DNA of 64,000 bases from the NCBI RefSeq assembly GCF_000350165.1, contig NZ_CAUI01000005.1, forward strand, positions 496,001 through 560,000, read 5' to 3'. Both the position numbers and the translations under genes were made by a program. Position 1 is the stretch's first letter, and the number at the start of each line of letters is the position of its first letter. The notes beneath the pieces were generated by a model. The model was given only the letters and a program-made list of their open reading frames with translations. It was not told where the DNA came from and made no database searches. This DNA is from Halanaerobium saccharolyticum subsp. saccharolyticum DSM 6643 (lineage in GTDB: Bacteria > Bacillota > Halanaerobiia > Halanaerobiales > Halanaerobiaceae). Positions 1 through 64,000 of this stretch are shown in pieces.

Positions 1-615
1 AGTGGTAATTTTGATTGGGCTACAGGTAGATTTCCCGAACTTATAGAGCCAGATCCAAGTTATCATGGAGTTAAATTTAAAGAAGAATTTGGAAAAGCAG
101 CCTTTATAACTAAGGCCAGAGTTCAGCTTTTAAGAGATTTAGGCAGCTCTCCTAGTCCTTTTAATTCATTTTTAACTATTAATGGTTTAGAAACCCTAGC
201 TTTAAGAATGAAACAGCATTCGCAAAATGCACAGGCTGCAGCAGAATTTTTAGAAGCCGATGATCGAGTAGAATGGGTTAGTTATCCAGGTTTATCAAAT
301 CATAAATCAGCTCAAAATGCTAAAAAGTACCTTAATAATGGCAGTGGGGGAATGATAGCTTTTGGGATCAAGGGAGGGAAAGCTGCAGCTGAGAAGTTTA
401 TTAATCAGTTAGAATTATTCCTGCATCTTGCTAATGTTGGGGATACTAAATCTTTAGCTATTCATCCAGCAAGTACTACTCATCAGCAGTTAAATGAAGA
501 AGATTTAAAGAAAACTGGAATTTCACCTGAATTAATAAGGCTCTCAATTGGAATAGAAGCCTTTGAAGATATTAAAAATGACTTAGATCAAGCATTAACA
601 GCGGCTAATAAATAA
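1..615 (+). CDS. O-acetylhomoserine sulfhydrylase, C-terminal part (partial)
   Basis: The gene enters from the left edge already open in frame 1; about 204 codons are visible and the stop is TAA at 613-615. The visible part matches the C-terminal domain of the Cys/Met metabolism PLP enzymes, with landmarks [27 protein letters not shown]-like text and [13 protein letters not shown], the last being typical of O-acetylhomoserine (thiol)-lyase. The enzyme makes homocysteine from O-acetylhomoserine and sulfide in the cytoplasm. The PLP lysine lies upstream of the window. The following gene, metA, supplies the acetylated substrate, which supports the assignment. An internal ATG at 208 is not the start, because the frame is open and conserved before it. 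Confidence 0.9.
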
Positions 616-640
616 TGAATATAACTAATAATGATATTTA

Positions 641-683
641 GAAGGGAAAGCCTCATAGTTTTAGGGGTTTTCTCTTAAAAAAT
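641..683 (+). terminator. Weak hairpin after the sulfhydrylase gene
   Basis: AAGGGAAAGCC can pair with GGTTTTCTCTT with two G-U pairs just after the stop codon, followed by an A-rich rather than U-rich stretch. It may be a poor terminator or an mRNA-stabilising hairpin; read-through into metA is plausible. Confidence 0.4.
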
Positions 684-712
684 ATTTAAAGTAATATTAG
701 GAGTGGTAGAAA

Positions 713-1630
713 ATGCCTATTAAAATACAAAATGATTTACCAGCAGTCGAAACATTGGAAAATGAAAATATATTTGTCATGAAAGAATCTAGAGCGACTC
801 ATCAAGATATAAGATCTTTAAAAATATTAATTTTAAATTTAATGCCTACCAAAATTCAAACAGAAACACAAATTTTACGCTTAATTTCTAATACCCCACT
901 GCAGGTAGATGTTGATTTGATTCATCCTGCTAGCCATAAGTCAAAAAATACGTCTGCAGAACATTTGATTAAATTTTATAATACATTCGAAGATATTAAA
1001 GACAACAAATATGATGGGATGATAATTACAGGTGCTCCAATTGAAACTTTAGAATTCGAAGAAGTTGATTATTGGGAAGAACTCAAACAGGTGATGGATT
1101 GGAGCCTGCATCATGTTTTTTCAACTTTTCATATTTGTTGGGGTAGTCAGGCAGCATTATACCATCATTATGGTATTGAAAAGTATCCTTTAAATAATAA
1201 AATGTTTGGAGTTTTTAAACATTATAAAAAAGAAAAACATATTAAATTAATGAGAGGATTTGATGATATATTTTATGTTCCTCATTCTCGTCATACTGAA
1301 ATAAGAAAAGAAGATGTAGAAAAAGTTGATGAAATTAATATTTTATCAGAATCTGAAGAAGCAGGAATATATTTGCTAGAGAGCAGAAATGGCAGACAGA
1401 TATTTGCAACAGGTCACTCAGAATATGATCGAGAAAGTTTGAGAAATGAGTATTTAAGAGATAAAGAAAAAGGTTTGAATATTAAAGTACCTAAAAATTA
1501 TTTTAGAAATGATAATCCGAATAATGAGATATTAATGCGCTGGCATAGTCATGCCAATCTTTTATTTTTTAACTGGTTAAATTATTATGTTTATCAAGAA
1601 ACTCCTTTTGATTTAAATAAACTGAAGTAA
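713..1630 (+). CDS. metA: Homoserine O-acetyltransferase (MetA family)
   Basis: MetA transfers an acyl group from acyl-CoA to the homoserine hydroxyl, the first committed step of methionine synthesis. The 305-residue length and N-terminus ([15 protein letters not shown]) are typical. The catalytic Cys is C142 in FHICWGSQA, and the His/Glu pair is in TGHSEYD. Residue 111, which decides acyl-CoA choice in this family, is Glu ([11 protein letters not shown]). From published work on Bacillus MetA, Glu111 indicates acetyl-CoA and Gly111 succinyl-CoA, so this is called an acetyltransferase. That agrees with the O-acetylhomoserine sulfhydrylase just upstream. A ribosome binding site (TAGGAGTGG) precedes the ATG. 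Confidence 0.95.
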
Positions 1631-1660
1631 AAATTAAAAATTAAAAAGATAACTTATTTA

Positions 1661-1689
1661 CCCCTCAAAATTTTGTTTTGAGGGGTTTT
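1661..1689 (+). terminator. Rho-independent terminator after metA
   Basis: CCCCTCAAAA (1661-1670) pairs perfectly with TTTTGAGGGG (1676-1685), followed by TTTT. It closes the methionine pair before the transporter operon. Confidence 0.9.
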
Positions 1690-1817
1690 ATAAGTTAAAA
1701 TGATCAATTTATAAATTCCTATTAAGAATAAAAAAGATTTTTAAGAAAAATGCCACAATTATTTAACAGAAAAAATTAAATATTTTACAAATTTAATCAA
1801 AAAACATAAAAAACAGC

Positions 1818-1846
1818 TTGAATTGTCTGTAAATTTGCGCTATAAT
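1818..1846 (+). promoter_or_regulatory. Promoter of the Opp-type transporter/glycosidase operon
   Basis: TTGAAT (1818-1823), 17 bp spacer, TATAAT (1841-1846). It is followed by a leader of about 190 nt. The 350-bp gap from 1690 to 2040 holds this promoter and an inverted repeat and otherwise only AT-rich sequence. Confidence 0.75.
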
Positions 1847-1873
1847 TAATTTAAGAAATCGTTTTAGTAAACT

Positions 1874-1945
1874 TTAGTATTGATTTTTTGAGTCTTTAAT
1901 TATTAATTATTAACTTTAATTTAATTAAGATTTATTCAATACTAA
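1874..1945 (+). promoter_or_regulatory. Inverted repeat in the operon leader
   Basis: TTAGTATTGA (1874-1883) and TCAATACTAA (1936-1945) are perfect 10-bp inverted repeats separated by 52 nt. They lie downstream of the predicted transcription start and upstream of the first ribosome binding site. They could be paired operator half-sites or the base of an RNA structure. Which of these it is cannot be told from the sequence alone. Confidence 0.45.
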
Positions 1946-2040
1946 TGTTTTTCACTTTTACTTTTTATAAATTTATAAACCCTTAAGAAAAAAGAAGAGT
2001 GAAAATTTTAAGACAAAATAATTTAAAGGGGTGTTTATTA

Positions 2041-3720
2041 ATGATTAATGTTGGTAAAAAAGTTTTAGTTTTGACTTTAGCGTTTTTATTTTTAATGGGA
2101 GGGATGTCTTTAGCTCAGGATATTCCCAGAGAAGAGACATTAGTAGTTTCTGGGGCAATGTGGGGACCTCCATCAACCTGGAACGTTTTAATTCCTAATC
2201 CTACTCCGGGTACTGGTGGTTTAGTTTATGAGACAATGTTTTCTTATAATCCGATAAAAGATGAATATCAGCCCTGGCTTGCAGAAAGTGGTGAATGGGT
2301 AAGTGACAACGAATACGTTCTTAATTTAAGAGAGGGTATTAACTGGCATGACGGTGAAGAATTTAATGCTGAAGATGTTGTATTTACTTATGAAATAGCG
2401 AAAGAGGGTAATGTTTTTTATTCTCCAATTTGGGACTGGTTGGAATCTGTTAAAGCAGAAGATAATTACACAGTAAGATTCACCTTCAGCGAACCTCATT
2501 ATGCAGAATGGGATGCCGAACTTTATGAACGTTATATTATCCCAGAGCATATTTGGAGTGAGATTCCTAGTGATGAATTAATTACTAAGACTATGAAAAA
2601 CCCAGTTGGTACAGGTTCTTATATGGCTAAAGAAGCCGGACAGGATAGAATGGTTTGGGAAAGAAATGATGACTGGTGGGGCAATGAAGTATTTGGCCAG
2701 CCTAAACCCAGATACATTGTAGACCTTGTAAACCAGAGTAACAACATTATTATGGGTATGTTAATGAAAGGTGAACTTGATTTAAGTAATAACTTTATTC
2801 CTGGAATTCAAAGAATAAAAGATCAATTTGGTTTAAAAACTTGGTATAACGAAGAACCCTATATGCTTTCCTTTAATACTGCTCTGATGTATATGAACAC
2901 TTTAAAAGAGCCAATGGATGACAAGCAATTTAGAAGAGCGATGGCTTTTATGGTTAATCAGCAGAATATTGTAGATCGTGTTTATGGTGGTTTAGTAGAA
3001 GCAGCAAATCCTACCGGTTTATTCGGAGAAGGTTGGGAAGCTTATTTAGACGAAGAAGTAGTAGAAAATTATGGTTTTGAATATAATCCAACAAAAGCCA
3101 AAGCATTATTAGACGATGCTGGATATGTCGATGCTGATGGTGATGGCTGGAGAGATATGCCTAATGGTGATCCACTTGAATTGAAACTTATGGTTCCAAG
3201 TGGTTGGACTGACTGGATGGAAGCAATTCGATCTATTGCATCTGATGCAGAAGAGATTGGTTTAAACATTAGTCCTGATTTCCCAGATGTTTCTTTATTT
3301 GATAACAGACGTTTTACTAGTGATTTCGATATGATGATTGGTGTTTTCCAAACAACTTTATCTTCTACACCATTTGATTACTGGAATGGAGTAGCAAACA
3401 GTAATATTGATGGAGAACAAATTAATAGCGGTAACTGGGGAGCTTATGATAATCCTGAGTTATTCGAAAAAATTGACGAGTTTAATATGACACGTGATGA
3501 ATCAGTTAAACAGGAATTAGCTTCTGAGATACAAGAAACTTTATTAAAAGATATGCCAAGTGTACCTCTCTGGCATAATGGTCTCTGGGCTCAACAAACA
3601 ACTCAATACTGGACAAATTGGCCTAATGAAGATAACCCATATGGTATTCCAGTTAGCTGGGGTAATTTTTATCAATTAGGTATGATCGACACTTTAATTG
3701 GGATTGAGCCAGCTAAGTAA
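2041..3720 (+). CDS. ABC transporter solute-binding protein, family 5 (Opp/Dpp type)
   Basis: Extracellular receptor of the ABC importer encoded by the next four genes. The start at 2041 is chosen over an upstream in-frame ATG at 1999 because AAAGGGGTG sits at proper distance from 2041 and the protein then begins with a clean signal peptide (MINVGKKVLVLTLAFLFLMGG, likely cut after SLA). No lipobox cysteine is seen, so anchoring is unclear. The mature 535-residue part has the SBP_bac_5 fold landmarks: NLREGINWHDGEEFNAEDVV near residue 100 and VGTGSYMAKEAG near 200. The position in an operon with beta-glucosidase and a GH94 enzyme suggests a beta-linked oligosaccharide ligand rather than peptides, as known for some Thermotoga and Pyrococcus family 5 receptors; this is inference. 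Confidence 0.9.
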   Translation: MINVGKKVLVLTLAFLFLMGGMSLAQDIPREETLVVSGAMWGPPSTWNVLIPNPTPGTGGLVYETMFSYNPIKDEYQPWLAESGEWVSDNEYVLNLREGINWHDGEEFNAEDVVFTYEIAKEGNVFYSPIWDWLESVKAEDNYTVRFTFSEPHYAEWDAELYERYIIPEHIWSEIPSDELITKTMKNPVGTGSYMAKEAGQDRMVWERNDDWWGNEVFGQPKPRYIVDLVNQSNNIIMGMLMKGELDLSNNFIPGIQRIKDQFGLKTWYNEEPYMLSFNTALMYMNTLKEPMDDKQFRRAMAFMVNQQNIVDRVYGGLVEAANPTGLFGEGWEAYLDEEVVENYGFEYNPTKAKALLDDAGYVDADGDGWRDMPNGDPLELKLMVPSGWTDWMEAIRSIASDAEEIGLNISPDFPDVSLFDNRRFTSDFDMMIGVFQTTLSSTPFDYWNGVANSNIDGEQINSGNWGAYDNPELFEKIDEFNMTRDESVKQELASEIQETLLKDMPSVPLWHNGLWAQQTTQYWTNWPNEDNPYGIPVSWGNFYQLGMIDTLIGIEPAK

Positions 3721-3746
3721 AAGGAAATAGATAATTAATTAAATAT

Positions 3747-3774
3747 ACAGGCTTGATATTTTTATCGAGCCTGT
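3747..3774 (+). terminator. Intercistronic hairpin after the receptor gene
   Basis: ACAGGCTTGAT (3747-3757) pairs with ATCGAGCCTGT (3764-3774) with one G-U pair. There is no U-tract after it, so it is more likely a partial terminator or 3'-end stabiliser. Such a hairpin would let the receptor be made in excess of the permease proteins. Confidence 0.6.
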
Positions 3775-3797
3775 TATTTAGAAAGGAGCAGTAAAAG

Positions 3798-4787
3798 ATG
3801 GGTAAATATTTAAGAAAAAAAATAGTGATTTATCTAATTACCTTTATTCTGGCGGTAACAATTAACTTTTTTATCCCCAGAATGATGCCTGGTGATCCAA
3901 TCCAATCACTTTTATCACGTTTTTCAGGTATGGAGGGCGGACGTGAAATTTTAGAAGAACAATTAACTCTACTTTTTAATCTTGATCAACCCCTATGGCA
4001 GCAGTATGCAAATTTTTGGAAATCAGTTTTCACGCTTGACTTTGGTATTTCAATTATTCAGTTCCCAACCCCAGTTTTAGAAATTATTAAACGTGCAATA
4101 GTCTATGATATTTCTGTTTTATTACCCGCAATTATATTAAGCTGGATAGTTGGTAATAAATTAGGTGCATTTTCTGGCACAGATAAAACAGTAGATAATT
4201 ATTCAATGCCTTTTTTCTATTTTTTAGCTTCCTCACCTTATTTTTGGATGGCGGGAATAGTCGCCTTTTTCTTTGGAGTTCAAATTGGATGGTTTCCAAT
4301 CAGTGGAGCCTATGGTTCAACAGCCTCGCCTGGCTTTAACTTGAGTTTTATCATGGATTTTTTGCATCACTGGTTCCTGCCTTTCTTTACTATGTTTTTA
4401 GTTCAGCTTGGTGGCTGGGCAATCGGGATGCGGAATATGATTATGTATGAACAAAGTTCTAATTATTCTAAATATATGGAGACACTTGGTTCTTCAAATA
4501 AGTTAATTCGTAAATATGGATTTAGAAATGGAGTTTTACCTCAAGTAACAGGTCTTGCTCTTAGATTAGGTCGAATTGTAGGTGGAGCAATTACAGTTCA
4601 GGTAGTGTTTAACTATCCTGGTCTGGGAAGAATGCTGCTTGATGCAGTGCAAAATCAGGATTATTTTTTGATGCAGGGAATTTTCTTAACAATTGTAACA
4701 ATGGTTTTAGTCGCAAACTTTATTGTAGATATAGTCTATATGTTCATAGATCCAAGAGTAAGATTGTCATTTACCGAGGAGGTGTAA
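3798..4787 (+). CDS. ABC transporter permease, OppB/DppB type
   Basis: Membrane subunit of the importer, 329 residues with six predicted membrane segments. The N-terminus (LRKKIVIYLITFILAVTINF, then FIPRMMPGDP) is the standard DppB/OppB start. The cytoplasmic EAA-like loop is near residues 225-250 (MRNMIMYEQSSNYSKYMETL), followed by RNGVLPQVTGLALRLG and VVFNYPGLGRMLLDAV, all family signatures. The ribosome binding site is GAAAGGAGC. The gene is 3 nt from the next permease gene, so the two are clearly co-translated. Confidence 0.93.
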   Translation: MGKYLRKKIVIYLITFILAVTINFFIPRMMPGDPIQSLLSRFSGMEGGREILEEQLTLLFNLDQPLWQQYANFWKSVFTLDFGISIIQFPTPVLEIIKRAIVYDISVLLPAIILSWIVGNKLGAFSGTDKTVDNYSMPFFYFLASSPYFWMAGIVAFFFGVQIGWFPISGAYGSTASPGFNLSFIMDFLHHWFLPFFTMFLVQLGGWAIGMRNMIMYEQSSNYSKYMETLGSSNKLIRKYGFRNGVLPQVTGLALRLGRIVGGAITVQVVFNYPGLGRMLLDAVQNQDYFLMQGIFLTIVTMVLVANFIVDIVYMFIDPRVRLSFTEEV

Positions 4788-4790
4788 GCT

Positions 4791-5654
4791 GTGTTTAAAG
4801 ATTTTTGGGCAAAACATGAAAATTTATATTATGCTTTATCAAATAAAAAGGTTATTTTTGGCCTAACCATAGTAGTTTTAGTATTTATGCTGGCAGCTTT
4901 TGGACCGATGCTGACACCATATGAGTACGGAGAATATGCTGGAGCAGGATATTTGCCTCCATCTAGCGATCATTTTTTTGGAACAACAATTGATGGGCGA
5001 GATGTATTTACCAGAACTGTTTATGGTCTTCGTTCTACCCTTTTAGTAGGTGCAATAGCTGGAACTATAGCCACATTAGTGGGCTGTATAATTGGTTTTG
5101 TAGCCGGTTATTATGGGGGAACAATTTTTGACGAACTTTTAATGATGTTAACCAATATTTTTGTTGTTATTCCTCAGCTGGCTTTATTGATTGTAATCGC
5201 AGCTTTTCTGGAAGTGCGAGGGGTAGTAATTATGGCAGTAATTGTATCTTTAACCGCCTGGCCCTGGACAGCAAGAGCCGTTAGATCACAAACACTTTCT
5301 TTAAAAAATCAGGAATACGTATCTTTATCTAAAATTTCTGCTCTTAATGTTGGTAGAATTTTAAGAGAAGATATTGCGTCCAATATGTTTTCTTATGTGT
5401 TTATGGTTTTTATTCAGCAATTTAACTCTACCATGTTAGCAACAGTTCAGCTGGAATTCTTAGGGCTCGGTCCTACAAAAGGTATTTCTTTGGGACTTGT
5501 AATGCAAAATGCTGTAAATTGGAATGGAATTCAGCTTGGTATGTGGTGGTGGGCTATAATTCCTGGTTTGATTTTAGCAATTTTAATTACTGCACTTTAC
5601 TTTGTTAATACAGGACTAGATGCAGCCTTTAACCCACGTTTGAGGGAGATGTAA
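4791..5654 (+). CDS. ABC transporter permease, OppC/DppC type
   Basis: Second membrane subunit, 287 residues. It starts with GTG after GAGGAGGTG. An N-terminal membrane helix is followed by the OppC hallmark FFGTTIDGRDVFTRTVYGLR, then four to five more membrane segments. The EAA loop is near residues 165-190 (ARAVRSQTLSLKNQEYVSLS). VQLEFLGLGPTKGISLGLV close to the end is the usual C-terminal OppC element. It partners with the preceding DppB-like subunit and the two following ATPases. Confidence 0.93.
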   Translation: MFKDFWAKHENLYYALSNKKVIFGLTIVVLVFMLAAFGPMLTPYEYGEYAGAGYLPPSSDHFFGTTIDGRDVFTRTVYGLRSTLLVGAIAGTIATLVGCIIGFVAGYYGGTIFDELLMMLTNIFVVIPQLALLIVIAAFLEVRGVVIMAVIVSLTAWPWTARAVRSQTLSLKNQEYVSLSKISALNVGRILREDIASNMFSYVFMVFIQQFNSTMLATVQLEFLGLGPTKGISLGLVMQNAVNWNGIQLGMWWWAIIPGLILAILITALYFVNTGLDAAFNPRLREM

Positions 5655-5657
5655 GCA

Positions 5658-6650
5658 ATGCGCGAAAATATATTAGAAGTTAAAAACTTAAAAGCATATT
5701 ATGATATTTTAAAAGGACAGGTTAAAGCAGTAGACAATGTAACATTTAATTTAAAAAACGGTGAGATTCTTGGCTTAGCAGGTGAATCTGGTTGTGGTAA
5801 AAGTACCCTGGCCAGCAGTTTTATTTCCCGCAAAAAGCCACTGAAATATATTTCAGGTGATGTTGATCTAGTTGGCCATAAAATTATGGAAATGGATGAA
5901 AGTGAATTTAAAAAACTGCGTTTAAGAACTATTTCTTTAATTCCACAGTATGCACTTGATGCATTTTCTCCAACCAAAAAAATTAAAACATATATTGCAG
6001 ATTTGGCCAGAGAGCAGGGAGTAAAGACTGACAAGGCATTTTTTGACAAAGTAAAAGAGCGTCTGGATCTAGTAAATTTAGATGAATCAGTTTTAAATAG
6101 ATATTCAATTGAGCTTTCAGGTGGAATGAAGCAGAGAGTTATTATGGTTATTTCCACAATTTTAGACCCCGAATTTTTAATTGCAGATGAAATCACTTCT
6201 GCTTTAGATGTTAGTTCACAGCGTTTTGTGGCAACAATGCTTGCCAATTTAAGAGATTTAGAGATTATAAAATCAGCTATTTTTATAACTCATGATCTGT
6301 CTATTCTTTATCAGATAGCAGATCGAATTATGATTATGTATGCTGGTAACTTTGCTGAAATTGGTCCAACAGATGAAATTGTAGATAATCCACGGCATCC
6401 GTATACTAGATCGCTTATTGATTCTTTACCAAAAGTAGGTATTCAGTATAAAGATAAGAAGCTTGCTGGAATCGATGGAACACCACCTCATTTATTAAAT
6501 ATTGGTGAAGGTTGTCGTTTTAGAGAGCGCTGTCCTTATGCTATTGATAAATGCGAAGAAACTCCACCAAGAGAGCAGGTAGCAGAAGATCATTATGTCT
6601 CCTGCTGGAGATGGAAAGAGTTAGGAAGTGATTTAAGTGGCAAAAAATAA
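5658..6650 (+). CDS. ABC transporter ATPase, OppD/DppD type
   Basis: ATP-hydrolysing subunit, 330 residues. Walker A GESGCGKST is at residues 42-50, the signature is ELSGGMKQR, Walker B with the catalytic Glu is LIADEITSALD, and the H-loop is FITHD. The C-terminal oligopeptide/dipeptide extension carries a cysteine cluster (GCRFRERCPYAIDKC and a later Cys in VSCW), which binds a 4Fe-4S cluster in DppD-type proteins. It starts 3 nt after the OppC-type gene, and its end overlaps the next ATPase gene by 14 nt. Confidence 0.93.
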   Translation: MRENILEVKNLKAYYDILKGQVKAVDNVTFNLKNGEILGLAGESGCGKSTLASSFISRKKPLKYISGDVDLVGHKIMEMDESEFKKLRLRTISLIPQYALDAFSPTKKIKTYIADLAREQGVKTDKAFFDKVKERLDLVNLDESVLNRYSIELSGGMKQRVIMVISTILDPEFLIADEITSALDVSSQRFVATMLANLRDLEIIKSAIFITHDLSILYQIADRIMIMYAGNFAEIGPTDEIVDNPRHPYTRSLIDSLPKVGIQYKDKKLAGIDGTPPHLLNIGEGCRFRERCPYAIDKCEETPPREQVAEDHYVSCWRWKELGSDLSGKK

Positions 6651-7560
6651 TGATGTTGTAATGTCAGTAAGAAATTTATCCAAAATATTTAAAAGTGGTA
6701 TTTTAAATCCGGAATATACAGTAGCTGCTAAGGATGTATCTTTTGATATAGAAAAAGGGAAGATAATTTCTCTGATAGGTGAAAGTGGGAGTGGAAAAAC
6801 AACAGTTGGTAAATTGATTTTAAAATTGATCAACGTTTCTGAAGGTGAAATTATATATAAAGGAAAAAACATTTCGGAAATTACAGATAAAGCAGAAACC
6901 AAAAAATATTATAGAAGAGTTCAGGGTATTTTTCAGGATCCATTTGCAACTTTTAATCCTTTATATCGAGTAGACAGAGTTTTTGATATGATCTTTGATT
7001 CCTTTGATTTAGGTTTTAAAGATAAAGATAAGGCAATTAGGGATGCTCTTTATGATGTGAATTTAAATCCAGACCGGACCTTAGGTAAATTCCCACATCA
7101 ATTGAGTGGTGGTCAGCTGCAGAGATTGTTAATTGCGCGTGCATTATTAATGGATGTAGATGTTTTAATTGCTGATGAGTTAATTAGTATGTTAGATGCT
7201 TCAACCAGAATCGGAGTTTTAAACTTACTGGTAGAATCCTGTAAAAAACACGGAATGGCTGTTATTTTTATAACCCATGATCTTAACTTAGGTTATTATA
7301 TCAGTGATAAATCGCTAATTATGTATAAAGGCCGTTTGGTTGAAAGAGGAGATACTAAAAAGATTTATGAAAATGCAACTCACCCCTATACTCAAATGTT
7401 ATTTGAAGCTGTACCTGAAATTGGGGATCGCTGGGATCCAGAGGAAGAATTTTTACCAGAACAGGTAGTAAATGATGTTCAAAAGTTCTACAAAGAAAAT
7501 GAAGGTAAAGGTTTTGTAGAAATTGAAGAGGACCACGGTGTGTTATTTAGTGATAAATAA
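6637..7560 (+). CDS. ABC transporter ATPase, OppF/DppF type
   Basis: Second nucleotide-binding subunit, 307 residues. It begins with GTG at 6637, inside the end of the preceding ATPase gene (14-nt overlap). An in-frame ATG at 6661 is a possible alternative start. It has Walker A GESGSGKTT, signature QLSGGQLQR, Walker B LIADELISMLDAS and H-loop FITHD. The cysteine cluster seen in its partner is absent, and the C-terminal tail is acidic. The two ATPases presumably form a heterodimer. Confidence 0.92.
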   Translation: MAKNNDVVMSVRNLSKIFKSGILNPEYTVAAKDVSFDIEKGKIISLIGESGSGKTTVGKLILKLINVSEGEIIYKGKNISEITDKAETKKYYRRVQGIFQDPFATFNPLYRVDRVFDMIFDSFDLGFKDKDKAIRDALYDVNLNPDRTLGKFPHQLSGGQLQRLLIARALLMDVDVLIADELISMLDASTRIGVLNLLVESCKKHGMAVIFITHDLNLGYYISDKSLIMYKGRLVERGDTKKIYENATHPYTQMLFEAVPEIGDRWDPEEEFLPEQVVNDVQKFYKENEGKGFVEIEEDHGVLFSDK

Positions 7561-7619
7561 TAATTGACAGTCTGTAAATTATTATAAATAGATTTGTATA
7601 AGATAGAGGAGGCATTTGG

Positions 7620-8972
7620 ATGGCAAAATTAACATTTCCTGAAGATTTCGAATGGGGAGCTGCAACAGCATCCTATCAAATTGAGGGAGCAGCTAATGAA
7701 GATGGTAAAGGAGAATCTATCTGGGATAGGTTTAGCCATCAAAAAGGGAATATAACAAATAATGATACAGGCGATGTAGCCTGCGATCACTATCATCGCT
7801 ATCAAGAAGATATAGAATTAATGAGAAAAATTGGCTTAGATAGTTATCGTTTTTCTATATCCTGGCCAAGAATTATACCGGCTGGCAGTGGTAAAATTAA
7901 TCAAAAAGGAATTGATTTTTATAAAAGGCTGGTAAATGAACTTTTAAAAACAGGAATTAAACCAGCTGCAACCCTATATCACTGGGATCTACCGCAAAAG
8001 CTGCAGGATAAGGGTGGCTGGGAAAATAGAGATACAGCTAAATATTTTAACGAATACGCTCAACTAATGTATAAAGAACTTGGAGATTTAGTTCCACGCT
8101 GGATAACTCATAATGAGCCCTTTGTTGTTTCAATGGTGGGTAATTTATTTGGCGAACATGCTCCAGGTAATCAGGACCATCAAAAAGCACTTCAGGTTGC
8201 TCACAATTTATTACTTTCTCACGGAATGGCAGTTGAAAGTTTTAGAGAAAGCGGAATTGAGGGAGAAATAGGTATTACTTTAAATCTAGCGCCTGTTTAT
8301 GCTAATAGTGAAAATAAAAAAGATCAAATTGCAAAGGATTATAGTGATGCTTTTAATAACCGCTGGTTTTTGGATCCTGTATTTAAAGGGGAATATCCAG
8401 AAAAATTAATGGCTCTTTATCAAAAAGAATTTAATCAGCCTTTTGAGCTGGAAACTGGAGATTTGGAAATAATCAGCAGAGATATCGATTTTTTAGGTAT
8501 TAACTATTATTCCAGAGCTCTTGTAGAATATGATGAAAGCAAACTGTTAAATTTTAAAACAGTAAAACCAGAGGCTTCTAATTATACAGCAATGGACTGG
8601 GAAGTTTATCCGCAGGGCTTGACCGACTTACTTTTAAGCTTGGATGATCAATATACTAAAAAACCAATCTTTATAACTGAAAATGGAGCCGCCTACGATG
8701 ATCAAATAGCAGAAGATGGCAATGTTCACGATGACAAAAGAGTGGATTATTTAGAAAAACATTTCAGAGCTGCCCAGCAGGCAGTTGAAAAAGGAGTAAA
8801 TTTAAAAGGATATTATCTTTGGTCTTTAATGGATAATTTTGAATGGGCCTATGGATATAATAAACGTTTCGGAATTATTTATATTGATTATGATAATGGC
8901 CAGAATAGGATTTTAAAAGACAGTGCAAAAATGTACAGTAAAGTTATAGAAAATAATTATATTAAAGCATAG
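7620..8972 (+). CDS. Beta-glucosidase, glycoside hydrolase family 1
   Basis: Hydrolyses terminal beta-D-glucosyl (or related) residues from oligosaccharides; no signal peptide, so cytoplasmic. At 450 residues it is a full-length GH1 barrel. The acid/base Glu is E166 in the THNEP motif, and the nucleophile is E354 in FITENGA. The GH1 N-terminal signature FEWGAATASYQIEGA is present, and the aglycone-side DNFEWAYGYNKRFG lies near the end. It sits 59 nt after the transporter ATPase gene with AGAGGAGGC as ribosome binding site, and is followed at once by a GH94 enzyme. The cell thus seems to have both hydrolytic and phosphorolytic routes for imported beta-glucosides. Exact specificity (glucoside, galactoside, phospho-glucoside) is not resolved. 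Confidence 0.95.
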   Translation: MAKLTFPEDFEWGAATASYQIEGAANEDGKGESIWDRFSHQKGNITNNDTGDVACDHYHRYQEDIELMRKIGLDSYRFSISWPRIIPAGSGKINQKGIDFYKRLVNELLKTGIKPAATLYHWDLPQKLQDKGGWENRDTAKYFNEYAQLMYKELGDLVPRWITHNEPFVVSMVGNLFGEHAPGNQDHQKALQVAHNLLLSHGMAVESFRESGIEGEIGITLNLAPVYANSENKKDQIAKDYSDAFNNRWFLDPVFKGEYPEKLMALYQKEFNQPFELETGDLEIISRDIDFLGINYYSRALVEYDESKLLNFKTVKPEASNYTAMDWEVYPQGLTDLLLSLDDQYTKKPIFITENGAAYDDQIAEDGNVHDDKRVDYLEKHFRAAQQAVEKGVNLKGYYLWSLMDNFEWAYGYNKRFGIIYIDYDNGQNRILKDSAKMYSKVIENNYIKA

Positions 8973-8977
8973 ATTGG

Positions 8978-11728
8978 ATGGTGAAAGTTTTGGCTGAAGA
9001 AGAAATGAACTGGAAATTTACTGGTAAAAACGGAGAATTTAGACTTGAAAATGCAGATAACAATAACCGTTTATATTTTCCTCTGACAAATGAAGCAGGA
9101 ATGATGTCTGCTATTAGCCCACTTTTAAATGGGGATATTAAAACCGGGCAGAATACTTTTGCAATGGAACCTGTTTCTATAGACAATCTTCATAATAATC
9201 GTTCAGCAAGAAATTTCTGGCTTTTAATTGATGATCAAACTCTCTGGTCAGCTGCAGGTAATTCTGCTAAACAAATTTCTCAAAAATATAGTGAGGCTGA
9301 GGCTGAGAGTACAAAAGTAGAAGCCGGATTTTTATGGCATAAAATTATTAGAATCAATCAAGAATATAATCTTAAATCAGAAATAACTAATTTTGTACCG
9401 GCAAATAATGATAAAGTAGAATTGATGCAGGTTAAAATTACTAACAAGGGAGAGCAGGCAAGAAAAATAACTCCAACTGCAGCAATTCCAATTTATGGGC
9501 GCTCTGCAGATAATTTAAGGGATCATCGTCATGTTACTTCTTTACTTCATAGAACTAAAACTATTGAAAATGGAGTAACGGTGTCTCCAACTCTTTCTTT
9601 TGATGAGAGAGGACATAAAAAAAACAAAGCTGCTTATGCAGTAGTTGGTGCTGATCAGTCTGGCAAAAAACCAATTGGTTTTTATCCTGTATTAGAGGAT
9701 TTTATCGGTCGGGGAGGATTTTTAGATTGGCCGGAAGCAGCAGCAAAAAAAATGGATAATTATCTTGAAGCTGGAGCAGAAATTGATGGCTATGAGTCAA
9801 TAGGAGCACTTCGTTTTGAAGATATTAATTTAGAGCCAGGAGAAGAAAAGACATATGTTCTGGCAGTTGTAATTGAGGAAGAAAATGATGATTTAATCGC
9901 TGATGCAGCTAAAAAATACTGCAGCAGAGAAAAATTCGAAAACTATCTTCAGGAAAATAAAGATTTTTGGAAAAAGAAACTGGATAAACTGCAGTTTGAT
10001 TCTGCAGACAATAAATTTGATCAGTGGATGCGCTGGGTCAATCTGCAGCCAATTTTAAGAAGGATTTACGGTTGTTCTTTTCTTCCTCACCATGATTATG
10101 GGCGTGGAGGCAGAGGCTGGCGTGATTTATGGCAGGATTGTCTAGCTTTATTAATAATGGAACCAGAGGGTGTTAGAGAAACTCTGTTGAATAATTTTGC
10201 AGGAGTCAGAATTGATGGTACTAATGCAACAATTATTGGTTCCAAGCCAGGAGAATTTATAGCTGATCGTAATAATATTAGTCGAGTCTGGATGGATCAT
10301 GGAGCCTGGCCATTTTTAACAACTAAACTTTATCTTGACCAAAGTGGAGACCTTGATTTTCTACTTGAAAAGCAGAGTTATTTTAAAGATTCACATACTG
10401 CTTTTGGTAATCAAATTGATGATAATTGGAATCGTGAAGATGGTAATAAGTTGTTGGATCAAGAAAATAATATCTATCAGGGCAGTATTTTAGAACATCT
10501 GCTTGTACAGCATCTGACTCTATTTTTTAATGTTGGAGATAATAATAATTTTCGCTTAGAAGGTGCTGACTGGAATGATGGTCTTGATATGGCAGAAGAA
10601 AATGGAGAAAGTGTAACTTTCACTGCTCTTTATGCCAGTAATCTATTAGAAATGGCAGAAATTTTAGAAGGGCTTAAGTCTAAAAATAAAGTTGAAACGA
10701 TTGAAATTGCTCAGGAACTAAAAATACTCTTAGATTCTTTAACAGAGTCAGTAAATTATGATTCAGTTGCAGCAAAACATGAGCTTTTAAATAAGTATTT
10801 CGACTCTTATCAGACTAAAGTCTCAGGTACTAAAATTAAAGTTGAGGCTGATTCTTTAATTAAAGATTTAAAAAGAAAAGCAGACTGGATTATTAAACAT
10901 TTAAGAAAAAATGAGTGGCTTGAAAACGAAGAAGGATACAAGTGGTTTAACGGTTATTATGATAATGATGGTCAAAAACTGGAAGGAGATCATCCTTTAG
11001 GAGTCAGAATGACTCTAACCGGTCAGGTCTTTCCGATAATGGGAAATGTGGCTTCTGACAGCCAGGTTGAAGAAATAATAAAAACAGCTGACAACTATTT
11101 AAAAGATGATCAGGTTGGAGGTTATCGCTTAAATACAAACTTTAATGAAGTACTGATGAATATGGGTAGAGCCTATGGTTTTGCTTATGGTCATAAAGAA
11201 AATGGTGCTATGTTTAGCCATATGGCTGTAATGTACAGTAATGCTCTTTATAAAAGAGGTTATGCCGAAGCTGGGAATGAAGTAATTTCTTCAATCTATA
11301 AGCAGTCTATCAATTATCAGGAAAGCAAAATTTATCCTGGAATTCCTGAGTATATAAACAATCGGGGAGAAGGTTTATATCATTATTTAACCGGCTCAGC
11401 TAGCTGGCTTTTATTGACCATGGTAACTCAGGTTTATGGTGTTAGAGGTGATTTAGGTGATCTTGTTTTAGATCCTAAATTAATGGCAGAAGACTTTGAT
11501 CAAAATTCTGAAGCTAAAATCACTACTGTCTTTGCTGATCGGGATCTAGAAATTAGTTATCATAATCCTGAAGCTTTAAATTATAAAGATTATGAGATTA
11601 AAGAGATATTACTAGATGATCAAGAAATTGATTTTGTAAAAAAAGATAATTCAGTGATGATCAAAAGAAATATTTTAACAGATAAAACTGACGTTGAAAA
11701 AATAAAATTAGATATTAAACTAAAATAA
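8978..11728 (+). CDS. GH94-family beta-glucan oligosaccharide phosphorylase (cellobiose/laminaribiose phosphorylase-like)
   Basis: Predicted inverting phosphorylase that cleaves a beta-glucosyl disaccharide or oligosaccharide with phosphate to give glucose 1-phosphate, saving ATP. Family marks are GGRGWRDLWQDCLALL near residue 378, EGADWNDGLDMAEENGES near 527 with the general-acid Asp in DWNDG, and NGAMFSHMAVMYSNALYKRG near 740. At about 916 residues it is longer than typical cellobiose phosphorylases (roughly 800) and closer to laminaribiose or 1,3-beta-oligoglucan phosphorylases, so the linkage is left open. No signal peptide. The start is uncertain: ATG 8978 has no good ribosome binding site, while TTG 8990 (after GGATGGTGAAAG) and ATG 9005 are in-frame alternatives. 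It is the last gene of the operon. Confidence 0.82.
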   Translation: MVKVLAEEEMNWKFTGKNGEFRLENADNNNRLYFPLTNEAGMMSAISPLLNGDIKTGQNTFAMEPVSIDNLHNNRSARNFWLLIDDQTLWSAAGNSAKQISQKYSEAEAESTKVEAGFLWHKIIRINQEYNLKSEITNFVPANNDKVELMQVKITNKGEQARKITPTAAIPIYGRSADNLRDHRHVTSLLHRTKTIENGVTVSPTLSFDERGHKKNKAAYAVVGADQSGKKPIGFYPVLEDFIGRGGFLDWPEAAAKKMDNYLEAGAEIDGYESIGALRFEDINLEPGEEKTYVLAVVIEEENDDLIADAAKKYCSREKFENYLQENKDFWKKKLDKLQFDSADNKFDQWMRWVNLQPILRRIYGCSFLPHHDYGRGGRGWRDLWQDCLALLIMEPEGVRETLLNNFAGVRIDGTNATIIGSKPGEFIADRNNISRVWMDHGAWPFLTTKLYLDQSGDLDFLLEKQSYFKDSHTAFGNQIDDNWNREDGNKLLDQENNIYQGSILEHLLVQHLTLFFNVGDNNNFRLEGADWNDGLDMAEENGESVTFTALYASNLLEMAEILEGLKSKNKVETIEIAQELKILLDSLTESVNYDSVAAKHELLNKYFDSYQTKVSGTKIKVEADSLIKDLKRKADWIIKHLRKNEWLENEEGYKWFNGYYDNDGQKLEGDHPLGVRMTLTGQVFPIMGNVASDSQVEEIIKTADNYLKDDQVGGYRLNTNFNEVLMNMGRAYGFAYGHKENGAMFSHMAVMYSNALYKRGYAEAGNEVISSIYKQSINYQESKIYPGIPEYINNRGEGLYHYLTGSASWLLLTMVTQVYGVRGDLGDLVLDPKLMAEDFDQNSEAKITTVFADRDLEISYHNPEALNYKDYEIKEILLDDQEIDFVKKDNSVMIKRNILTDKTDVEKIKLDIKLK

Positions 11729-11843
11729 ATTAATTTTCCAGCTGATTATAGTAATATTAATCAAAAGCTATTAATAGTGATGATTATTATAGTCTGTTAA
11801 GATGATTAATTATAGTCTGCTAAAAGGATGGGATTAGATTACA

Positions 11844-12254
11844 ATGAAATCTAATTTAATAGAAATTAAAGAATATAAAGAAGCTGGTTATAAACCGGTT
11901 ATTGATTACGGAGATTGGCGGGTTGCAGTTTTAAATTACTGTGATGAGTTACTGCCTGAAAATATTGATAAAATGCAAAAACACAATAAAACAGATGAAG
12001 TCTTTGTCTTATTAAGCGGTAACTGCCAGTTGTTTTTAGCTGAGGGTGAAGAAAAAATTGAAGATATTTATGTTCAAGATATGGAACCATTTAAAATGTA
12101 TAACGTTAAGCGCTCTGTTTGGCATACTCATACTCTAAGTGAGGATGCAATGGTCTTAATTATTGAAAATAAAGATACTTCTTTAGAAAATTCTCCAGAA
12201 AAAGAATTAAGTGAGAAACAGCAGCAAAAAATAGTAGAATTAACTAAAAAATAA
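11844..12254 (+). CDS. Small cupin-like protein
   Basis: 136 residues with a single predicted cupin beta-barrel. The pattern KTDEVFVLLSGNCQLFLAEG followed by MYNVKRSVWHTHTLSEDAMVLIIEN resembles the two cupin motifs, but the first motif lacks the usual HxH pair, so metal binding is uncertain. Function is unknown; sugar-binding or regulatory roles are common in the fold. The 115-nt gap before it contains two direct copies of ATTATAGTCTG (about 11773-11820). No U-tailed terminator separates it clearly from the glycosidase operon, so weak read-through is possible. Confidence 0.6.
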   Translation: MKSNLIEIKEYKEAGYKPVIDYGDWRVAVLNYCDELLPENIDKMQKHNKTDEVFVLLSGNCQLFLAEGEEKIEDIYVQDMEPFKMYNVKRSVWHTHTLSEDAMVLIIENKDTSLENSPEKELSEKQQQKIVELTKK

Positions 12255-12298
12255 TATTAGTTAAAACAAATATATTCTTGTTTCACTTATTTCAATTG

Positions 12299-12376
12299 AA
12301 GCTTAAAGTTGCTTAAGTCAAAATTAGCTGGTTCCCCTATACCAGTTCTATAAAACACTTTAACCTCTTTAAGCTT
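12299..12376. other. Intergenic structured inverted repeat
   Basis: AAGCTTAAAG (12299-12308) and CTTTAAGCTT (12367-12376) are perfect 10-bp inverted repeats. Inside lies a smaller hairpin, CTGGT with ACCAG, around an eight-nt loop rich in C and T. No U-tract follows, so it does not look like a plain terminator. It may be a structured RNA leader or a remnant of a mobile element; I do not recognise a known class. Confidence 0.4.
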
Positions 12377-12401
12377 TATTGATTATATATATATCATAAT
12401 C

Positions 12402-12430
12402 TTTAAATATAAGGCCAAAAATGTTATAAT
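12402..12430 (+). promoter_or_regulatory. Putative promoter of the aldo/keto reductase gene
   Basis: TTTAAA (12402-12407), 17 bp, TATAAT (12425-12430), about 75 nt before the start codon. The -10 is perfect and the -35 weak. Confidence 0.5.
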
Positions 12431-12505
12431 TTAATTGGTTATTGAATTTATCTAAAACTGGATTTTTATTTGACGTAACGAATAAATTTCAGGGAGGTAT
12501 TATTA

Positions 12506-13489
12506 ATGAATTACAGAAAATTAGGTAAAACAGGTTTTGAAGTTTCAGAAGTATCATTTGGTGGCTGGGCAATTGGCGGAACCTGGGGAGATGTAGAAGA
12601 TGAGCAGTCAATGGCAGCTTTAGAAGAGGCAGTAGATCAGGGGATCAACTTTTTTGATACTGCTGATGTTTATGGAGACGGCCGCAGTGAGCGCCTGATG
12701 GCTAAACTGAGACATAAAACTGATAAGAAGATATATATCGCAACCAAAGCAGGCAGAAGACTTGATCCACATACTGCAGCAGGCTATAATAAGGAGAACT
12801 TAAATGAATTTGTGGATCGCAGTCTTAAAAACCTGGATGTAGATCAAATTGATTTACTGCAGCTGCACTGTCCTCCAACTGAAGTTTATGATCAGGAAGA
12901 AGTTTTTGAAGCTCTAGAAGAAATGGTTGAAGCTGGTAAAATTAAAAACTATGGTGTCAGTGTTGAAAAAGTAGAAGAAGCGATGAAGGCCTTAGAATAT
13001 GAAAATGTAGCTACGGTGCAGATTATTTTCAATATGTTTAGACACAAGCCAGCTGATGAATTTTTTGCAAAAGCCAAAGAAAAAGGAGTAGGAATTATTT
13101 GTAGAGTACCTCTAGCAAGTGGACTCTTAACAGGTAAATTTTCTAAAGACTCTACTTTTGCCGAAAATGATCACCGAAACTTTAATCGTAATGGTGAAGC
13201 TTTTGATAAAGGAGAAACTTTTTCCGGTGTAGATTTTGAACTGGGCTTAAAAGCTGTTGAAGAATTAGAAGAAATTAAACCAGAAGGTTTAACAATGGCC
13301 CAATTTGCACTTAAGTGGATTTTAATGCATGATGCAGTTAGCTGTGTAATTCCTGGTGGTAAAAAACCATGGCAGGTAAAAGACAATGCAGCTGCTTCTG
13401 AAGCGGATGATCTCTCAGCTGAAGTAATGGAGAGAGTAGATGAAATCTATGATGAATATATAAGAGATAGTGTGCATCACCTCTGGTAA
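12506..13489 (+). CDS. Aldo/keto reductase
   Basis: NAD(P)H-dependent carbonyl reductase of 327 residues, a cytoplasmic TIM barrel. The catalytic tetrad is visible: D51 and Y56 in FFDTADVYGDG, K81 in YIATKAG and H121 in LLQLHCP. It belongs to the general stress protein 69/YdjG-like branch (substrates unknown, often small aldehydes), suggested by SVEKVEEAMKALEYENVATVQ and the C-terminal VIPGGKKPWQVKDN. The ribosome binding site is CAGGGAGGT. It appears monocistronic. Confidence 0.88.
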   Translation: MNYRKLGKTGFEVSEVSFGGWAIGGTWGDVEDEQSMAALEEAVDQGINFFDTADVYGDGRSERLMAKLRHKTDKKIYIATKAGRRLDPHTAAGYNKENLNEFVDRSLKNLDVDQIDLLQLHCPPTEVYDQEEVFEALEEMVEAGKIKNYGVSVEKVEEAMKALEYENVATVQIIFNMFRHKPADEFFAKAKEKGVGIICRVPLASGLLTGKFSKDSTFAENDHRNFNRNGEAFDKGETFSGVDFELGLKAVEELEEIKPEGLTMAQFALKWILMHDAVSCVIPGGKKPWQVKDNAAASEADDLSAEVMERVDEIYDEYIRDSVHHLW

Positions 13490-13566
13490 AATATATACTT
13501 AATATAAATAACTTAATATAAATAATGAGTTTAAAAAGTCTGCAAATTGAAACATTGCGAAATAGC

Positions 13567-13594
13567 TTGACAAGAGATTTAAAAGATGTATAAT
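13567..13594 (+). promoter_or_regulatory. Perfect-consensus sigma-A promoter for two tiny genes
   Basis: TTGACA (13567-13572), 16-bp spacer, TATAAT (13589-13594). Both hexamers match the consensus exactly, the only such case seen in the window, implying strong transcription of the small genes that follow. Confidence 0.85.
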
Positions 13595-13676
13595 GTAATT
13601 AGTATAAATAATATATAAGTAAATCACTTATAATTAATTTAACAACAATAAGTTTATAAGAAAGGGTGATTTAATA

Positions 13677-13805
13677 ATGTTTAATTCTTTATTAACATTC
13701 ATTAAAACAGCTAATACTGAAGGGAAAAGAATCGAAAGTAATCTTCAAGCTGTTAAAGAAAAGCAGATTAAACACGATTCTTTTGCACACTTGAATCATT
13801 ACTAA
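13677..13805 (+). CDS. Tiny protein, first of a tandem paralogous pair (42 aa)
   Basis: Short gene reading MFNSLLTFIKTANTEG at its start and ending FAHLNHY, with GAAAGGGTGAT as ribosome binding site nine nt before ATG. The N-terminal dozen residues could form an amphipathic helix and the middle is charged. There is no cysteine, double-glycine leader or transmembrane segment. It shares its start (MFN), the pattern F-x-K/x-x-A and a final N-x-Y with the next tiny gene, and the two upstream regions are also similar, so the unit is a tandem duplication. A perfect promoter precedes it and a terminator follows the second copy. I do not recognise the family; secreted peptide, small regulator or signalling peptide are all open. 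Confidence 0.65.
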   Translation: MFNSLLTFIKTANTEGKRIESNLQAVKEKQIKHDSFAHLNHY

Positions 13806-13897
13806 AAATGTTTCATTTAAAAGTCAATAACTGATTTATAAAAATAAGTCAATCATAATTATAATTAAAATAACTTTATAAGAGAGGATGATTGTAG

Positions 13898-13996
13898 ATG
13901 TTTAACAACATGTTCAAATTCATGCAGGAGGCTAGACTTGAATCTTCAGATAATCAAGAAAAGCTTGATGCGTTTAAAAACTTAGGTAACTACTAA
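13898..13996 (+). CDS. Tiny protein, second of a tandem paralogous pair (32 aa)
   Basis: Begins MFNNMFKFMQEARLES and ends NLGNY. The ribosome binding site AGAGAGGATGATT and about 50 nt upstream resemble the corresponding region of the first copy: TTTATAAGA-R-AGG-R-TGATT is shared, with only the R positions differing. It is shorter in the middle than its neighbour. The 92-nt gap between the copies has no promoter or terminator that I can see, so both probably lie on one short mRNA ending at the hairpin at 14011. Function unknown. Confidence 0.62.
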   Translation: MFNNMFKFMQEARLESSDNQEKLDAFKNLGNY

Positions 13997-14010
13997 TATG
14001 ATGATAATAT

Positions 14011-14040
14011 AACCACCCTTCCCGGGTGGTTTTTCGTTTT
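14011..14040 (+). terminator. Terminator of the tiny-gene operon
   Basis: AACCACCC (14011-14018) pairs with GGGTGGTT (14024-14031), followed by TTTCGTTTTTT. A strong rho-independent terminator. Confidence 0.92.
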
Positions 14041-14055
14041 TTAAGGGTTATTTTT

Positions 14056-14084
14056 TTGTTATTTTCGATTTAATATATTATAAT
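14056..14084 (+). promoter_or_regulatory. Promoter of deoD
   Basis: TTGTTA (14056-14061), 17 bp, TATAAT (14079-14084), 36 nt before the deoD start codon. Confidence 0.65.
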
Positions 14085-14120
14085 ATAATAAAGAACTGAA
14101 AATAAATAGGAGGTATATTT

Positions 14121-14822
14121 ATGAGTGTACACATTGGAGCCAAAAAAGGAGATATTGCAGAAACAATTCTGCTGCCAGGTGATCCATTAAGAGCTAAATT
14201 TATTGCAGAAAATTATTTAGAAGATGTAAGCCAGTATAATGATGTTAGAGGAATGTACGGATATACTGGAACTTATAAAGGAAAAAGAATTTCAACTCAG
14301 GGTACAGGTATGGGAATGCCCTCTCTTTCAATTTATGTTAACGAGCTAATTAGAGATTATGGTGTCAAAAATTTGATTAGAGTGGGTTCGTGTGGTTCTT
14401 TTAATGAAGAAGCTAAAGTTAGAGATGTAATTTTAGTAAAAGCAGCCTGCAGCAATTCTAATTTAAATAAAATGCGTTTTGATGGCAAAGATTTTGCGCC
14501 TGCTTCCAGCTTCAAGCTTCTCTCAAAGGCTTATCAGGTGGCCCAGGAACAGGGAACTGAGGTTAAGGTTGGTACCATTTTAAGCTCAGATGCATTCTAT
14601 AATGATAATCGTGAAGCCTGGAAAAAATGGCGAGAATATGGTGTTTTAGCAGTAGAAATGGAATCTGCAGAATTATTAACATTAGCAGCCAAATATGGTG
14701 TGGATGCTTTAAGTATTTTAACAGTTAGTGATTCTTTAGTAACCGGAAAAGAAACAACATCTGATGAAAGAGAAAAAACTTTCACCGATATGATGGAGAT
14801 TGCTTTAGAACTAGCAGAATAA
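14121..14822 (+). CDS. deoD: Purine nucleoside phosphorylase, DeoD type
   Basis: Cleaves purine (deoxy)nucleosides with phosphate to the free base and (deoxy)ribose 1-phosphate for salvage. The 233-residue length is that of hexameric bacterial DeoD. Visible marks are the phosphate/ribose loop [18 protein letters not shown], the [17 protein letters not shown] segment, VEMESAEL contacting ribose, and the catalytic Asp in [10 protein letters not shown]. Ribosome binding site ATAGGAGGT. It has its own promoter and terminator, so it is expressed alone rather than in a deo operon. Confidence 0.96.
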
Positions 14823-14851
14823 TCATTAATTATAAATTTATTACCAAGCAG

Positions 14852-14884
14852 CTGTCAGTTCTTTAATTGGGGCTGACAGTTTTT
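14852..14884 (+). terminator. Terminator after deoD
   Basis: CTGTCAG (14852-14858) pairs with CTGACAG (14873-14879), followed by TTTTT. Confidence 0.85.
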
Positions 14885-15018
14885 GTGATTATTTAAAGTA
14901 CTTTAAAGAACTTAATTTTTTTAAAAAATGTAATAAGCTTAGCTGAATACTAAAGTTTTTAATGTAATAATCATAAAAATTCGGAAGACAGTAAAAGTAG
15001 AGAGAATGGAGGTTTATA

Positions 15019-15648
15019 ATGAGAAAGGAAGAAAAGGTTTCATTTTATTCTCATTTTGTTGGTTTCATACTGGCCTTAATCGGCTTAGTTTTATTAATAT
15101 TCCGTGCCTTAGAGAGTCCAGACAAAATAATAGTAGCTTCAGTTTACGGTGTTTCAGTAGCCTTTCTATTTTTGGCTAGTTCTTTATACCATGCTTTTAA
15201 AAAAGAAGATGATGAAAGTTCTATCTGGCGTAAACTAGATCATTTTGCAATCTTTGTAATGATTGCGGGTTCATATACACCAGTAGCATATCTTTATTTG
15301 GAAGGTTGGCTCAAGTGGACAATTATTTCAGTCCAGTGGGGACTTGTTTTAGGGGGCTTTTTTCTGAAATTTATGTATTTTAAAACCCCCAGAATTTTAT
15401 ACACCTTAATTTATCTTTTAATGGGATGGGTAGGTATCTTTGCTTTTCATCAATTATTTATGTCAATGCCAACTTCTAATTTAATATTAATGTTTGCAGG
15501 AGGCCTATCTTTTACTGCTGGAGCAGTATTTTATATAATTAAAAAACCAAGGATTACGCCTAATTTTGGTTTTCATGAGATTTTTCATTTCTTTATTCTT
15601 GCCGGAGGAATATTACATTATATAATGGTATTTATAGCGTTGGGCTAA
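15019..15648 (+). CDS. Hemolysin III / PAQR-family membrane protein
   Basis: 209-residue protein with seven predicted membrane segments, the layout of the bacterial hemolysin III (YqfA/YplQ) branch of the PAQR family. Conserved elements are ASSLYHAFKK, LDHFAIFVMIAGSYTPV and, near the end, FHEIFHFFILAGGILHY. The histidines and aspartate in these segments form the zinc site in this family. Bacterial members are linked to membrane homeostasis; haemolysis is not a safe prediction. Ribosome binding site AATGGAGG. The next gene follows after 27 nt and may be co-transcribed. Confidence 0.88.
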   Translation: MRKEEKVSFYSHFVGFILALIGLVLLIFRALESPDKIIVASVYGVSVAFLFLASSLYHAFKKEDDESSIWRKLDHFAIFVMIAGSYTPVAYLYLEGWLKWTIISVQWGLVLGGFFLKFMYFKTPRILYTLIYLLMGWVGIFAFHQLFMSMPTSNLILMFAGGLSFTAGAVFYIIKKPRITPNFGFHEIFHFFILAGGILHYIMVFIALG

Positions 15649-15678
15649 TAATTTATTAGGGAGGATATTAGGATATTG

Positions 15679-15990
15679 ATGGAATTACAAAATGCTTTGA
15701 TTGAAATTATTTCCATAAGTGGCGAAGTAAAAAAGAAATTTTTAAAAGCTGTTAAATATGCTAAAAATAATGAATTTGAGCAAGCAGAAGAAATATTTAA
15801 TGAAGCAGAGGATCAATTAATAAAGGCTCATCTTAAGCAGACAGAATTAATTAAGCAAGAAGCTAATGGTGATAAGATTGAAGGAAGTTTAATGCTTACT
15901 CATGCTCAAGATCATTTGATGACGGCTATTTTACTTAAGGATATGGCACAAGAATTTATTGATTTATATGATAGGTTTGAATCTGAATAA
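15679..15990 (+). CDS. PTS lactose/cellobiose-type IIA protein (orphan)
   Basis: Cytoplasmic phosphocarrier of the lactose/cellobiose PTS family, 103 residues and all helical. The active-site motif is LTHAQDHLMT: the His corresponds to His78 of Lactococcus IIA-Lac and the Asp to Asp81, which binds the trimer metal ion. Both key residues are kept. An in-frame TTG at 15676 directly before the ATG is an alternative start; GGGAGGATATTAGG is the only ribosome binding candidate. No IIB or IIC gene is nearby, so it either serves permeases elsewhere or regulates. Confidence 0.85.
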   Translation: MELQNALIEIISISGEVKKKFLKAVKYAKNNEFEQAEEIFNEAEDQLIKAHLKQTELIKQEANGDKIEGSLMLTHAQDHLMTAILLKDMAQEFIDLYDRFESE

Positions 15991-15996
15991 TTTTTT

Positions 15997-16024
15997 AAGA
16001 CAGTTCCTAGGAGCTGTCTTTTTA
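15997..16024 (+). terminator. Terminator after the IIA gene
   Basis: AAGACAGTTCC and GGAGCTGTCTT form a stem with one G-U pair, followed by TTTTT. Confidence 0.8.
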
Positions 16025-16053
16025 ATTATATATTAATAAAAGGAGTTGGTAAT

Positions 16054-16422
16054 TTGAGTTTTTTATGGACTACAATTAAAGTTAAAGATTTAAAAGAATC
16101 AGTTGAATTTTATCAGGATATTGTTGGTTTAGAAGTTCAGAGGCAGTTTGAGGCTGGTCCGGAGACTGAAATAACTTTTTTAGCAGCTGCTGATGGTCAA
16201 ACAGCTGTTGAATTAATTGATAATCAAAACCAGGATGAAGTAGAGCTTGGATCAGATATTTCCTTAGGCTTTGAAGTGGATTCTCTTGCAGAAAAAATGA
16301 AATTAATTCAAGAAAACAACTTAAAGATTCACAGTGGACCAATTTCTCCCAATCCAAATATTGAGTTTTTCTTTGTTTTAGATCCAAACGGTCTGAGGAT
16401 TCAATTTGTAGAAAATAAATAA
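16054..16422 (+). CDS. VOC-superfamily (glyoxalase/bleomycin resistance-like) protein
   Basis: 122 residues starting at TTG 16054 after AAAAGGAGTTGG. The paired beta-alpha-beta-beta-beta modules of the vicinal oxygen chelate fold are recognisable: WTTIKVKDLKESVEFYQDIV at the start and FFVLDPNGLRIQFVE at the end. Potential metal ligands of this fold are not all present; the first position is Thr rather than His. The substrate cannot be predicted. Confidence 0.75.
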   Translation: MSFLWTTIKVKDLKESVEFYQDIVGLEVQRQFEAGPETEITFLAAADGQTAVELIDNQNQDEVELGSDISLGFEVDSLAEKMKLIQENNLKIHSGPISPNPNIEFFFVLDPNGLRIQFVENK

Positions 16423-16433
16423 TTTATCTAAAG

Positions 16434-16459
16434 CTGCTGACTTAATTGTCAGCAGTTTT
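16434..16459 (+). terminator. Terminator after the VOC gene
   Basis: CTGCTGAC (16434-16441), loop TTAATT, GTCAGCAG (16448-16455), then TTTTG. Confidence 0.88.
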
Positions 16460-16479
16460 GATGTATTTTTTTAAAATTA

Positions 16480-16508
16480 TTGCTAGTATTGAAAAATTTT
16501 GTTATAAT
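16480..16508 (+). promoter_or_regulatory. Promoter of the transporter/amidohydrolase operon
   Basis: TTGCTA (16480-16485), 17 bp, TATAAT (16503-16508). It overlaps an upstream in-frame start candidate of the next gene and so helps rule that start out. Confidence 0.75.
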
Positions 16509-16548
16509 CGTAAGCAAATTAGAATTTAGTAGTCTAGGAGGAGTAAAA

Positions 16549-17730
16549 ATGGATTTAAACGTAACGCAAGCTTTTAGTATTGTTTTGTTAATTTTGGCAG
16601 TTGGTGAGTTGGTGTCGATGAAAACGAAGGCTATGATACCCTCGGTCTTTGTTTCAGCAGTATTATTTATAATTGGTTTTTGGACTATTCTACCTGGTGA
16701 TGTTGTAACCCAGAGCTCATTTGCTACACCAATAGTTTATTTATCAATGTATTTACTTTTAACTCATATGGGAACTTTAATGAGTTTAAAAGAACTTTTA
16801 TCACAATGGAAAACAGTAGTTATTGCACTTGGGGGTATAGTTGGTATAATTGCTCTTACTTTAAGTTTAGGTAATTTACTTTTTGGTTGGGAAAATGTAG
16901 TTGCAGCAACCCCGCCTTTGACTGGAGGAGTAGTAGCCTCAATTTTGATGTCAACAGCTGCAGCAGAAAAAGGTTTAACTTCAATTGCTGTTCTGGCAAC
17001 AGCAATGTATGTAATTCAAGGATTTTTTGGTTATCCAATAACATCTTATTTACTTAAAAAAGAGGCTAACCGTCTTGCTGATAAAGTGAGAAGTGGTGAA
17101 GTTAAAATGGAAGATAATAATCAGGAAAAAGCAGAAGAAAATGAAAGTAGATTTAGAATAATTCCACCTCTTCCTGAAGAATACCAAACTACATATGTTA
17201 TTTTATTTAAACTTGGAATAGTGGCAGCTTTAGCAGTAGCAGCAGCACCTATTTTACATCTTAATCAATTTGTAGTCTGTATGTTATTTGGAGTTATTGG
17301 TAGAGAGACTGGTTTTTTAGAAGAAAAGGCACTAGTTAAATCCGGTTCTTTTGGCTTTTTAATTACGATTTTAATGGCCTTTATTTTTGCAGGCCTCTCT
17401 GATGCAACACCTTCAATGTTAACAGAGATAGCAGTTCCTCTATTTGGTATTATAGTACTTGGTCTTACAGGTATGGCTTTAATCTCAATGTTTATTGGTA
17501 AAATGTTTGGCTACACCAAGGAAATGTCTATATCTATAGCTATGACAGCTCTTTATGGTTTTCCACCAAATTATATTCTAACTGTGGAATCAGCTAGAGC
17601 GAGTACTAAAAATGATGATGAATATCAATATGCTGTAGATGAAATGCTGCCCAAAATGTTGGTAGGTGGCTTTACAACAGTAACTATTGCCTCAGTTATT
17701 ATTGCTGGTTTCTTTGTTAAATTACTATAA
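16549..17730 (+). CDS. Multi-spanning membrane protein, putative anion/amino-acid transporter (GltS-like)
   Basis: 393 residues with about ten hydrophobic helices in two halves, joined by a charged cytoplasmic linker (residues 175-200, KLxKKEANRLADKVRSGE region followed by a Glu-rich stretch). The start at 16549 is set by TAGGAGGAGT; an in-frame TTG further upstream overlaps the promoter. Glycine/proline-rich re-entrant-looking segments (ATPPLTGGVVASILMSTAA in the first half, ALYGFPPNYILTVESA in the second) recall Na+/glutamate symporter-type carriers, but the match is loose. Three M20 hydrolases follow, so it probably imports their substrate or an acylated or carbamoylated amino acid. Confidence 0.55.
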   Translation: MDLNVTQAFSIVLLILAVGELVSMKTKAMIPSVFVSAVLFIIGFWTILPGDVVTQSSFATPIVYLSMYLLLTHMGTLMSLKELLSQWKTVVIALGGIVGIIALTLSLGNLLFGWENVVAATPPLTGGVVASILMSTAAAEKGLTSIAVLATAMYVIQGFFGYPITSYLLKKEANRLADKVRSGEVKMEDNNQEKAEENESRFRIIPPLPEEYQTTYVILFKLGIVAALAVAAAPILHLNQFVVCMLFGVIGRETGFLEEKALVKSGSFGFLITILMAFIFAGLSDATPSMLTEIAVPLFGIIVLGLTGMALISMFIGKMFGYTKEMSISIAMTALYGFPPNYILTVESARASTKNDDEYQYAVDEMLPKMLVGGFTTVTIASVIIAGFFVKLL

Positions 17731-17794
17731 ATTAAACATAGTTTTAAAATATAATTAAGCTAGTTTAAAAGCAAGAGAGGAGATAGTAGATAAA

Positions 17795-19033
17795 ATGTTG
17801 ACACAAGTAGAGAGAATTAAAAATGATATTGAAAACTTAAAAGAGTTTAATGCAACTCCTGGTAAAGGATTAACTCGCTTTTCTTTAACTGAAGAAGATC
17901 GTGGAGCCAGAAATTATTTAAAAGGTGAACTCCAGAAATTAGATGTTGAAATTTATGAAGATGCAGCTGGTAGTTTAGTTGCTAGAAGAGAAGGTACAGA
18001 CAAAGATGCACCGGTAGTTATGATCGGTTCTCATTTTGACTCTGTTAAAAATGGAGGGCATTTTGATGGTCCTGCAGGAGTGATAATGGCTCTCGAAATT
18101 TTAAGAGTCATGGAAGAAAACAATGTAAAAACAAAATATCCAATAGAATTTGTAGCAATGATTGAAGAAGAAGGTGGTCGCTTTGGTGGTGGAGTCTTTG
18201 GTAGTCGAGCGATGACTGGCCAAGTCGATTATCAGGAGCTTCTAGATTTTAAAGATGCTGATGGTATTTCTATGGCTCAGGCTTTCGAAGATTTTGGTTT
18301 TGATCCAACAAAAATTGAAGAAGCAAAAAGAGATCCAGAAGAGCTTAAAGCTTTTATAGAGCTGCATATAGAACAAGGTCCAGTTTTAGAAAATGAAGCA
18401 AAAGATGTAGGAATAGTTGATTTTATAGTTGGAATTAATCAAATTAGAGTTAAGATTGAAGGTAGAGCTGATCATGCAGGAACAACTCCAATGGAGATGC
18501 GTAAAGATGCTCTTTCTTCAGCAGCTGAAGTTATTTCGGAAATTAAAAACTTTGCCTTAAAAGCTGGAAATGGAACCGTTGCTACCGTAGGAACTCTTGC
18601 TGTAAAGCCAGGAGCTGCTAATATTGTACCGGCAGAAGTAGAATTTTCTGTTGATATCAGATCTAAAAAATTAAACTGTATTGAAGAAGTAAGAGATCAG
18701 ATTGATCAGGCTCTGGCTGCTATAAAGGCAGAACATGCTGTTGATTATTCTGTGCAAAATATGTTAATGGTTGAACCGGTTGAATTATCACAGGAAATCT
18801 TTAATACTTTTAAAGATGAATCTAAAAAACTGGGTTTAAACTCTAAAGAAATGATTAGTGGTGCTGGTCATGATGCGATGATTATGGCAGCTATTACAGA
18901 TGTGGGTCTAATATTTGTGCCCAGTAAAGATGGAAGAAGTCACACGCCAGAAGAATGGACAGATTACGAAGATTTACAAAAAGGAATAGAACTTATTTAT
19001 CATACTGTTTTAAAGGTTGGTGAAGCGGAATGA
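17795..19033 (+). CDS. M20-family amidase, hydantoinase/carbamoylase type
   Basis: Metal-dependent amidohydrolase of 412 residues, of the N-carbamoyl-L-amino acid hydrolase / allantoate amidohydrolase / beta-ureidopropionase group. Metal ligands are visible in IGSHFDSVKNGGHFDGPAG (His, Asp), IEEEGGRFGGGVFGSR (Glu), ELHIEQGPVLE (His) and ISGAGHDAMIMA (His). The dimerisation domain interrupts the catalytic domain near residues 210-325 (RADHAGTTPMEMRKDAL). Cytoplasmic. Its stop overlaps the next start (ATGA), so the two are translationally coupled. Which carbamoyl or ureido substrate it uses is unknown. Confidence 0.85.
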   Translation: MLTQVERIKNDIENLKEFNATPGKGLTRFSLTEEDRGARNYLKGELQKLDVEIYEDAAGSLVARREGTDKDAPVVMIGSHFDSVKNGGHFDGPAGVIMALEILRVMEENNVKTKYPIEFVAMIEEEGGRFGGGVFGSRAMTGQVDYQELLDFKDADGISMAQAFEDFGFDPTKIEEAKRDPEELKAFIELHIEQGPVLENEAKDVGIVDFIVGINQIRVKIEGRADHAGTTPMEMRKDALSSAAEVISEIKNFALKAGNGTVATVGTLAVKPGAANIVPAEVEFSVDIRSKKLNCIEEVRDQIDQALAAIKAEHAVDYSVQNMLMVEPVELSQEIFNTFKDESKKLGLNSKEMISGAGHDAMIMAAITDVGLIFVPSKDGRSHTPEEWTDYEDLQKGIELIYHTVLKVGEAE

Positions 19034-20217
19034 ATAGTGTCAAAGAATTAGCAGAAGAATATTTTGATTATGCTGTTTCTATGCGAAGAGAGTTTCATAT
19101 GCATCCTGAACCAAGTATGAAAGAGGAAAGAACATCCCGCAGAATTATAGAAGAATTAGAAAAGCTTGGTTTGGAAGCAAAAAATGCTGCAGGTACCGGG
19201 GTTGTCTGTGAAATAAAAGGCGGCAAAAAATCAGCCAGTAATAAAACTGTAGCTTTAAGAGCTGATATGGATGCTTTAGAGCTGGAAGAAAAAAATGAAG
19301 TAGAATATAAATCTAAAAACGAGGGTTTAATGCATGGTTGTGGTCATGACGGACATTCAGCCAGTCTGCTGACAGCTGCCAAAATATTGAACGATTTAAA
19401 AGAAGAATTTGCAGGAACTGTTAAATTGATTTTTCAACCCGGAGAAGAAATAGCTGTAGGAGCAAAAACTATGGTTGAAGAAGGTGTAGTAGAAGATGTT
19501 GATGCTATCTTTGGTATACATATCTGGAATGATTTAGAAAGCGGCAAGATATCTGTAGAAGCTGGCCCCCGGATGGCTGCAGTTAATCAGTTCATTATCA
19601 AAGTTAAGGGAGAAGGAGGACATGGTTCTATGCCTCACCAGGGAGTAGATCCAATAATGGCTGGTGCTGCAATTGTAATGAATCTCCAGACCATTGTCAG
19701 TAGAGAATTTAATCCAATGGAACCCTCTGTCTTAAGTGTAGATATTTTCAATTCGGGTTCAAAAGGAAATGTACTACCTGATTCAGCCCATATAGAAGGT
19801 ACAACTAGATGTTTTAGCAGAGAAATTAATCATAAGTTTGAAGGAATTATTAGAAGAATTGCTCAGGAGACAGCTGAAAGTTATAGAGCTGAAGCTGAGT
19901 TAGAATATATTAAAATGACCCTACCCTGTATTAATGATCAAGATATTTCAGAAATTGCTCAAGAAGCAGCAGCTGAATTTGCTGGTAAGGATTCTTTAAT
20001 AAAGCTCGATAAAACAACAGGTGGAGAAGATTTTTCATTTTTTGCAGCAGAAGTTCCAGCAACTTTTGTCTTTGTTGGTTCCCGGAACGAAGATAAAGGT
20101 GCTGATGCTCCCCATCACCATCCAGAATTTAATATAGATGAAGATTCATTAAAAACTGCTTCTGGATTATATGCCCAGTTTGCTCTGGACTTTTTAACTG
20201 AAGGGGAGGTAGAATAA
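19030..20217 (+). CDS. M20-family amidohydrolase / aminoacylase-like (copy 1)
   Basis: 395-residue zinc amidohydrolase of the IAA-amino acid hydrolase / N-acyl-amino acid deacylase group. Landmarks are the N-terminal RREFHMHPEPSMKEERTS, the metal site MHGCGHDGHSASLL (Cys and His ligands), FQPGEEIAVGAKTMVEEG with the catalytic/metal Glu, GGHGSMPHQGVDPIMAG from the lid domain, and a C-terminal HHHPEFNIDED His ligand. It overlaps the upstream carbamoylase gene and lies 2 nt before a paralogue, giving a tight three-enzyme operon for hydrolysis of acylated amino acids or peptides. Confidence 0.9.
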   Translation: MNSVKELAEEYFDYAVSMRREFHMHPEPSMKEERTSRRIIEELEKLGLEAKNAAGTGVVCEIKGGKKSASNKTVALRADMDALELEEKNEVEYKSKNEGLMHGCGHDGHSASLLTAAKILNDLKEEFAGTVKLIFQPGEEIAVGAKTMVEEGVVEDVDAIFGIHIWNDLESGKISVEAGPRMAAVNQFIIKVKGEGGHGSMPHQGVDPIMAGAAIVMNLQTIVSREFNPMEPSVLSVDIFNSGSKGNVLPDSAHIEGTTRCFSREINHKFEGIIRRIAQETAESYRAEAELEYIKMTLPCINDQDISEIAQEAAAEFAGKDSLIKLDKTTGGEDFSFFAAEVPATFVFVGSRNEDKGADAPHHHPEFNIDEDSLKTASGLYAQFALDFLTEGEVE

Positions 20218-20219
20218 GC

Positions 20220-21386
20220 ATGGATTTTAAAGATATATTGTCAAAACAAGAAGCTTATGTTCTTAAACTGAGAAGAGAGTTTCATATGTATCCTGAGACA
20301 AGCTGGAATGAAACAAGAACATCAAAAAGAGTTAAAGAAGAACTAGATAAAATGGGAATTAACTACCAAGAATATGCAGATACAGGGTTGGCTGCAGTTA
20401 TTGAAGGTAGAGAAAAAGGAAAAACTGTAGCTTTAAGAGCTGATATGGATGCTCTTGAAGTTGAAGAGAAAACTGATTTAGAATTTAAGTCAAAAAATGA
20501 AGGAATAATGCATGCCTGTGGTCATGACGGACATACAGCTATGTTGTTGGGTGCAGCTCGAGCTCTTTTGGAAGTTAAAGACCAAATAAAAGGAAGAGTT
20601 AAACTTATCTTTCAGCCAGCAGAAGAAATGGTTCAAGGAGCTGCTAAAATGGTTGAAGAAGGAGTTTTAGCAGATGTAGATGGAATTATGGGTATTCATC
20701 TCTGGGCGAATTTACCAACTGGCAAAATTAATGTACAGGAAGGCCCCAGAATGGCCTCTGGAGATTATGTTATTGTTGATTTTAAAGGTAAGGGTGGCCA
20801 TGGTTCAATGCCTCATCAGGCTGTAGATCCAATAGTTATGGCATCTTCATTTATCTTAGAATCTCAGGCTATTTTAAGTCGAGAGACTGACTCTTTAGAT
20901 CCTGTAGTATTTACATTGGGTAAGATGAAATCTGGAAGTAGATTTAATGTAATACCAGATAAATCAGAAATCGTAGGCACTTTAAGATGTTTTAACGAAA
21001 AGACAAGAAATGAGGCCAGTGAAGCTATTAAGCGTTATGCTGATAAAATAGCTAAATCCTACAGAGGAGAAGCTGAAGTTGAGATCAGAAAAGGAACTCC
21101 TCCTACTATTAATGATCAAAGATGTACTGAAATAGCTCAGGCTGCTGCCCAAAAAATAGCAGCTGAAGATAATTTAATTGAAATGGAAAAAACACCAGGT
21201 AGTGAAGATATGGCCTATTATTTAAGAGAAGTACCAGGGGTAATAGCATTTGTCGGAGCAGCTTTTGCAGATGAATCTAAAAATTATCCTCATCATAACT
21301 CAAGATTTAATATTAATGAAGAAAGTTTAAAACAAGGTACAGAACTATACTTTAATTTTGCGCTGGAGTTTTTAGAGCAGTATTAA
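20220..21386 (+). CDS. M20-family amidohydrolase / aminoacylase-like (copy 2)
   Basis: 388 residues, clearly a tandem paralogue of the preceding gene. The same blocks are RREFHMYPETSWNETRTS, MHACGHDGHTAMLL, FQPAEEMVQGAAKMVEEG, GGHGSMPHQAVDPIVMA and PHHNSRFNINEESL. It differs in that the second half of the metal site reads TPGSEDMAYY instead of the TTGGEDFSFF of copy 1, suggesting a different acyl or amino-acid preference. GGGGAGGTAG near the end of copy 1 is its ribosome binding site. The terminator follows directly. Confidence 0.9.
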   Translation: MDFKDILSKQEAYVLKLRREFHMYPETSWNETRTSKRVKEELDKMGINYQEYADTGLAAVIEGREKGKTVALRADMDALEVEEKTDLEFKSKNEGIMHACGHDGHTAMLLGAARALLEVKDQIKGRVKLIFQPAEEMVQGAAKMVEEGVLADVDGIMGIHLWANLPTGKINVQEGPRMASGDYVIVDFKGKGGHGSMPHQAVDPIVMASSFILESQAILSRETDSLDPVVFTLGKMKSGSRFNVIPDKSEIVGTLRCFNEKTRNEASEAIKRYADKIAKSYRGEAEVEIRKGTPPTINDQRCTEIAQAAAQKIAAEDNLIEMEKTPGSEDMAYYLREVPGVIAFVGAAFADESKNYPHHNSRFNINEESLKQGTELYFNFALEFLEQY

Positions 21387-21410
21387 TAGTATTAACTATA
21401 TATTTATAAT

Positions 21411-21472
21411 AAATCTCTACTTATTGTGATGCTGATTAGTTCAGTATTAAACAAGAAGTAGGGATTTTTTTA
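21411..21472 (+). terminator. Terminator after the M20 operon
   Basis: AAATCTCTACTT (21411-21422) pairs with AAGTAGGGATTT (21456-21467) around a loop of about 33 nt, followed by a T-run. Confidence 0.75.
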
Positions 21473-21542
21473 TATTTTTAAATTAAAGGATTGTTCTATC
21501 TTTTCAAGAACTTTATATATAAAGGAAAAATTAGTAATCAAT

Positions 21543-21560
21543 GCTAATATTTACGACATA
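21543..21560 (+). promoter_or_regulatory. Candidate operator upstream of the WYL regulator gene (copy 1)
   Basis: This 18-bp sequence, GCTAATATTTACGACATA, matches 15 of 18 positions of the sequence at 22564-22581 before cas3. It ends 33 bp before the WYL start codon. The shared core is CTAAT-R-TTT-R-CGACATA. The likely reading is that the WYL protein binds both sites, but this is inference. Confidence 0.55.
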
Positions 21561-21593
21561 ATTTGACAAAATATTTTGAAAAGAGGGGTTAAA

Positions 21594-22559
21594 ATGGCTG
21601 AAAATAATCGAATTTTTCGGATCATAAAAACTATTATGCTTTTAAATGAGCCTTATAAACATTGGGAAGCAAAAGATTTTGCTAATTATTTTGGTATTTC
21701 AGAAAGAACCTTTCATCGTGATAAAAAAATCATGGAAGAACTTGGGGTGCCGATATATTATGATAATCACTTAAAAGAATACAAGATTTTGGACAATTTT
21801 AGATTCAAAGCACCAAATTTAGATCAAAAAGAAACAGAAGCTGTTTTGCTGGCAGCTAAAGAATATCAAAATCGCAGTTTCCCAATGAAAAAAGAATTAG
21901 AATCAGGTCTTGCTAAAGTGTATAACTCTCTACCAGAGTTTTTAAAAAATAGTATGGGCAGCTACATCAAAAATTATGAAATAATATCTGAACCTTTTGT
22001 TGATTTAGAAGAACATCAGCAGAAATTTAATCTGCTTAAAGAAGCAATTAATAATGAAAACAAAATTTTAATTAGCTATTATTCAATGAGCAGTGACCAA
22101 ACTACTGAGAGAAAATTAGATCCCTATAATCTTTTTTTTAATAATGGAGCGCCTTATCTATATGCATTTTGCCATTTAAGAGAAGAAAAAAGAATTTTTC
22201 GTATTGATCGAATTAAGGATATAAAAATAACCGAAGAAGATTTTTTGCTGCCTGATGATTTTTCTTTGGCTGATGAGCTGGATAATGCCTGGGGAGTTGA
22301 ACAGGGAAAAAACGAAATGGAGGTAGAAGTTAGATTCAGCGGCAGAGCAGCACGTTTTGTTCCTGAGTATCACTGGAGTGATCAGCAGGAAATTGAAGAG
22401 ATAGCTGAAAATCAAATTATTTTTAAAGTAAAAACTGGAAGCCGGGAAGAGATCAAAAAATGGGTTTTAGGTTATGGATCTGAGGCGGAGGTTCTCAAAC
22501 CAGCTGAATTAAGAAAAGAAATGCAGCAAGAAATAGAAAAAATGCTGGAAAATTATTAA
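21594..22559 (+). CDS. WYL-domain transcriptional regulator of the CRISPR-Cas locus
   Basis: 321-residue regulator with an N-terminal winged helix-turn-helix (residues 1-65; HWEAKDFANYFGISERTFHR looks like the recognition region) and a WYL ligand-sensing domain from about residue 145 (ISYYSMSS, LDPYNLFFNNGAPYLYAFCH, IFRIDRIKDI), then a C-terminal extension. The start at 21594 follows GAGGGGTT; an in-frame TTG at 21576 is less likely. It lies immediately upstream of cas3 in the same direction. WYL proteins are known regulators of CRISPR-Cas and other defence systems and may sense nucleic-acid ligands. The repeated motif before it and before cas3 suggests it controls itself and the cas operon. 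Confidence 0.85.
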   Translation: MAENNRIFRIIKTIMLLNEPYKHWEAKDFANYFGISERTFHRDKKIMEELGVPIYYDNHLKEYKILDNFRFKAPNLDQKETEAVLLAAKEYQNRSFPMKKELESGLAKVYNSLPEFLKNSMGSYIKNYEIISEPFVDLEEHQQKFNLLKEAINNENKILISYYSMSSDQTTERKLDPYNLFFNNGAPYLYAFCHLREEKRIFRIDRIKDIKITEEDFLLPDDFSLADELDNAWGVEQGKNEMEVEVRFSGRAARFVPEYHWSDQQEIEEIAENQIIFKVKTGSREEIKKWVLGYGSEAEVLKPAELRKEMQQEIEKMLENY

Positions 22560-22563
22560 AAAA

Positions 22564-22590
22564 ACTAATGTTTGCGACATAGGGGTGTCG
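22564..22590 (+). promoter_or_regulatory. Candidate operator in the cas promoter region (copy 2)
   Basis: ACTAATGTTTGCGACATA at 22564-22581 repeats the sequence found before the WYL gene. Here it also runs into a short inverted repeat, CGACA then six nt then TGTCG (22575-22590). It occupies the only gap between the WYL gene and cas3. No standard -10 element is obvious downstream, so the cas genes may depend on activation or on read-through. Confidence 0.55.
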
Positions 22591-22626
22591 GTAGGGGATG
22601 GTAAGATGGAATGGGAGGTGAGATAG

Positions 22627-24783
22627 TTGGAAAAATTTATTGCTCATACGGAAAATGATAAAGGAGAAACTCATGAATTAAAAGATCATATTTATAGTAC
22701 TGCAAATAAAGCTAAGAAATTTGCTGATAAATGGTCAATGGGTGATTTAGCATATACAAGTGGTTTGTTACATGATTTAGGAAAATATAGTGATCAGTTT
22801 CAGAACTATTTAAAAAACAATTCTTCAGGAGTAGAACATGCTATTGCAGGAGCAATATTTGCAAAAAAAGATAAGTCAATAAAATTTTCTAATATATTGC
22901 CCTTTTTTATTGCTGGACATCATGCAGGGTTACATAATCTTACAGATTTAAAAAACAGTTTAAAAGAAAAAGCAAATAAAGATTTTGTGAAAAGTAGTAT
23001 AAATAATTTTGGTAATAATATTAAATTAGAATATAAAGATAATGAAAATATAAATTTTGATATAAAAAATGATCGGTTAGAATTAGAATTTTTAATGAGA
23101 ATGATGTTTTCTTCATTAGTAGATGCGGATTACTTAGATACAGAAAAACATTTTGACTTAAATAAATATTCATTAAGAAATTTAAATAATTATGATATTG
23201 AAGGCTTATGGAATAAATTCAGTGAAAATCAGAATAAATTAATGGAAGAGGCAGAAAAAAGTAAATTAAATGACATAAGAAATAATATATATGACTCTGT
23301 ATTAAATAAAGCAGAACAAAAAAATAAATTTTTCAGTTTAACAGTTCCTACTGGTGGGGGAAAGACTAGAACAGGTTTAGGATTTGCATTAAAACATGCA
23401 AAATTTAATAATATGGATAGAGTTATAGTTGTCATCCCATATACCAATATTATTGAACAAACTGCCAAAACTTATAAAGAAATTTTAGGAGAAGAAAATA
23501 TTTTAGAACATCACTCTAATTTTGATTTTAGTGAAGATGAAGCAGAATATAATAAAGAGAAAATTAAACTGGCAACTGAAAATTGGGATATGCCAGTAGT
23601 TGTAACAACTTCTGTTCAATTTTTTGAAAGTTTATTTTCACATAAAACAAGTAAATTAAGAAAACTGCATAATCTGGCAAATTCGACTATAATTTTTGAT
23701 GAAGTCCAGACATTACCACCTGAGTATTTAAATTCAATCCTTCAGGTTTTAAAACAATTAGTCAAAAATTATAATTCTGCAATTGTATTTTCAACAGCTA
23801 CTCAACCAGCTTTTGGAGATAGAGATAAATTTAATGGTATAAAAAACATAGAAGAACTTGTTCCAGACACTGATAATTTATTTCGAAATTTAGCACGAGT
23901 TGAATATGATCTAAGCTATATTGAAAAGAAATTAAGCTGGAATCAGGTAGCTGAACTAATGTTAGAAGAAAAACAAGCATTAGCTGTTTTAAATACAAAA
24001 GATGATGCCAAAAAACTTTATTCTATTTTAAGTGATAATTCAAAAAATGTTTATCATTTATCAACTTATATGTGTTCAGCACATCGAAAAATTATTTTAA
24101 ATGAAGTGAAAGAAAAATTAAATAATAATGAAAGTTGTTACTTGATTTCAACTCAATTAATAGAAGCAGGGGTCGATATAGATTTTCCAATGGTTTTAAG
24201 GGCAATGGCTCCACTTGACAGTATTGTGCAGGCTGCAGGAAGATGCAATAGAGAAAATAAGCTAGATAAGGGAAAAGTAATTGTCTTTACTCCTAAGGAA
24301 AACAAATTACCTAAAGGTATTTATAAAACGGCTACTGATAAAAGCAAACTCTTTTTAAATGATCCTGAGCAATTACTGACAGCAGAAATTTTTCTAGGTT
24401 ATTTTGATACATTATACAAAGATGTAAATTTAGACAAAAAGAAAATTAATGAATCAAGAAAAAGTTTTAAATTTCGAGAAGTAAGTAGACAATTTAAAAT
24501 TATACCTGATGATACAGTAAATGTGATAATTGAAAATAATGATATAATTGATCAATTGCCGGTTAATTTAAATGTCATTAAAAATAAAGAATTTATCAGT
24601 AGGGAGGAATGGCGTAAATTACAACCATATCTTATTTCAATTAGAAAATATAAAGTAAATGATTTATTAAAAGATGGTATACTTTACGAATTATTGGAAG
24701 ATGTTTATGTCTGGACTGGAAAGTATGATGAAAAAGAAGGAATAATGTTAGATGGATATAATACAAGTGACTTTTTACCATAA
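22627..24783 (+). CDS. cas3: CRISPR-associated nuclease/helicase Cas3 (type I-C)
   Basis: 718-residue effector that degrades DNA licensed by Cascade. It starts at TTG after GGGAGGTGAG. The N-terminal HD nuclease has H49-D50 in SGLLHDLGKYSD and a later FIAGHHAG motif. The superfamily 2 helicase follows: Walker A VPTGGGKTRTGL near residue 240, the DEAH-box equivalent FDEVQTLPPEYL near 358, FSTATQPAF (motif III), and ISTQLIEAGVDIDF with QAAGRCNRE (motif VI) near 510-540. Both nuclease and helicase motifs look intact. It is the first gene of the cas operon and is followed 22 nt later by cas5. Confidence 0.96.
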   Translation: MEKFIAHTENDKGETHELKDHIYSTANKAKKFADKWSMGDLAYTSGLLHDLGKYSDQFQNYLKNNSSGVEHAIAGAIFAKKDKSIKFSNILPFFIAGHHAGLHNLTDLKNSLKEKANKDFVKSSINNFGNNIKLEYKDNENINFDIKNDRLELEFLMRMMFSSLVDADYLDTEKHFDLNKYSLRNLNNYDIEGLWNKFSENQNKLMEEAEKSKLNDIRNNIYDSVLNKAEQKNKFFSLTVPTGGGKTRTGLGFALKHAKFNNMDRVIVVIPYTNIIEQTAKTYKEILGEENILEHHSNFDFSEDEAEYNKEKIKLATENWDMPVVVTTSVQFFESLFSHKTSKLRKLHNLANSTIIFDEVQTLPPEYLNSILQVLKQLVKNYNSAIVFSTATQPAFGDRDKFNGIKNIEELVPDTDNLFRNLARVEYDLSYIEKKLSWNQVAELMLEEKQALAVLNTKDDAKKLYSILSDNSKNVYHLSTYMCSAHRKIILNEVKEKLNNNESCYLISTQLIEAGVDIDFPMVLRAMAPLDSIVQAAGRCNRENKLDKGKVIVFTPKENKLPKGIYKTATDKSKLFLNDPEQLLTAEIFLGYFDTLYKDVNLDKKKINESRKSFKFREVSRQFKIIPDDTVNVIIENNDIIDQLPVNLNVIKNKEFISREEWRKLQPYLISIRKYKVNDLLKDGILYELLEDVYVWTGKYDEKEGIMLDGYNTSDFLP

Positions 24784-24805
24784 TGCTAAAAGGAGGTGAA
24801 AAAGT

Positions 24806-25477
24806 TTGGAAGATTTTAAATTTGATCCTGTTAAAGTAAAAGTCTGGGGAGAATTTGCCTGTTTTACCAGACCAGATATGAAAGTTGAAAGAGTCAGTTA
24901 TCAAGTAATGACTCCATCTGCTGCTCGAGGAATATTATCTTCAATTTTTTGGAAACCTGAATTTGATTGGGTTATTCAAAAAATACATGTTTTAAACCCA
25001 ATCAGGCATATTTCTATAAGAAGAAATGAGGTGAAAAGCAAAATATCACCGGGAAGTGTAAAGCATTGGATGAAAAATGATGGTCATGACCGTTATTATG
25101 CGGATAAAGATAGAACCCAGAGGAATACGCTAGCTTTAAGGGATGTAAGTTATATAATTGAGGCAAATGTCAGTTTAAAAGAACATGCTAAAAATGAACA
25201 TCCTGCCAAATATCGAGATCAGTTTAGAAGGCGAGTAAATAATGGAAGCTGTTATAAAAGACCTTTTTTAGGCAATAGAGAATTTGCAGCGTTCTTTGCT
25301 CCAGTAGATGGTTCTGAAACAGCTATTGATTATACTGACCAATTAGGAAGAATGCTATTTGATTTAAATTATAATATTGATGAAGAGAGAGCAAAACCTG
25401 TCTTTTTCAATGCAGAAATTAATAATGGTGTGCTGAATGTTCCTGTAGAAAAGTATAAAGAAGTCTGGAGGAATTAA
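24806..25477 (+). CDS. cas5c: CRISPR-associated protein Cas5 (Cas5d/Cas5c, pre-crRNA endonuclease)
   Basis: 223-residue RAMP protein starting at TTG after AAGGAGGTGAAA. In type I-C systems this protein replaces Cas6: it cuts pre-crRNA at the 3' base of the repeat hairpin and then stays bound to the 5' handle in Cascade. The start VKVWGEFACFTRPDMKVERV and VMTPSAARGILSSIFWKPE are hallmarks of the Cas5d subfamily. No cas6 gene is present in the locus, consistent with that role. Confidence 0.95.
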   Translation: MEDFKFDPVKVKVWGEFACFTRPDMKVERVSYQVMTPSAARGILSSIFWKPEFDWVIQKIHVLNPIRHISIRRNEVKSKISPGSVKHWMKNDGHDRYYADKDRTQRNTLALRDVSYIIEANVSLKEHAKNEHPAKYRDQFRRRVNNGSCYKRPFLGNREFAAFFAPVDGSETAIDYTDQLGRMLFDLNYNIDEERAKPVFFNAEINNGVLNVPVEKYKEVWRN

Positions 25478-25479
25478 TA

Positions 25480-27135
25480 ATGATATTAGAAAAATTGTGT
25501 GAATTTGCAGAAACAGTTGAAGATTTTCCTCCTCCTCATTTCAAGAAAAGATCTATTGATTATTTAATTGAAATTAATGAAGAAGGAGAATTGTTAGGAT
25601 TTACTGATGTTAGTGATGAAGGAAAAATATTTATTTATGCTGATCATTTAATTGGACGAACAAGTCAAGTGAAGCCACATTTATTAGTAGATAAAGCCTC
25701 ATATGTCTTCGGTAATATTGAAGAAGAAAGTTTAAGTTCGAGACAAAAAAAGACAAAGAATGAATTTTATAAACTTATTTTAGAAAGTTATCAAGCTACT
25801 AGTGAACAAACAATTTATTCAATACTTAAATTTCTAGAAAATAACCAAGTTGAAGATCATATAGAAAATGATTTAAAAAATAATAACTGGTTAGCTTTTA
25901 GAGTCAATGGAAAAGACCCTTTGAAAATTGATTCAATTCAAGAATTTTGGCAGAAAAGACAAAATAAAGTAGCAAATGAAAAAAGATCTGATTTTATTTC
26001 TGAATGTTTGATTTGTGGCCAAGAAAAAGTAATAGCAGATCGTGATCCTGAACAATTCAAATTACTTAGAGTTGGAGGTCAAAGTGGTGGAAGTTCTTTG
26101 ATTTCAGCTAATCACAAGTCTTTTGAGTCATATGGCTTATCAGGTTCTTATATTGCTTCGATTTGTTTCGACTGTGCTACTCAATATGGCAGAGCAGCAA
26201 ATTATTTAATAGCAAAAAAAGAGCATCGATTAAAAATAGGAGATATATTATACATTTTTTGGACCAAAAATAATTTAGAGTTTAACGGATTTGAACTCTT
26301 AGAAAATCCAGAAGAGAATGAACTTAGAGATTTTTTGAAATCATTTAAAAGTGGAAAAAAATCTTATATTGATGATGAGAAATTTTATTGTCTGGCTTTA
26401 AGTGCAAATAACAGTCGGACTGTAGTAAGAGATTGGATAAGTACAACTATTGAAAATGTTGAAGAGAATATTAATAATTATTTTAGAGAAATGCAGTTGG
26501 ATGATAATAAATCTGAAAGATATTATGGAATAAACAGTTTAGTTAGTCAGACAGCTTTTAAATTTGATGATATTAAACCAATAGTGGCAGAATCCATAGC
26601 TGCATATGCAATTAAAGGAAGTCCATTGGCAGAGGCAGTTCTTTTTAATACAGTTAAACGAATAAAAGCAGATGTTGAGTTTCGCGTAACTAGACCAAGA
26701 GCTTCTTTGCTAAAAATGTATTTTAATTCTCATCCTGAAGGGGGAATAAAGGTGAAAAATAAATTAAATAAAAAAGAAAATAGTCCCGCTTATTTATGTG
26801 GCCGTTTATTTAGTGTTATAGAAATCATTCAGAAAAAAGCATTACCTGGAATTAAATCCACAATTGTTGATCGTTATTATGGAACGGCTTCTTCAGCTCC
26901 GGCCTCGGTTTTTGGTAATCTGATTAGAAAAGCCCAGCACCATTTAGCAAAATTAAGAAAAGAAGAAAGTACTACTGGGCTTTATTACTGGCTGCAGTCT
27001 GAATTGGAAGATATTATGGTAGAACTTAATGATTTTCCGGCAACATTGTCACTTAAAGAACAGGGCTTATTCGCACTTGGATATTATCAGCAGAAAGCCT
27101 ATCGTCCAGAAAAAGATAAAAAGGAGGAAAATTAA
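25480..27135 (+). CDS. cas8c: CRISPR-associated protein Cas8c (Csd1), Cascade large subunit
   Basis: Large subunit of type I-C Cascade, 551 residues, expected to recognise the PAM and help recruit Cas3. Position between cas5 and cas7 and the C-terminal text (YLCGRLFSVIEIIQKKA, then TASSAPASVFGNLIRKAQHH) identify the Csd1 family. Two Cys pairs, CLIC near residue 177 and CFDC near 229, look like a zinc ribbon. In many type I-C systems the 3' part of this gene also yields a small subunit (Cas11c) from an internal start. A GTG at about 26752 following GAAGGGGGAATAAAG is one candidate here, though unproven. Confidence 0.94.
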   Translation: MILEKLCEFAETVEDFPPPHFKKRSIDYLIEINEEGELLGFTDVSDEGKIFIYADHLIGRTSQVKPHLLVDKASYVFGNIEEESLSSRQKKTKNEFYKLILESYQATSEQTIYSILKFLENNQVEDHIENDLKNNNWLAFRVNGKDPLKIDSIQEFWQKRQNKVANEKRSDFISECLICGQEKVIADRDPEQFKLLRVGGQSGGSSLISANHKSFESYGLSGSYIASICFDCATQYGRAANYLIAKKEHRLKIGDILYIFWTKNNLEFNGFELLENPEENELRDFLKSFKSGKKSYIDDEKFYCLALSANNSRTVVRDWISTTIENVEENINNYFREMQLDDNKSERYYGINSLVSQTAFKFDDIKPIVAESIAAYAIKGSPLAEAVLFNTVKRIKADVEFRVTRPRASLLKMYFNSHPEGGIKVKNKLNKKENSPAYLCGRLFSVIEIIQKKALPGIKSTIVDRYYGTASSAPASVFGNLIRKAQHHLAKLRKEESTTGLYYWLQSELEDIMVELNDFPATLSLKEQGLFALGYYQQKAYRPEKDKKEEN

Positions 27136-28020
27136 ATGATTTATAATAATCCAGAAAAAAGACATGATTTTATTCTTATATTTGATGTAAAAGATGGAAA
27201 TCCAAATGGTGATCCTGATGCAGGCAATCTACCTCGAGTGGATCCCGAAACAATGCATGGTTTAGTTTCAGATGTAAGTTTAAAAAGAAAAGTGAGAAAC
27301 TGGGTTGCTTTAACTCAAGATGAGAATATTTATGTTGAAAATGAAGGTGTTTTATATAATCAACAGGAAATGGCATATCAGGATTTAGAATTAGATGAAA
27401 AGGCGAATGATCGTGATTCAATTGATGATGCTAGAGATTGGATGTGTAAGAACTTTTATGATGTGAGGACATTTGGTGCAGTAATGAGTACCAGTAAATT
27501 TAATTGTGGTCAGGTTCAGGGACCTTTTCAATTAACTTTTGCAAGATCTGTAGATCCAATTGTTCCGATGGATCTATCAATTACAAGAGTAGCGGTAACT
27601 AAACCTGAAGATGCTCGTAAACAGAGTTCTGATGATGAAGGGGCAAGTTCTAATAAAATAACTGAAATGGGAAGAAAAACTATGATTCCTTATGGCTTAT
27701 ATGTTGCCCATGGCTTTTATAACCCATATTTTGCTGATAATACTGGTGTAAAAGAATCGGATTTAGAAATATTCTGGGAATCATTAGTTAAAATGTGGGA
27801 TTTAGATCGTTCTGCAAGCAGAGGAATGATGGCCTGTCGAGGTTTATATGTCTTTACACATGAAGATAAAACTGGAAATGCTCCAGCAAATAAATTATTT
27901 GATTTAATAGATGTTTCTAAAAAAGATAATGTTGAAACTCCAAGAAAATTTAGTGATTATCAAGTATTTATAGAAAATGATCTACCTGATAAAATTACAC
28001 TTTCTAAAATATTGGATTAG
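27136..28020 (+). CDS. cas7c: CRISPR-associated protein Cas7c (Csd2), Cascade backbone
   Basis: 294-residue RAMP protein that coats the spacer part of the crRNA as the Cascade backbone. The start IFDVKDGNPNGDPDAGNLPR is the diagnostic Csd2/Csh2 segment; TRVAVTKPEDA and RGMMACRGLYVFTHEDKTGN are further conserved blocks. Its ATG is immediately after the cas8c stop, with AAAAGGAGGAAAA as ribosome binding site, in keeping with the higher copy number needed. Nothing looks disrupted. Confidence 0.95.
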   Translation: MIYNNPEKRHDFILIFDVKDGNPNGDPDAGNLPRVDPETMHGLVSDVSLKRKVRNWVALTQDENIYVENEGVLYNQQEMAYQDLELDEKANDRDSIDDARDWMCKNFYDVRTFGAVMSTSKFNCGQVQGPFQLTFARSVDPIVPMDLSITRVAVTKPEDARKQSSDDEGASSNKITEMGRKTMIPYGLYVAHGFYNPYFADNTGVKESDLEIFWESLVKMWDLDRSASRGMMACRGLYVFTHEDKTGNAPANKLFDLIDVSKKDNVETPRKFSDYQVFIENDLPDKITLSKILD

Positions 28021-28025
28021 TAAAA

Positions 28026-28643
28026 ATGGATAATCAATATTTTGAATGGCAAAAAATATCTTCAATCCCCATATCAGCTTTACAGCATTATATATATTGC
28101 CCTAGGCAGTTCGCATTGATTCATATTGAAGAAATTTATGAGGAAAATGTATTTACAATTCAGGGCAATATAGTTCATAAAAGAATTGATAATGAAAAAA
28201 ATTATTATAATAAAGACAAAAAGGTGGAAAACAGCTTACCACTTTGGTCAGAAAAATATGGCTTATATGGAGTTGCAGATACTGTTGAATTTGAGGGAGA
28301 TAAAATAATTCCTGTTGAATTTAAAAGCGGTAAAAAAAAGAATAAATTAGCTGACGATATTCAGTTAGCTGCACAGGCTATCTGTCTTGAAGAAATGTTA
28401 TTTACAGAAATAACTTTTGGATATATTTATTATGATAAATCGAGAAAAAGAAGAGAAGTTATTTTAGATGAAAAGTTAAGAAAGAAATTAAAAGATACTA
28501 TATCGTCTGTTAGAGAATTATTAATCAGAAAAAACACACCACAACCAGTAAATGATCAAAGATGTAATAATTGTTCGCTAAAAAATTACTGTTTACCCGA
28601 TTTAACAAGAAGAATAGAAAATTATCTTAAGGAGTTAAAATAA
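28026..28643 (+). CDS. cas4: CRISPR-associated exonuclease Cas4
   Basis: 205-residue RecB-type nuclease used with Cas1-Cas2 to trim prespacers and select the PAM during adaptation. Four cysteines for the Fe-S cluster are present: C25 in YIYCPRQFALI and C180, C183, C189 in QRCNNCSLKNYC. The nuclease residues are D85 (GVADTVEF), E98 and K100 (PVEFKSGKK), with His51 before them. It lies between cas7 and cas1 and its stop shares one base with the cas1 start (TAATG). Confidence 0.95.
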   Translation: MDNQYFEWQKISSIPISALQHYIYCPRQFALIHIEEIYEENVFTIQGNIVHKRIDNEKNYYNKDKKVENSLPLWSEKYGLYGVADTVEFEGDKIIPVEFKSGKKKNKLADDIQLAAQAICLEEMLFTEITFGYIYYDKSRKRREVILDEKLRKKLKDTISSVRELLIRKNTPQPVNDQRCNNCSLKNYCLPDLTRRIENYLKELK

Positions 28644-29677
28644 TGGCTCATCATATTAAAAATACATTATATATTACTAATCCTGAATCTTATTTAAGAA
28701 AAAAACATGATGTAATAATAGTTGAAATTGAGAAAAAAGAAAAAATAAGAATACCAGGACATCATTTAGGAAGTATTATTTTGTTTGGAAGGTCTAAAAT
28801 AAGTCATTATGCTCTTGATTGGTGTATAAAAAATGGTGTTACAGTAACTAGAGTTACTAGATCAGGACGTTATATTGGTAATTGGGCTGGGCCTGTAAAA
28901 GGTAATGTTTTGTTGAGAGTAGAACAATTTGATAAATATAAAGATGAAAATGAAAAATGCAAACTAAGCCAGAGCTTCATTAAAGGTAAGATTTATAATC
29001 AGCGCGCTATGCTCTTAAGAAGTGCTAGAGATATTAATGATGAAAAAATAGAAAAATCACTTCGTAAAAATAGTAAAAAATTAGATAGAATACTAAACAT
29101 AATTGATGACAGCGATAGTGTTGATCAGGTTAGAGGATTTGAAGGTATTGCAGCAAAAAATTATTTTTCTGTATTTGATGAAATGATTGTAAATGAAGAT
29201 GATATATTTAAATTTAAAAAAAGAACTAAAAGACCTCCAAAAGATGCTATCAATGCAATGCTTTCTTATCTTTATGTTATTTTGAATCACGATTGTCGAA
29301 CTGCTTTAGAAGCAGTTGGTTTAGACCCTCAAATTGGTTTTTTACATGAAATAAGACCCGGCAAGCCAGCTTTAGCTTTAGATCTAATGGAAGAATTAAG
29401 ACCAATAATGGTAGAAAGATTAGTATTAACTATGATTAATAGAAAACAAGTTATTAAAGATGATTTTGATTTTAAAGTTGGTGGAGCAGTAGAAATGAGA
29501 GAAGATTTTAGAAAAAAATTGATACAACAATATCAGGAAAAGAAGCAGAATGAAATTAAACATCCACTTTTGGATAGAGTAATTCCTTATGGTTTAATTC
29601 CTTTTATCCAGGCAAGGTTATTGGCAAGAAGATTAAGAGGAGATGTTGAGAAATACCCACCATTTATTTATCAGTAA
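28643..29677 (+). CDS. cas1: CRISPR-associated integrase Cas1
   Basis: 344-residue metal-dependent integrase that inserts new spacers at the leader end. Catalytic residues by motif are E167 (VRGFEGIAAKNYF), H235 (GFLHEIRPGKPAL) and D247 (LALDLMEELRP). The N-terminal beta-domain begins HHIKNTLYITNPESYL. Full length for the type I-C lineage, with no disruption, so the locus should be able to acquire spacers. Confidence 0.96.
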   Translation: MAHHIKNTLYITNPESYLRKKHDVIIVEIEKKEKIRIPGHHLGSIILFGRSKISHYALDWCIKNGVTVTRVTRSGRYIGNWAGPVKGNVLLRVEQFDKYKDENEKCKLSQSFIKGKIYNQRAMLLRSARDINDEKIEKSLRKNSKKLDRILNIIDDSDSVDQVRGFEGIAAKNYFSVFDEMIVNEDDIFKFKKRTKRPPKDAINAMLSYLYVILNHDCRTALEAVGLDPQIGFLHEIRPGKPALALDLMEELRPIMVERLVLTMINRKQVIKDDFDFKVGGAVEMREDFRKKLIQQYQEKKQNEIKHPLLDRVIPYGLIPFIQARLLARRLRGDVEKYPPFIYQ

Positions 29678-29693
29678 AGGTGTGATAAAATTG

Positions 29694-29984
29694 ATGTATG
29701 TTCTAGCATACGATATTTCAACTGAAAATGCTAAAGGTAGAAAAAGATTGAGAAAAGTTGCTGAAACCTGTGAAAATTATGGGCAAAGAGTTCAGAAATC
29801 AGTTTTTGAATTCCAATTAGATGATAAAAAATTTTTAATGATGAGAAATGAAGTATTGGAGTTAATGAACAAGAAAAAAGATAATATTAGGATCTATAAA
29901 ATAATTGCTCCAAAAGATAATTATGTGGAAGAACATGGGAACTTTAAGTCTGTAGATTATGATAATGATACACTGTTAATTTAA
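29694..29984 (+). CDS. cas2: CRISPR-associated protein Cas2
   Basis: 96-residue ferredoxin-fold protein that bridges two Cas1 dimers in the integration complex. It starts MYVLAYDIST, the usual Cas2 first strand with the conserved Asp, and continues with RVQKSVFEFQLDD. The ATG at 29694 follows AAAGGTGTG, and a TTG just before it is the only close alternative. A longer frame reaching into cas1 is not needed. The gene ends where the CRISPR leader begins. Confidence 0.95.
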   Translation: MYVLAYDISTENAKGRKRLRKVAETCENYGQRVQKSVFEFQLDDKKFLMMRNEVLELMNKKKDNIRIYKIIAPKDNYVEEHGNFKSVDYDNDTLLI

Positions 29985-30163
29985 TTTGCGAAGGGGGAGT
30001 GTTTGTTAAATTACTGCTTCTTTCGCAAATGCTCATAAATACTAATCTAAAAGGCATTTGAAGGAGATGAAGTAAAATGATTTTATTTTTTGTGGAGGTG
30101 ATAATAGATATTCGCAAAATAACCTTTATGAATCTTGATTTAACAGGGCTAATTTAGCCTGCT
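29985..30163 (+). promoter_or_regulatory. CRISPR leader
   Basis: AT-rich 179-bp stretch between cas2 and the first repeat. ATTTGCGAA (29984-29992) and TTCGCAAAT (30022-30030) form an inverted repeat, and TTCGCAAA appears again at 30111. Two Shine-Dalgarno-like runs, AAGGAGATGA at 30061 and GGAGGTGAT near 30093, are odd for non-coding DNA. The first precedes a 26-codon open frame (30077-30157) that stops seven bases before the first repeat. Promoter hexamers are not clear. Confidence 0.7.
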
Positions 30164-32410
30164 ATTGCAGTCCCCTTTGTTGGGGGCTGAGAATTGAAAC
30201 TTCTGCTTTATATCCGTAAGCAGTCGGGGTGTCAGATTGCAGTCCCCTTTGTTGGGGGCTGAGAATTGAAACTACTGATTATTATTTAATAAAAGCACAA
30301 ATTAATATTGCAGTCCCCTTTGTTGGGGGCTGAGAATTGAAACTTCAATAAAGCTAAAGCAAGAGCAGAGTTATCGTTATTGCAGTCCCCTTTGTTGGGG
30401 GCTGAGAATTGAAACAAGCCGAGAATGGAAGTCACAGTTATTTGCCCGAGATTGCAGTCCCCTTTGTTGGGGGCTGAGAATTGAAACAATGAATTATGTT
30501 GGCTTGTTTCGAATAATCAGAGATTGCAGTCCCCTTTGTTGGGGGCTGAGAATTGAAACTGCTTATCAACAACAGAAAATGAGCAGGTGGCTCATTGCAG
30601 TCCCCTTTGTTGGGGGCTGAGAATTGAAACTTTTTCGTATTGGGATGCAGCAAGTTGGGAGTCAAATTGCAGTCCCCTTTGTTGGGGGCTGAGAATTGAA
30701 ACTGGTTATGAGGTTATTACCGATAATGATATAGTAATTGCAGTCCCCTTTGTTGGGGGCTGAGAATTGAAACATTGATAACTAGTTGATGATATGCAAC
30801 TAGATGCTATTGCAGTCCCCTTTGTTGGGGGCTGAGAATTGAAACAACCAAGTGCTGAAACTATTGCGAGAATAAGGAAATTGCAGTCCCCTTTGTTGGG
30901 GGCTGAGAATTGAAACACGAAAGTGGTCAATGGTTATCATTTGGCCCAGTATTGCAGTCCCCTTTGTTGGGGGCTGAGAATTGAAACTCGCCGCATACTC
31001 GGCAAATTAGAATTTTGTAATATTGCAGTCCCCTTTGTTGGGGGCTGAGAATTGAAACTGCATTGGATCAGTCTGCACGCTATCTTTAATATATTGCAGT
31101 CCCCTTTGTTGGGGGCTGAGAATTGAAACAATAATAATCTGATCACCTTTATTAAAGTAGTTTCCAATTGCAGTCCCCTTTGTTGGGGGCTGAGAATTGA
31201 AACTGCTTTCTAACCTCAAAACCTTCATCGTCTGTTCTGATTGCAGTCCCCTTTGTTGGGGGCTGAGAATTGAAACCAAATATCATTGTCAGCTTTATTT
31301 AAGCAATAAACATTGCAGTCCCCTTTGTTGGGGGCTGAGAATTGAAACCTGTTTTTCTTTCTCGTTTTCTAAAGCCATATAAATTATTGCAGTCCCCTTT
31401 GTTGGGGGCTGAGAATTGAAACCTTAGCCAAATCCCTGACGAGATTAAAAAGTTAGAATTGCAGTCCCCTTTGTTGGGGGCTGAGAATTGAAACGGCTCT
31501 GATTATTATGCAGCTAAACAGTTTGGAATTGCAGTCCCCTTTGTTGGGGGCTGAGAATTGAAACCTTTACAGTTAAATCGTGCTGACGTAAAATTTTTTA
31601 TTGCAGTCCCCTTTGTTGGGGGCTGAGAATTGAAACTATCAGAAAGAGAAAAAGAAATTGAAGATTATTTATTGCAGTCCCCTTTGTTGGGGGCTGAGAA
31701 TTGAAACATATTTTCTATATCTGTATTTTCCAGTAATATTGCAGTCCCCTTTGTTGGGGGCTGAGAATTGAAACAACTAGTGTTGAAAAAACAAATGGCA
31801 AGTTAAAAGTATTGCAGTCCCCTTTGTTGGGGGCTGAGAATTGAAACAAAATGGCTTTGACTGATGCAATAAGCATAGCTTGATTGCAGTCCCCTTTGTT
31901 GGGGGCTGAGAATTGAAACAGGCCACTTGATTTCATTGATTTGTCAATTGATGAATTGCAGTCCCCTTTGTTGGGGGCTGAGAATTGAAACTTCAAATGC
32001 GAGGACCAAAGATGGAAAGAGATCAGATTGCAGTCCCCTTTGTTGGGGGCTGAGAATTGAAACAGGTAATGGAGTTGTTATTAGGAGTCTGTGATGGAAT
32101 TGCAGTCCCCTTTGTTGGGGGCTGAGAATTGAAACTGCTGTATCGTGATTAACAGTAACCTGATTGTTAAATTGCAGTCCCCTTTGTTGGGGGCTGAGAA
32201 TTGAAACATTGAAAGCGTCAGCTGTAGCGCGTATCCTCCCATATTGCAGTCCCCTTTGTTGAGGGCTGAGAATTGAAACATTTCATCAGCATAAGTCAAA
32301 GCAGAAGAGATGATATTGCAGTCCCCTTTGTTGGGGGCTGAGAATTGAAACCGACATTGACATACACCCCCTTGATTTTATCCTTATTGCAGTCCCCTTT
32401 GTTGGGGGCT
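30164..32410 (+). CRISPR. Type I-C CRISPR array: 31 full repeats plus one truncated repeat, 31 spacers
   Basis: The repeat is 37 nt: it begins ATTGC, then AGTCCCC, loop TTTGTT, GGGGGCT (a 7-bp stem with one G-U pair), and ends GAGAATTGAAAC. Starts run from 30164 to 32315 at about 72-nt steps, and spacers are 30-37 nt, mostly 34-35. Repeats are identical by eye except the one at 32243-32279, where GTTGGGGG reads GTTGAGGG, and the last (32386-32410), cut after GGGGGCT. Leader on the cas2 side, a 3' GAAAC end and decay at the far end all give left-to-right transcription. Uniform repeats and many spacers suggest an active array. Apparent minus-strand proteins here are translated repeats, not genes. 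Confidence 0.98.
32386..32410 (+). repeat. Truncated terminal CRISPR repeat
   Basis: The last repeat keeps its first 25 nt, up to GGGGGCT, and then changes abruptly into TGTTTTTGTCAAG, the end of an insertion element. The missing 12 nt (GAGAATTGAAAC) and any older spacers were lost to the insertion and later deletion. Confidence 0.92.
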
Positions 32411-32580
32411 TGTTTTTGTCAAGTAAAATTTGAACCTTTTATTAATTGAAAATTGACCCGAGTAAGCAAAAAATAATATTAATTTTATTGATCCAGCCAT
32501 TCTTTAGTTTCTTTCATTCGGTAAGAGTTACCATTCATATTTATTACATATGATTTGTGAATCAATCTATCTACATAGCT
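32411..32580 (-). mobile_element. IS21-family element remnant (istB-side end)
   Basis: The segment starts with TG at 32411 directly after the cut repeat and contains short terminal-type repeats (AAATTTGAACC and GAAAATTGACCC), as seen at IS21-family ends. The minus strand then encodes the last residues of an IstB-like ATPase. The rest of the element and its other end are gone. This explains most of the 326-bp gap between the array and the next gene; the remainder (32581-32736) is AT-rich with no clear feature except a possible -10 (TATAAT at 32685). Confidence 0.7.
32485..32580 (-). pseudogene. 3' remnant of istB (IS21 transposition helper ATPase)
   Basis: Reading the minus strand toward the stop at 32485 gives VDRLIHKSYVINMNG then NSYRMKETKEWLDQ. 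This is the characteristic C-terminal end of IstB, where a D-R-hydrophobic-H...G-x-S-Y-R pattern is conserved. Only about 30 codons remain; upstream the frame runs into unrelated sequence and a stop. Confidence 0.75.
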
Positions 32581-32736
32581 ACAATTTTTGCTTCGCTTTT
32601 AAGTGTCCTTACTGCTAATCTATGAAAACAAGGATTGGAAACAAATATGTAAGCAATTTAATTTCATCTTCAAGCTTAAAGGACTATAATAATATTAGAT
32701 TTGAGAGAACAAATATAAATTCTGGAGGTTTTAATT

Positions 32737-33603
32737 ATGCAATCTAAAAGAAAAGACTTAGTAAAGTCAGTTATGATAGCAGATGCACTTTCATTCGGAT
32801 CTCACTGGGTATATGATACAGAAAAGCTTGCAGATAACTATTCAGGAATTATTAAGAAATACACTACTCCGATGTCTAAGTTCCACGAGAGTAAAAAAGC
32901 AGGAGATTTATCTCACTATGGAGAGCAGGCCTTTGCTCTGCTGCAGTCCATTTCTGATCATCAGGGCTTTGACCTAAAAGAGTTTAGAGATGACTGGGTT
33001 GAGTATCTGGAAAACAATGAAATGTATATGGATCATGCAATGAAAGATTCATTGGAGAAGTTTAAGGGTTCAGACACTCTGATAGGAGCTGAAAATGTTG
33101 AATTGGGAGGGATTTCTCGCAGCTTATCTGTATTTATAGAAGAAGAAATTTCAAAAAAGGAATTTTTAGATTTGATTCATTTAACTCATAATGGAGAAGT
33201 TGTTGATCAAACAGCAGAATTTGTCTTTAATGTTATTCAGGAAGTGCTGGCAGGTAAAGATTATAAAAAAGCGATTGAAGATAATAAAGGAATTAATCAA
33301 TTTGTTGAAGAAAGTTTTAAAAAGATAGGTTCTAAAGGTAAAATTGTGGCTAACGCAGATGATCGAGGTCAGGGCTGCTCAATTAAACAGGGCTTTCCAA
33401 TTGTTTTAGATGTCTTGTGGAATGCTGATAATATCCTGGAAGCTCTTACACTTAATATTATGGCAGGTGGAGATACTTCAGCCAGAGCTATGGTAATTGC
33501 TGCAGTAATATCAGCAGCTGAGGGATTGAATTCTATACCAGAAAAATTGACTACTGGTTTTAATAAATCAGCAGCAGTTAATGAATTGCTGGCACAAAAT
33601 TAA
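32737..33603 (+). CDS. ADP-ribosylglycohydrolase-family protein
   Basis: 288 residues resembling the ADP-ribosylglycohydrolase (DraG/ARH) fold. The N-terminal VKSVMIADALSFGSHWVYD corresponds to the first metal-binding helix, and NIMAGGDTSARAMVIAAVISAAEG corresponds to the conserved C-terminal GGDxD-type metal motif. Here it reads GGDTSAR, so the usual second Asp is replaced and hydrolase activity is not certain. TTCTGGAGG is the ribosome binding site. It lies right after the CRISPR locus and IS remnant. A defence link is possible but not shown, since the family is also common in housekeeping contexts. Confidence 0.75.
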   Translation: MQSKRKDLVKSVMIADALSFGSHWVYDTEKLADNYSGIIKKYTTPMSKFHESKKAGDLSHYGEQAFALLQSISDHQGFDLKEFRDDWVEYLENNEMYMDHAMKDSLEKFKGSDTLIGAENVELGGISRSLSVFIEEEISKKEFLDLIHLTHNGEVVDQTAEFVFNVIQEVLAGKDYKKAIEDNKGINQFVEESFKKIGSKGKIVANADDRGQGCSIKQGFPIVLDVLWNADNILEALTLNIMAGGDTSARAMVIAAVISAAEGLNSIPEKLTTGFNKSAAVNELLAQN

Positions 33604-33685
33604 GAATAAAGGGACTTAGTTATAATTTTTTGTTAATCCATTGTTGAGATATCTAGTGAACTTTGAAAAAATAGATTTAATATAC

Positions 33686-33745
33686 AAAAACCCTTCTGAA
33701 AACAGATTGCTAAAAAAGTCTGTTGAATCAGAAAGGGTTTTTTGT
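33686..33745. terminator. Bidirectional terminator between convergent genes
   Basis: AAAAACCCTTCTGA and TCAGAAAGGGTTTTTT form a long stem with a bulge, flanked by A-run and T-run on the two sides. It can serve both the ADP-ribosylglycohydrolase-like gene and the minus-strand transporter operon. Confidence 0.85.
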
Positions 33746-33759
33746 TTGAATATAATATT

Positions 33760-34863
33760 TTAATATTTAGGATCTAGTGCTTCCCTTAAACCATCACCTA
33801 AAATATTGTAACTTAAAACAGTAATAAAAATAAATAAACCAGGTAATAATAACCAGGGGAAATCAGAAATTTTTGTTATGTTTTGGGCGGCACTCAACAT
33901 ATTTCCCCAGCTTGCTGATGGTTCTTGAATTCCTAGTCCAATAAAACTTAAGCCGCTTTCCATAATTATATAGCCTGGTATAGCAACAGTAGCTCTGATA
34001 ATAACATAAGTGGCTGTTGAGGGAAGAATATGCTTTAAAATAATTCTTTTATCATCGGCTCCAATAGCCTCAGCAGCTTTTACATAGTCTTCACTTTTGG
34101 TAGATAAAACCATACCTCTGATTACTCTGGCCATTCCAGCCCAACCCTGAAATGCTAAAATTGATACTATTAGAAAAAAACGAAAAGAAGAAGAGACATC
34201 AAGTGGTAATACCGCAGCTAATGCCAGCAGCAAATAAAAACTTGGAATAGACATGATAACTTCCACAGCTCTCATAATAATTGAATCTACAAAACCACCG
34301 TAATAACCAGAAATCCCTCCCATAATTAGGCCAATAAAAGTAGTAATAAAAATAGCAACAAAGCCTATAAATAAAGACACTCTGCCCCCATACAAGATTC
34401 TGCTAAATAAATCTCTACCATAATTATCACTACCTAAAATAAATAAAGGTAGATCACCTTCGACTCCTAAAAGATGAATATCGCTTTCAAAAAGACCTAA
34501 AAATTGATAGCTATCGCCCTTATCAAAAAACTTAAGTGAATATTTTTTATCTTTATTAATTTCATATTCTGCCCAACCTGCTTTAACTTCTGTTTTATAA
34601 ATATAGGGAGTCCTCAAACCATTTTGATCACTAAAATGTATTTTTGTTGGTGGATGAAAAAATTTATCTTTAAAATTTGTAGTTGGATTATAAGGAGCAA
34701 AAAATGGAGCAAAGATAGCCAGGAGATAAAGTATAATAATTATAATTCCTGCAGTTAGAGCAAGTTTATTCTGATATAAATTTGATAATTTATTTTTCCA
34801 CAGTGTGTTTTTTTTATGATCAATTTTAGTTTTGTTTTGGTTATTATTTAAAATTTTATTCAT
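33760..34863 (-). CDS. ABC transporter permease, OppC/DppC type with enlarged N-terminal loop
   Basis: 367 residues, about 70-80 longer than ordinary OppC. After the first membrane helix (LALTAGIIIIILYLLAIFAP) there is an extra-cytoplasmic stretch of roughly 90 residues before the family hallmark FILGSDNYGRDLFSRILYGG. Five further membrane segments follow, with the EAA region ARVIRGMVLSTKSEDYVKAA and the terminal SGLSFIGLGIQEPSASWGNM. The loop could contact the binding protein. Last gene of a three-gene minus-strand operon (receptor, permease, permease) lacking ATPases. Confidence 0.9.
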   Translation of the reverse strand: MNKILNNNQNKTKIDHKKNTLWKNKLSNLYQNKLALTAGIIIIILYLLAIFAPFFAPYNPTTNFKDKFFHPPTKIHFSDQNGLRTPYIYKTEVKAGWAEYEINKDKKYSLKFFDKGDSYQFLGLFESDIHLLGVEGDLPLFILGSDNYGRDLFSRILYGGRVSLFIGFVAIFITTFIGLIMGGISGYYGGFVDSIIMRAVEVIMSIPSFYLLLALAAVLPLDVSSSFRFFLIVSILAFQGWAGMARVIRGMVLSTKSEDYVKAAEAIGADDKRIILKHILPSTATYVIIRATVAIPGYIIMESGLSFIGLGIQEPSASWGNMLSAAQNITKISDFPWLLLPGLFIFITVLSYNILGDGLREALDPKY

Positions 34864-34887
34864 ATTAACACTCCATATTTTATCAAA

Positions 34888-35856
34888 TTAATTATATTTT
34901 ATTCGGGGATCATTTAAGGCAAGTAGAATATCTGCAGCTAAATTACCAATAATCAGCATTAAACTTCCCATCATCATCCCTGCCATTGCAAGATATAAAT
35001 CTTTAGACCTAACTGCAGTCAGCATCATTTTTCCAAGCCCGGGCCAGCCTGTTACAATTTCAGTTAAAGCAGCACCACTGAATAAAGAACTGAGCTGAAA
35101 GCCAAAAATTGTGATCATTGGATTAATAGCATTACGAAAAGCATGCTTATTAATTACTACTCTTTCTTTAAGGCCCTTAGCTCTTGCTGTTCTAATATAG
35201 TCCTTATTGATCACATCAAGCATTTGCCCACGCATCTGCCGCATTAGGGAAGCTGTTCCTGCAGTTCCTAGGACTACAGCCGGTACTAAAAGATGTTTTA
35301 AGATATCAATAACTTTTTCAATAGGTGTTAAATAATCATACATAATACTTGTCATACCATTAATTGGCAAGGGTAGATTAAATTTGACTATAGAAAAAAG
35401 AAGCAGTAGAGCAAAGAAAAAATTTGGTATAGATAATCCAATAAAAGCAAATATACTAAATATATTATCTAATAAGCTGTAGCGGTGGGTAGCAGAATAA
35501 ATACCAACAGGTATAGAAATACCCCAACTGATTAACATGGCAGCAACTGATAAAAGTAATGTATTTAATAAACGGCTGCCAATTATCTGGCTGACTGGGA
35601 CTCTATAGGTAAAAGATTCGCCAAGATTCCCCTGCATTATCTGCCCTAACCAGGAAAAATACTGCATAAATATATTTTTGTTTAAACCAAAATCAGCTTC
35701 CATTTCATTAATTAAGTCTTCTGAAATAGCAGGATTTAACCTCATTTCATCCAGATAACTGCCAGGAGAGAGCTGCATAATAAAAAATGATAAAATAGAG
35801 ATTGCCAAAAGTAAAGGAATTACAATCAAAATCCGTCTAATTATATAATCTTTCAT
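34888..35856 (-). CDS. ABC transporter permease, OppB/DppB type
   Basis: 322 residues with six predicted membrane helices. The standard DppB features are YIIRRILIVIPLLLAISIL at the N-terminus, MQLSPGSYLDEMRL, LMRQMRGQMLDVINKDYIRT (EAA loop) and TEIVTGWPGLGKMMLTAV. It starts 3 nt after the receptor gene ends, and GGAG precedes the ATG. It pairs with the larger OppC-type subunit 24 nt downstream. Confidence 0.93.
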   Translation of the reverse strand: MKDYIIRRILIVIPLLLAISILSFFIMQLSPGSYLDEMRLNPAISEDLINEMEADFGLNKNIFMQYFSWLGQIMQGNLGESFTYRVPVSQIIGSRLLNTLLLSVAAMLISWGISIPVGIYSATHRYSLLDNIFSIFAFIGLSIPNFFFALLLLFSIVKFNLPLPINGMTSIMYDYLTPIEKVIDILKHLLVPAVVLGTAGTASLMRQMRGQMLDVINKDYIRTARAKGLKERVVINKHAFRNAINPMITIFGFQLSSLFSGAALTEIVTGWPGLGKMMLTAVRSKDLYLAMAGMMMGSLMLIIGNLAADILLALNDPRIKYN

Positions 35857-35859
35857 AGT

Positions 35860-37578
35860 CTAATTCTCCAAATATAATTCATGAATATTCCAGAGAACGC
35901 CACCATAAGCTGTAACTTCTGTGTTTTTTAAACTATTTCTAACAGCATAAATTGAATTTGGAGTTACAGTATAGATTACTGGCAGTTTTTCAGTTATAAT
36001 TTCTTGAAATTCATCATAATATTCTTTTCTCTCATCAACATCTATTGCGGAAGCGCCTTTAGTAAATAACTGATCAAGCCTTGCTTCCCATTCTGTAGCA
36101 GGTTCTTCCTGGACCGGATTCCACATATGAAGGTGGCCATTAGACATCCAGACATTTGTTCCTTTATGTGGTTCAACACCACCAGTTAAACCAATTAAAA
36201 TAGTGTCAAAATTCCATTCATTGCTGAGTTGATTAACCATTTTATTAAATTCAACTGGAGTAGAATTAATCTTCATTCCCAATTCCCTTAACTCAGATGC
36301 AATAATATTTAATAAAGACTCACGTACATTATTACCTGCATTAGTTACCATACTAAATTCAACTATATTTCCCTTTGAATCTATTAACTGATCATTTTGA
36401 TTCCACTCAAAGCCACCTTTTTTTAATTCTTCTTTTGCCTTGGCAAGACTGTAAGGATATTTAGTCACATTTTCATTTAAATAGACCTTATTTGGCAAAC
36501 TAATAGGACTCCACTGTTTACTTCCCTGACCGGCAAGTGCCTGGTTAATCATCGTATTTTTATCAAAAGCATAGGCTACTGCCCTTCTAAAATTTAGATT
36601 TGTAAACCATTCATATTTATATGGCTCATCCTCTAAATTAGGATTACGGGGGTTCAGATTAAAAACTAAAAAGTTGGTGCTGAAAGTTGGGCCAGCATCG
36701 ATCAATGTAAAATTACTTCTTTCCTCCTGCTGTTTTAATCTTTTGTAGTCAATTCCTCTGACAGCTAAAAAATGACTTTGGCCATTTTCAAAGAGCAGTG
36801 ATTCTGTTTCTTGGCTGTCTGCAATAACTCTAATCCATCTTTCTATATAGGGCAGAGGCTTGCCAGTCGGATCTTGACGCCAGTAATAATCATTTTTTTC
36901 CATCACAATTCTTTCGCTATTTCTGTAATCTACCAATTTATATGGCCCAGTACCAACGATTTCTTTAGGATCAGTGTTAATTCCCCAACTGTTATTAAAA
37001 TTTCCATTCTGCCAGATAGTGTAAAGTTTATGGCGTGGAATAATTGGAGCCAGCATATTATTTAAAAATGGAGCAAATTTGCTCGGCAAAACAAATTCTA
37101 CTGTATATTTATCAATTTTTCTATATTCAGGAAACTCCCCGTCAACCTTTAGCACATCACGACTGCTGGTTGGGATATTTTCATCTTTAATTACATCAAA
37201 AGTAAAGATAACATCATCAGCTGTAAATTCCTGGCCATCACTCCACTGCACACCTTCTCGAAGATGGAAAGTATAAGTTTTTCCATCTTCAGATATTGTC
37301 CAATCTTTAGCTAATTCAGGTTCGTATTCAGTTGTAATTCCATTTCTAGTAACTAAACCTTCAAAAATATAGCCATCGATTATAGCTGAAGAAGATGTTT
37401 CTGTAGCAATAATAGTATTGAAAGTTTTTGGATCTCCAAGTAGTGTAGAAATTAAGGTTCCTCCATGTATCCCCTGTTCTTTTTCTGAGGTCCAGGGATC
37501 TTTTAATTCTGCTGCAGCTGTACTTAGATTAAAAACAAAAAGAGCTAATAATAATATAGTAACGATTTTTTTAATCAT
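35860..37578 (-). CDS. ABC transporter solute-binding protein, family 5
   Basis: 572 residues with a signal peptide (MIKKIVTILLLALFVFNLST, likely cut in AAAEL). No lipobox Cys. Family 5 landmarks are FHLREGVQWSDGQEFTADDV near residue 110 and VGTGPYKLVDYRNSERIVME near 195, with the late IITEKLPVIYTVTPNSIYAV. It differs clearly from the receptor at 2041, so the ligand is probably different (peptide or another oligosaccharide). First gene of the minus-strand operon, with GAGAAGGGAG as ribosome binding site. Confidence 0.92.
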   Translation of the reverse strand: MIKKIVTILLLALFVFNLSTAAAELKDPWTSEKEQGIHGGTLISTLLGDPKTFNTIIATETSSSAIIDGYIFEGLVTRNGITTEYEPELAKDWTISEDGKTYTFHLREGVQWSDGQEFTADDVIFTFDVIKDENIPTSSRDVLKVDGEFPEYRKIDKYTVEFVLPSKFAPFLNNMLAPIIPRHKLYTIWQNGNFNNSWGINTDPKEIVGTGPYKLVDYRNSERIVMEKNDYYWRQDPTGKPLPYIERWIRVIADSQETESLLFENGQSHFLAVRGIDYKRLKQQEERSNFTLIDAGPTFSTNFLVFNLNPRNPNLEDEPYKYEWFTNLNFRRAVAYAFDKNTMINQALAGQGSKQWSPISLPNKVYLNENVTKYPYSLAKAKEELKKGGFEWNQNDQLIDSKGNIVEFSMVTNAGNNVRESLLNIIASELRELGMKINSTPVEFNKMVNQLSNEWNFDTILIGLTGGVEPHKGTNVWMSNGHLHMWNPVQEEPATEWEARLDQLFTKGASAIDVDERKEYYDEFQEIITEKLPVIYTVTPNSIYAVRNSLKNTEVTAYGGVLWNIHELYLEN

Positions 37579-37774
37579 CTTAATCTACTCCCTTCTCTTT
37601 AAAGTGCTTATTTTGATTATATTCTTGTTAAAAGAGTCAAATCCTGCAAAATATTTGAGCTATTTGTGTTTTGAATTCGAGAAAAAAATATTAAGTTGAA
37701 ACAATTTTGAATTTAGATTGTTAATATGTTAAAGTAGTATCTAAATAATTTAGTAGAGAGAAGGGAGTTTTACG

Positions 37775-38743
37775 ATGAAAACATTAGAAAAATCAGTTAA
37801 GTTTATTGGAGATTATTTTATTGTCTGGACAATTGTAGCAGCGGTTATAGGCTTTTTTCAACCTGCAGCCTTTGCCTGGGTGCTGCCGCAGGTTACTATT
37901 TTACTTGGGATTATAATGTTTGGGATGGGCATGACATTAGAAGTTGACGATTTTAAAAATATTTTAAAACATCCTAAGTATATTCTATTGGGGTCTTTTG
38001 CACAATTTACATTAATGCCCTTAATTGCTTTTGGATTGGCAGTTGTTTTTCAATTACCACCAGAATTAGCAGTAGGAGTAATTTTAGTAGGTACTTGTCC
38101 TGGTGGAACAGCATCTAATGTAATGACCTATTTAGCAAAAGGAGATGTTGCACTTTCAGTTTCAATCACAACATTATCTACCTTTTTAGCACCAATATTG
38201 ACTCCATTGTTAACCGCCTGGCTTGCAGGTAAATGGATTCCAGTTTCAGCAGGTGCTATGTTTATTTCAATAGTAAAGATAGTTTTAATTCCAATAATTT
38301 TAGGTCTTATTATTAATAGTCTTTTTGGTTCTAAATTAAAAGCAGTAACTAAATCACTTCCGGCAGTTTCTGTTATAGCCATAGTTTTAATTGTTGGTGG
38401 AGTAGTGGGAGCTAACTCAGGGAAAATAGCTACTACAGGTGCAGCTATATTTTTAATTGTTATTTTACATAATGTACTAGGGCTTTTAAGTGGTTACTTT
38501 TTAGGTGATAAACTGAGTCTGGAAGAAGCAAAAAAACGTGCTTTAAGTATTGAAATTGGAATGCAGAATTCAGGTTTAGCAGTTTCACTGGCTGTTGCTC
38601 ATTTTAGTCCAGCAGCAGCAATACCAGCAGCTATTTTTAGTGTCTGGCATAATATTTCAGGTCCATTAGTTGCAACTTATTGGTCCCGGAAAACAGATAG
38701 TTTAAAAGAGTTTGATTCAATTAATCAAGAAAAAGCCTCATAA
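37775..38743 (+). CDS. Bile acid:sodium symporter family (BASS) transporter
   Basis: 322 residues with about ten membrane helices. Conserved BASS segments are GTCPGGTASNVMTYLAKGDV in the first half and SIEIGMQNSGLAVSLAVAHF in the second, which hold the Na+ sites in characterised homologues. Bacterial members carry varied organic anions (pantoate, keto-acids, steroids), so the substrate is open. GAAGGGAG precedes the ATG. It is divergent from the minus-strand ABC operon and has its own terminator. Confidence 0.9.
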   Translation: MKTLEKSVKFIGDYFIVWTIVAAVIGFFQPAAFAWVLPQVTILLGIIMFGMGMTLEVDDFKNILKHPKYILLGSFAQFTLMPLIAFGLAVVFQLPPELAVGVILVGTCPGGTASNVMTYLAKGDVALSVSITTLSTFLAPILTPLLTAWLAGKWIPVSAGAMFISIVKIVLIPIILGLIINSLFGSKLKAVTKSLPAVSVIAIVLIVGGVVGANSGKIATTGAAIFLIVILHNVLGLLSGYFLGDKLSLEEAKKRALSIEIGMQNSGLAVSLAVAHFSPAAAIPAAIFSVWHNISGPLVATYWSRKTDSLKEFDSINQEKAS

Positions 38744-38750
38744 TTTGACT

Positions 38751-38790
38751 AAGAGTCTAGAGATTTAAATTGCTCTAGACTCTTTTTTTT
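38751..38790 (+). terminator. Terminator after the BASS transporter gene
   Basis: AAGAGTCTAGAG (38751-38762) and CTCTAGACTCTT (38773-38784) are a perfect 12-bp stem, followed by T6. Confidence 0.95.
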
Positions 38791-38914
38791 AAAAAAACAA
38801 GGAAAAAATTAATAAACATAGAATATGTATAATAGAAAGAATTATTGAAAAACTATAGATACATTGCAAAAATATGTTATAATTAAAATATATATAAACT
38901 TAAGGAGGGATATT

Positions 38915-40258
38915 TTGAAAGCGTTTAAAGCATATGATATTCGAGGCGTTTATAACAAAGATTTCAATAAAGAAGATGTTTATAAAATAGGATATTTTTT
39001 ACCAGAGCTTCTGGCTGCAGATGAGGTTTTAGTTGGTTTCGATGATCGTGAATCAACACCAGAAGTTTTTGAAGCTTTAGCAGCTGGAATTACAGATCAG
39101 GGAGCAGATGTCTATAAAATTGGTTATGCAACAACTCCAATGGTTTATTATGGCACAGCCAAGCATGACTATAAAGCATCGGTAATGATTACAGCTTCTC
39201 ATAATCCACCTGAGTATAATGGATTAAAAATTTCTCGTGAAAATGCTCTGCCGGTAGGTTACGATTCTGGTTTAAAAGAGTTAGAAGAAATGATTGAAAC
39301 TAAAGAGGTTAAGCCTGTTGGTAAAAATAAAAAAGGTAATATTTTAAAACATGATTTAAAAGAAGAATATATAAATTTCCAAAAATCATATTTACCAGAT
39401 TTATCAAATTTAGATCTTTCAATTGATGTTTCAAACGGGATGGTAGCAATTTTAACAGATGCTATTTTCGGTGATCAGCCTCATTATTTATATAATGAAC
39501 TTGATGGTACTTTTCCAAATCATGAAGCAAATCCCTTAGAAGCTGAAAATAGAGAAGATTTAAAAAAGTTATTATTAGAAAAAGAATCAGATCTGGGTTT
39601 AATTTTTGATGGTGATGGCGATCGAGTTATGTTCTTAGATGAAAAGGGAAATTTTATTTCTCCTGATTTAATAATTGCTTTACTTGCAGAATATTATATA
39701 AAACAGAATAAAGGAAAAAATGTTCTTTATGATATTCGCACATCTTGGTCTGTTAAAGAGCATATAGAAAAACTGGGTGGTAAATCTCATATGTGGAAGG
39801 TAGGTCATGCCTATGCAAAGCTAAAACTTAGAGAAATAGATGGTATTTGTGGAGGAGAACTTGCTGGACACTATTATTATAAAGATTTTTTCTACTGTGA
39901 TTCTGGAATGTTGACTGCTCTTGTTGTATTAAATGTTGCAGCAAGGTTGAAGGAAGAAGGAAAAACTATTTCTGAATATATTGCTGAACTTGATAAATAT
40001 GCAACTTCTGGAGAAGTCAACTTTAAAATAGAAAATAAAAAGGAAGTTATGGAAAATTTAAAAGAATATTTCTTTGATCAAAAAGAACCGCTTAATTTTT
40101 ATGATTTTGATGGTTATCGCTTAGAATATAATGATTGGTGGTTTAATGTGAGGCCTTCTAATACAGAACCTTATTTGAGATTAGTTGTCGAAGCAAAAAA
40201 TCAAACTATTTTAGATGAAAAACTAGCTGAAATAAAAGAAGTTATGGCTGTTGAATAA
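38915..40258 (+). CDS. Phosphomannomutase/phosphoglucomutase (alpha-D-phosphohexomutase)
   Basis: Interconverts hexose 1- and 6-phosphates, here likely mannose and/or glucose phosphates. The TTG start at 38915 is chosen because TTAAGGAGGGA lies at correct distance and the protein then begins at the conserved KAFKAYDIRG; the upstream ATG at 38864 has no ribosome binding site. With this start the phospho-serine is S95 in ITASHNPPEYNG, the Mg loop is FDGDGDR near 232, the sugar loop is GGELAGHYY and the phosphate loop is RPSNTEPYLRL. 447 residues, full length. It could use glucose 1-phosphate released by the GH94 enzyme, though it is not in that operon. Confidence 0.92.
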   Translation: MKAFKAYDIRGVYNKDFNKEDVYKIGYFLPELLAADEVLVGFDDRESTPEVFEALAAGITDQGADVYKIGYATTPMVYYGTAKHDYKASVMITASHNPPEYNGLKISRENALPVGYDSGLKELEEMIETKEVKPVGKNKKGNILKHDLKEEYINFQKSYLPDLSNLDLSIDVSNGMVAILTDAIFGDQPHYLYNELDGTFPNHEANPLEAENREDLKKLLLEKESDLGLIFDGDGDRVMFLDEKGNFISPDLIIALLAEYYIKQNKGKNVLYDIRTSWSVKEHIEKLGGKSHMWKVGHAYAKLKLREIDGICGGELAGHYYYKDFFYCDSGMLTALVVLNVAARLKEEGKTISEYIAELDKYATSGEVNFKIENKKEVMENLKEYFFDQKEPLNFYDFDGYRLEYNDWWFNVRPSNTEPYLRLVVEAKNQTILDEKLAEIKEVMAVE

Positions 40259-40311
40259 ATAGACTTTTAAATAAAAAAATAAGATATTTAATTAGGAAAG
40301 GAGCGGGTCCT

Positions 40312-41097
40312 ATGAATATTCCTGTTAAAAAATGGTATGAGGCTGTGCAGACTCGTTATTCTCAGCAGAAGTATATGACGAAGGAAATTAAGCCCTTTAC
40401 TTTAAAATCTCTTGAGAAAAAATTTGAAGAATTAAATGAAACTTATCCTGAGGCAAGGGTGGAAATTATTGAAGAATCTGTTAAAGATATTTTACCTGCT
40501 TTAAAAGGGAAGTATGGTAATTTTACTGACTCTCCAGCTTTTATTGCTTTTATTATTAATGAGAATGGAAAACACCGCTGGAGCAAAATGGGTTATATTG
40601 GTGAGGCAGCTATTTTAGAAGCAACCTCTCACGGTCTTGGAAGCTGCTGGATTGGTGGTAGATATATACCTGAGAGATCAAAAATTAATATTGATCTAAA
40701 AAGAGGAGAACGCTTAGTTGCTGTTAGTCCAATAGGTTATTCATCAGAAAATTATAATTTAACAAGACACTTTATTTCAAAACTTTTTCCTCATCGAGAT
40801 CGTTTAGATGTTAAAGAATTATGTCCTGACGGTTATGATCCAGATTGGCCGGGTTGGGTTAAAAATGCTATAAAAATAGGTAGTTATGCGCCTTCGAGAT
40901 TAAATAGACAACCCTGGCGTTTCTATTATGGAGATGGCAAATTAGTTGTTGATTGCAAAAGTGAGCCATCAGCCTATAAGAGACTTGAATGCGGAATTGC
41001 ATTACTTCATGCAGAAATTGGTGCCTTAGATGGTGGCGTTAATGGTCGGATTGAATTTGGTGGTCTGGGACTTGCTTCATTTATTAAAGAAATTTAA
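40312..41097 (+). CDS. Nitroreductase-like flavoprotein (TM1586-type, fused pseudo-dimer)
   Basis: 261 residues. Two halves each resemble a nitroreductase subunit: the first has GYIGEAAILEATSHGLGSCW followed by WIGGRYIPER, the second has KIGSYAPSRLNRQPWRFYYG and the late ALLHAEIGA. This internal-duplication form is described for the Thermotoga TM1586 family, which probably binds FMN within one chain. The reaction is unknown. Ribosome binding site AAAGGAGCGG. It has a clear terminator, so is likely monocistronic or with the preceding mutase gene (53-nt gap). Confidence 0.78.
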   Translation: MNIPVKKWYEAVQTRYSQQKYMTKEIKPFTLKSLEKKFEELNETYPEARVEIIEESVKDILPALKGKYGNFTDSPAFIAFIINENGKHRWSKMGYIGEAAILEATSHGLGSCWIGGRYIPERSKINIDLKRGERLVAVSPIGYSSENYNLTRHFISKLFPHRDRLDVKELCPDGYDPDWPGWVKNAIKIGSYAPSRLNRQPWRFYYGDGKLVVDCKSEPSAYKRLECGIALLHAEIGALDGGVNGRIEFGGLGLASFIKEI

Positions 41098-41130
41098 GAA
41101 AAAATAATTATTTAAAATATGAGAGTTATT

Positions 41131-41165
41131 AATTACCGTAGATATTTTAATCTGCGGTAATTTTA
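41131..41165 (+). terminator. Terminator after the nitroreductase-like gene
   Basis: ATTACCGTAGAT and ATCTGCGGTAAT pair with one G-U, followed by TTTTATTT. Confidence 0.85.
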
Positions 41166-41200
41166 TTTACATCCTAGTTTAAGAAAATTGGAGGTAAAAA

Positions 41201-42334
41201 ATGAATTATAGAAAAATGGAAAAGCTTGATTTAGAAGTTTCAGCCCTTGGATTTGGAGCAATGCGTTTGCCAATAATTGATGATGATTCTGCTAATATTG
41301 ATGAGGCGGAAGCGATTGAAATGATTCGTTATGGAATTGATAATGGAATAAATTATGTTGACACAGCCTGGCCCTATCACCAGGGGGAAAGCGAAAAAGT
41401 TGTGGGAAAAGCTTTAAAAGATGGCTACAGAGAAAAAGTATATCTAGCAACTAAACTGCCAATCTGGGAATGTGAGACAGAAAAAGATTTAGATAAAATA
41501 TTTAATAAGCAGCTGGAAAAAATGGAAGTTGAATCAATTGACTTTTATCTGCTGCATGCTTTAGATGAGGGACACTGGCAGACTGTTAAAGATCTGGATA
41601 TTATTGAATGGGCAGAAAAGAAAAAAGAAGAAGGTAAAATTAAATATCTTGGTTTTTCTTTTCACGATAGCTATTCTCTATTTGAAGAAATATTAGAAGC
41701 CCATGACTGGGACTTTTGTCAAATTCAATATAATTATTTAGATGTAGAATACCAGGCTGGCAAAAAAGGTCTGCAGAAAGCTTATTCTAAAGGAATTGAA
41801 GTAGTTATTATGGAACCGATTCGTGGAGGCTGGCTGGCCCAGGAACCACCACCAGCAGCCAAAAAGTTATTTGAATCTGAAAATGAAAATAGGACTCCAG
41901 TAGAATGGGCCCTGCACTGGATCTGGAGTCAAAAAGAACCTGGTGTAGTTTTAAGTGGTATGAGTAATATGCAGCAGCTTAAAGAAAATCTTGAGACAGC
42001 TTCTGAATCAGAAGTTGGACTTTTAAGTGATTCAGAATTTAAGATGATGGAAAAAGTAGCAGAAGAAATGAGAGGTCCAATAACCTGTACTCGCTGTGAA
42101 TATTGTCTTCCCTGTCCGGAAGCTATTAATATACCTGAGAATTTTCATTTATATAATCAGGCAAAACTACTTAATAAGGGTCAAGAAATGGCCGAAAAAT
42201 ATTTTAAACTGGATGAAACAGCAAGAGCCAGTAATTGTATAGAGTGTGGACAGTGTGAGCCTCAGTGTCCTCAGAACTTAGATATAATTGATCTTTTAAA
42301 AGAAGTTGATCAGTATTTTAATGAAAGAGTTTAA
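41201..42334 (+). CDS. Aldo/keto reductase with C-terminal 2x[4Fe-4S] ferredoxin domain
   Basis: 377 residues. The N-terminal TIM barrel has D54 and Y59 in YVDTAWPYHQG, K85 in YLATKLP and H119 in FYLLHALD, so the AKR tetrad is intact. The C-terminal domain carries CTRCEYCLPCPEAINIP and, 45 residues later, CIECGQCEPQCPQNLDI, enough for two 4Fe-4S clusters. This form is common in anaerobes and may couple ferredoxin-level electrons to carbonyl reduction; the substrate is unknown. Ribosome binding site TTGGAGG. Possibly monocistronic. Confidence 0.92.
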   Translation: MNYRKMEKLDLEVSALGFGAMRLPIIDDDSANIDEAEAIEMIRYGIDNGINYVDTAWPYHQGESEKVVGKALKDGYREKVYLATKLPIWECETEKDLDKIFNKQLEKMEVESIDFYLLHALDEGHWQTVKDLDIIEWAEKKKEEGKIKYLGFSFHDSYSLFEEILEAHDWDFCQIQYNYLDVEYQAGKKGLQKAYSKGIEVVIMEPIRGGWLAQEPPPAAKKLFESENENRTPVEWALHWIWSQKEPGVVLSGMSNMQQLKENLETASESEVGLLSDSEFKMMEKVAEEMRGPITCTRCEYCLPCPEAINIPENFHLYNQAKLLNKGQEMAEKYFKLDETARASNCIECGQCEPQCPQNLDIIDLLKEVDQYFNERV

Positions 42335-42346
42335 ATTAAATAGTTT

Positions 42347-42376
42347 TTGTTCTTATTAAGTAATTTATGGTATAAT
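42347..42376 (+). promoter_or_regulatory. Putative promoter of the lipid kinase gene
   Basis: TTGTTC (42347-42352), 18 bp, TATAAT (42371-42376), 26 nt before the start codon, which would give a very short leader. Confidence 0.55.
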
Positions 42377-42402
42377 TAAAATGCTTAATAGGAGTTGATT
42401 AG

Positions 42403-43296
42403 ATGCTTAACAAAAAAATCAAATTAATATACAATCCAGCAGCTGGTGATAAATCTTTTAATTCTTATTTAGACTTATTTTTAAAACATTTTCAGGCTGC
42501 TGGATATAAAGTAGATATCTTTAGAAGTATGGAGCCAGGTGATTTTGGAGAGGCTTTAAAAGATATTGATAATAATTTTGAAGCTGTTATTGTTGCTGGT
42601 GGTGATGGTTCAGCTAGCGAGATGCTAGATTTACTGCAGAAAAAGGGAATTGATCTACCACTTGGAATCATTCCAGCTGGAACTGCCAATGACTTTGCTT
42701 CCTTTTTAGGTATGACTCAAAATATAGAAAAAAGTATTAAAAGAATTCTGGACTGGAATATTAGAGAAATCGATGTGGGCAAAGTAAATGATAGGTATTT
42801 TTTAAATGTATGCGTAGGCGGCATTATTTCTCAAATAGCTCATGGAACAGAAACTGACATGAAAAACAGACTCGGGAAAGCAGCCTATTACCTGCAGGGA
42901 CTAAAAGAACTTCCAAATATTAAACCAATGAATTTAAAGATAGAATGCTCAGAAAAAGTAATTGAAGGTGATTTTTTAGGTTTTTTTGTTTTTAATAGTA
43001 AAGATGCTGGAGGCTTTAAAAACATAGCTAAACTAGCTTCAATTGATGATGGATTATTTGATTTACTGGCTGTTAAAACAGGCAACATTTTAAAACTGAG
43101 TTCTGCAGCAGCAGATCTTTTTAATGGCAAAGATATTAAAAATGATAATTTAATCTATCTGCAGGATAATTACCTAAAAATAACTATGTTAAATAAAACA
43201 AAGGAAGAGCACTGTGATATTGATGGAGAAAAAGGGCCTGCTTTTCCTTTAGAAATCAAATTAATACCTTCAGCTCAAAAAGTCTTTACAGCTTAA
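42403..43296 (+). CDS. YegS/DgkB-type lipid kinase (diacylglycerol kinase catalytic domain)
   Basis: 297 residues. It phosphorylates a lipid such as diacylglycerol at the inner membrane surface, recycling it for phospholipid synthesis. Marks are the N-terminal IKLIYNPAAGDKSFN, the nucleotide-binding VVAGGDGSASEMLDLL near residue 66, PAGTANDFASFLGM near 90, and a late EHCDIDGEKGPAFPLEI. The last is the usual DGE motif of the family. No membrane segment. Followed by a terminator. Confidence 0.9.
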   Translation: MLNKKIKLIYNPAAGDKSFNSYLDLFLKHFQAAGYKVDIFRSMEPGDFGEALKDIDNNFEAVIVAGGDGSASEMLDLLQKKGIDLPLGIIPAGTANDFASFLGMTQNIEKSIKRILDWNIREIDVGKVNDRYFLNVCVGGIISQIAHGTETDMKNRLGKAAYYLQGLKELPNIKPMNLKIECSEKVIEGDFLGFFVFNSKDAGGFKNIAKLASIDDGLFDLLAVKTGNILKLSSAAADLFNGKDIKNDNLIYLQDNYLKITMLNKTKEEHCDIDGEKGPAFPLEIKLIPSAQKVFTA

Positions 43297-43382
43297 TTAT
43301 TTATCAAAGCAGGAAAAAAGTAAATTATCTCTAATTATGTTATATACTTAGTAATTAAATTTACCCTGCTGCCAGGTAAGAG

Positions 43383-43410
43383 CCTCTCTCATCGACAGGA
43401 GAGGTTTTTG
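43383..43410 (+). terminator. Terminator after the lipid kinase gene
   Basis: CCTCTC (43383-43388) pairs with GAGAGG (43399-43404), followed by TTTTTG. A second small hairpin (CCTG-CTGC-CAGG) lies just before it. Confidence 0.75.
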
Positions 43411-43471
43411 CCATTTGATTGATTTATTATTTTTATTAAAGTTAATATAGCAATTTATAAAGGAGAACAAT

Positions 43472-44782
43472 ATGTCAAAATTTAAAAAAATATTTTTTGT
43501 TTTTATATTAATGATCTTGGTATTTCCTGCAGCAGCCCAAGCAGAAAAAGAAATAGAATTCTGGACTATAAGTTTAAGTCCTCAATATGATGATTATTTT
43601 TTGGGTAAGATAGAAGAATTTGAAAGTAAAAACCCTGATTTTAAGATCATCTGGGAAGATACTAATTTTTCTTCAATTAATCAGAAGCTTCGTTATCGTA
43701 TTGCAGCGGGCGATGTGCCAGAAGTAGTTAATCTCTCACCCCAATTAATGTCTTCACTATTAAAAGAAGATCTATTGTATTCAATTTCAGATTTGAAACA
43801 GGATTATAGTCAATATTATTATCCCTTACTCTGGGATAACGGTTTTTATAAGGGTAAGTATTATGCTTTTCCCTGGTATGTTAGTTCTAAATTAATGGCC
43901 TATAATCAGGAAATATTTAAAATTGCTGAACTAGATCCAGAAACTGTAATTAATGATCGCAAACAATTATTTGAAATTGCTGAAGAAATAACTAAAAAAA
44001 CAGGGGTTTATGCTTTAATGCCTCAGATAAAAATTCACCATGAATTTATTGAAGCAGGTATAGACTTATTTGAAGATCAAAATAAAAGGAGAAAAGCAGC
44101 TTTTAATACAGAAGCTGCTGAAAAAATAATAACTAAATATCAAGAACTTGTAGGAAAAGGAGTAATTCCTAAAGATACTCTAAATTCAGGTTTTAATATT
44201 GCTTTAGAGCGCTATAAAAAAAATGATTTAGCTATTTTATTTACTGCACCTCAATTTTTAGATTCAATTGAAAATGAATCAAAATATTTAAAAGAACAAA
44301 CTGCTTTAGCAGCTATTCCTACAGCGAAAGATGGTGTAATCAACTCCCCTTTAATGAATTTGGTGATTCCTAAAGGAGCTGATTACAAAAAAGAAGCTGC
44401 AGAGTTTGCTTATCTTATAACCTCCGCCGAATCACAACATGAATTCAGCCAACGTAGCTCTATTTTATCTTCAGCTCTTAACTTAGAAGAAAATTTAGCA
44501 TTAGAAAAAGAAGAAATTATAACTGAAACTACTGCTGGAAAATCTCTTGAGAATGAAGCTCAAAAGATTTTAAGAAAACAATTATTTAAAAATAAAGATT
44601 TAACTTTAATACACCCTCAGGCAGATAAACTATTAAAAGTAATGGATGAACAGTTTGCCAGAGCTTTTGCAAATAAAATTACTGCTAAAGAAGCATTAGA
44701 TAATATGGAGAAAGAATGGAATCAAATTTTAAACAAGGATAATAATGAGGCGGCTAATAATGAGGAGAATAATAATGAATAA
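43472..44782 (+). CDS. ABC transporter solute-binding protein, family 1 (sugar type)
   Basis: 436 residues with a signal peptide (MSKFKKIFFVFILMILVF, likely cut after AQA) and no lipobox Cys. The mature protein begins KEIEFWTISLSPQ, typical of carbohydrate-binding family 1 receptors, with RIAAGDVPEVVNLSP and GKYYAFPWYVSSKLMAYNQE as further landmarks. The end is a low-complexity Asn/Glu run from ATAATGAGG-type DNA repeats, prone to slippage. No permease genes are adjacent. Its stop overlaps the start of the following glycoside hydrolase gene by 8 nt, suggesting that the two act on the same glycan. Confidence 0.88.
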   Translation: MSKFKKIFFVFILMILVFPAAAQAEKEIEFWTISLSPQYDDYFLGKIEEFESKNPDFKIIWEDTNFSSINQKLRYRIAAGDVPEVVNLSPQLMSSLLKEDLLYSISDLKQDYSQYYYPLLWDNGFYKGKYYAFPWYVSSKLMAYNQEIFKIAELDPETVINDRKQLFEIAEEITKKTGVYALMPQIKIHHEFIEAGIDLFEDQNKRRKAAFNTEAAEKIITKYQELVGKGVIPKDTLNSGFNIALERYKKNDLAILFTAPQFLDSIENESKYLKEQTALAAIPTAKDGVINSPLMNLVIPKGADYKKEAAEFAYLITSAESQHEFSQRSSILSSALNLEENLALEKEEIITETTAGKSLENEAQKILRKQLFKNKDLTLIHPQADKLLKVMDEQFARAFANKITAKEALDNMEKEWNQILNKDNNEAANNEENNNE

Positions 44783-46418
44783 AAAACTCAATATAATAAC
44801 TTTAGTACTTATTATAATAATGTTTCTCTATTCTCTTAGTTCAGCTGCCTATTATGAACCACAAGAATACCGCAGGTCATTATTAGAAATTAGAGATGCG
44901 GAACGCGCTTTAAATAATTTAAATAAAAAAGTAAAAGAAGCCGAATCTGATTTTAAAATTATTGATAGCAAAGAAGTAGAGTCTAATTTAGAAGAATTAG
45001 AAAGATTATATCAAGAACAAATTCAGGCTTATCAGCAAAAAAAAGATCGTAGGGTTAGAGAATTAGAATTAGCAATAACCAATAGAGCAGACCAAATCAG
45101 AATGAAAATTATTGAATCAAAACCTGTACAGCTCAGAGCTTTTTGGCTTGATAATGGGACTTTTGCTAATTTAAATGGTAGGTCTGGAGTGCAGAAACTG
45201 TTGGATACTGTTCAAAAAGCTAATTTTAATCTTATATTCCCTGAAACATTTTATAAGGGAAAAACAGTTATTCCTGATAATGAATTATTTATTCAAGATT
45301 CTCAGTTTGAAAACTGGGAAGGCGATCCCTTAAAAATATTAATTGAAGAAGCTAAAAAGAGAAAAATAGAAATACATCCCTGGGTCTGGGTTTTTAATGA
45401 AAATACAAGTGGCAGTCCCGGTCTAATTTTAAGTGAAAATCCAGAATGGGCTAATAAGGATAGAGAAGGGAATATTGTGAGTTATCATGATTCAACCTGG
45501 CTTTCACCTGCTAGAGAAGATGTAAAAAAATTTCTGCAGCAGAGATATCTATATTTGGTAGAAAACTATGATATTCAAGGAATTAATTTAGATTATATTC
45601 GCTTCCCGGAGGAATATCGAGGTAGTTTTGGCTATGATAAACGGACTGTTGAAAGATTTAAAGAAAAATATGGAATTGATCCTTTTGAACTTAAAAGTTC
45701 TAGCTCTAATTTTTCTCTTTGGAATAAATATCGAGAAAATTTGATCACAGAAATGGTAAAAGAAACATCTGAAATGCTTAAAGATGCTGATCCAGAACTG
45801 TTAATATCAGCTGATGTTATTCCAGGTAAGGATGAGGCGCGTTATAGAGCTCTGCAAAATTGGTCTTTTTGGCTAAAAGAAGATTATCTTGATTTTGTGA
45901 TTCCAATGACTTATACAGAAAACTTATTTTCTGAATTGAGCCGCTGGATTAAAGAAGATAGAAAAGTGATTGATAAAGCAATTTATCCCGGAATATCAGT
46001 TTTTAAATTAACTCCTGATCAAATGCTGGAACAATTAGAAGAAGTTAATAAAATTAATCCTAATGGAGTATCTTTATTTGCAGCTGCTCATTTAAAAGCA
46101 AATGATTTTCAAAGTTTATCAGAGGGAATTTATGCTCATCAAGCAGTTTTGCCTTATAAAAACAAAGCAGTATCTTTAAAAATTATCCAGAATTTTATTT
46201 TGAAAAGATTAAATCTAATCAAAGAAAAAGGTGGCATAAGTAATTCTGCCTTAATACAAATTAGATTCTATTTAAACCAGCTTGCTCAAGTTGACTCTGA
46301 AAACATCTTAGATTTTGATCAGTATATTTCAGATAACAATATAGAGCTTTCTAAAAACATTAAAAAAGTACTGCAGAATGATTTTGATTATTTAAATGAT
46401 ATAAAAAGACTTTATTAA
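44775..46418 (+). CDS. Secreted glycoside hydrolase-like protein (GHL10/DUF187 family)
   Basis: 547 residues starting at 44775 after GAGGAGAATAAT, with a signal peptide (NKKLNIITLVLIIIMFLYSL then SSAAYY). A coiled-coil-like region (residues 25-100, rich in Glu/Lys) is followed by a TIM barrel: LRAFWLDNGTFANL, IEIHPWVWVFNE, a SPA-R-DVK segment and NYDIQGINLDYIRFPEE, the GHL10 hallmark. The family is thought to act on peptidoglycan or other cell-surface glycans. Earlier in-frame ATGs at 44745 and 44760 are less likely because they lie in the repeat-coded end of the previous gene. Confidence 0.85.
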   Translation: MNKKLNIITLVLIIIMFLYSLSSAAYYEPQEYRRSLLEIRDAERALNNLNKKVKEAESDFKIIDSKEVESNLEELERLYQEQIQAYQQKKDRRVRELELAITNRADQIRMKIIESKPVQLRAFWLDNGTFANLNGRSGVQKLLDTVQKANFNLIFPETFYKGKTVIPDNELFIQDSQFENWEGDPLKILIEEAKKRKIEIHPWVWVFNENTSGSPGLILSENPEWANKDREGNIVSYHDSTWLSPAREDVKKFLQQRYLYLVENYDIQGINLDYIRFPEEYRGSFGYDKRTVERFKEKYGIDPFELKSSSSNFSLWNKYRENLITEMVKETSEMLKDADPELLISADVIPGKDEARYRALQNWSFWLKEDYLDFVIPMTYTENLFSELSRWIKEDRKVIDKAIYPGISVFKLTPDQMLEQLEEVNKINPNGVSLFAAAHLKANDFQSLSEGIYAHQAVLPYKNKAVSLKIIQNFILKRLNLIKEKGGISNSALIQIRFYLNQLAQVDSENILDFDQYISDNNIELSKNIKKVLQNDFDYLNDIKRLY

Positions 46419-46447
46419 TATTTAAATTTTGAATTGGGGGGATAGCT

Positions 46448-47566
46448 ATGAAGAGTTCTTTTACAGTTGGGCATTTATTTGGGATACCTGTAAAAATTCA
46501 TGTTAGTTTATTGATAATTTTACCTTTTTTTGCCTGGGCATTTGGCAGTAATATTATTTATCTAACTGAAAATACTGATATTATTAGGCGAGAATTAATT
46601 TTAAATCCATATCTATTAGGATTTATTATGGCAGTTATGCTTTTTATCAGTATTTTAATTCATGAGCTGGCTCATTCACTTGTAGCAAGAACAAAAGATG
46701 TTAAGACGACAGACATTACTCTGATGTTATTCGGAGGTTTGGCTAATATTGAAGAAATATCTAAAGACCCAAAGAATGAAGTTAAAATTGCTGCTAGTGG
46801 ACCTTTAACAAGTCTTTTTATTGGTTTGATTTTTGTTTTCATTGGTCGTTTTGCACCCGAATTTATGTTTGAAGATCTACGTTTGGTAATTTTATATACA
46901 GGTCAATTAAATATATTTTTAGCTATTTTTAACCTTTTACCAGCTTTTCCATCTGATGGTGGGCGGATATTGAGAGCAGTAATTGCTCAAAAAACATCTT
47001 TTAGAAGGGCAACAGAAATTGCTTCTAGAGTTGGGAAAGTATTTGCCTGGATTTTTGGTATATTTGGTTTTATCAGCGGTAATTTCCTTTTAGTCTTTAT
47101 TGCTTTTTTCATTTATGTTGGTGCCTCTCAAGAACATCAATTTAGTAATATTAAATTAGCTTTATCAAATTTAAAAGTTAAAGATCTGATGACAAGAGAT
47201 GTTAAAACAGTACCAGCAAATATGAGTATTCATCGTTTAATACAAAAAATGTTGGAAGATAAACATTCTGGATTTCCTGTGTTAAGAAATGAAGAGCTTG
47301 TTGGAATAGTTACAATGGAAGATGCAAGAAAAGTATCGCAAGATGATTATCGTAATACTCCTGTCCAAAGTATTATGAATAAAGATTTGCATTGTGTTAA
47401 AGAGGATGATGAATTATTTGAAGCGTTTAAATTGCTTTTTCAAAAAGATATAGGTCGATTACTTGTTATGGAAAATGATGAAATCAAAGGGATAATAACT
47501 CGTTCAGACGTAATGACGGGAATAAGAGTCAGAGAGTTAGAAAATATAAAAGGAGAGGAAGATTAG
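46448..47566 (+). CDS. Site-2-protease-like M50 metallopeptidase with CBS domain pair
   Basis: 372 residues. The intramembrane zinc protease domain (residues 1-225) has six or so membrane helices, with H72-E73 and H76 in ILIHELAHSLVAR and the third ligand D170 in LLPAFPSDGGRILR. Two CBS repeats follow (about 235-290 and 300-355: LMTRDVKTVPANMSIHRLIQ and IMNKDLHCVKEDDELFEAF), probably sensing a nucleotide. The layout is that of the SpoIVFB/Rip3 group. Target unknown. Preceded by GGGGGGATAG. The next gene starts 4 nt later. Confidence 0.92.
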   Translation: MKSSFTVGHLFGIPVKIHVSLLIILPFFAWAFGSNIIYLTENTDIIRRELILNPYLLGFIMAVMLFISILIHELAHSLVARTKDVKTTDITLMLFGGLANIEEISKDPKNEVKIAASGPLTSLFIGLIFVFIGRFAPEFMFEDLRLVILYTGQLNIFLAIFNLLPAFPSDGGRILRAVIAQKTSFRRATEIASRVGKVFAWIFGIFGFISGNFLLVFIAFFIYVGASQEHQFSNIKLALSNLKVKDLMTRDVKTVPANMSIHRLIQKMLEDKHSGFPVLRNEELVGIVTMEDARKVSQDDYRNTPVQSIMNKDLHCVKEDDELFEAFKLLFQKDIGRLLVMENDEIKGIITRSDVMTGIRVRELENIKGEED

Positions 47567-47570
47567 AATT

Positions 47571-47969
47571 ATGACTTTTTTAAAAAATTATCTAATTACA
47601 TTTATTATTTTTTTAGTAATTGATTTTATCTGGTTGGGAGCAGTAGCCAAAAATTTGTATAGAGATCAGTTAGGTTTTTTGATGAAAGAAAACTTTAATA
47701 TGACAGCCGCTTTTACATTCTATATACTTTTTACTGCAGGATTAGTGTTTTTTGTTTTAAATAGAGCCCTGGCAATATCCAGCTGGCAGTATGCATTATT
47801 TGCAGGTATGTTTTTTGGTTTAATTACTTATTCCACTTATGATTTAACCAATCTTGCAACAATCAAAGATTGGCCTTTAACAATTACTATAATTGATCTT
47901 ATCTGGGGGACTTTTTTAGGTGGACTTACTTCCTTTTTAAGTTATGTTGTAGTTAATCATTTTAAATAG
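47571..47969 (+). CDS. DUF2177 family membrane protein
   Basis: 132 residues with four predicted membrane helices. The family pattern is clear: FLVIDFIWLGAVAKNLYRDQ at the first helix and GLITYSTYDLTNLATIKDWP in the third, then TIIDLIWGTFLGG. Function is unknown in all organisms I know of. It is translated with the upstream M50 protease (4-nt gap), which suggests a link to membrane protein turnover or stress. Confidence 0.85.
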   Translation: MTFLKNYLITFIIFLVIDFIWLGAVAKNLYRDQLGFLMKENFNMTAAFTFYILFTAGLVFFVLNRALAISSWQYALFAGMFFGLITYSTYDLTNLATIKDWPLTITIIDLIWGTFLGGLTSFLSYVVVNHFK

Positions 47970-48116
47970 CAACAAAATATTAAGCTGTTTTAGTAATTTA
48001 ATTTAAGTATTTATAGTTTTATTTTTTGAAATTCATATTTCCTTCATAATTTACTCCTATAATGAAGTCAGAAGTTAAGAAAAGCATAACAAAAAAATTA
48101 AAGGAGTGAATTAGAT

Positions 48117-48764
48117 ATGAAAAAATTATTAACAGCTTTACTAGTAATGGTGGTTTTAGGAGCAGTATTTACAGGTGCAGTTTTTGCTCATGGTTCTCAG
48201 TCAAATATGGGTGCAGCAAATAATCAGCCTAGATATAATGCAGGAGAAAAAAATTATGGTGATGGAGTAGGATATAATAGAATTGAACTTAGTCAGGAAC
48301 AGATTAATGAAATTGCTGATTTAAGAGAAGAATTTTATAATGAAACTGAAGAATTAAGAGATCAAATGAGAAATTTAAACCGTGAACTTAGAGATTTAGA
48401 ATTTAGAAATGCAAGTAATGCTGAGATCGGAGAAGTTGAAGATAAATTAGAAGATATTTTTATGCAGATGGACGAGAAAAGAATGGCTAATCAAGAAAAT
48501 ATAGCAGAAGTTTTAACTGAAGAACAGCTAAATTTAATTGAAGAAAATAGATTGGGTAATGAAGATCGCTTCCAGGGACGTTTCAATAATGATTTTGGAC
48601 ATCACTCTAATAGAAGTTATGGTAGAAATGGACATTCAAGATTTAATGATGGATTTGGCCATGGAATGATGGGAAGAGGTTTCTCTGGAAATAGAAATGA
48701 TGGCTTTAACAGCAGAAATTATAATGATAGAGAATTTGGTTATGGAGCAGGATGGTGCCACTAA
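48117..48764 (+). CDS. Spy/CpxP-like secreted protein with Gly/Arg/His-rich tail
   Basis: 215 residues. Signal peptide MKKLLTALLVMVVLGAVF then TGAVFAHG. The central helical region (ELSQEQINEIADLREEFYNE, then REL-RDLEFRNAS, then EVLTEEQLNLIEENR) has the two LTxxQ-like motifs of Spy/CpxP and the heavy-metal-resistance family, which act as envelope chaperones or metal sensors. The last 70 residues are low complexity, rich in Gly, Asn, Arg, His and Phe (FNDGFGHGMMGRGF), ending in WCH, and could bind metal. It is monocistronic with a strong terminator shared with the convergent gene. A -10 (TATAAT at 48058) lies 54 nt upstream. Confidence 0.78.
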   Translation: MKKLLTALLVMVVLGAVFTGAVFAHGSQSNMGAANNQPRYNAGEKNYGDGVGYNRIELSQEQINEIADLREEFYNETEELRDQMRNLNRELRDLEFRNASNAEIGEVEDKLEDIFMQMDEKRMANQENIAEVLTEEQLNLIEENRLGNEDRFQGRFNNDFGHHSNRSYGRNGHSRFNDGFGHGMMGRGFSGNRNDGFNSRNYNDREFGYGAGWCH

Positions 48765-48799
48765 ATTTAATAAAATTTGAATAAATTTTAGATAAAAAT

Positions 48800-48827
48800 A
48801 AAGGCCGGAGAAATCCGGCCTTTTTAA
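48800..48827. terminator. Terminator between convergent secreted-protein genes
   Basis: AAAGGCCGGA (48800-48809), loop GAAA, TCCGGCCTTT (48814-48823), then TT. The AAA before the stem and TTT after it allow use from both sides. Confidence 0.93.
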
Positions 48828-48857
48828 ATAGCAATACAAATTTAATTAATTAATTTT

Positions 48858-49658
48858 TTAATTAAAGAGATCACTTAAATCAATTTTAATATCAAATTTA
48901 ACATCTATTCCATTATCATCATCCTCATCATTATCATCATCCTCGTATTCATCTTCATAATAGTCATCATCTTCCAGATCACGATACTTTTCTTTTAGCT
49001 CTTCATAAACACTATATTTATTTGCTTTCCTTCCTCTTCCTTCTTTTTTTATTGTTCTACCATTATTAAAATTCTTATAATAATAACTATACTTATTATT
49101 AGCATGATGCACTTCAAGTTTTTCCATCATATTCCGATCACGATAATAATATTCATATTTTTTATTTTTTATTTCTATTTTTTCTTCAACACCTGTTCTT
49201 TTATTATTGTAACGGTAATCATAATTATTACCTCTAACTTTGATTATTTCTGTACCACCATTAATTTTATATTTTTTATCATATTTTTTGGTGTTAAAGG
49301 GTGGAAAATGTCTTTCACGATAGGGATGTCGAAAACGGACAAGTTCATCATCAAAAATTATTGACGGCATTCCAAAATAGCGGTGGAACTCATTAATTCT
49401 TTCTCTATTTTTAACCAGTCTATCAAGCTCATCTTTATCTAATCTTTTATCAGAATTGCTGTAATAATACAAAATTAAACTTATATCTTTACTGTCAAGA
49501 CCTAGTCTTGCCATATATTCAACATCTTCACTATTAACATCTTTAAAAACTCTGATCAATAAATTTTTATCAAAATCATCAATTTCTACAGCAGCTGCAG
49601 AAATAGAGCTGAGAACAAATAATATAACTAGACTTAAAATAGTAAGTTTTTTGATCAT
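48858..49658 (-). CDS. Secreted repeat protein with Tyr/Lys-rich beta-repeats and acidic tail
   Basis: 266 residues. Signal peptide MIKKLTILSLVILFVLSSI then SAAAVEI. Residues 25-100 are helical and charged. Residues ~130-220 hold about four repeats of 21-23 residues whose common form is E-x-hydrophobic-x-V/I ... N-x-K-Y-x-Y-x-Y-x-x ... (ATYs as in KKYEYYYRDR, NKYSYYYKNF, NNYDYRYNNK). The region 225-255 is almost all Asp/Glu (DDDYYEDEYEDDDNDED), which could bind cations, and the end (VKFDIKIDLSDLF) is again beta-like. No family recognised; probably a cell-surface or wall protein. Convergent with the Spy-like gene. Ribosome binding site AGGAGGTC. Confidence 0.7.
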   Translation of the reverse strand: MIKKLTILSLVILFVLSSISAAAVEIDDFDKNLLIRVFKDVNSEDVEYMARLGLDSKDISLILYYYSNSDKRLDKDELDRLVKNRERINEFHRYFGMPSIIFDDELVRFRHPYRERHFPPFNTKKYDKKYKINGGTEIIKVRGNNYDYRYNNKRTGVEEKIEIKNKKYEYYYRDRNMMEKLEVHHANNKYSYYYKNFNNGRTIKKEGRGRKANKYSVYEELKEKYRDLEDDDYYEDEYEDDDNDEDDDNGIDVKFDIKIDLSDLFN

Positions 49659-49784
49659 TTTTTAAGACCTCCTATGATTTTTAATTTAATACTCTCTATA
49701 TTAATTATACTGTTAATTAATCGAAATTACAATTTTTAGGTTTTTTTGATGTCGGAAAATCAACTATTATCAATTATCTTCGAT

Positions 49785-49855
49785 TTGAAATAACAATCAG
49801 TTTATATTAAAATATAGACAGGATGTAAATTAGGCCGGATAATTCCGGTCTTTTC
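49785..49855 (+). ncRNA. Possible very short transcription unit (promoter plus terminator, no gene)
   Basis: TTGAAA (49785-49790), 17 bp, TAAAAT (49808-49813), then 20 nt later a hairpin GGCCGGA-TAAT-TCCGGTC (49833-49850) with a TTTTC tail. Transcription from this promoter would end after about 30-40 nt. It is either an attenuated leader for the gene at 49963, a terminator left by a lost gene, or a tiny RNA. The 303-bp gap 49659-49962 contains nothing else that I can support. Confidence 0.4.
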
Positions 49856-49962
49856 TATTTTTATGATAATAATTTAAGCAGGATAATTTATATATATACA
49901 GAAATAATAAAATAATAACAATGATATTATAAATTTAAAATATATAGATGGAGGTTTTAATT

Positions 49963-50487
49963 ATGGAAGAAATTTATCAATACAATAAATACAAATTTTT
50001 AGAAAAAATATATACACCAATCGGAATATTTCTAGCCGGAATTTTACTTCAGTTTTTTTATCCAGGTATAGGTTTTTATCAAAAAATATTAATTTATTTG
50101 ATTTATCTTTCAGGAGTACTTTTATTTGTTTTTGATGCACTACCAATTATTATAAACACCTATAAAGTCTGGAATAAAGAAATTATACTTACCAATAGGA
50201 CTATTGTGGTTAAAGGAGATGACCATCTAAAAACTATTGTAGTTAATAGAAAAGATATTGAACAGATAATTTTTAGATCTTTAAGAGGAGAAGATGTAGA
50301 AGTGCCTCATTTTCGCAAGCTTGAAGACATAGATGAAAAATTACATGAGTTAGCTGGAAGAAAATTTATTATAGAATATGAAGCAGAAACTGCTGAAGAT
50401 GAACTAGAAATTTATTTAGAACTATTACCTGAAGAATTTATTGAAGATTTTATTAAGTGGTACCAGGCCGATATCGCTTTGAAATAG
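49963..50487 (+). CDS. Small membrane protein with PH-like C-terminal domain
   Basis: 174 residues. The start at 49963 follows ATGGAGGTTTT; an in-frame ATG at 49948 is part of the ribosome binding site. Two membrane helices near the N-terminus (IGIFLAGILLQFFYP and IYLIYLSGVLLFVFDAL) precede a cytoplasmic beta-rich part (EIILTNRTIVVKGDDHLKTI, then RKDIEQIIFRS) that resembles bacterial PH domains, and an acidic helical end. Function unknown. It appears to be monocistronic. Confidence 0.65.
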   Translation: MEEIYQYNKYKFLEKIYTPIGIFLAGILLQFFYPGIGFYQKILIYLIYLSGVLLFVFDALPIIINTYKVWNKEIILTNRTIVVKGDDHLKTIVVNRKDIEQIIFRSLRGEDVEVPHFRKLEDIDEKLHELAGRKFIIEYEAETAEDELEIYLELLPEEFIEDFIKWYQADIALK

Positions 50488-50611
50488 TAAAATATAAATT
50501 TACATTATGATATGAGTTTTGAGTTAGTCTTGTATTTAATATTTTTAGCTTTTGCTATGTTTTTAGTCGGCAATTATATATATAAGTAGTCCGCGCGGGA
50601 TTCCCCATTGG

Positions 50612-50640
50612 AGTCTCAAATTGTTTCTTAGAGACTTTTA
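50612..50640 (+). terminator. Hairpin after the membrane protein gene
   Basis: AGTCTC (50612-50617) and GAGACT (50631-50636), then TTTTAA. It lies 125 nt after the stop, beside a locally GC-rich patch CCGCGCGGG (50590-50598). Confidence 0.5.
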
Positions 50641-50783
50641 ATATAACTAATATAAAAGTTTGTGATTATCTTTACTTAATTTTTAAGCTGTGTTAAAATA
50701 AATTTTATAAATAATTTTTCGAAAAATTAATTTACTTGTACTTGCTATTAAAACAATTTAATATTTTAGTTATCATTATAAGA

Positions 50784-50815
50784 CAGTAAGTCTGGATTGG
50801 CTTACTGATTTTTTA
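50784..50815 (+). terminator. Terminator just before the chemoreceptor remnant
   Basis: CAGTAAG (50784-50790) pairs with CTTACTG (50801-50807), followed by ATTTTTTAT. It stands directly upstream of the broken chemoreceptor, suggesting that the receptor's 5' end was removed by a rearrangement here. The 340-bp gap 50488-50828 has these two hairpins and otherwise AT-rich sequence; a 25-codon hydrophobic frame at 50512-50589 has no ribosome binding site. Confidence 0.7.
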
Positions 50816-50828
50816 TATATAAATATAA

Positions 50829-52763
50829 ATTATATTTTTTAAATCATCCTATAAGGCCAATCAAATAGAAAACTTTTTTGCAGAAAGAAAGGGAGATGTT
50901 AGTGTTTTAAGCGGCACACCTATTGTAAAAGAATCGTTTAAAAACTTTGATCGGGTCTATCAAAATCAAGGAATAGAAAATTCAATATACAATGTTTTTC
51001 TTAATCGGTTTAATTCATATTTTAGTACATATGCCGAAGAATATGGATATTATGATGTTTTTTTGATTAACACTGAAGGAGACATAGTATACACTGAAGC
51101 AAAGGAAAATGATTTAGGACAGAGTTTAAGCAGTGGACAGCTAAGTAATAGCAATTTAGCCGAGGCATATAATAAAGGGTTAGATGATGTTACACTAGTT
51201 GACTATAAATATTATACTCCATCTGGAGAACCTGCAATTTTTGTATCTGCTCCAATAATGGATAACGAAGAAGTGATTGGTGTAGTTGCCTTACAGATTT
51301 CAGATGAGGCAATCAATGATATTATGGGCGAAACTACTGGCATGGGAGAAAGTGGTGAAACATATTTAGTTGGTCCTGATATGTTAATGCGTTCTGATTC
51401 GAGATTTTCTAATGAAAACGATATTTTAAATAGAGAGGTTAATACAGCTGCAGTCAACAGTGCTTTAGCTGGACAGGAAGGAACTGAGATAGTTAAAGAT
51501 TATCGAGGTATTAATGTCTTAAGCTCTTATGATAAATTAGATATTGAAGGACTGAATTGGGCAATTCTTGCAGAAATTGACGAGGATGAGGCATTTGCTG
51601 AAGTAGCTGCTATGACTCGAAATACTTATATTCAGATAGCTATTATAGCATTACTTGTGATTATTATAGCATATTTCTTCTCTAAAAAAATAACAAATCC
51701 TATACTAAAAGCAGTAGCAATGGCTAAAGAAATAGCAAATGGAAATTTATCAGTTGAGAAAATAAAAATTAAATCTAAAGATGAAATTGGTGATTTAGCT
51801 GATGCTTTAAATGATATGTTGGATAGTCTTAAAAACATAATTCAAAAAGTTATGAATATAGCTGAAAATCTTTCAGCATCAAGTGAAGAACTATCTGCTT
51901 CAGGAGAAGAAGTAGCTACAGCAGCTCAGCAGGTAGGAGAATCTATCCAGCAGGTAGCATCAGGAGCAGAGGAACAGTCAGCTCAAGTTGAAGAAACAAC
52001 CAGCAAAATCAATGAACTTATAGATCAAATTAATGATGTAGAAAAAATGTCAACAGAAATGGATGAGCAGGCAGATAATGTAATGGACAATATCAATGAT
52101 GGTAATCAATCACTAAATAATTCAATAGAACAAATAGAAAATGTAAAAGGAAATGCAAACGATGTAGCAGCTACTATTAATAATTTAGGAGATTTATCAA
52201 ATGAGATTGGAGAGATTGTAGAATTAATTAATGACATTGCAGCCTAGACTAATTTATTAGCCTTAAATGCAGCTATAGAAGCAGCTAGAGCGGGTGAGGC
52301 TGGCAGAGGGTTCTCTGTGGTAGCAGACGAAATAAGACAGTTAGCAGAAGAATCAGAAGGTGCTACTAATAAGATAGGTGGTCTGGTAAAAGAAATTCAA
52401 AATGGAGTTGGAAATGCAGTTAGTAAAATGGACGAATCAGGAACAGTAGTAAATAATAGTGTATCTGCGATTGAAACTACAGGGAATGCTTTTGAAAAGA
52501 TTAATGGTGCTGCCTTAAGACTAAGAGAGTTAATTGAAAAGATTAACGAACAAGCTGAAAAAGTAAATATTAATAGTAAAGATGTAGAGGCAACTGTTAA
52601 TGAAATAGCTTCAGTTAGTCAAGAAGCAGCCAGCAACTCTCAGGAAGTAGCTGCAGCCAGTGAAGAACAGAGTGCATCAACTGAAGAAATAGTTAGTGCA
52701 GCAGAAAGTCTAGCAGCTATGGCAAATGATTTAACAGAATCAGTAAATAAATTTAATTTATAA
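50829..52763 (+). pseudogene. Methyl-accepting chemotaxis protein, 5'-truncated and with an in-frame TAG
   Basis: A single frame from 50829 to 52763 reads as a chemoreceptor but lacks a start codon and the first membrane helix: it opens after TAA at 50826, directly in sensor-domain sequence (NQIENFFAERKGDV). A dCache-like sensor, second membrane helix (IQIAIIALLVIIIAYFFSKK), HAMP and signalling domain follow. In the most conserved hairpin tip the expected Gln codon is TAG (52245-52247): IAA[21 protein letters not shown]. The rest of the frame to 52763 is well kept. Two lesions point to a recent pseudogene. Translation of parts from internal starts (TTG 51063, GTG 52317) would not give a working receptor. 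Confidence 0.9.
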
Positions 52764-52787
52764 TAATCATAAAAAGGGGCTGAAAAT

Positions 52788-55700
52788 ATGTTTAATTATA
52801 AAAAAATTATTAATCTCGACAAATTAAAAAGTGGAGATCATATCGTACTGCTTTATAAAAATGAAAAAGAAATTATTTCTGCCTCAATATCTTTTATTAA
52901 AACAAGTTTGGCCAGAAATGAAAAATGTCTTTATATAAAAGGTGATTTAAATGAAGAAATTCTTATAAATGAGTTAAGAAAACAGCTTTCTGATTTTGAT
53001 TCATATATAGAAAATGGTCAGCTGCAGTTTTTAGATAAAGAAGAAACTTATGCTTTAAGTGATAATTTCAAAGCAAAAGAAATGATTGAAACTCTAAAAA
53101 AAGAGTCGATGAATGCATTAGCAGAAGGTTACAAAGGTTTAGCTATAACTGGTGAACTGAGCTGGGTTTTAAATTTTGAAAATGGTAAAAAAGAAATAAT
53201 AGACTATGAATGGATGCTCAATGAATATATTTTTGATGATTATCCCGTAGTGGCAATGTGCCGCTATAATCTTAATAAATTTGATAACAGTATTATAAAA
53301 GCAATAATTGAGCTTCACCATTATATAATCTGGCAGGGTAAAATTCATGAAAACCCTTATTATATAGAGCCTGAAGGTTATAGAGATAATCAGATTGTAG
53401 AATATGAGATAGAAAGCTGGTTAAAAAATATTCAAAAATATAAAAAAAGAGAAAGTATTTTTAAAGAAAAATTAAAAAAGAGTGAATATAAATATCAAAA
53501 TTTATTTAATTCAGCTCCTGTGGGTATTGTTACAACTACTTCAAATGGAAGAGTTGTAAAGATAAATAAGACTATGGCAGAGATTTTAGGTTTTGATAGT
53601 GTTGAAGAAGTATTAAATTATTATCCTGACTTATCTAGAAAATTATATGTCAATCCTGAGAGAAGAAAAGAACTTGTAAAAAGCTTAAAAGAAAATGGAG
53701 AAGTGAAAGATTTTGATTTTAAAGCAATAAAAAGAAATGGCAGCCATATATGGTTGAACATGAGTGCAAAAATCAGTAAGGAATCTGATGATTTTTTTGT
53801 AATTGAAGCTTTTGTATTTGATATTACAGCCAGAAAGATTAGAGAAGAAAAAATTGGTAAACAAAAAGAAGAACTTTCTGATTCTTTTGAGCAAATAACA
53901 GCCTATAACGAAGAAATTATGGCTATGAATGAGGAATTAGAGCAGTCCTTTGAAGAAGTGAATTTACTTAATCAAAGATTTGTTAATATGATTGAGCTTG
54001 TATCTAATATGGGAGATAAAACATTACTTAGTGAAAAAGAATTTTTTTCTGATTTATTAAATAAAGCTATAGAGATAATTCCAGAAGCTGATTATGGTAA
54101 AATATGTATCATAAATGAGCAGGAACAATGTGAATTTATAGATGCTGTTGGTCATGATCTTAATATTTTAGAAAAAATAAGATTTGATAAGAAATTCCTT
54201 TTTCATAAAGATAGTAAAACCATAAATAGTACCAATGATTATTTTTTTGAAATTAATAAACTAAAATCAGAAACAAAAGAAGATTTTATAAAGGGATTTA
54301 AACCCATTAAAAATTCGCTATATATAAATATTGTAATAGACGGACAGACAGTCGGTCGAATGGCTCTTGATATTAAAAAGAACAGCAGTAAAGAATTTAC
54401 TGATACAACTAAAAAAGTCTTAAAATCTTTTTCAACTTTAGCTTCGTCATTTTTTGCTTTTAAAAGATTTGATGATCTGCAGACCAATTTCACTAAAGAA
54501 TTATTAACCTCCATTATTAAAATTATGGAAATGTATGATCTTTATACAAAAGGTCATTCAGAAAATGTTGCTAAATTAGCTTCTGCAATAGCAAAAGAGA
54601 TGAATCTTTCGAAAAAAACAATAAAAAACACCTATTGGGCAGGGCTTGTTCATGATATAGGTAAATTACTTATTCCTCTTAATATAATAAATAAAAAAGG
54701 AAAACTAACAGAGCAAGAGTTTGAGTTAATTAAAAAGCATCCAGCCTGGGGAAGTAAAGCTTTGAGCAGTTCTAAAATATTAAAACCAATAGCTAAATAT
54801 ATGCTGCATCATCACGAAAGATGGGATGGTAGAGGTTATCCTGAGGGATTAAAAGAGAATGAAATACCAGTGATTTCTCAAATTTTAGCAGTAGCAGATG
54901 CCTGGGATGCTATGTTATCTCGAAGATCTTATAGAAAGTCATTAACTACAGAAGAGGCTCTAATGGAGGTTAAAGAAAATAAAGGAAGCCAATTTTCTCC
55001 ACGGGTAGTAGATTCTTTTATAAAAATTATTGAGAATAATAAAATTGAAAAGCTTAAAGTAGATGTATTAAAAAAAGAAATAAATAATTCTAAAAAAGAA
55101 AAACATTTATTAAAAAGAAAAGAAGATTATGAAGAATTATTTAAAAAAGCCGAAGATGGTATAGTAATTTTAGATGAGGATTTTAATATCATTCGAGCAA
55201 ATAATTATTTTATAAATATGTTTGAATATCAAAAACAGCAAATTATTGGTGCAAACATTAAAAAAATTGTACCAAAAGCTCGAATCGAAGAAACTAAAAA
55301 TTATATTCAAAAACTAGTTCAGGGAGAAAGTATAAATTCAAAAACAGTCAGAAAAAAAGAAAATGGTAAAATGATTAGAGTTTCAATTCAGGCTTTCTCT
55401 GTTTCTTTAAATGGAGGCAATATGGGATATTATGTTATTTATAGAGATATTACTGAACTAGAAGAAACTAGAATTAAATATGAAAACATTAAAGAAAGAT
55501 ATAAGGCTCTTTTTGAGAATGATAACACGATTATGTTAATTATTGACCCTGATAGTGAAAATATAGTTGATTCAAACCCTGCTGCAATAAGTTTTTATGG
55601 CTGGAGTAAAAAAGAACTAACTTCAATGAAAATAACAGATATAAATATTTTAGAAAAAAAAGAAGTCAAAAAAGAAATTTTAAATGCTAAAGCAAAAAAT

Positions 55701-55829
55701 AGAAATTATTTTAATTTTAAACATCGGACAGCTAATGGTAAAATAAAAAATGTCGAGGTTTACAGCCAGCCAATACCTTTTGCAGAAAAGGAATACCTAT
55801 ATTCGATTATTCATGAAAAAAATAAATAA
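52788..55829 (+). CDS. Multi-sensor HD-GYP domain protein (probable c-di-GMP phosphodiesterase)
   Basis: 1013 residues, no membrane helix. Domain order: DcmR/MEDS-type sensory domain (1-195; LKSGDHIVLLYKNEKEIIS), PAS (about 235-355; LFNSAPVGIVTTTSNGRVVK), short coiled coil, GAF-like (400-560), HD-GYP (575-750), then two PAS domains (785-895 and 905-1013). The HD-GYP site is intact: GLVHDIGKLLIP near 620, HHHERWDGRGYPEGL near 680 and AVADAWDAM. Predicted to hydrolyse c-di-GMP in response to several signals. A diguanylate cyclase gene follows after 182 nt. PAS domains after the HD-GYP output are unusual. Confidence 0.9.
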   Translation: MFNYKKIINLDKLKSGDHIVLLYKNEKEIISASISFIKTSLARNEKCLYIKGDLNEEILINELRKQLSDFDSYIENGQLQFLDKEETYALSDNFKAKEMIETLKKESMNALAEGYKGLAITGELSWVLNFENGKKEIIDYEWMLNEYIFDDYPVVAMCRYNLNKFDNSIIKAIIELHHYIIWQGKIHENPYYIEPEGYRDNQIVEYEIESWLKNIQKYKKRESIFKEKLKKSEYKYQNLFNSAPVGIVTTTSNGRVVKINKTMAEILGFDSVEEVLNYYPDLSRKLYVNPERRKELVKSLKENGEVKDFDFKAIKRNGSHIWLNMSAKISKESDDFFVIEAFVFDITARKIREEKIGKQKEELSDSFEQITAYNEEIMAMNEELEQSFEEVNLLNQRFVNMIELVSNMGDKTLLSEKEFFSDLLNKAIEIIPEADYGKICIINEQEQCEFIDAVGHDLNILEKIRFDKKFLFHKDSKTINSTNDYFFEINKLKSETKEDFIKGFKPIKNSLYINIVIDGQTVGRMALDIKKNSSKEFTDTTKKVLKSFSTLASSFFAFKRFDDLQTNFTKELLTSIIKIMEMYDLYTKGHSENVAKLASAIAKEMNLSKKTIKNTYWAGLVHDIGKLLIPLNIINKKGKLTEQEFELIKKHPAWGSKALSSSKILKPIAKYMLHHHERWDGRGYPEGLKENEIPVISQILAVADAWDAMLSRRSYRKSLTTEEALMEVKENKGSQFSPRVVDSFIKIIENNKIEKLKVDVLKKEINNSKKEKHLLKRKEDYEELFKKAEDGIVILDEDFNIIRANNYFINMFEYQKQQIIGANIKKIVPKARIEETKNYIQKLVQGESINSKTVRKKENGKMIRVSIQAFSVSLNGGNMGYYVIYRDITELEETRIKYENIKERYKALFENDNTIMLIIDPDSENIVDSNPAAISFYGWSKKELTSMKITDINILEKKEVKKEILNAKAKNRNYFNFKHRTANGKIKNVEVYSQPIPFAEKEYLYSIIHEKNK

Positions 55830-56011
55830 AACCCTATATAAAAAAAGCTTGCGGGTTAAATAAAGAATTAATTTTAAACAACAAAAAAAGAAGAGTGTAA
55901 TTTTTTTTATAAACAAACTAATCTTTTCTTTTTTTAATAATATAAGTTATAATAAATATATATTGGTATAGTTGATATTTTAGGACTTATATTTATCGGA
56001 GATGATTAAAC

Positions 56012-58423
56012 ATGAAAAAAATAATGATAATTGAAGATTTAAAGCTGCATCAGAGAAAAATTAAAGATATAATTTTAGAGCTTGGTCATCAAGTTTCAGC
56101 TGTTTTTGCTTATGGCGAAAAAGCAGTAGATTATATCTTGAAAGAAAATAATTCGCCAGATCTTATAATTATAGATATTATTTTAAAAGGTGAAATAAAT
56201 GGTTATCAAGTAGCTAAAAAAATTAGTTCAGAAACTAATATTCCTTTCATAATTCTTTCTTCATGTAAAGATGAGATTGAGGATTTTGAAGCTTCAGTAT
56301 ATTTAAATAAGCCATTTAGCAGTCAGGAACTTAAAAATAATATTGAACTTGCATTATATAAATATGATATCTACAAAAAAATGCTTAAAAATAACGAAGA
56401 GAAAAAAATGATATTGGATACAATTGATACTCAAATCTGGTATTTAAAAGATCCAGAAACTTATGGAAAAGTAAATCAGGCACATGCTGATTTTATAGGG
56501 TTTGATAAATCAGATATAGAAAACAAGAAATTAACTAAATTTTTGACAAAAGACGAAGTTGAGGTTTGCAATACTGGCAATCAAAAAGTATTTAGGGAAA
56601 AGAAAAAAATTAGAACTGAAGAATGGTTAGAAAATTATGAAGGAAAAAAGAGGTTATTAGCAATAACTAAAAACCCGAAGTTAAATAAAAAAGGAGAAGT
56701 GGAGTATGTAGTTTGTTCAGCTGAGGATATTACTGCTCGAAAAGAAAAAGAAAAGATAATTACAGATTTACATAAAATAGCTATAGATTTCAAAAAATTA
56801 AAGAATGAAAAAGAAGTATGTGAAATGGCTATAAAAGCAGCTGAAAATATTTTAGATTTTAATCTTTGTAATATTGTTTTGCTCAAAGGTAAAGAACTTA
56901 TACCATTTGCTTCATCAAGTAATTTCGAACAGGAAAAAATTCCTCTATCCAAAAAAAGTATAGCAGCTAAAACTTATCTTGAAAGTAAAAGCTTTATTAT
57001 TGATGACCTTCAGAATAATTTAGAAGCTGCTGCAGTAAAAAAGATTTATAAATCAGCCATCAGTATTCCTATCGGCAGTTTCGGGGTTTTTCAGGCAACC
57101 GCAGCTGAAAAAAATTCATTTTCTAAAAATGATTTAGAACTAGCTGAAATTTTGATTTCACATGTTATTGCGGCATTAGACAGAATAGATGCTCAGCAGG
57201 AAATTCAGGATCACAAGAACTTTTTATCAAATATTTTAGAGGTTCAGAGTGGATTAGTTTTATTGTTGGATTCTGAAGGTGGAATTGTTTACTTTAATAA
57301 AGCCTGTGAAACACTTTCAGGATATACAGAAGCTGAAGTAAAAGGAAGAACTGTCTGGGATTTATTTATTGGAAAAAATGCAAAAGAAAAAGTTGAAAAT
57401 GTTTTTAATCAGTTGAAAAACAAAGATTATCCTACTAGATATGAAAATTATTGGTTGACTAAAAACGGTGAAAAAAAAGAAATTTCTTGGTCTAATAATG
57501 TTATTTTAGATAATGAAGAGCAAATAAAATACATTGTTGCTACAGGTATTGACATTACTCAAAGAAAAAAACAGGAAGAAAAAATAAAAGAACAAAAAGC
57601 ATATTTTGAACAACTTTTTAATAATTCGCCAGAAGCAATAGCTCTTTTAGATAATAAAAATCAGGTAATGAAAGTGAATGGTAAATTTGAATCATTATTT
57701 GGATTTAAACAGCCAGAAATGTTGAATCAAAATATTGATAATTTTATTTTACCAAAACAATGTTTGGAAACTGGAAAAGAATATACTAAAAAAGTTATAA
57801 ATGGTGAAGAAATTAAGGTAGAAGCAATAAGAAAAAATAAAGATGGAAAAAGAATGGATGTATTTGTTCAAGCTTTTCCAATAAAATTAGCAGATGGGCA
57901 GATAGGTATTTATGCTTTATACAATGATATAACAGAAAGAAAAAAGAAAGAAAAGAAAATAGAATATCTTTCTTTTCATGATGAGATGACGGGTTTATAT
58001 AATCGAAGATATTTCGAAAATGAACTAAGTAGATTAGAATCTTCACGTAAATATCCAATAACAATTGTGATTGGTGATTTAGATGGTCTTAAACATATAA
58101 ATGATAATTATGGCCATAAAAAAGGTGATGAGTATATAATTAATACAGCAAATATATTAAAAAGGGCCGCTAGAACAGAAGATGTGATTGCTCGCATAGG
58201 TGGCGATGAGTTTGCTATAATTTTGCCGTGTACTAATCGTAGAGAGGCTCATATTTTTTGTCAAAGAATAAAAGAAAATGTAGAAGAATTTAATTGTGTC
58301 CTAACTCAGGGAAAATCTTTATCAATTTCTATTGGATTTGAAGTGATGGAAAACAATAGTCAAAGCGTAGATGAAGTATTTAAAAAAGCAGATCAAAAAA
58401 TGTATATAAATAAAAGAAACTAA
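56012..58423 (+). CDS. Response regulator with PAS/GAF domains and GGDEF output (diguanylate cyclase)
   Basis: 803 residues. Domain order: receiver (1-115; phospho-acceptor Asp in LIIIDIILKGEINGY), PAS (130-245), GAF (255-390), PAS (405-525), PAS (530-645), GGDEF (650-803). The cyclase signature is intact (IARIGGDEFAIILP) and the inhibitory I-site RTED sits exactly five residues before it, so product inhibition is expected. The receiver implies control by a histidine kinase, none of which is encoded nearby. With the preceding HD-GYP protein it forms a c-di-GMP make/break pair. Ribosome binding site CGGAGATG. Confidence 0.92.
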   Translation: MKKIMIIEDLKLHQRKIKDIILELGHQVSAVFAYGEKAVDYILKENNSPDLIIIDIILKGEINGYQVAKKISSETNIPFIILSSCKDEIEDFEASVYLNKPFSSQELKNNIELALYKYDIYKKMLKNNEEKKMILDTIDTQIWYLKDPETYGKVNQAHADFIGFDKSDIENKKLTKFLTKDEVEVCNTGNQKVFREKKKIRTEEWLENYEGKKRLLAITKNPKLNKKGEVEYVVCSAEDITARKEKEKIITDLHKIAIDFKKLKNEKEVCEMAIKAAENILDFNLCNIVLLKGKELIPFASSSNFEQEKIPLSKKSIAAKTYLESKSFIIDDLQNNLEAAAVKKIYKSAISIPIGSFGVFQATAAEKNSFSKNDLELAEILISHVIAALDRIDAQQEIQDHKNFLSNILEVQSGLVLLLDSEGGIVYFNKACETLSGYTEAEVKGRTVWDLFIGKNAKEKVENVFNQLKNKDYPTRYENYWLTKNGEKKEISWSNNVILDNEEQIKYIVATGIDITQRKKQEEKIKEQKAYFEQLFNNSPEAIALLDNKNQVMKVNGKFESLFGFKQPEMLNQNIDNFILPKQCLETGKEYTKKVINGEEIKVEAIRKNKDGKRMDVFVQAFPIKLADGQIGIYALYNDITERKKKEKKIEYLSFHDEMTGLYNRRYFENELSRLESSRKYPITIVIGDLDGLKHINDNYGHKKGDEYIINTANILKRAARTEDVIARIGGDEFAIILPCTNRREAHIFCQRIKENVEEFNCVLTQGKSLSISIGFEVMENNSQSVDEVFKKADQKMYINKRN

Positions 58424-58446
58424 AAAATTGGGAGAGGCGATTATCT

Positions 58447-59658
58447 TTGAGAAGTGAATTATACCAGCAGCGAAAAAATAGACAACAAAAATTAGCAATG
58501 ATAATTTCTGCTTTAGTATTTGTTTTATTTATTTTTCTATTTAAAGTTGAAAATGTATTAGCCTATAGTCTTGCTTTTGGTTTAATTATTGGCTTTGCTA
58601 TGCAAAAATCAAAAATATGCTTTACAGCAGCATTTAGAGATCCATTTCTTTTTGGAATGACTAAACTAAGCAGAGCTTTAGTCTTATCATTAATGATTAC
58701 AACTATAGGTTTCGGAATAATACAATTTTTTAGATTTGAATCTGGTCTTCCAATAGGTGGGAAACTTTTAATTCCTGGTATTTATATTCCAATTGGAGCC
58801 TTTATTTTTGGACTTGGAGCTTCAGTTAGCGGTGGCTGTGCTTCTGGAACCCTCTTTCGTCTGGGAGAAGGTTATCAAATGCAGCATCTTGTTATAATCG
58901 GATTTCTTCTTGGATCTCTTAGAGGGGGACTTGATCAAGGGTTTTGGAATAATTTAACTTTTGCTAAAAAAGCATACCATTTACCAGAAATGTTTTCAAA
59001 TTGGATTTTTGGAATCTCATTTCAGCTTGTTATTTTAGCTATTATCTATTTTTTACTAATTATCAAAGAAGATAAATCATTATCTTCCTTTTTTAATGGT
59101 TTTAATGATTTTTTTAGGAAAGATAATTTTGAGAATTTATTTTTAAAGATCAAAAATATCTTTTTCCATCCATTAAAATATTTAAGTTATAATATCTGGC
59201 CTTATTGGATTGGCGCCTTAATTATTGCAGCAGCCAATATTATTTATTTTCAGATGACAGGAAATTACTGGAGAATAAGCACTGGATTTATGAATCTTAT
59301 TTTTTGGTTTTTATCAATTTTAGGAATTACTTTTGAGAATATAGATTTTGAGATAATATCTCCTTTTTTTGATTTTATTTTTTGGTCTAATCTTGGTATT
59401 ATCCTGGGAGCTTTAATTAGTATTTTACTAACAGGTCGTTTTAAATTTAAAAAAATTAAAAACAAAAAACAATATTTAATAGCACTTACAGGTGGTTTCT
59501 TAATGGGTTATGGTTCACGAGTAGCTTCAGGCTGTAATATTGGTGGTTTTTATAGTGCCGTGTCATCTTTAGCCTTAAATGGGTGGTTATATTTACCTTT
59601 TGTTATAATTGGTATTTATTTAGGTAGTAAGTTTTTAAGTAAATTTATAGTTAGGTGA
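58447..59658 (+). CDS. YeeE/YedE family (TsuA-like) thiosulfate/sulfur transporter
   Basis: 403 residues with about nine to ten membrane helices, starting at TTG after GGGAGAGGCG. The conserved cysteines that relay thiosulfate in TsuA-type proteins are in KSKICFTAAFRDP, SVSGGCASGTLFRLGEGY and RVASGCNIGGFYSAVSSLAL. The two repeats of the family are both present. The next gene is a membrane Fe-S/flavin reductase, so imported thiosulfate or another sulfur species may be reduced here. 24 nt after the GGDEF gene, so partly co-transcribed. Confidence 0.88.
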   Translation: MRSELYQQRKNRQQKLAMIISALVFVLFIFLFKVENVLAYSLAFGLIIGFAMQKSKICFTAAFRDPFLFGMTKLSRALVLSLMITTIGFGIIQFFRFESGLPIGGKLLIPGIYIPIGAFIFGLGASVSGGCASGTLFRLGEGYQMQHLVIIGFLLGSLRGGLDQGFWNNLTFAKKAYHLPEMFSNWIFGISFQLVILAIIYFLLIIKEDKSLSSFFNGFNDFFRKDNFENLFLKIKNIFFHPLKYLSYNIWPYWIGALIIAAANIIYFQMTGNYWRISTGFMNLIFWFLSILGITFENIDFEIISPFFDFIFWSNLGIILGALISILLTGRFKFKKIKNKKQYLIALTGGFLMGYGSRVASGCNIGGFYSAVSSLALNGWLYLPFVIIGIYLGSKFLSKFIVR

Positions 59659-59753
59659 TTTCAAATATATTTGAGATTAGTTATTGACATTTGTTTATAA
59701 TTATTATATCGTAATATTTAGATATTATAATATTAAAATCAGGAGGAATATAA

Positions 59754-61229
59754 ATGGAAAATATTGAATCTTTGTATCATATTGAAACAAATCGAACGTT
59801 TACTTTATTAAGAAAATATGCTTGGATTTTTACTTTAACTGTTGCTGTTGGTGGCTTGTGGATTCCCAAATTGGGTCTATTAGTATTACCTGTAATTGCA
59901 GGTCTTTCTCTAACTTCATTTTTAAAAGGGAGGTATTGGTGTGGAAATATCTGCCCACATGGAAGTTTATTTGATTCAATCCTACTTAAATTTAGTAAAA
60001 ACAGAGCCATTCCTCAATTTTTTAAATCTAATTTTTTAAGAATTTCTTTTTTGCTTTTCTTTTCTTTCCAAATTGGAAGAAAAATGATTAATGTAATTAA
60101 TATTTATGGTCAGGCCCCATTTTTAGATAAATTGGGTTTTATTTTTGTAGCAAGTTATTTAATGGTAACAATATTAGGTGGGATCACATCTATTTTTTAT
60201 TCTCCCCGAACCTGGTGTCAATTTTGTCCAATGGGAACTATTCAACATCTGAGTTATAAAGCGGGAAAAGCTCTTGGAGTTAATGAAAAAACGGATAAAA
60301 AGGTAACAATTGAATCAACAGAAATTTGTCATGAATGTGGAATGTGTGCCCGGGTCTGTCCGATGCAGCTTGAGCCATATTTAGAGTGGAGTGAAAATGG
60401 ACAACTGGACAACGAGAAATGTATTCGTTGTAACACCTGTGTAGAAAATTGTCCAGCAGGTATATTAGACATAAAATCAGATTCTGCTGATAATTTTAAT
60501 GTTTGGGAAGAAGTTGATTTAGATTATTATAAAAAAGATAAAATAAAAGCTGAAATTGAAAACATAGAAAAATTTTCAGAAAACATTAAAGAATTTTCAT
60601 TTAGATTGGAAGAACCTACAAAAATTGATGTTGAAGCTGGTCAATTTATATTAGTTAAGGTCTCTGAAAAACATCAAATGTACAGAGCTTATTCGATTGC
60701 TGGTATAGAAGATGAAGGTAGTTTAATTAAAGTAACTGTAATGAAAATGACAGATGGTTATGGGACCAGCATAATTTTCTCTGATTTTGAAAAAGGACAG
60801 GAAATTGAACTTAAAGGACCGATGGGTCACGAACTGGTTGTAGATAAAGAGGCAGAGAATGTAATGCTGGTTGGTGGCGGGATTGGAATTACTCCCTTTA
60901 TTCCAATTGTTGAGGCTATAGTTAATAATGATAACCAAATTAATAGGGCAAAGCTAATTTATGGAGTTAACAAAAAAGATCAATTTCTCTACAGAGAATT
61001 CTTCGAGGAAATGGATGCTCAATCTGACAAATTTGAATTTATACCGGTTGTTGCCTTTGATGATAACTGGGATGGTCAAAAAGGATTTGTAACTGATGTT
61101 ATGGATAACTATGAGCTTGATGATTATAAAATATATATGTGTGGACCTGGACCAATGGAAGCTGCAGCCCGACAATTATTGGAAGATAAAGATTTTGACC
61201 AGAGTCAGCTTTATGCAGAATCAACTTAA
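59754..61229 (+). CDS. Membrane NapH-like ferredoxin fused to a flavin/NAD(P)H reductase module
   Basis: 491 residues. The N-terminal ~185 residues have four to five membrane helices and two cysteine motifs, YWCGNICPHGS (C63, C67) and WCQFCPMGT near 155, as in NapH/YccM. Next come two 4Fe-4S motifs, CHECGMCARVCPM near 190 and CIRCNTCVENCPAG near 222. Residues 260-491 are a ferredoxin-NADP reductase-type domain: YRAYSIAG (FAD), MLVGGGIGITPFIPIVEA (nucleotide) and IYMCGPGPMEAAARQLLE (NAD). This would pass electrons between NAD(P)H and a membrane or extracytoplasmic acceptor. Follows the thiosulfate-type transporter; GGAGGAATAT precedes ATG, and TTGACA at 59684 may belong to its own promoter. 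Confidence 0.85.
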   Translation: MENIESLYHIETNRTFTLLRKYAWIFTLTVAVGGLWIPKLGLLVLPVIAGLSLTSFLKGRYWCGNICPHGSLFDSILLKFSKNRAIPQFFKSNFLRISFLLFFSFQIGRKMINVINIYGQAPFLDKLGFIFVASYLMVTILGGITSIFYSPRTWCQFCPMGTIQHLSYKAGKALGVNEKTDKKVTIESTEICHECGMCARVCPMQLEPYLEWSENGQLDNEKCIRCNTCVENCPAGILDIKSDSADNFNVWEEVDLDYYKKDKIKAEIENIEKFSENIKEFSFRLEEPTKIDVEAGQFILVKVSEKHQMYRAYSIAGIEDEGSLIKVTVMKMTDGYGTSIIFSDFEKGQEIELKGPMGHELVVDKEAENVMLVGGGIGITPFIPIVEAIVNNDNQINRAKLIYGVNKKDQFLYREFFEEMDAQSDKFEFIPVVAFDDNWDGQKGFVTDVMDNYELDDYKIYMCGPGPMEAAARQLLEDKDFDQSQLYAEST

Positions 61230-61231
61230 AA

Positions 61232-61519
61232 TTAAGACTGCAGTTCTTCTAATTCATAAAAAAACGAAAGTATTTCTGCAATAACAGTATATAATTCTTC
61301 TGGAATTTCATCACCGATATTGAGTTCAGCCAGGACTTGAACAACATCCTTATCTTCTTTGATAGGGATGTTTTCTTCTCTGGCTTTTTTTATTATTTGT
61401 TCTGCAATACTTCCTTCACCGCTTGCAATGATTTTTGGAGCTTGATCCGTGTTTTGATTATATTTTAAAGCAACTGTTTTTTTAGTTTTAAGATTTTCTT
61501 TATTCATGTCTGCTGTCAC
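61232..61519 (-). CDS. FlhB C-terminal-domain homologue (YlqH/FhlB type)
   Basis: 95 residues matching only the cytoplasmic C-terminal domain of the flagellar export protein FlhB: TVALKYNQNTDQAPKIIASG, then AEQIIKKAREENIPIKED, then VVQVLAELNIGDEIPEELY. The autocleavage NPTH site of FlhB is absent, and there are no membrane helices. It starts at GTG 61519 after GAGGTAATAAAA; ATG 61507 is possible. B. subtilis has the same arrangement (ylqG-ylqH). It lies downstream of a FliK-like gene and ends 2 nt from the convergent reductase gene. Confidence 0.88.
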   Translation of the reverse strand: MTADMNKENLKTKKTVALKYNQNTDQAPKIIASGEGSIAEQIIKKAREENIPIKEDKDVVQVLAELNIGDEIPEELYTVIAEILSFFYELEELQS

Positions 61520-61566
61520 TTTTATTACCTCATTTCTTGGTAAATATAATTATTTTAATAGACTTA

Positions 61567-63126
61567 CTATATTTTAATATCAATATGTTGATATTTCCCC
61601 TCGCTGTCTTGATTATTTAACTCACTTAAAATTAATTCATTAAAAAATTGACTTTTTATATCTATTAGATTATCAAAACTTTTAATACTAAAATCTTTAA
61701 CAGTAAATCCTTTAGCATCTAAAGCTGAATTAAGCTGGCCTAAATTTTTTTCTATTAAGCTTGCAGTTTTAGAGCTTTCTGTAAAAAAGGTAGTATTTAT
61801 ATTATTTTGCTTAATATTAACATTAGTTTGTATGGGTCCAATACCTTCAAATTCCAAGATAAAAGAAATGTTATATCCCGTTTTATTTTTAATGCTTTCC
61901 GCCCCTTCTTCTTCCTTTTCTATTTTTAAGAGAAGAGAAGCAAGTTTATTGTCATTTATTTGTAAAGGTATTTCTAAAGCAAGCATTAAAGGCGTATTTT
62001 GATTCTGCTGTTGAAGATTGATCAACTTTTGCCCTAAAAGATTATCTGCTATTTCTTCTTCGGCTTTACCGCCAATTTTGTTAAAAAGCTCAAGTATTTG
62101 ATCTGAAATTTTGCTTTGTGCAGCAAGAGACTCAGTTATTTGAGCGGTAGAATCATTTAAATTAACAGCAGCTTCATTTTTGTTAATAAGGGGCTGTTTG
62201 GTATTATTTAAATTAGCAAAAAGTTGATTTTTATTATTTAAATTATCGTTATATTGAATTATATTCTTGTTAAAATGAATTGATATTTCTTTGATTAAAC
62301 TTTCAGTCAAGGGTAGGTTATTATTTTCTAGAAAAGATAAAGCTTTTAACAGGGATATTTTTTCAGCAGTTCCATCAATATTATTATTAGCTAAAAAATT
62401 ATTTAAAATCTTAACAGTGTTTTGGTCAAAATTTTCTCTAAAACTATTTGAATCATTTAAAATAATATCCTTTAATTCTTGATCTAGATGCATAAAATTA
62501 TTTAAAATTTGAGAATCAATATTCTTATTTTGAATTGTACCCGGCTGAGAAGTCTGTTCGGGTTCAACAGAATTAGTTTGCTGAGATGCAGAAGCAGTAG
62601 TTTCTTGATTTTGAGCACTAAAATCATCAATGTTTAATAGAGATTTTTTAAGATCTTCAAGACCAAGCTGTTCAAGTAAATTATTTAGTTGATTGTGATT
62701 TAAAAAATTTTCTGAAGCTAAAAATTGTTCAAAAGTAGAACTTAAATTACCATTGTTATTGAAAATAGAACGCAGTGCATTTATTAATTTTTCAGAAAAA
62801 GGAAGGTTATTACTTTCTAAAAAAGCGAATGCTTTAATTACTGCCATTTTATCTTCAGTAGTTAAAGCAGGATTATTATCTAAATATTGCAGCAGATTTT
62901 CCACAGTTTTTTCAGTTAAAGACATTCCCATTTTAGCCCAACTGTCTAAAAGCATTTTTTGAGTATCATCTTCTAAAGATGCTATTAAACGAAAAATTTC
63001 TGGCAAAAGCTCTATACCTTTATTTTCAATCTGACTGTCATCAGTATTAATGTTATCTGTGTTTAAAGTTTGTCTTAAAATACCTATATCTAATTTTCTG
63101 ATTGGTGCTAAGCCATTCATATTCAT
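61567..63126 (-). CDS. FliK-like (hook-length control domain) protein with internal repeats (YlqG type)
   Basis: 519 residues from ATG 63126, which follows GAGGAG at 8 nt; an in-frame GTG at 63135 is less likely. The C-terminal ~110 residues (LALEIPLQINDNKLASLLLK, then YNISFILEFEGIGPIQTNVN and FFTESSKTASLIEKN) fit the flagellar hook-length control (FliK C-terminal) domain. The N-terminal part has two similar helical units: AVIKAFAFLESNNLPFSEKL near residue 105 and SLLKALSFLENNNLPLTESL near 270. The middle is Asn/Gln-rich and probably disordered. Paired with an FlhB C-terminal homologue, so it may control a secretion apparatus encoded elsewhere. Confidence 0.75.
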   Translation of the reverse strand: MNMNGLAPIRKLDIGILRQTLNTDNINTDDSQIENKGIELLPEIFRLIASLEDDTQKMLLDSWAKMGMSLTEKTVENLLQYLDNNPALTTEDKMAVIKAFAFLESNNLPFSEKLINALRSIFNNNGNLSSTFEQFLASENFLNHNQLNNLLEQLGLEDLKKSLLNIDDFSAQNQETTASASQQTNSVEPEQTSQPGTIQNKNIDSQILNNFMHLDQELKDIILNDSNSFRENFDQNTVKILNNFLANNNIDGTAEKISLLKALSFLENNNLPLTESLIKEISIHFNKNIIQYNDNLNNKNQLFANLNNTKQPLINKNEAAVNLNDSTAQITESLAAQSKISDQILELFNKIGGKAEEEIADNLLGQKLINLQQQNQNTPLMLALEIPLQINDNKLASLLLKIEKEEEGAESIKNKTGYNISFILEFEGIGPIQTNVNIKQNNINTTFFTESSKTASLIEKNLGQLNSALDAKGFTVKDFSIKSFDNLIDIKSQFFNELILSELNNQDSEGKYQHIDIKI

Positions 63127-63186
63127 AATGTGCACTCCTCGAATATTAAAAAATTGTTATATTAGTACATATTTCTATAAATTCGA

Positions 63187-63215
63187 TTGAAATCCTTTAA
63201 AAACTAATATATTAT
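63187..63215 (+). promoter_or_regulatory. Putative promoter of the Cys-rich small protein gene
   Basis: TTGAAA (63187-63192), 17 bp, TATTAT (63210-63215), 70 nt before the start codon. Confidence 0.5.
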
Positions 63216-63284
63216 TATATTAGATAGTAAAGTTTTATAAAATTAATTGTACAAATATAGAAATTAAAATAAGGAGGTTCATTT

Positions 63285-63584
63285 ATGTCAGAAAATTGTG
63301 GAAGTTGCGGTTGTGGTTCTCATAATAATAACTGTGGCAGTCATCAATTAAATGAAGAAGAAATAGAAGCAAGATTAAGAGAAAAAGAAAATCACAGCAG
63401 AAAATATACTGTTGAATATAGAATTAGTTTAGACGAAATGGAGTGTCAGTCAGAAGAATTAATTGAGAGGGTTAAAGCTTATTATGGTATTGTTGATGAG
63501 CTTGAATTTACAGAAAACGAATTAATAATATCTTATGATGACCGTTTAATTACTCCTGCTGAAATTTCAGATTTAGTTCAATAA
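63285..63584 (+). CDS. Small protein with Cys/His-rich N-terminus and HMA-like fold
   Basis: 99 residues. The first 20 residues, MSENCGSCGCGSHNNNCGSH, hold four Cys and two His and look like a metal-binding tail. The rest (YTVEYRISLDEMECQSEELI, then AYYGIVDELEFTENELIISY, then ITPAEISDLVQ) has the beta-alpha-beta-beta-alpha-beta length and spacing of heavy-metal-associated domains, but the usual CxxC of that domain is missing. A metal chaperone role is conceivable. Ribosome binding site TAAGGAGGTT. Divergent from the FliK-like gene. Confidence 0.6.
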   Translation: MSENCGSCGCGSHNNNCGSHQLNEEEIEARLREKENHSRKYTVEYRISLDEMECQSEELIERVKAYYGIVDELEFTENELIISYDDRLITPAEISDLVQ

Positions 63585-63660
63585 TTTTTTCGCCTAATGT
63601 ATAGCTTGAATGGAAGTTTCTTGGCTGTTTTAGATAAAAAAAGAAAAGAGGGAGATTAAA

Positions 63661-64000
63661 ATGCTAAGTCACGAGATAGATTACGAAATAATTGGTGATG
63701 ACATGCAGGTAGTAGAGGTAGAATTGGATCCCGAGGAAACAGTTGTTGCAGAAGCTGGGGCGATGAACTGGATGGATAATGGAATATCTTTTGAAACCAA
63801 AATGGGTGATGGCAGTGAGGTGAATGAATCATTATTAGGAAAGGTTTTTGGAGCTGGTAAAAGAGCAATTACTGGTGAATCAATTTTTATGACTCATTTT
63901 ACTAATAAGGATTATTCAAAAAAGAAAATTGCATTTGCTGCGCCGTATCCAGGTAAAATAATTGCTTTAGAACTTTCCGAACTACCACAAAACCAATTTA
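63661..64000 (+). CDS. AIM24/TIGR00266-family protein (partial, runs off the right edge)
   Basis: The first 113 codons are visible, starting at ATG 63661 after GAGGGAG. The beginning ([20 protein letters not shown], then [20 protein letters not shown]) and [19 protein letters not shown] are typical of the AIM24/TIGR00266 family, a beta-helix-like trefoil fold of unknown function in bacteria. It follows the Cys-rich gene by 76 nt in the same direction. Confidence 0.85.

Follow-up and report, generated by a model that had tools for sequence, protein, structure and literature searches.

The closest described counterparts of the leader analysed in this work are the operators of CsrA/RsmA, with their CsrB-type sponge RNAs, and those of TRAP-type regulators. 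CsrA/RsmA operators are short repeated RNA motifs at the Shine-Dalgarno (SD) sequences of many mRNAs; they contain GGA, typically in hairpin loops, and one copy overlaps the SD. TRAP-type regulators rely on short leader repeats at regular spacing, and TRAP operators comprise many (G/U)AG repeats with 2-3-nt spacers. Extended SD sites, which pair with the 16S tail over an extended region close to the start codon, were described in Firmicutes and matter in S. aureus (PMC13009471).

The leader of two tiny genes of Halanaerobium saccharolyticum, here named ORF1 and ORF2, resembles each of these systems in part. It shares short repeated motifs at the SD with CsrA/RsmA operators, and its boxes also occur in an ORF-less RNA, which is reminiscent of a CsrB-type sponge. 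In contrast to CsrA/RsmA operators, its motif is AUAAG at an 8-nt phase and its targets are tiny proteins; ORF1-type leaders (AAAGGGTGAT) contain no GGA, the ORF1 leader has AAAGGG, and single leaders show no structure beyond that of shuffled sequences. Regular spacing is shared with TRAP operators, but only two or three AUAAG boxes are present, one every 8 nt. Extended pairing with the 16S tail is common to the Firmicutes sites, which leave the phased upstream boxes unexplained. A literature search retrieved no paper that deals with the AUAAG leader element or with the Halanaerobium small proteins described here.

Both genes lie on the plus strand of the window, the whole 64,000-nt stretch of the H. 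saccharolyticum subsp. saccharolyticum DSM 6643 genome that was analysed. The unit starts with a sigma-A promoter, TTGACA-16-TATAAT (13567-13594), which is the sole exact match in the window when spacers of 15-19 nt are scanned (chance mean 0.19). ORF1 (13677-13805) encodes a 42-aa helical protein (MFNSLLTFIKTANTEGKRIESNLQAVKEKQIKHDSFAHLNHY) and ORF2 (13898-13996) a 32-aa protein (MFNNMFKFMQEARLESSDNQEKLDAFKNLGNY) with a conserved C-terminal AFKxLGNY. An intrinsic terminator (14011-14041), composed of a hairpin at 14011-14031 and a T tail, closes the unit, and a comparable hairpin is found behind the orthologues. The only perfect-consensus promoter, the two genes of 42 and 32 codons and the terminator had all been noted in the preliminary description and are present as claimed. 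The promoter is conserved among relatives, and solely from the promoter and SD sequences we infer that the unit is strongly expressed. A 17-nt element (TCTGTAAATTTAGACTT) about 20 nt upstream of the promoter -35 is kept in seven other Halanaerobium genomes (loci L028, L031, L032 and L034-L037) and has a degenerate copy in the window (13538-13548); it is a possible candidate for a transcription-factor site. At locus L030 (G003, contig 479), the contig end (positions 1-19, reversed orientation) consists of transposase-adapter sequence (AGATGTGTATAAGAGACAG), a library artefact that truncates the ORF1 leader and promoter there.

As judged by protein alignment, ORF1 and ORF2 are paralogues, as had been proposed: the local score is 48 versus 19 for shuffles, and none of 500 shuffles reached 48. 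The further claim that about 220 bp had been duplicated stands in part. The two leaders are indeed repeated in direct orientation, with 76% identity over 42 nt and 80% over 25 nt, at a spacing of 222/225 nt, but only the leader, the N-terminal helix and the C-terminal end are alike, and the central EGxRIExN segment of ORF1 is absent from ORF2. Likewise, the resemblance of the upstream regions reflects repeated leaders within the unit, but the same phased AUAAG leader also precedes unrelated tiny proteins across the class.

The preliminary description had named a lack of homologues with a conserved reading frame in relatives as grounds against its proposal; such homologues were found. Reading frames are kept in ORF1, ORF2 and a third paralogue, ORF3, with pN/pS values of 0.27, 0.21 and 0.27, respectively, and synonymous changes in ORF1 and ORF2 are about four-fold more common per site than replacement changes. 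Because homologues conserve the frame and substitutions are mostly synonymous, ORF1 and ORF2 are regarded as genuine genes for real, conserved proteins under purifying selection, a conclusion drawn from sequence comparison. Structure prediction for ORF1 gave a single helix at residues 2-39 (pLDDT 87). The hydrophobic moment over an 18-residue N-terminal stretch is 0.54-0.75 in ORF1, ORF3 and the homologue from G044, and only 0.31 in ORF2; mean hydrophobicity is -0.09 for ORF1 and -0.16 for ORF2. Neither protein matched a family in searches of Pfam, NCBIfam, PHROG, PADLOC and Rfam, a PDB sequence profile search gave only matches at E>=0.12, and a plasmid search gave no match. The proposal of a dedicated operon for undescribed tiny paralogues is thus supported by frame-conserved homologues, purifying selection, a conserved promoter and the lack of a known family in these searches.

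Further copies, for which a search of Halanaerobiales genomes had been suggested, were detected in most relatives. ORF2 is present in 11 of 12 Halanaerobium genomes, including H. congolense, H. kushneri, H. saccharolyticum, H. salsuginis and H. polyolivorans, and ORF1 in seven of the 12 (own genome included in both counts); four genomes have ORF2 without ORF1. At one locus (L033 of G006, 8180-8568) ORF2 is joined directly to an ORF1-type leader, as would be expected if recombination between the leader repeats had deleted ORF1. deoD lies just downstream of the unit in every genome where the contig continues that far, and the upstream neighbour differs between genomes (an aldo/keto reductase gene, a MetA-like gene and others). 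ORF3 was found in five genomes, upstream of an aldo/keto reductase gene and with its own perfect promoter. Distant homologues in other families of Halanaerobiia share the core EGxRIExNxxxAKxxY. Those of family f11 (G044, G057) were detected at E ~1e-8 with a profile built without them, and the search was repeated with a profile that includes them; the homologue of family f7 (G022) was located via its leader and scores 52 versus 21 for shuffles.

In the 5' leader, AUAAG boxes recur every 8 nt, and the last of them stands at a set distance from an extended SD (AGAAAGGRTGAT). In ORF1, the boxes occupy 13648-13652 and 13656-13660 and the extended SD (AGAAAGGGTGAT) 13659-13670; in ORF2, AUAAC at 13870-13874 and AUAAG at 13878-13882 precede an extended SD (AGAGAGGATGAT) at 13881-13892. 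Some leaders, such as those of ORF2 in the window and ORF3 of G011, carry just two boxes or degenerate ones. Among 25 leaders, AUAAG was counted 64 times versus 8.4 in shuffles, and pairs at lag 8 were counted 26 times versus 0.04; the set holds one to a few leaders per family, its descent-related loci are not independent of each other, and the shuffle controls ignore this kinship. Fixed spacing among orthologues partly reflects shared descent. In a larger set of 39 leaders, from orthologues and other leader-bearing tiny genes, the upstream promoters match the consensus at 12 of 12 positions in 20 cases and at no fewer than 11 in 31. In 35 of these 39 leaders the last box stands at one and the same distance from the SD, whereas the distance from the -10 to the SD varies from 18 to 88 nt (the 18-nt value comes from ORF2 of the window, whose promoter is probably not genuine; the shortest after it is 26 nt). 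Since the first distance is fixed and the second variable, the element is tied to the translation start rather than to the promoter and most likely acts on translation.

Besides the ORF1-3 family, a search across Halanaerobiia with the pattern TATAAGAAAGGRTGATNT-N0-6-ATG picked up two tiny genes of f11 that seem to be unrelated to it. Reversing the pattern as a control gave no match over the same class, and a looser pattern added further tiny genes. We then used a sequence-only profile (R1) of 39 positions, trained on 21 leaders, in 59 Halanaerobiia genomes. Of the 45 matches obtained at E<=1e-3, 42 lie before ORFs no longer than 57 codons, as read from the sequence at the matches; the remaining three belong to an ORF-less RNA, a 644-codon gene (G011) and a site with nothing recognisable (G038). 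Outside the training loci and ORF1-3 orthologues, 14 of 17 matches precede tiny ORFs, and the other three are one ORF-less RNA and the same G011 and G038 exceptions; some W and Zn members (see below) were in the training set, so those matches are not fully independent, and P members were never included. Above E ~0.01, most matches lie in front of ordinary genes, and these matches were regarded as background. For the reversed model (R2, the same alignment backwards), no match in these 59 genomes reached E<=1e-3, the lowest E being 0.0055, and nothing convincing was found in about 280 genomes outside Halanaerobiia, where the best E of 0.0015 is at chance level. The bare SD motif is uninformative, because in viral contigs it also occurs before ordinary phage genes. 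Three viral contigs have the phased triple motif and none clearly belongs to the leader system; among them are an unrelated 70-aa gene, seen twice, and a contig without an ORF. AUAAG boxes also precede a gpmI (phosphoglycerate mutase-like) gene inside an operon at L292 (G033), with three boxes at the 8-nt phase, and at L347 (G025), and given these cases the element may not be restricted to tiny genes.

By these searches, the leader is common to at least five unrelated tiny families. They are the helical family E (ORF1, ORF2, ORF3 and distant homologues); family W, 30-aa membrane peptides ending in WS or WT with a copy in the genome of the window itself (G000:C22:704163); family P, membrane peptides of 28-29 aa, for example MRDLLISALMVGIVMIPQLAELYVSKNN; family Zn, proteins of 50-57 aa that carry two pairs of the CxxC/CxxH type and match zinc-ribbon models below threshold; and a 49-aa family in G019 and G022. 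Two singletons (G056, G057) share the leader as well. In three f7 genomes, Zn tiny genes (L274, L282, L284) lie between the same pair of radical-SAM-like and membrane-protein genes. Family f7 also has a candidate RNA of ~150 nt without an evident ORF (L288, L290, L297, L300, L301, L302). A promoter resembling those of sigma-A is followed by the leader boxes (ACCCCTTATAAGAnCATAAnnnTATAAGAAAnG), a stem that is conserved (CCCCTTATAA/TTATAAGGGG), a conserved unpaired segment (CATTTTTTATCCTCCTTTT) that is complementary to an SD plus ATG, and a terminator. This RNA has no Rfam match, and at L288 and L301 at least it adjoins a histidine-kinase gene.

The same motif stands at a fixed position relative to the SD before unrelated genes, as would be expected of a regulon controlled by an RNA-binding protein. 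We give about an even chance to the reading in which ORF1 and ORF2 form an operon of translated, soluble, helical tiny paralogues within a class-wide leader-sharing set, and the boxes are the operator of a putative RNA-binding regulator. The main rival, and a serious one, is a constitutive translation-initiation enhancer of very highly expressed tiny genes, formed by an unstructured A-rich standby site together with extended SD pairing to the 16S tail, with no regulator; we consider it possible rather than probable. A fixed AU-rich repeat before the SD could by itself boost translation, single leaders are not more stably folded than shuffles, the promoters of leader-bearing genes are near consensus, and AGAAAGG-GTGAT matches, with a 2-nt gap, what we take to be the 16S 3' tail of Firmicutes. 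The SD part found alone before phage genes and the importance of extended SDs in S. aureus (PMC13009471) point the same way. However, an A-rich standby site needs no exact 8-nt AUAAG phase, nearly all profile matches at E<=1e-3 lie before tiny rather than ordinary genes, and the element is also present in ORF-less RNA. As this exact phasing and the sharing by unrelated genes and ORF-less RNA suggest recognition, a trans-acting RNA-binding factor is favoured.

An RNA switch or thermometer, in which the SD would be masked by an upstream AAATCAC or, in other families, ACCUUU, appears unlikely. In ORF1, AAATCAC (13621-13627) is complementary to the SD-overlapping GTGATTT (13666-13672) with a duplex energy of z=-2.8 versus shuffles, and this possible masking arm is consistent in most Halanaerobium ORF1 and ORF3 leaders (z ~-2 to -3; -0.8 for ORF3 of G011) but not in other members; P-family leaders of G001 and G005 also pair better than shuffles. 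Yet the mean z over 45 leaders is just -0.95, many members show no pairing and whole-leader folds do not exceed shuffles. The ORF2 counterpart, CAATCAT (13850-13856) opposite ATGATTG (13888-13894), had no significance in the orthologues tested, and its partner base varies without compensation (CAATCAT, CAATCAG, CAATCAC). Tiny ORFs and a terminator before deoD, wherever contigs reach it, could suggest a leader-peptide attenuator of this purine nucleoside phosphorylase gene, but deoD has its own promoter-like site (14056-14084), neither ORF3 nor the distant homologues, which sit in other contexts, are followed by deoD, and the protein sequences are under purifying selection, which leaves this explanation very improbable. 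We give equally little credit to a type I toxin of a toxin-antitoxin pair: tiny size, duplicated copies and the hydrophobic P and W peptides would fit, but a consensus scan of 13567-14040 revealed no minus-strand promoter-like site, ORF1 and ORF2 are soluble with mean hydrophobicity below zero, and zinc-ribbon proteins carry the same leader. Least probable, and already largely refuted, is a small regulatory RNA with non-functional ORFs; the ORF-less RNA with the same boxes in a related family is in its favour, but pN/pS values of 0.21-0.27 and kept frames in ORF1-3 are against it.

Under the operator reading, the putative regulator would contact successive AUAAG boxes and control access of the ribosome to the adjacent SD, and all leader-bearing tiny proteins would be switched together; weak AU/SD pairing may assist the regulator in some leaders. 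In the weakest step of the proposal, the tiny proteins would probably bind a partner or a membrane surface through the amphipathic helix. Tentatively, and with less confidence, we suggest a dedicated post-transcriptional tiny-protein regulon in which an RNA-binding factor reads the 8-nt-phased AUAAG and, in one family, the ORF-less RNA may serve as a sponge or co-regulator.

To our knowledge, most tiny proteins come to light individually, and how they are regulated is obscure. In Halanaerobiia, the phased AUAAG leader probably marks a tiny-protein regulon, with a single short RNA signal linking several unrelated tiny-protein families across a bacterial class. Such a signal allows genuine genes to be predicted among unannotated ORFs, and it points towards a regulator still to be discovered.
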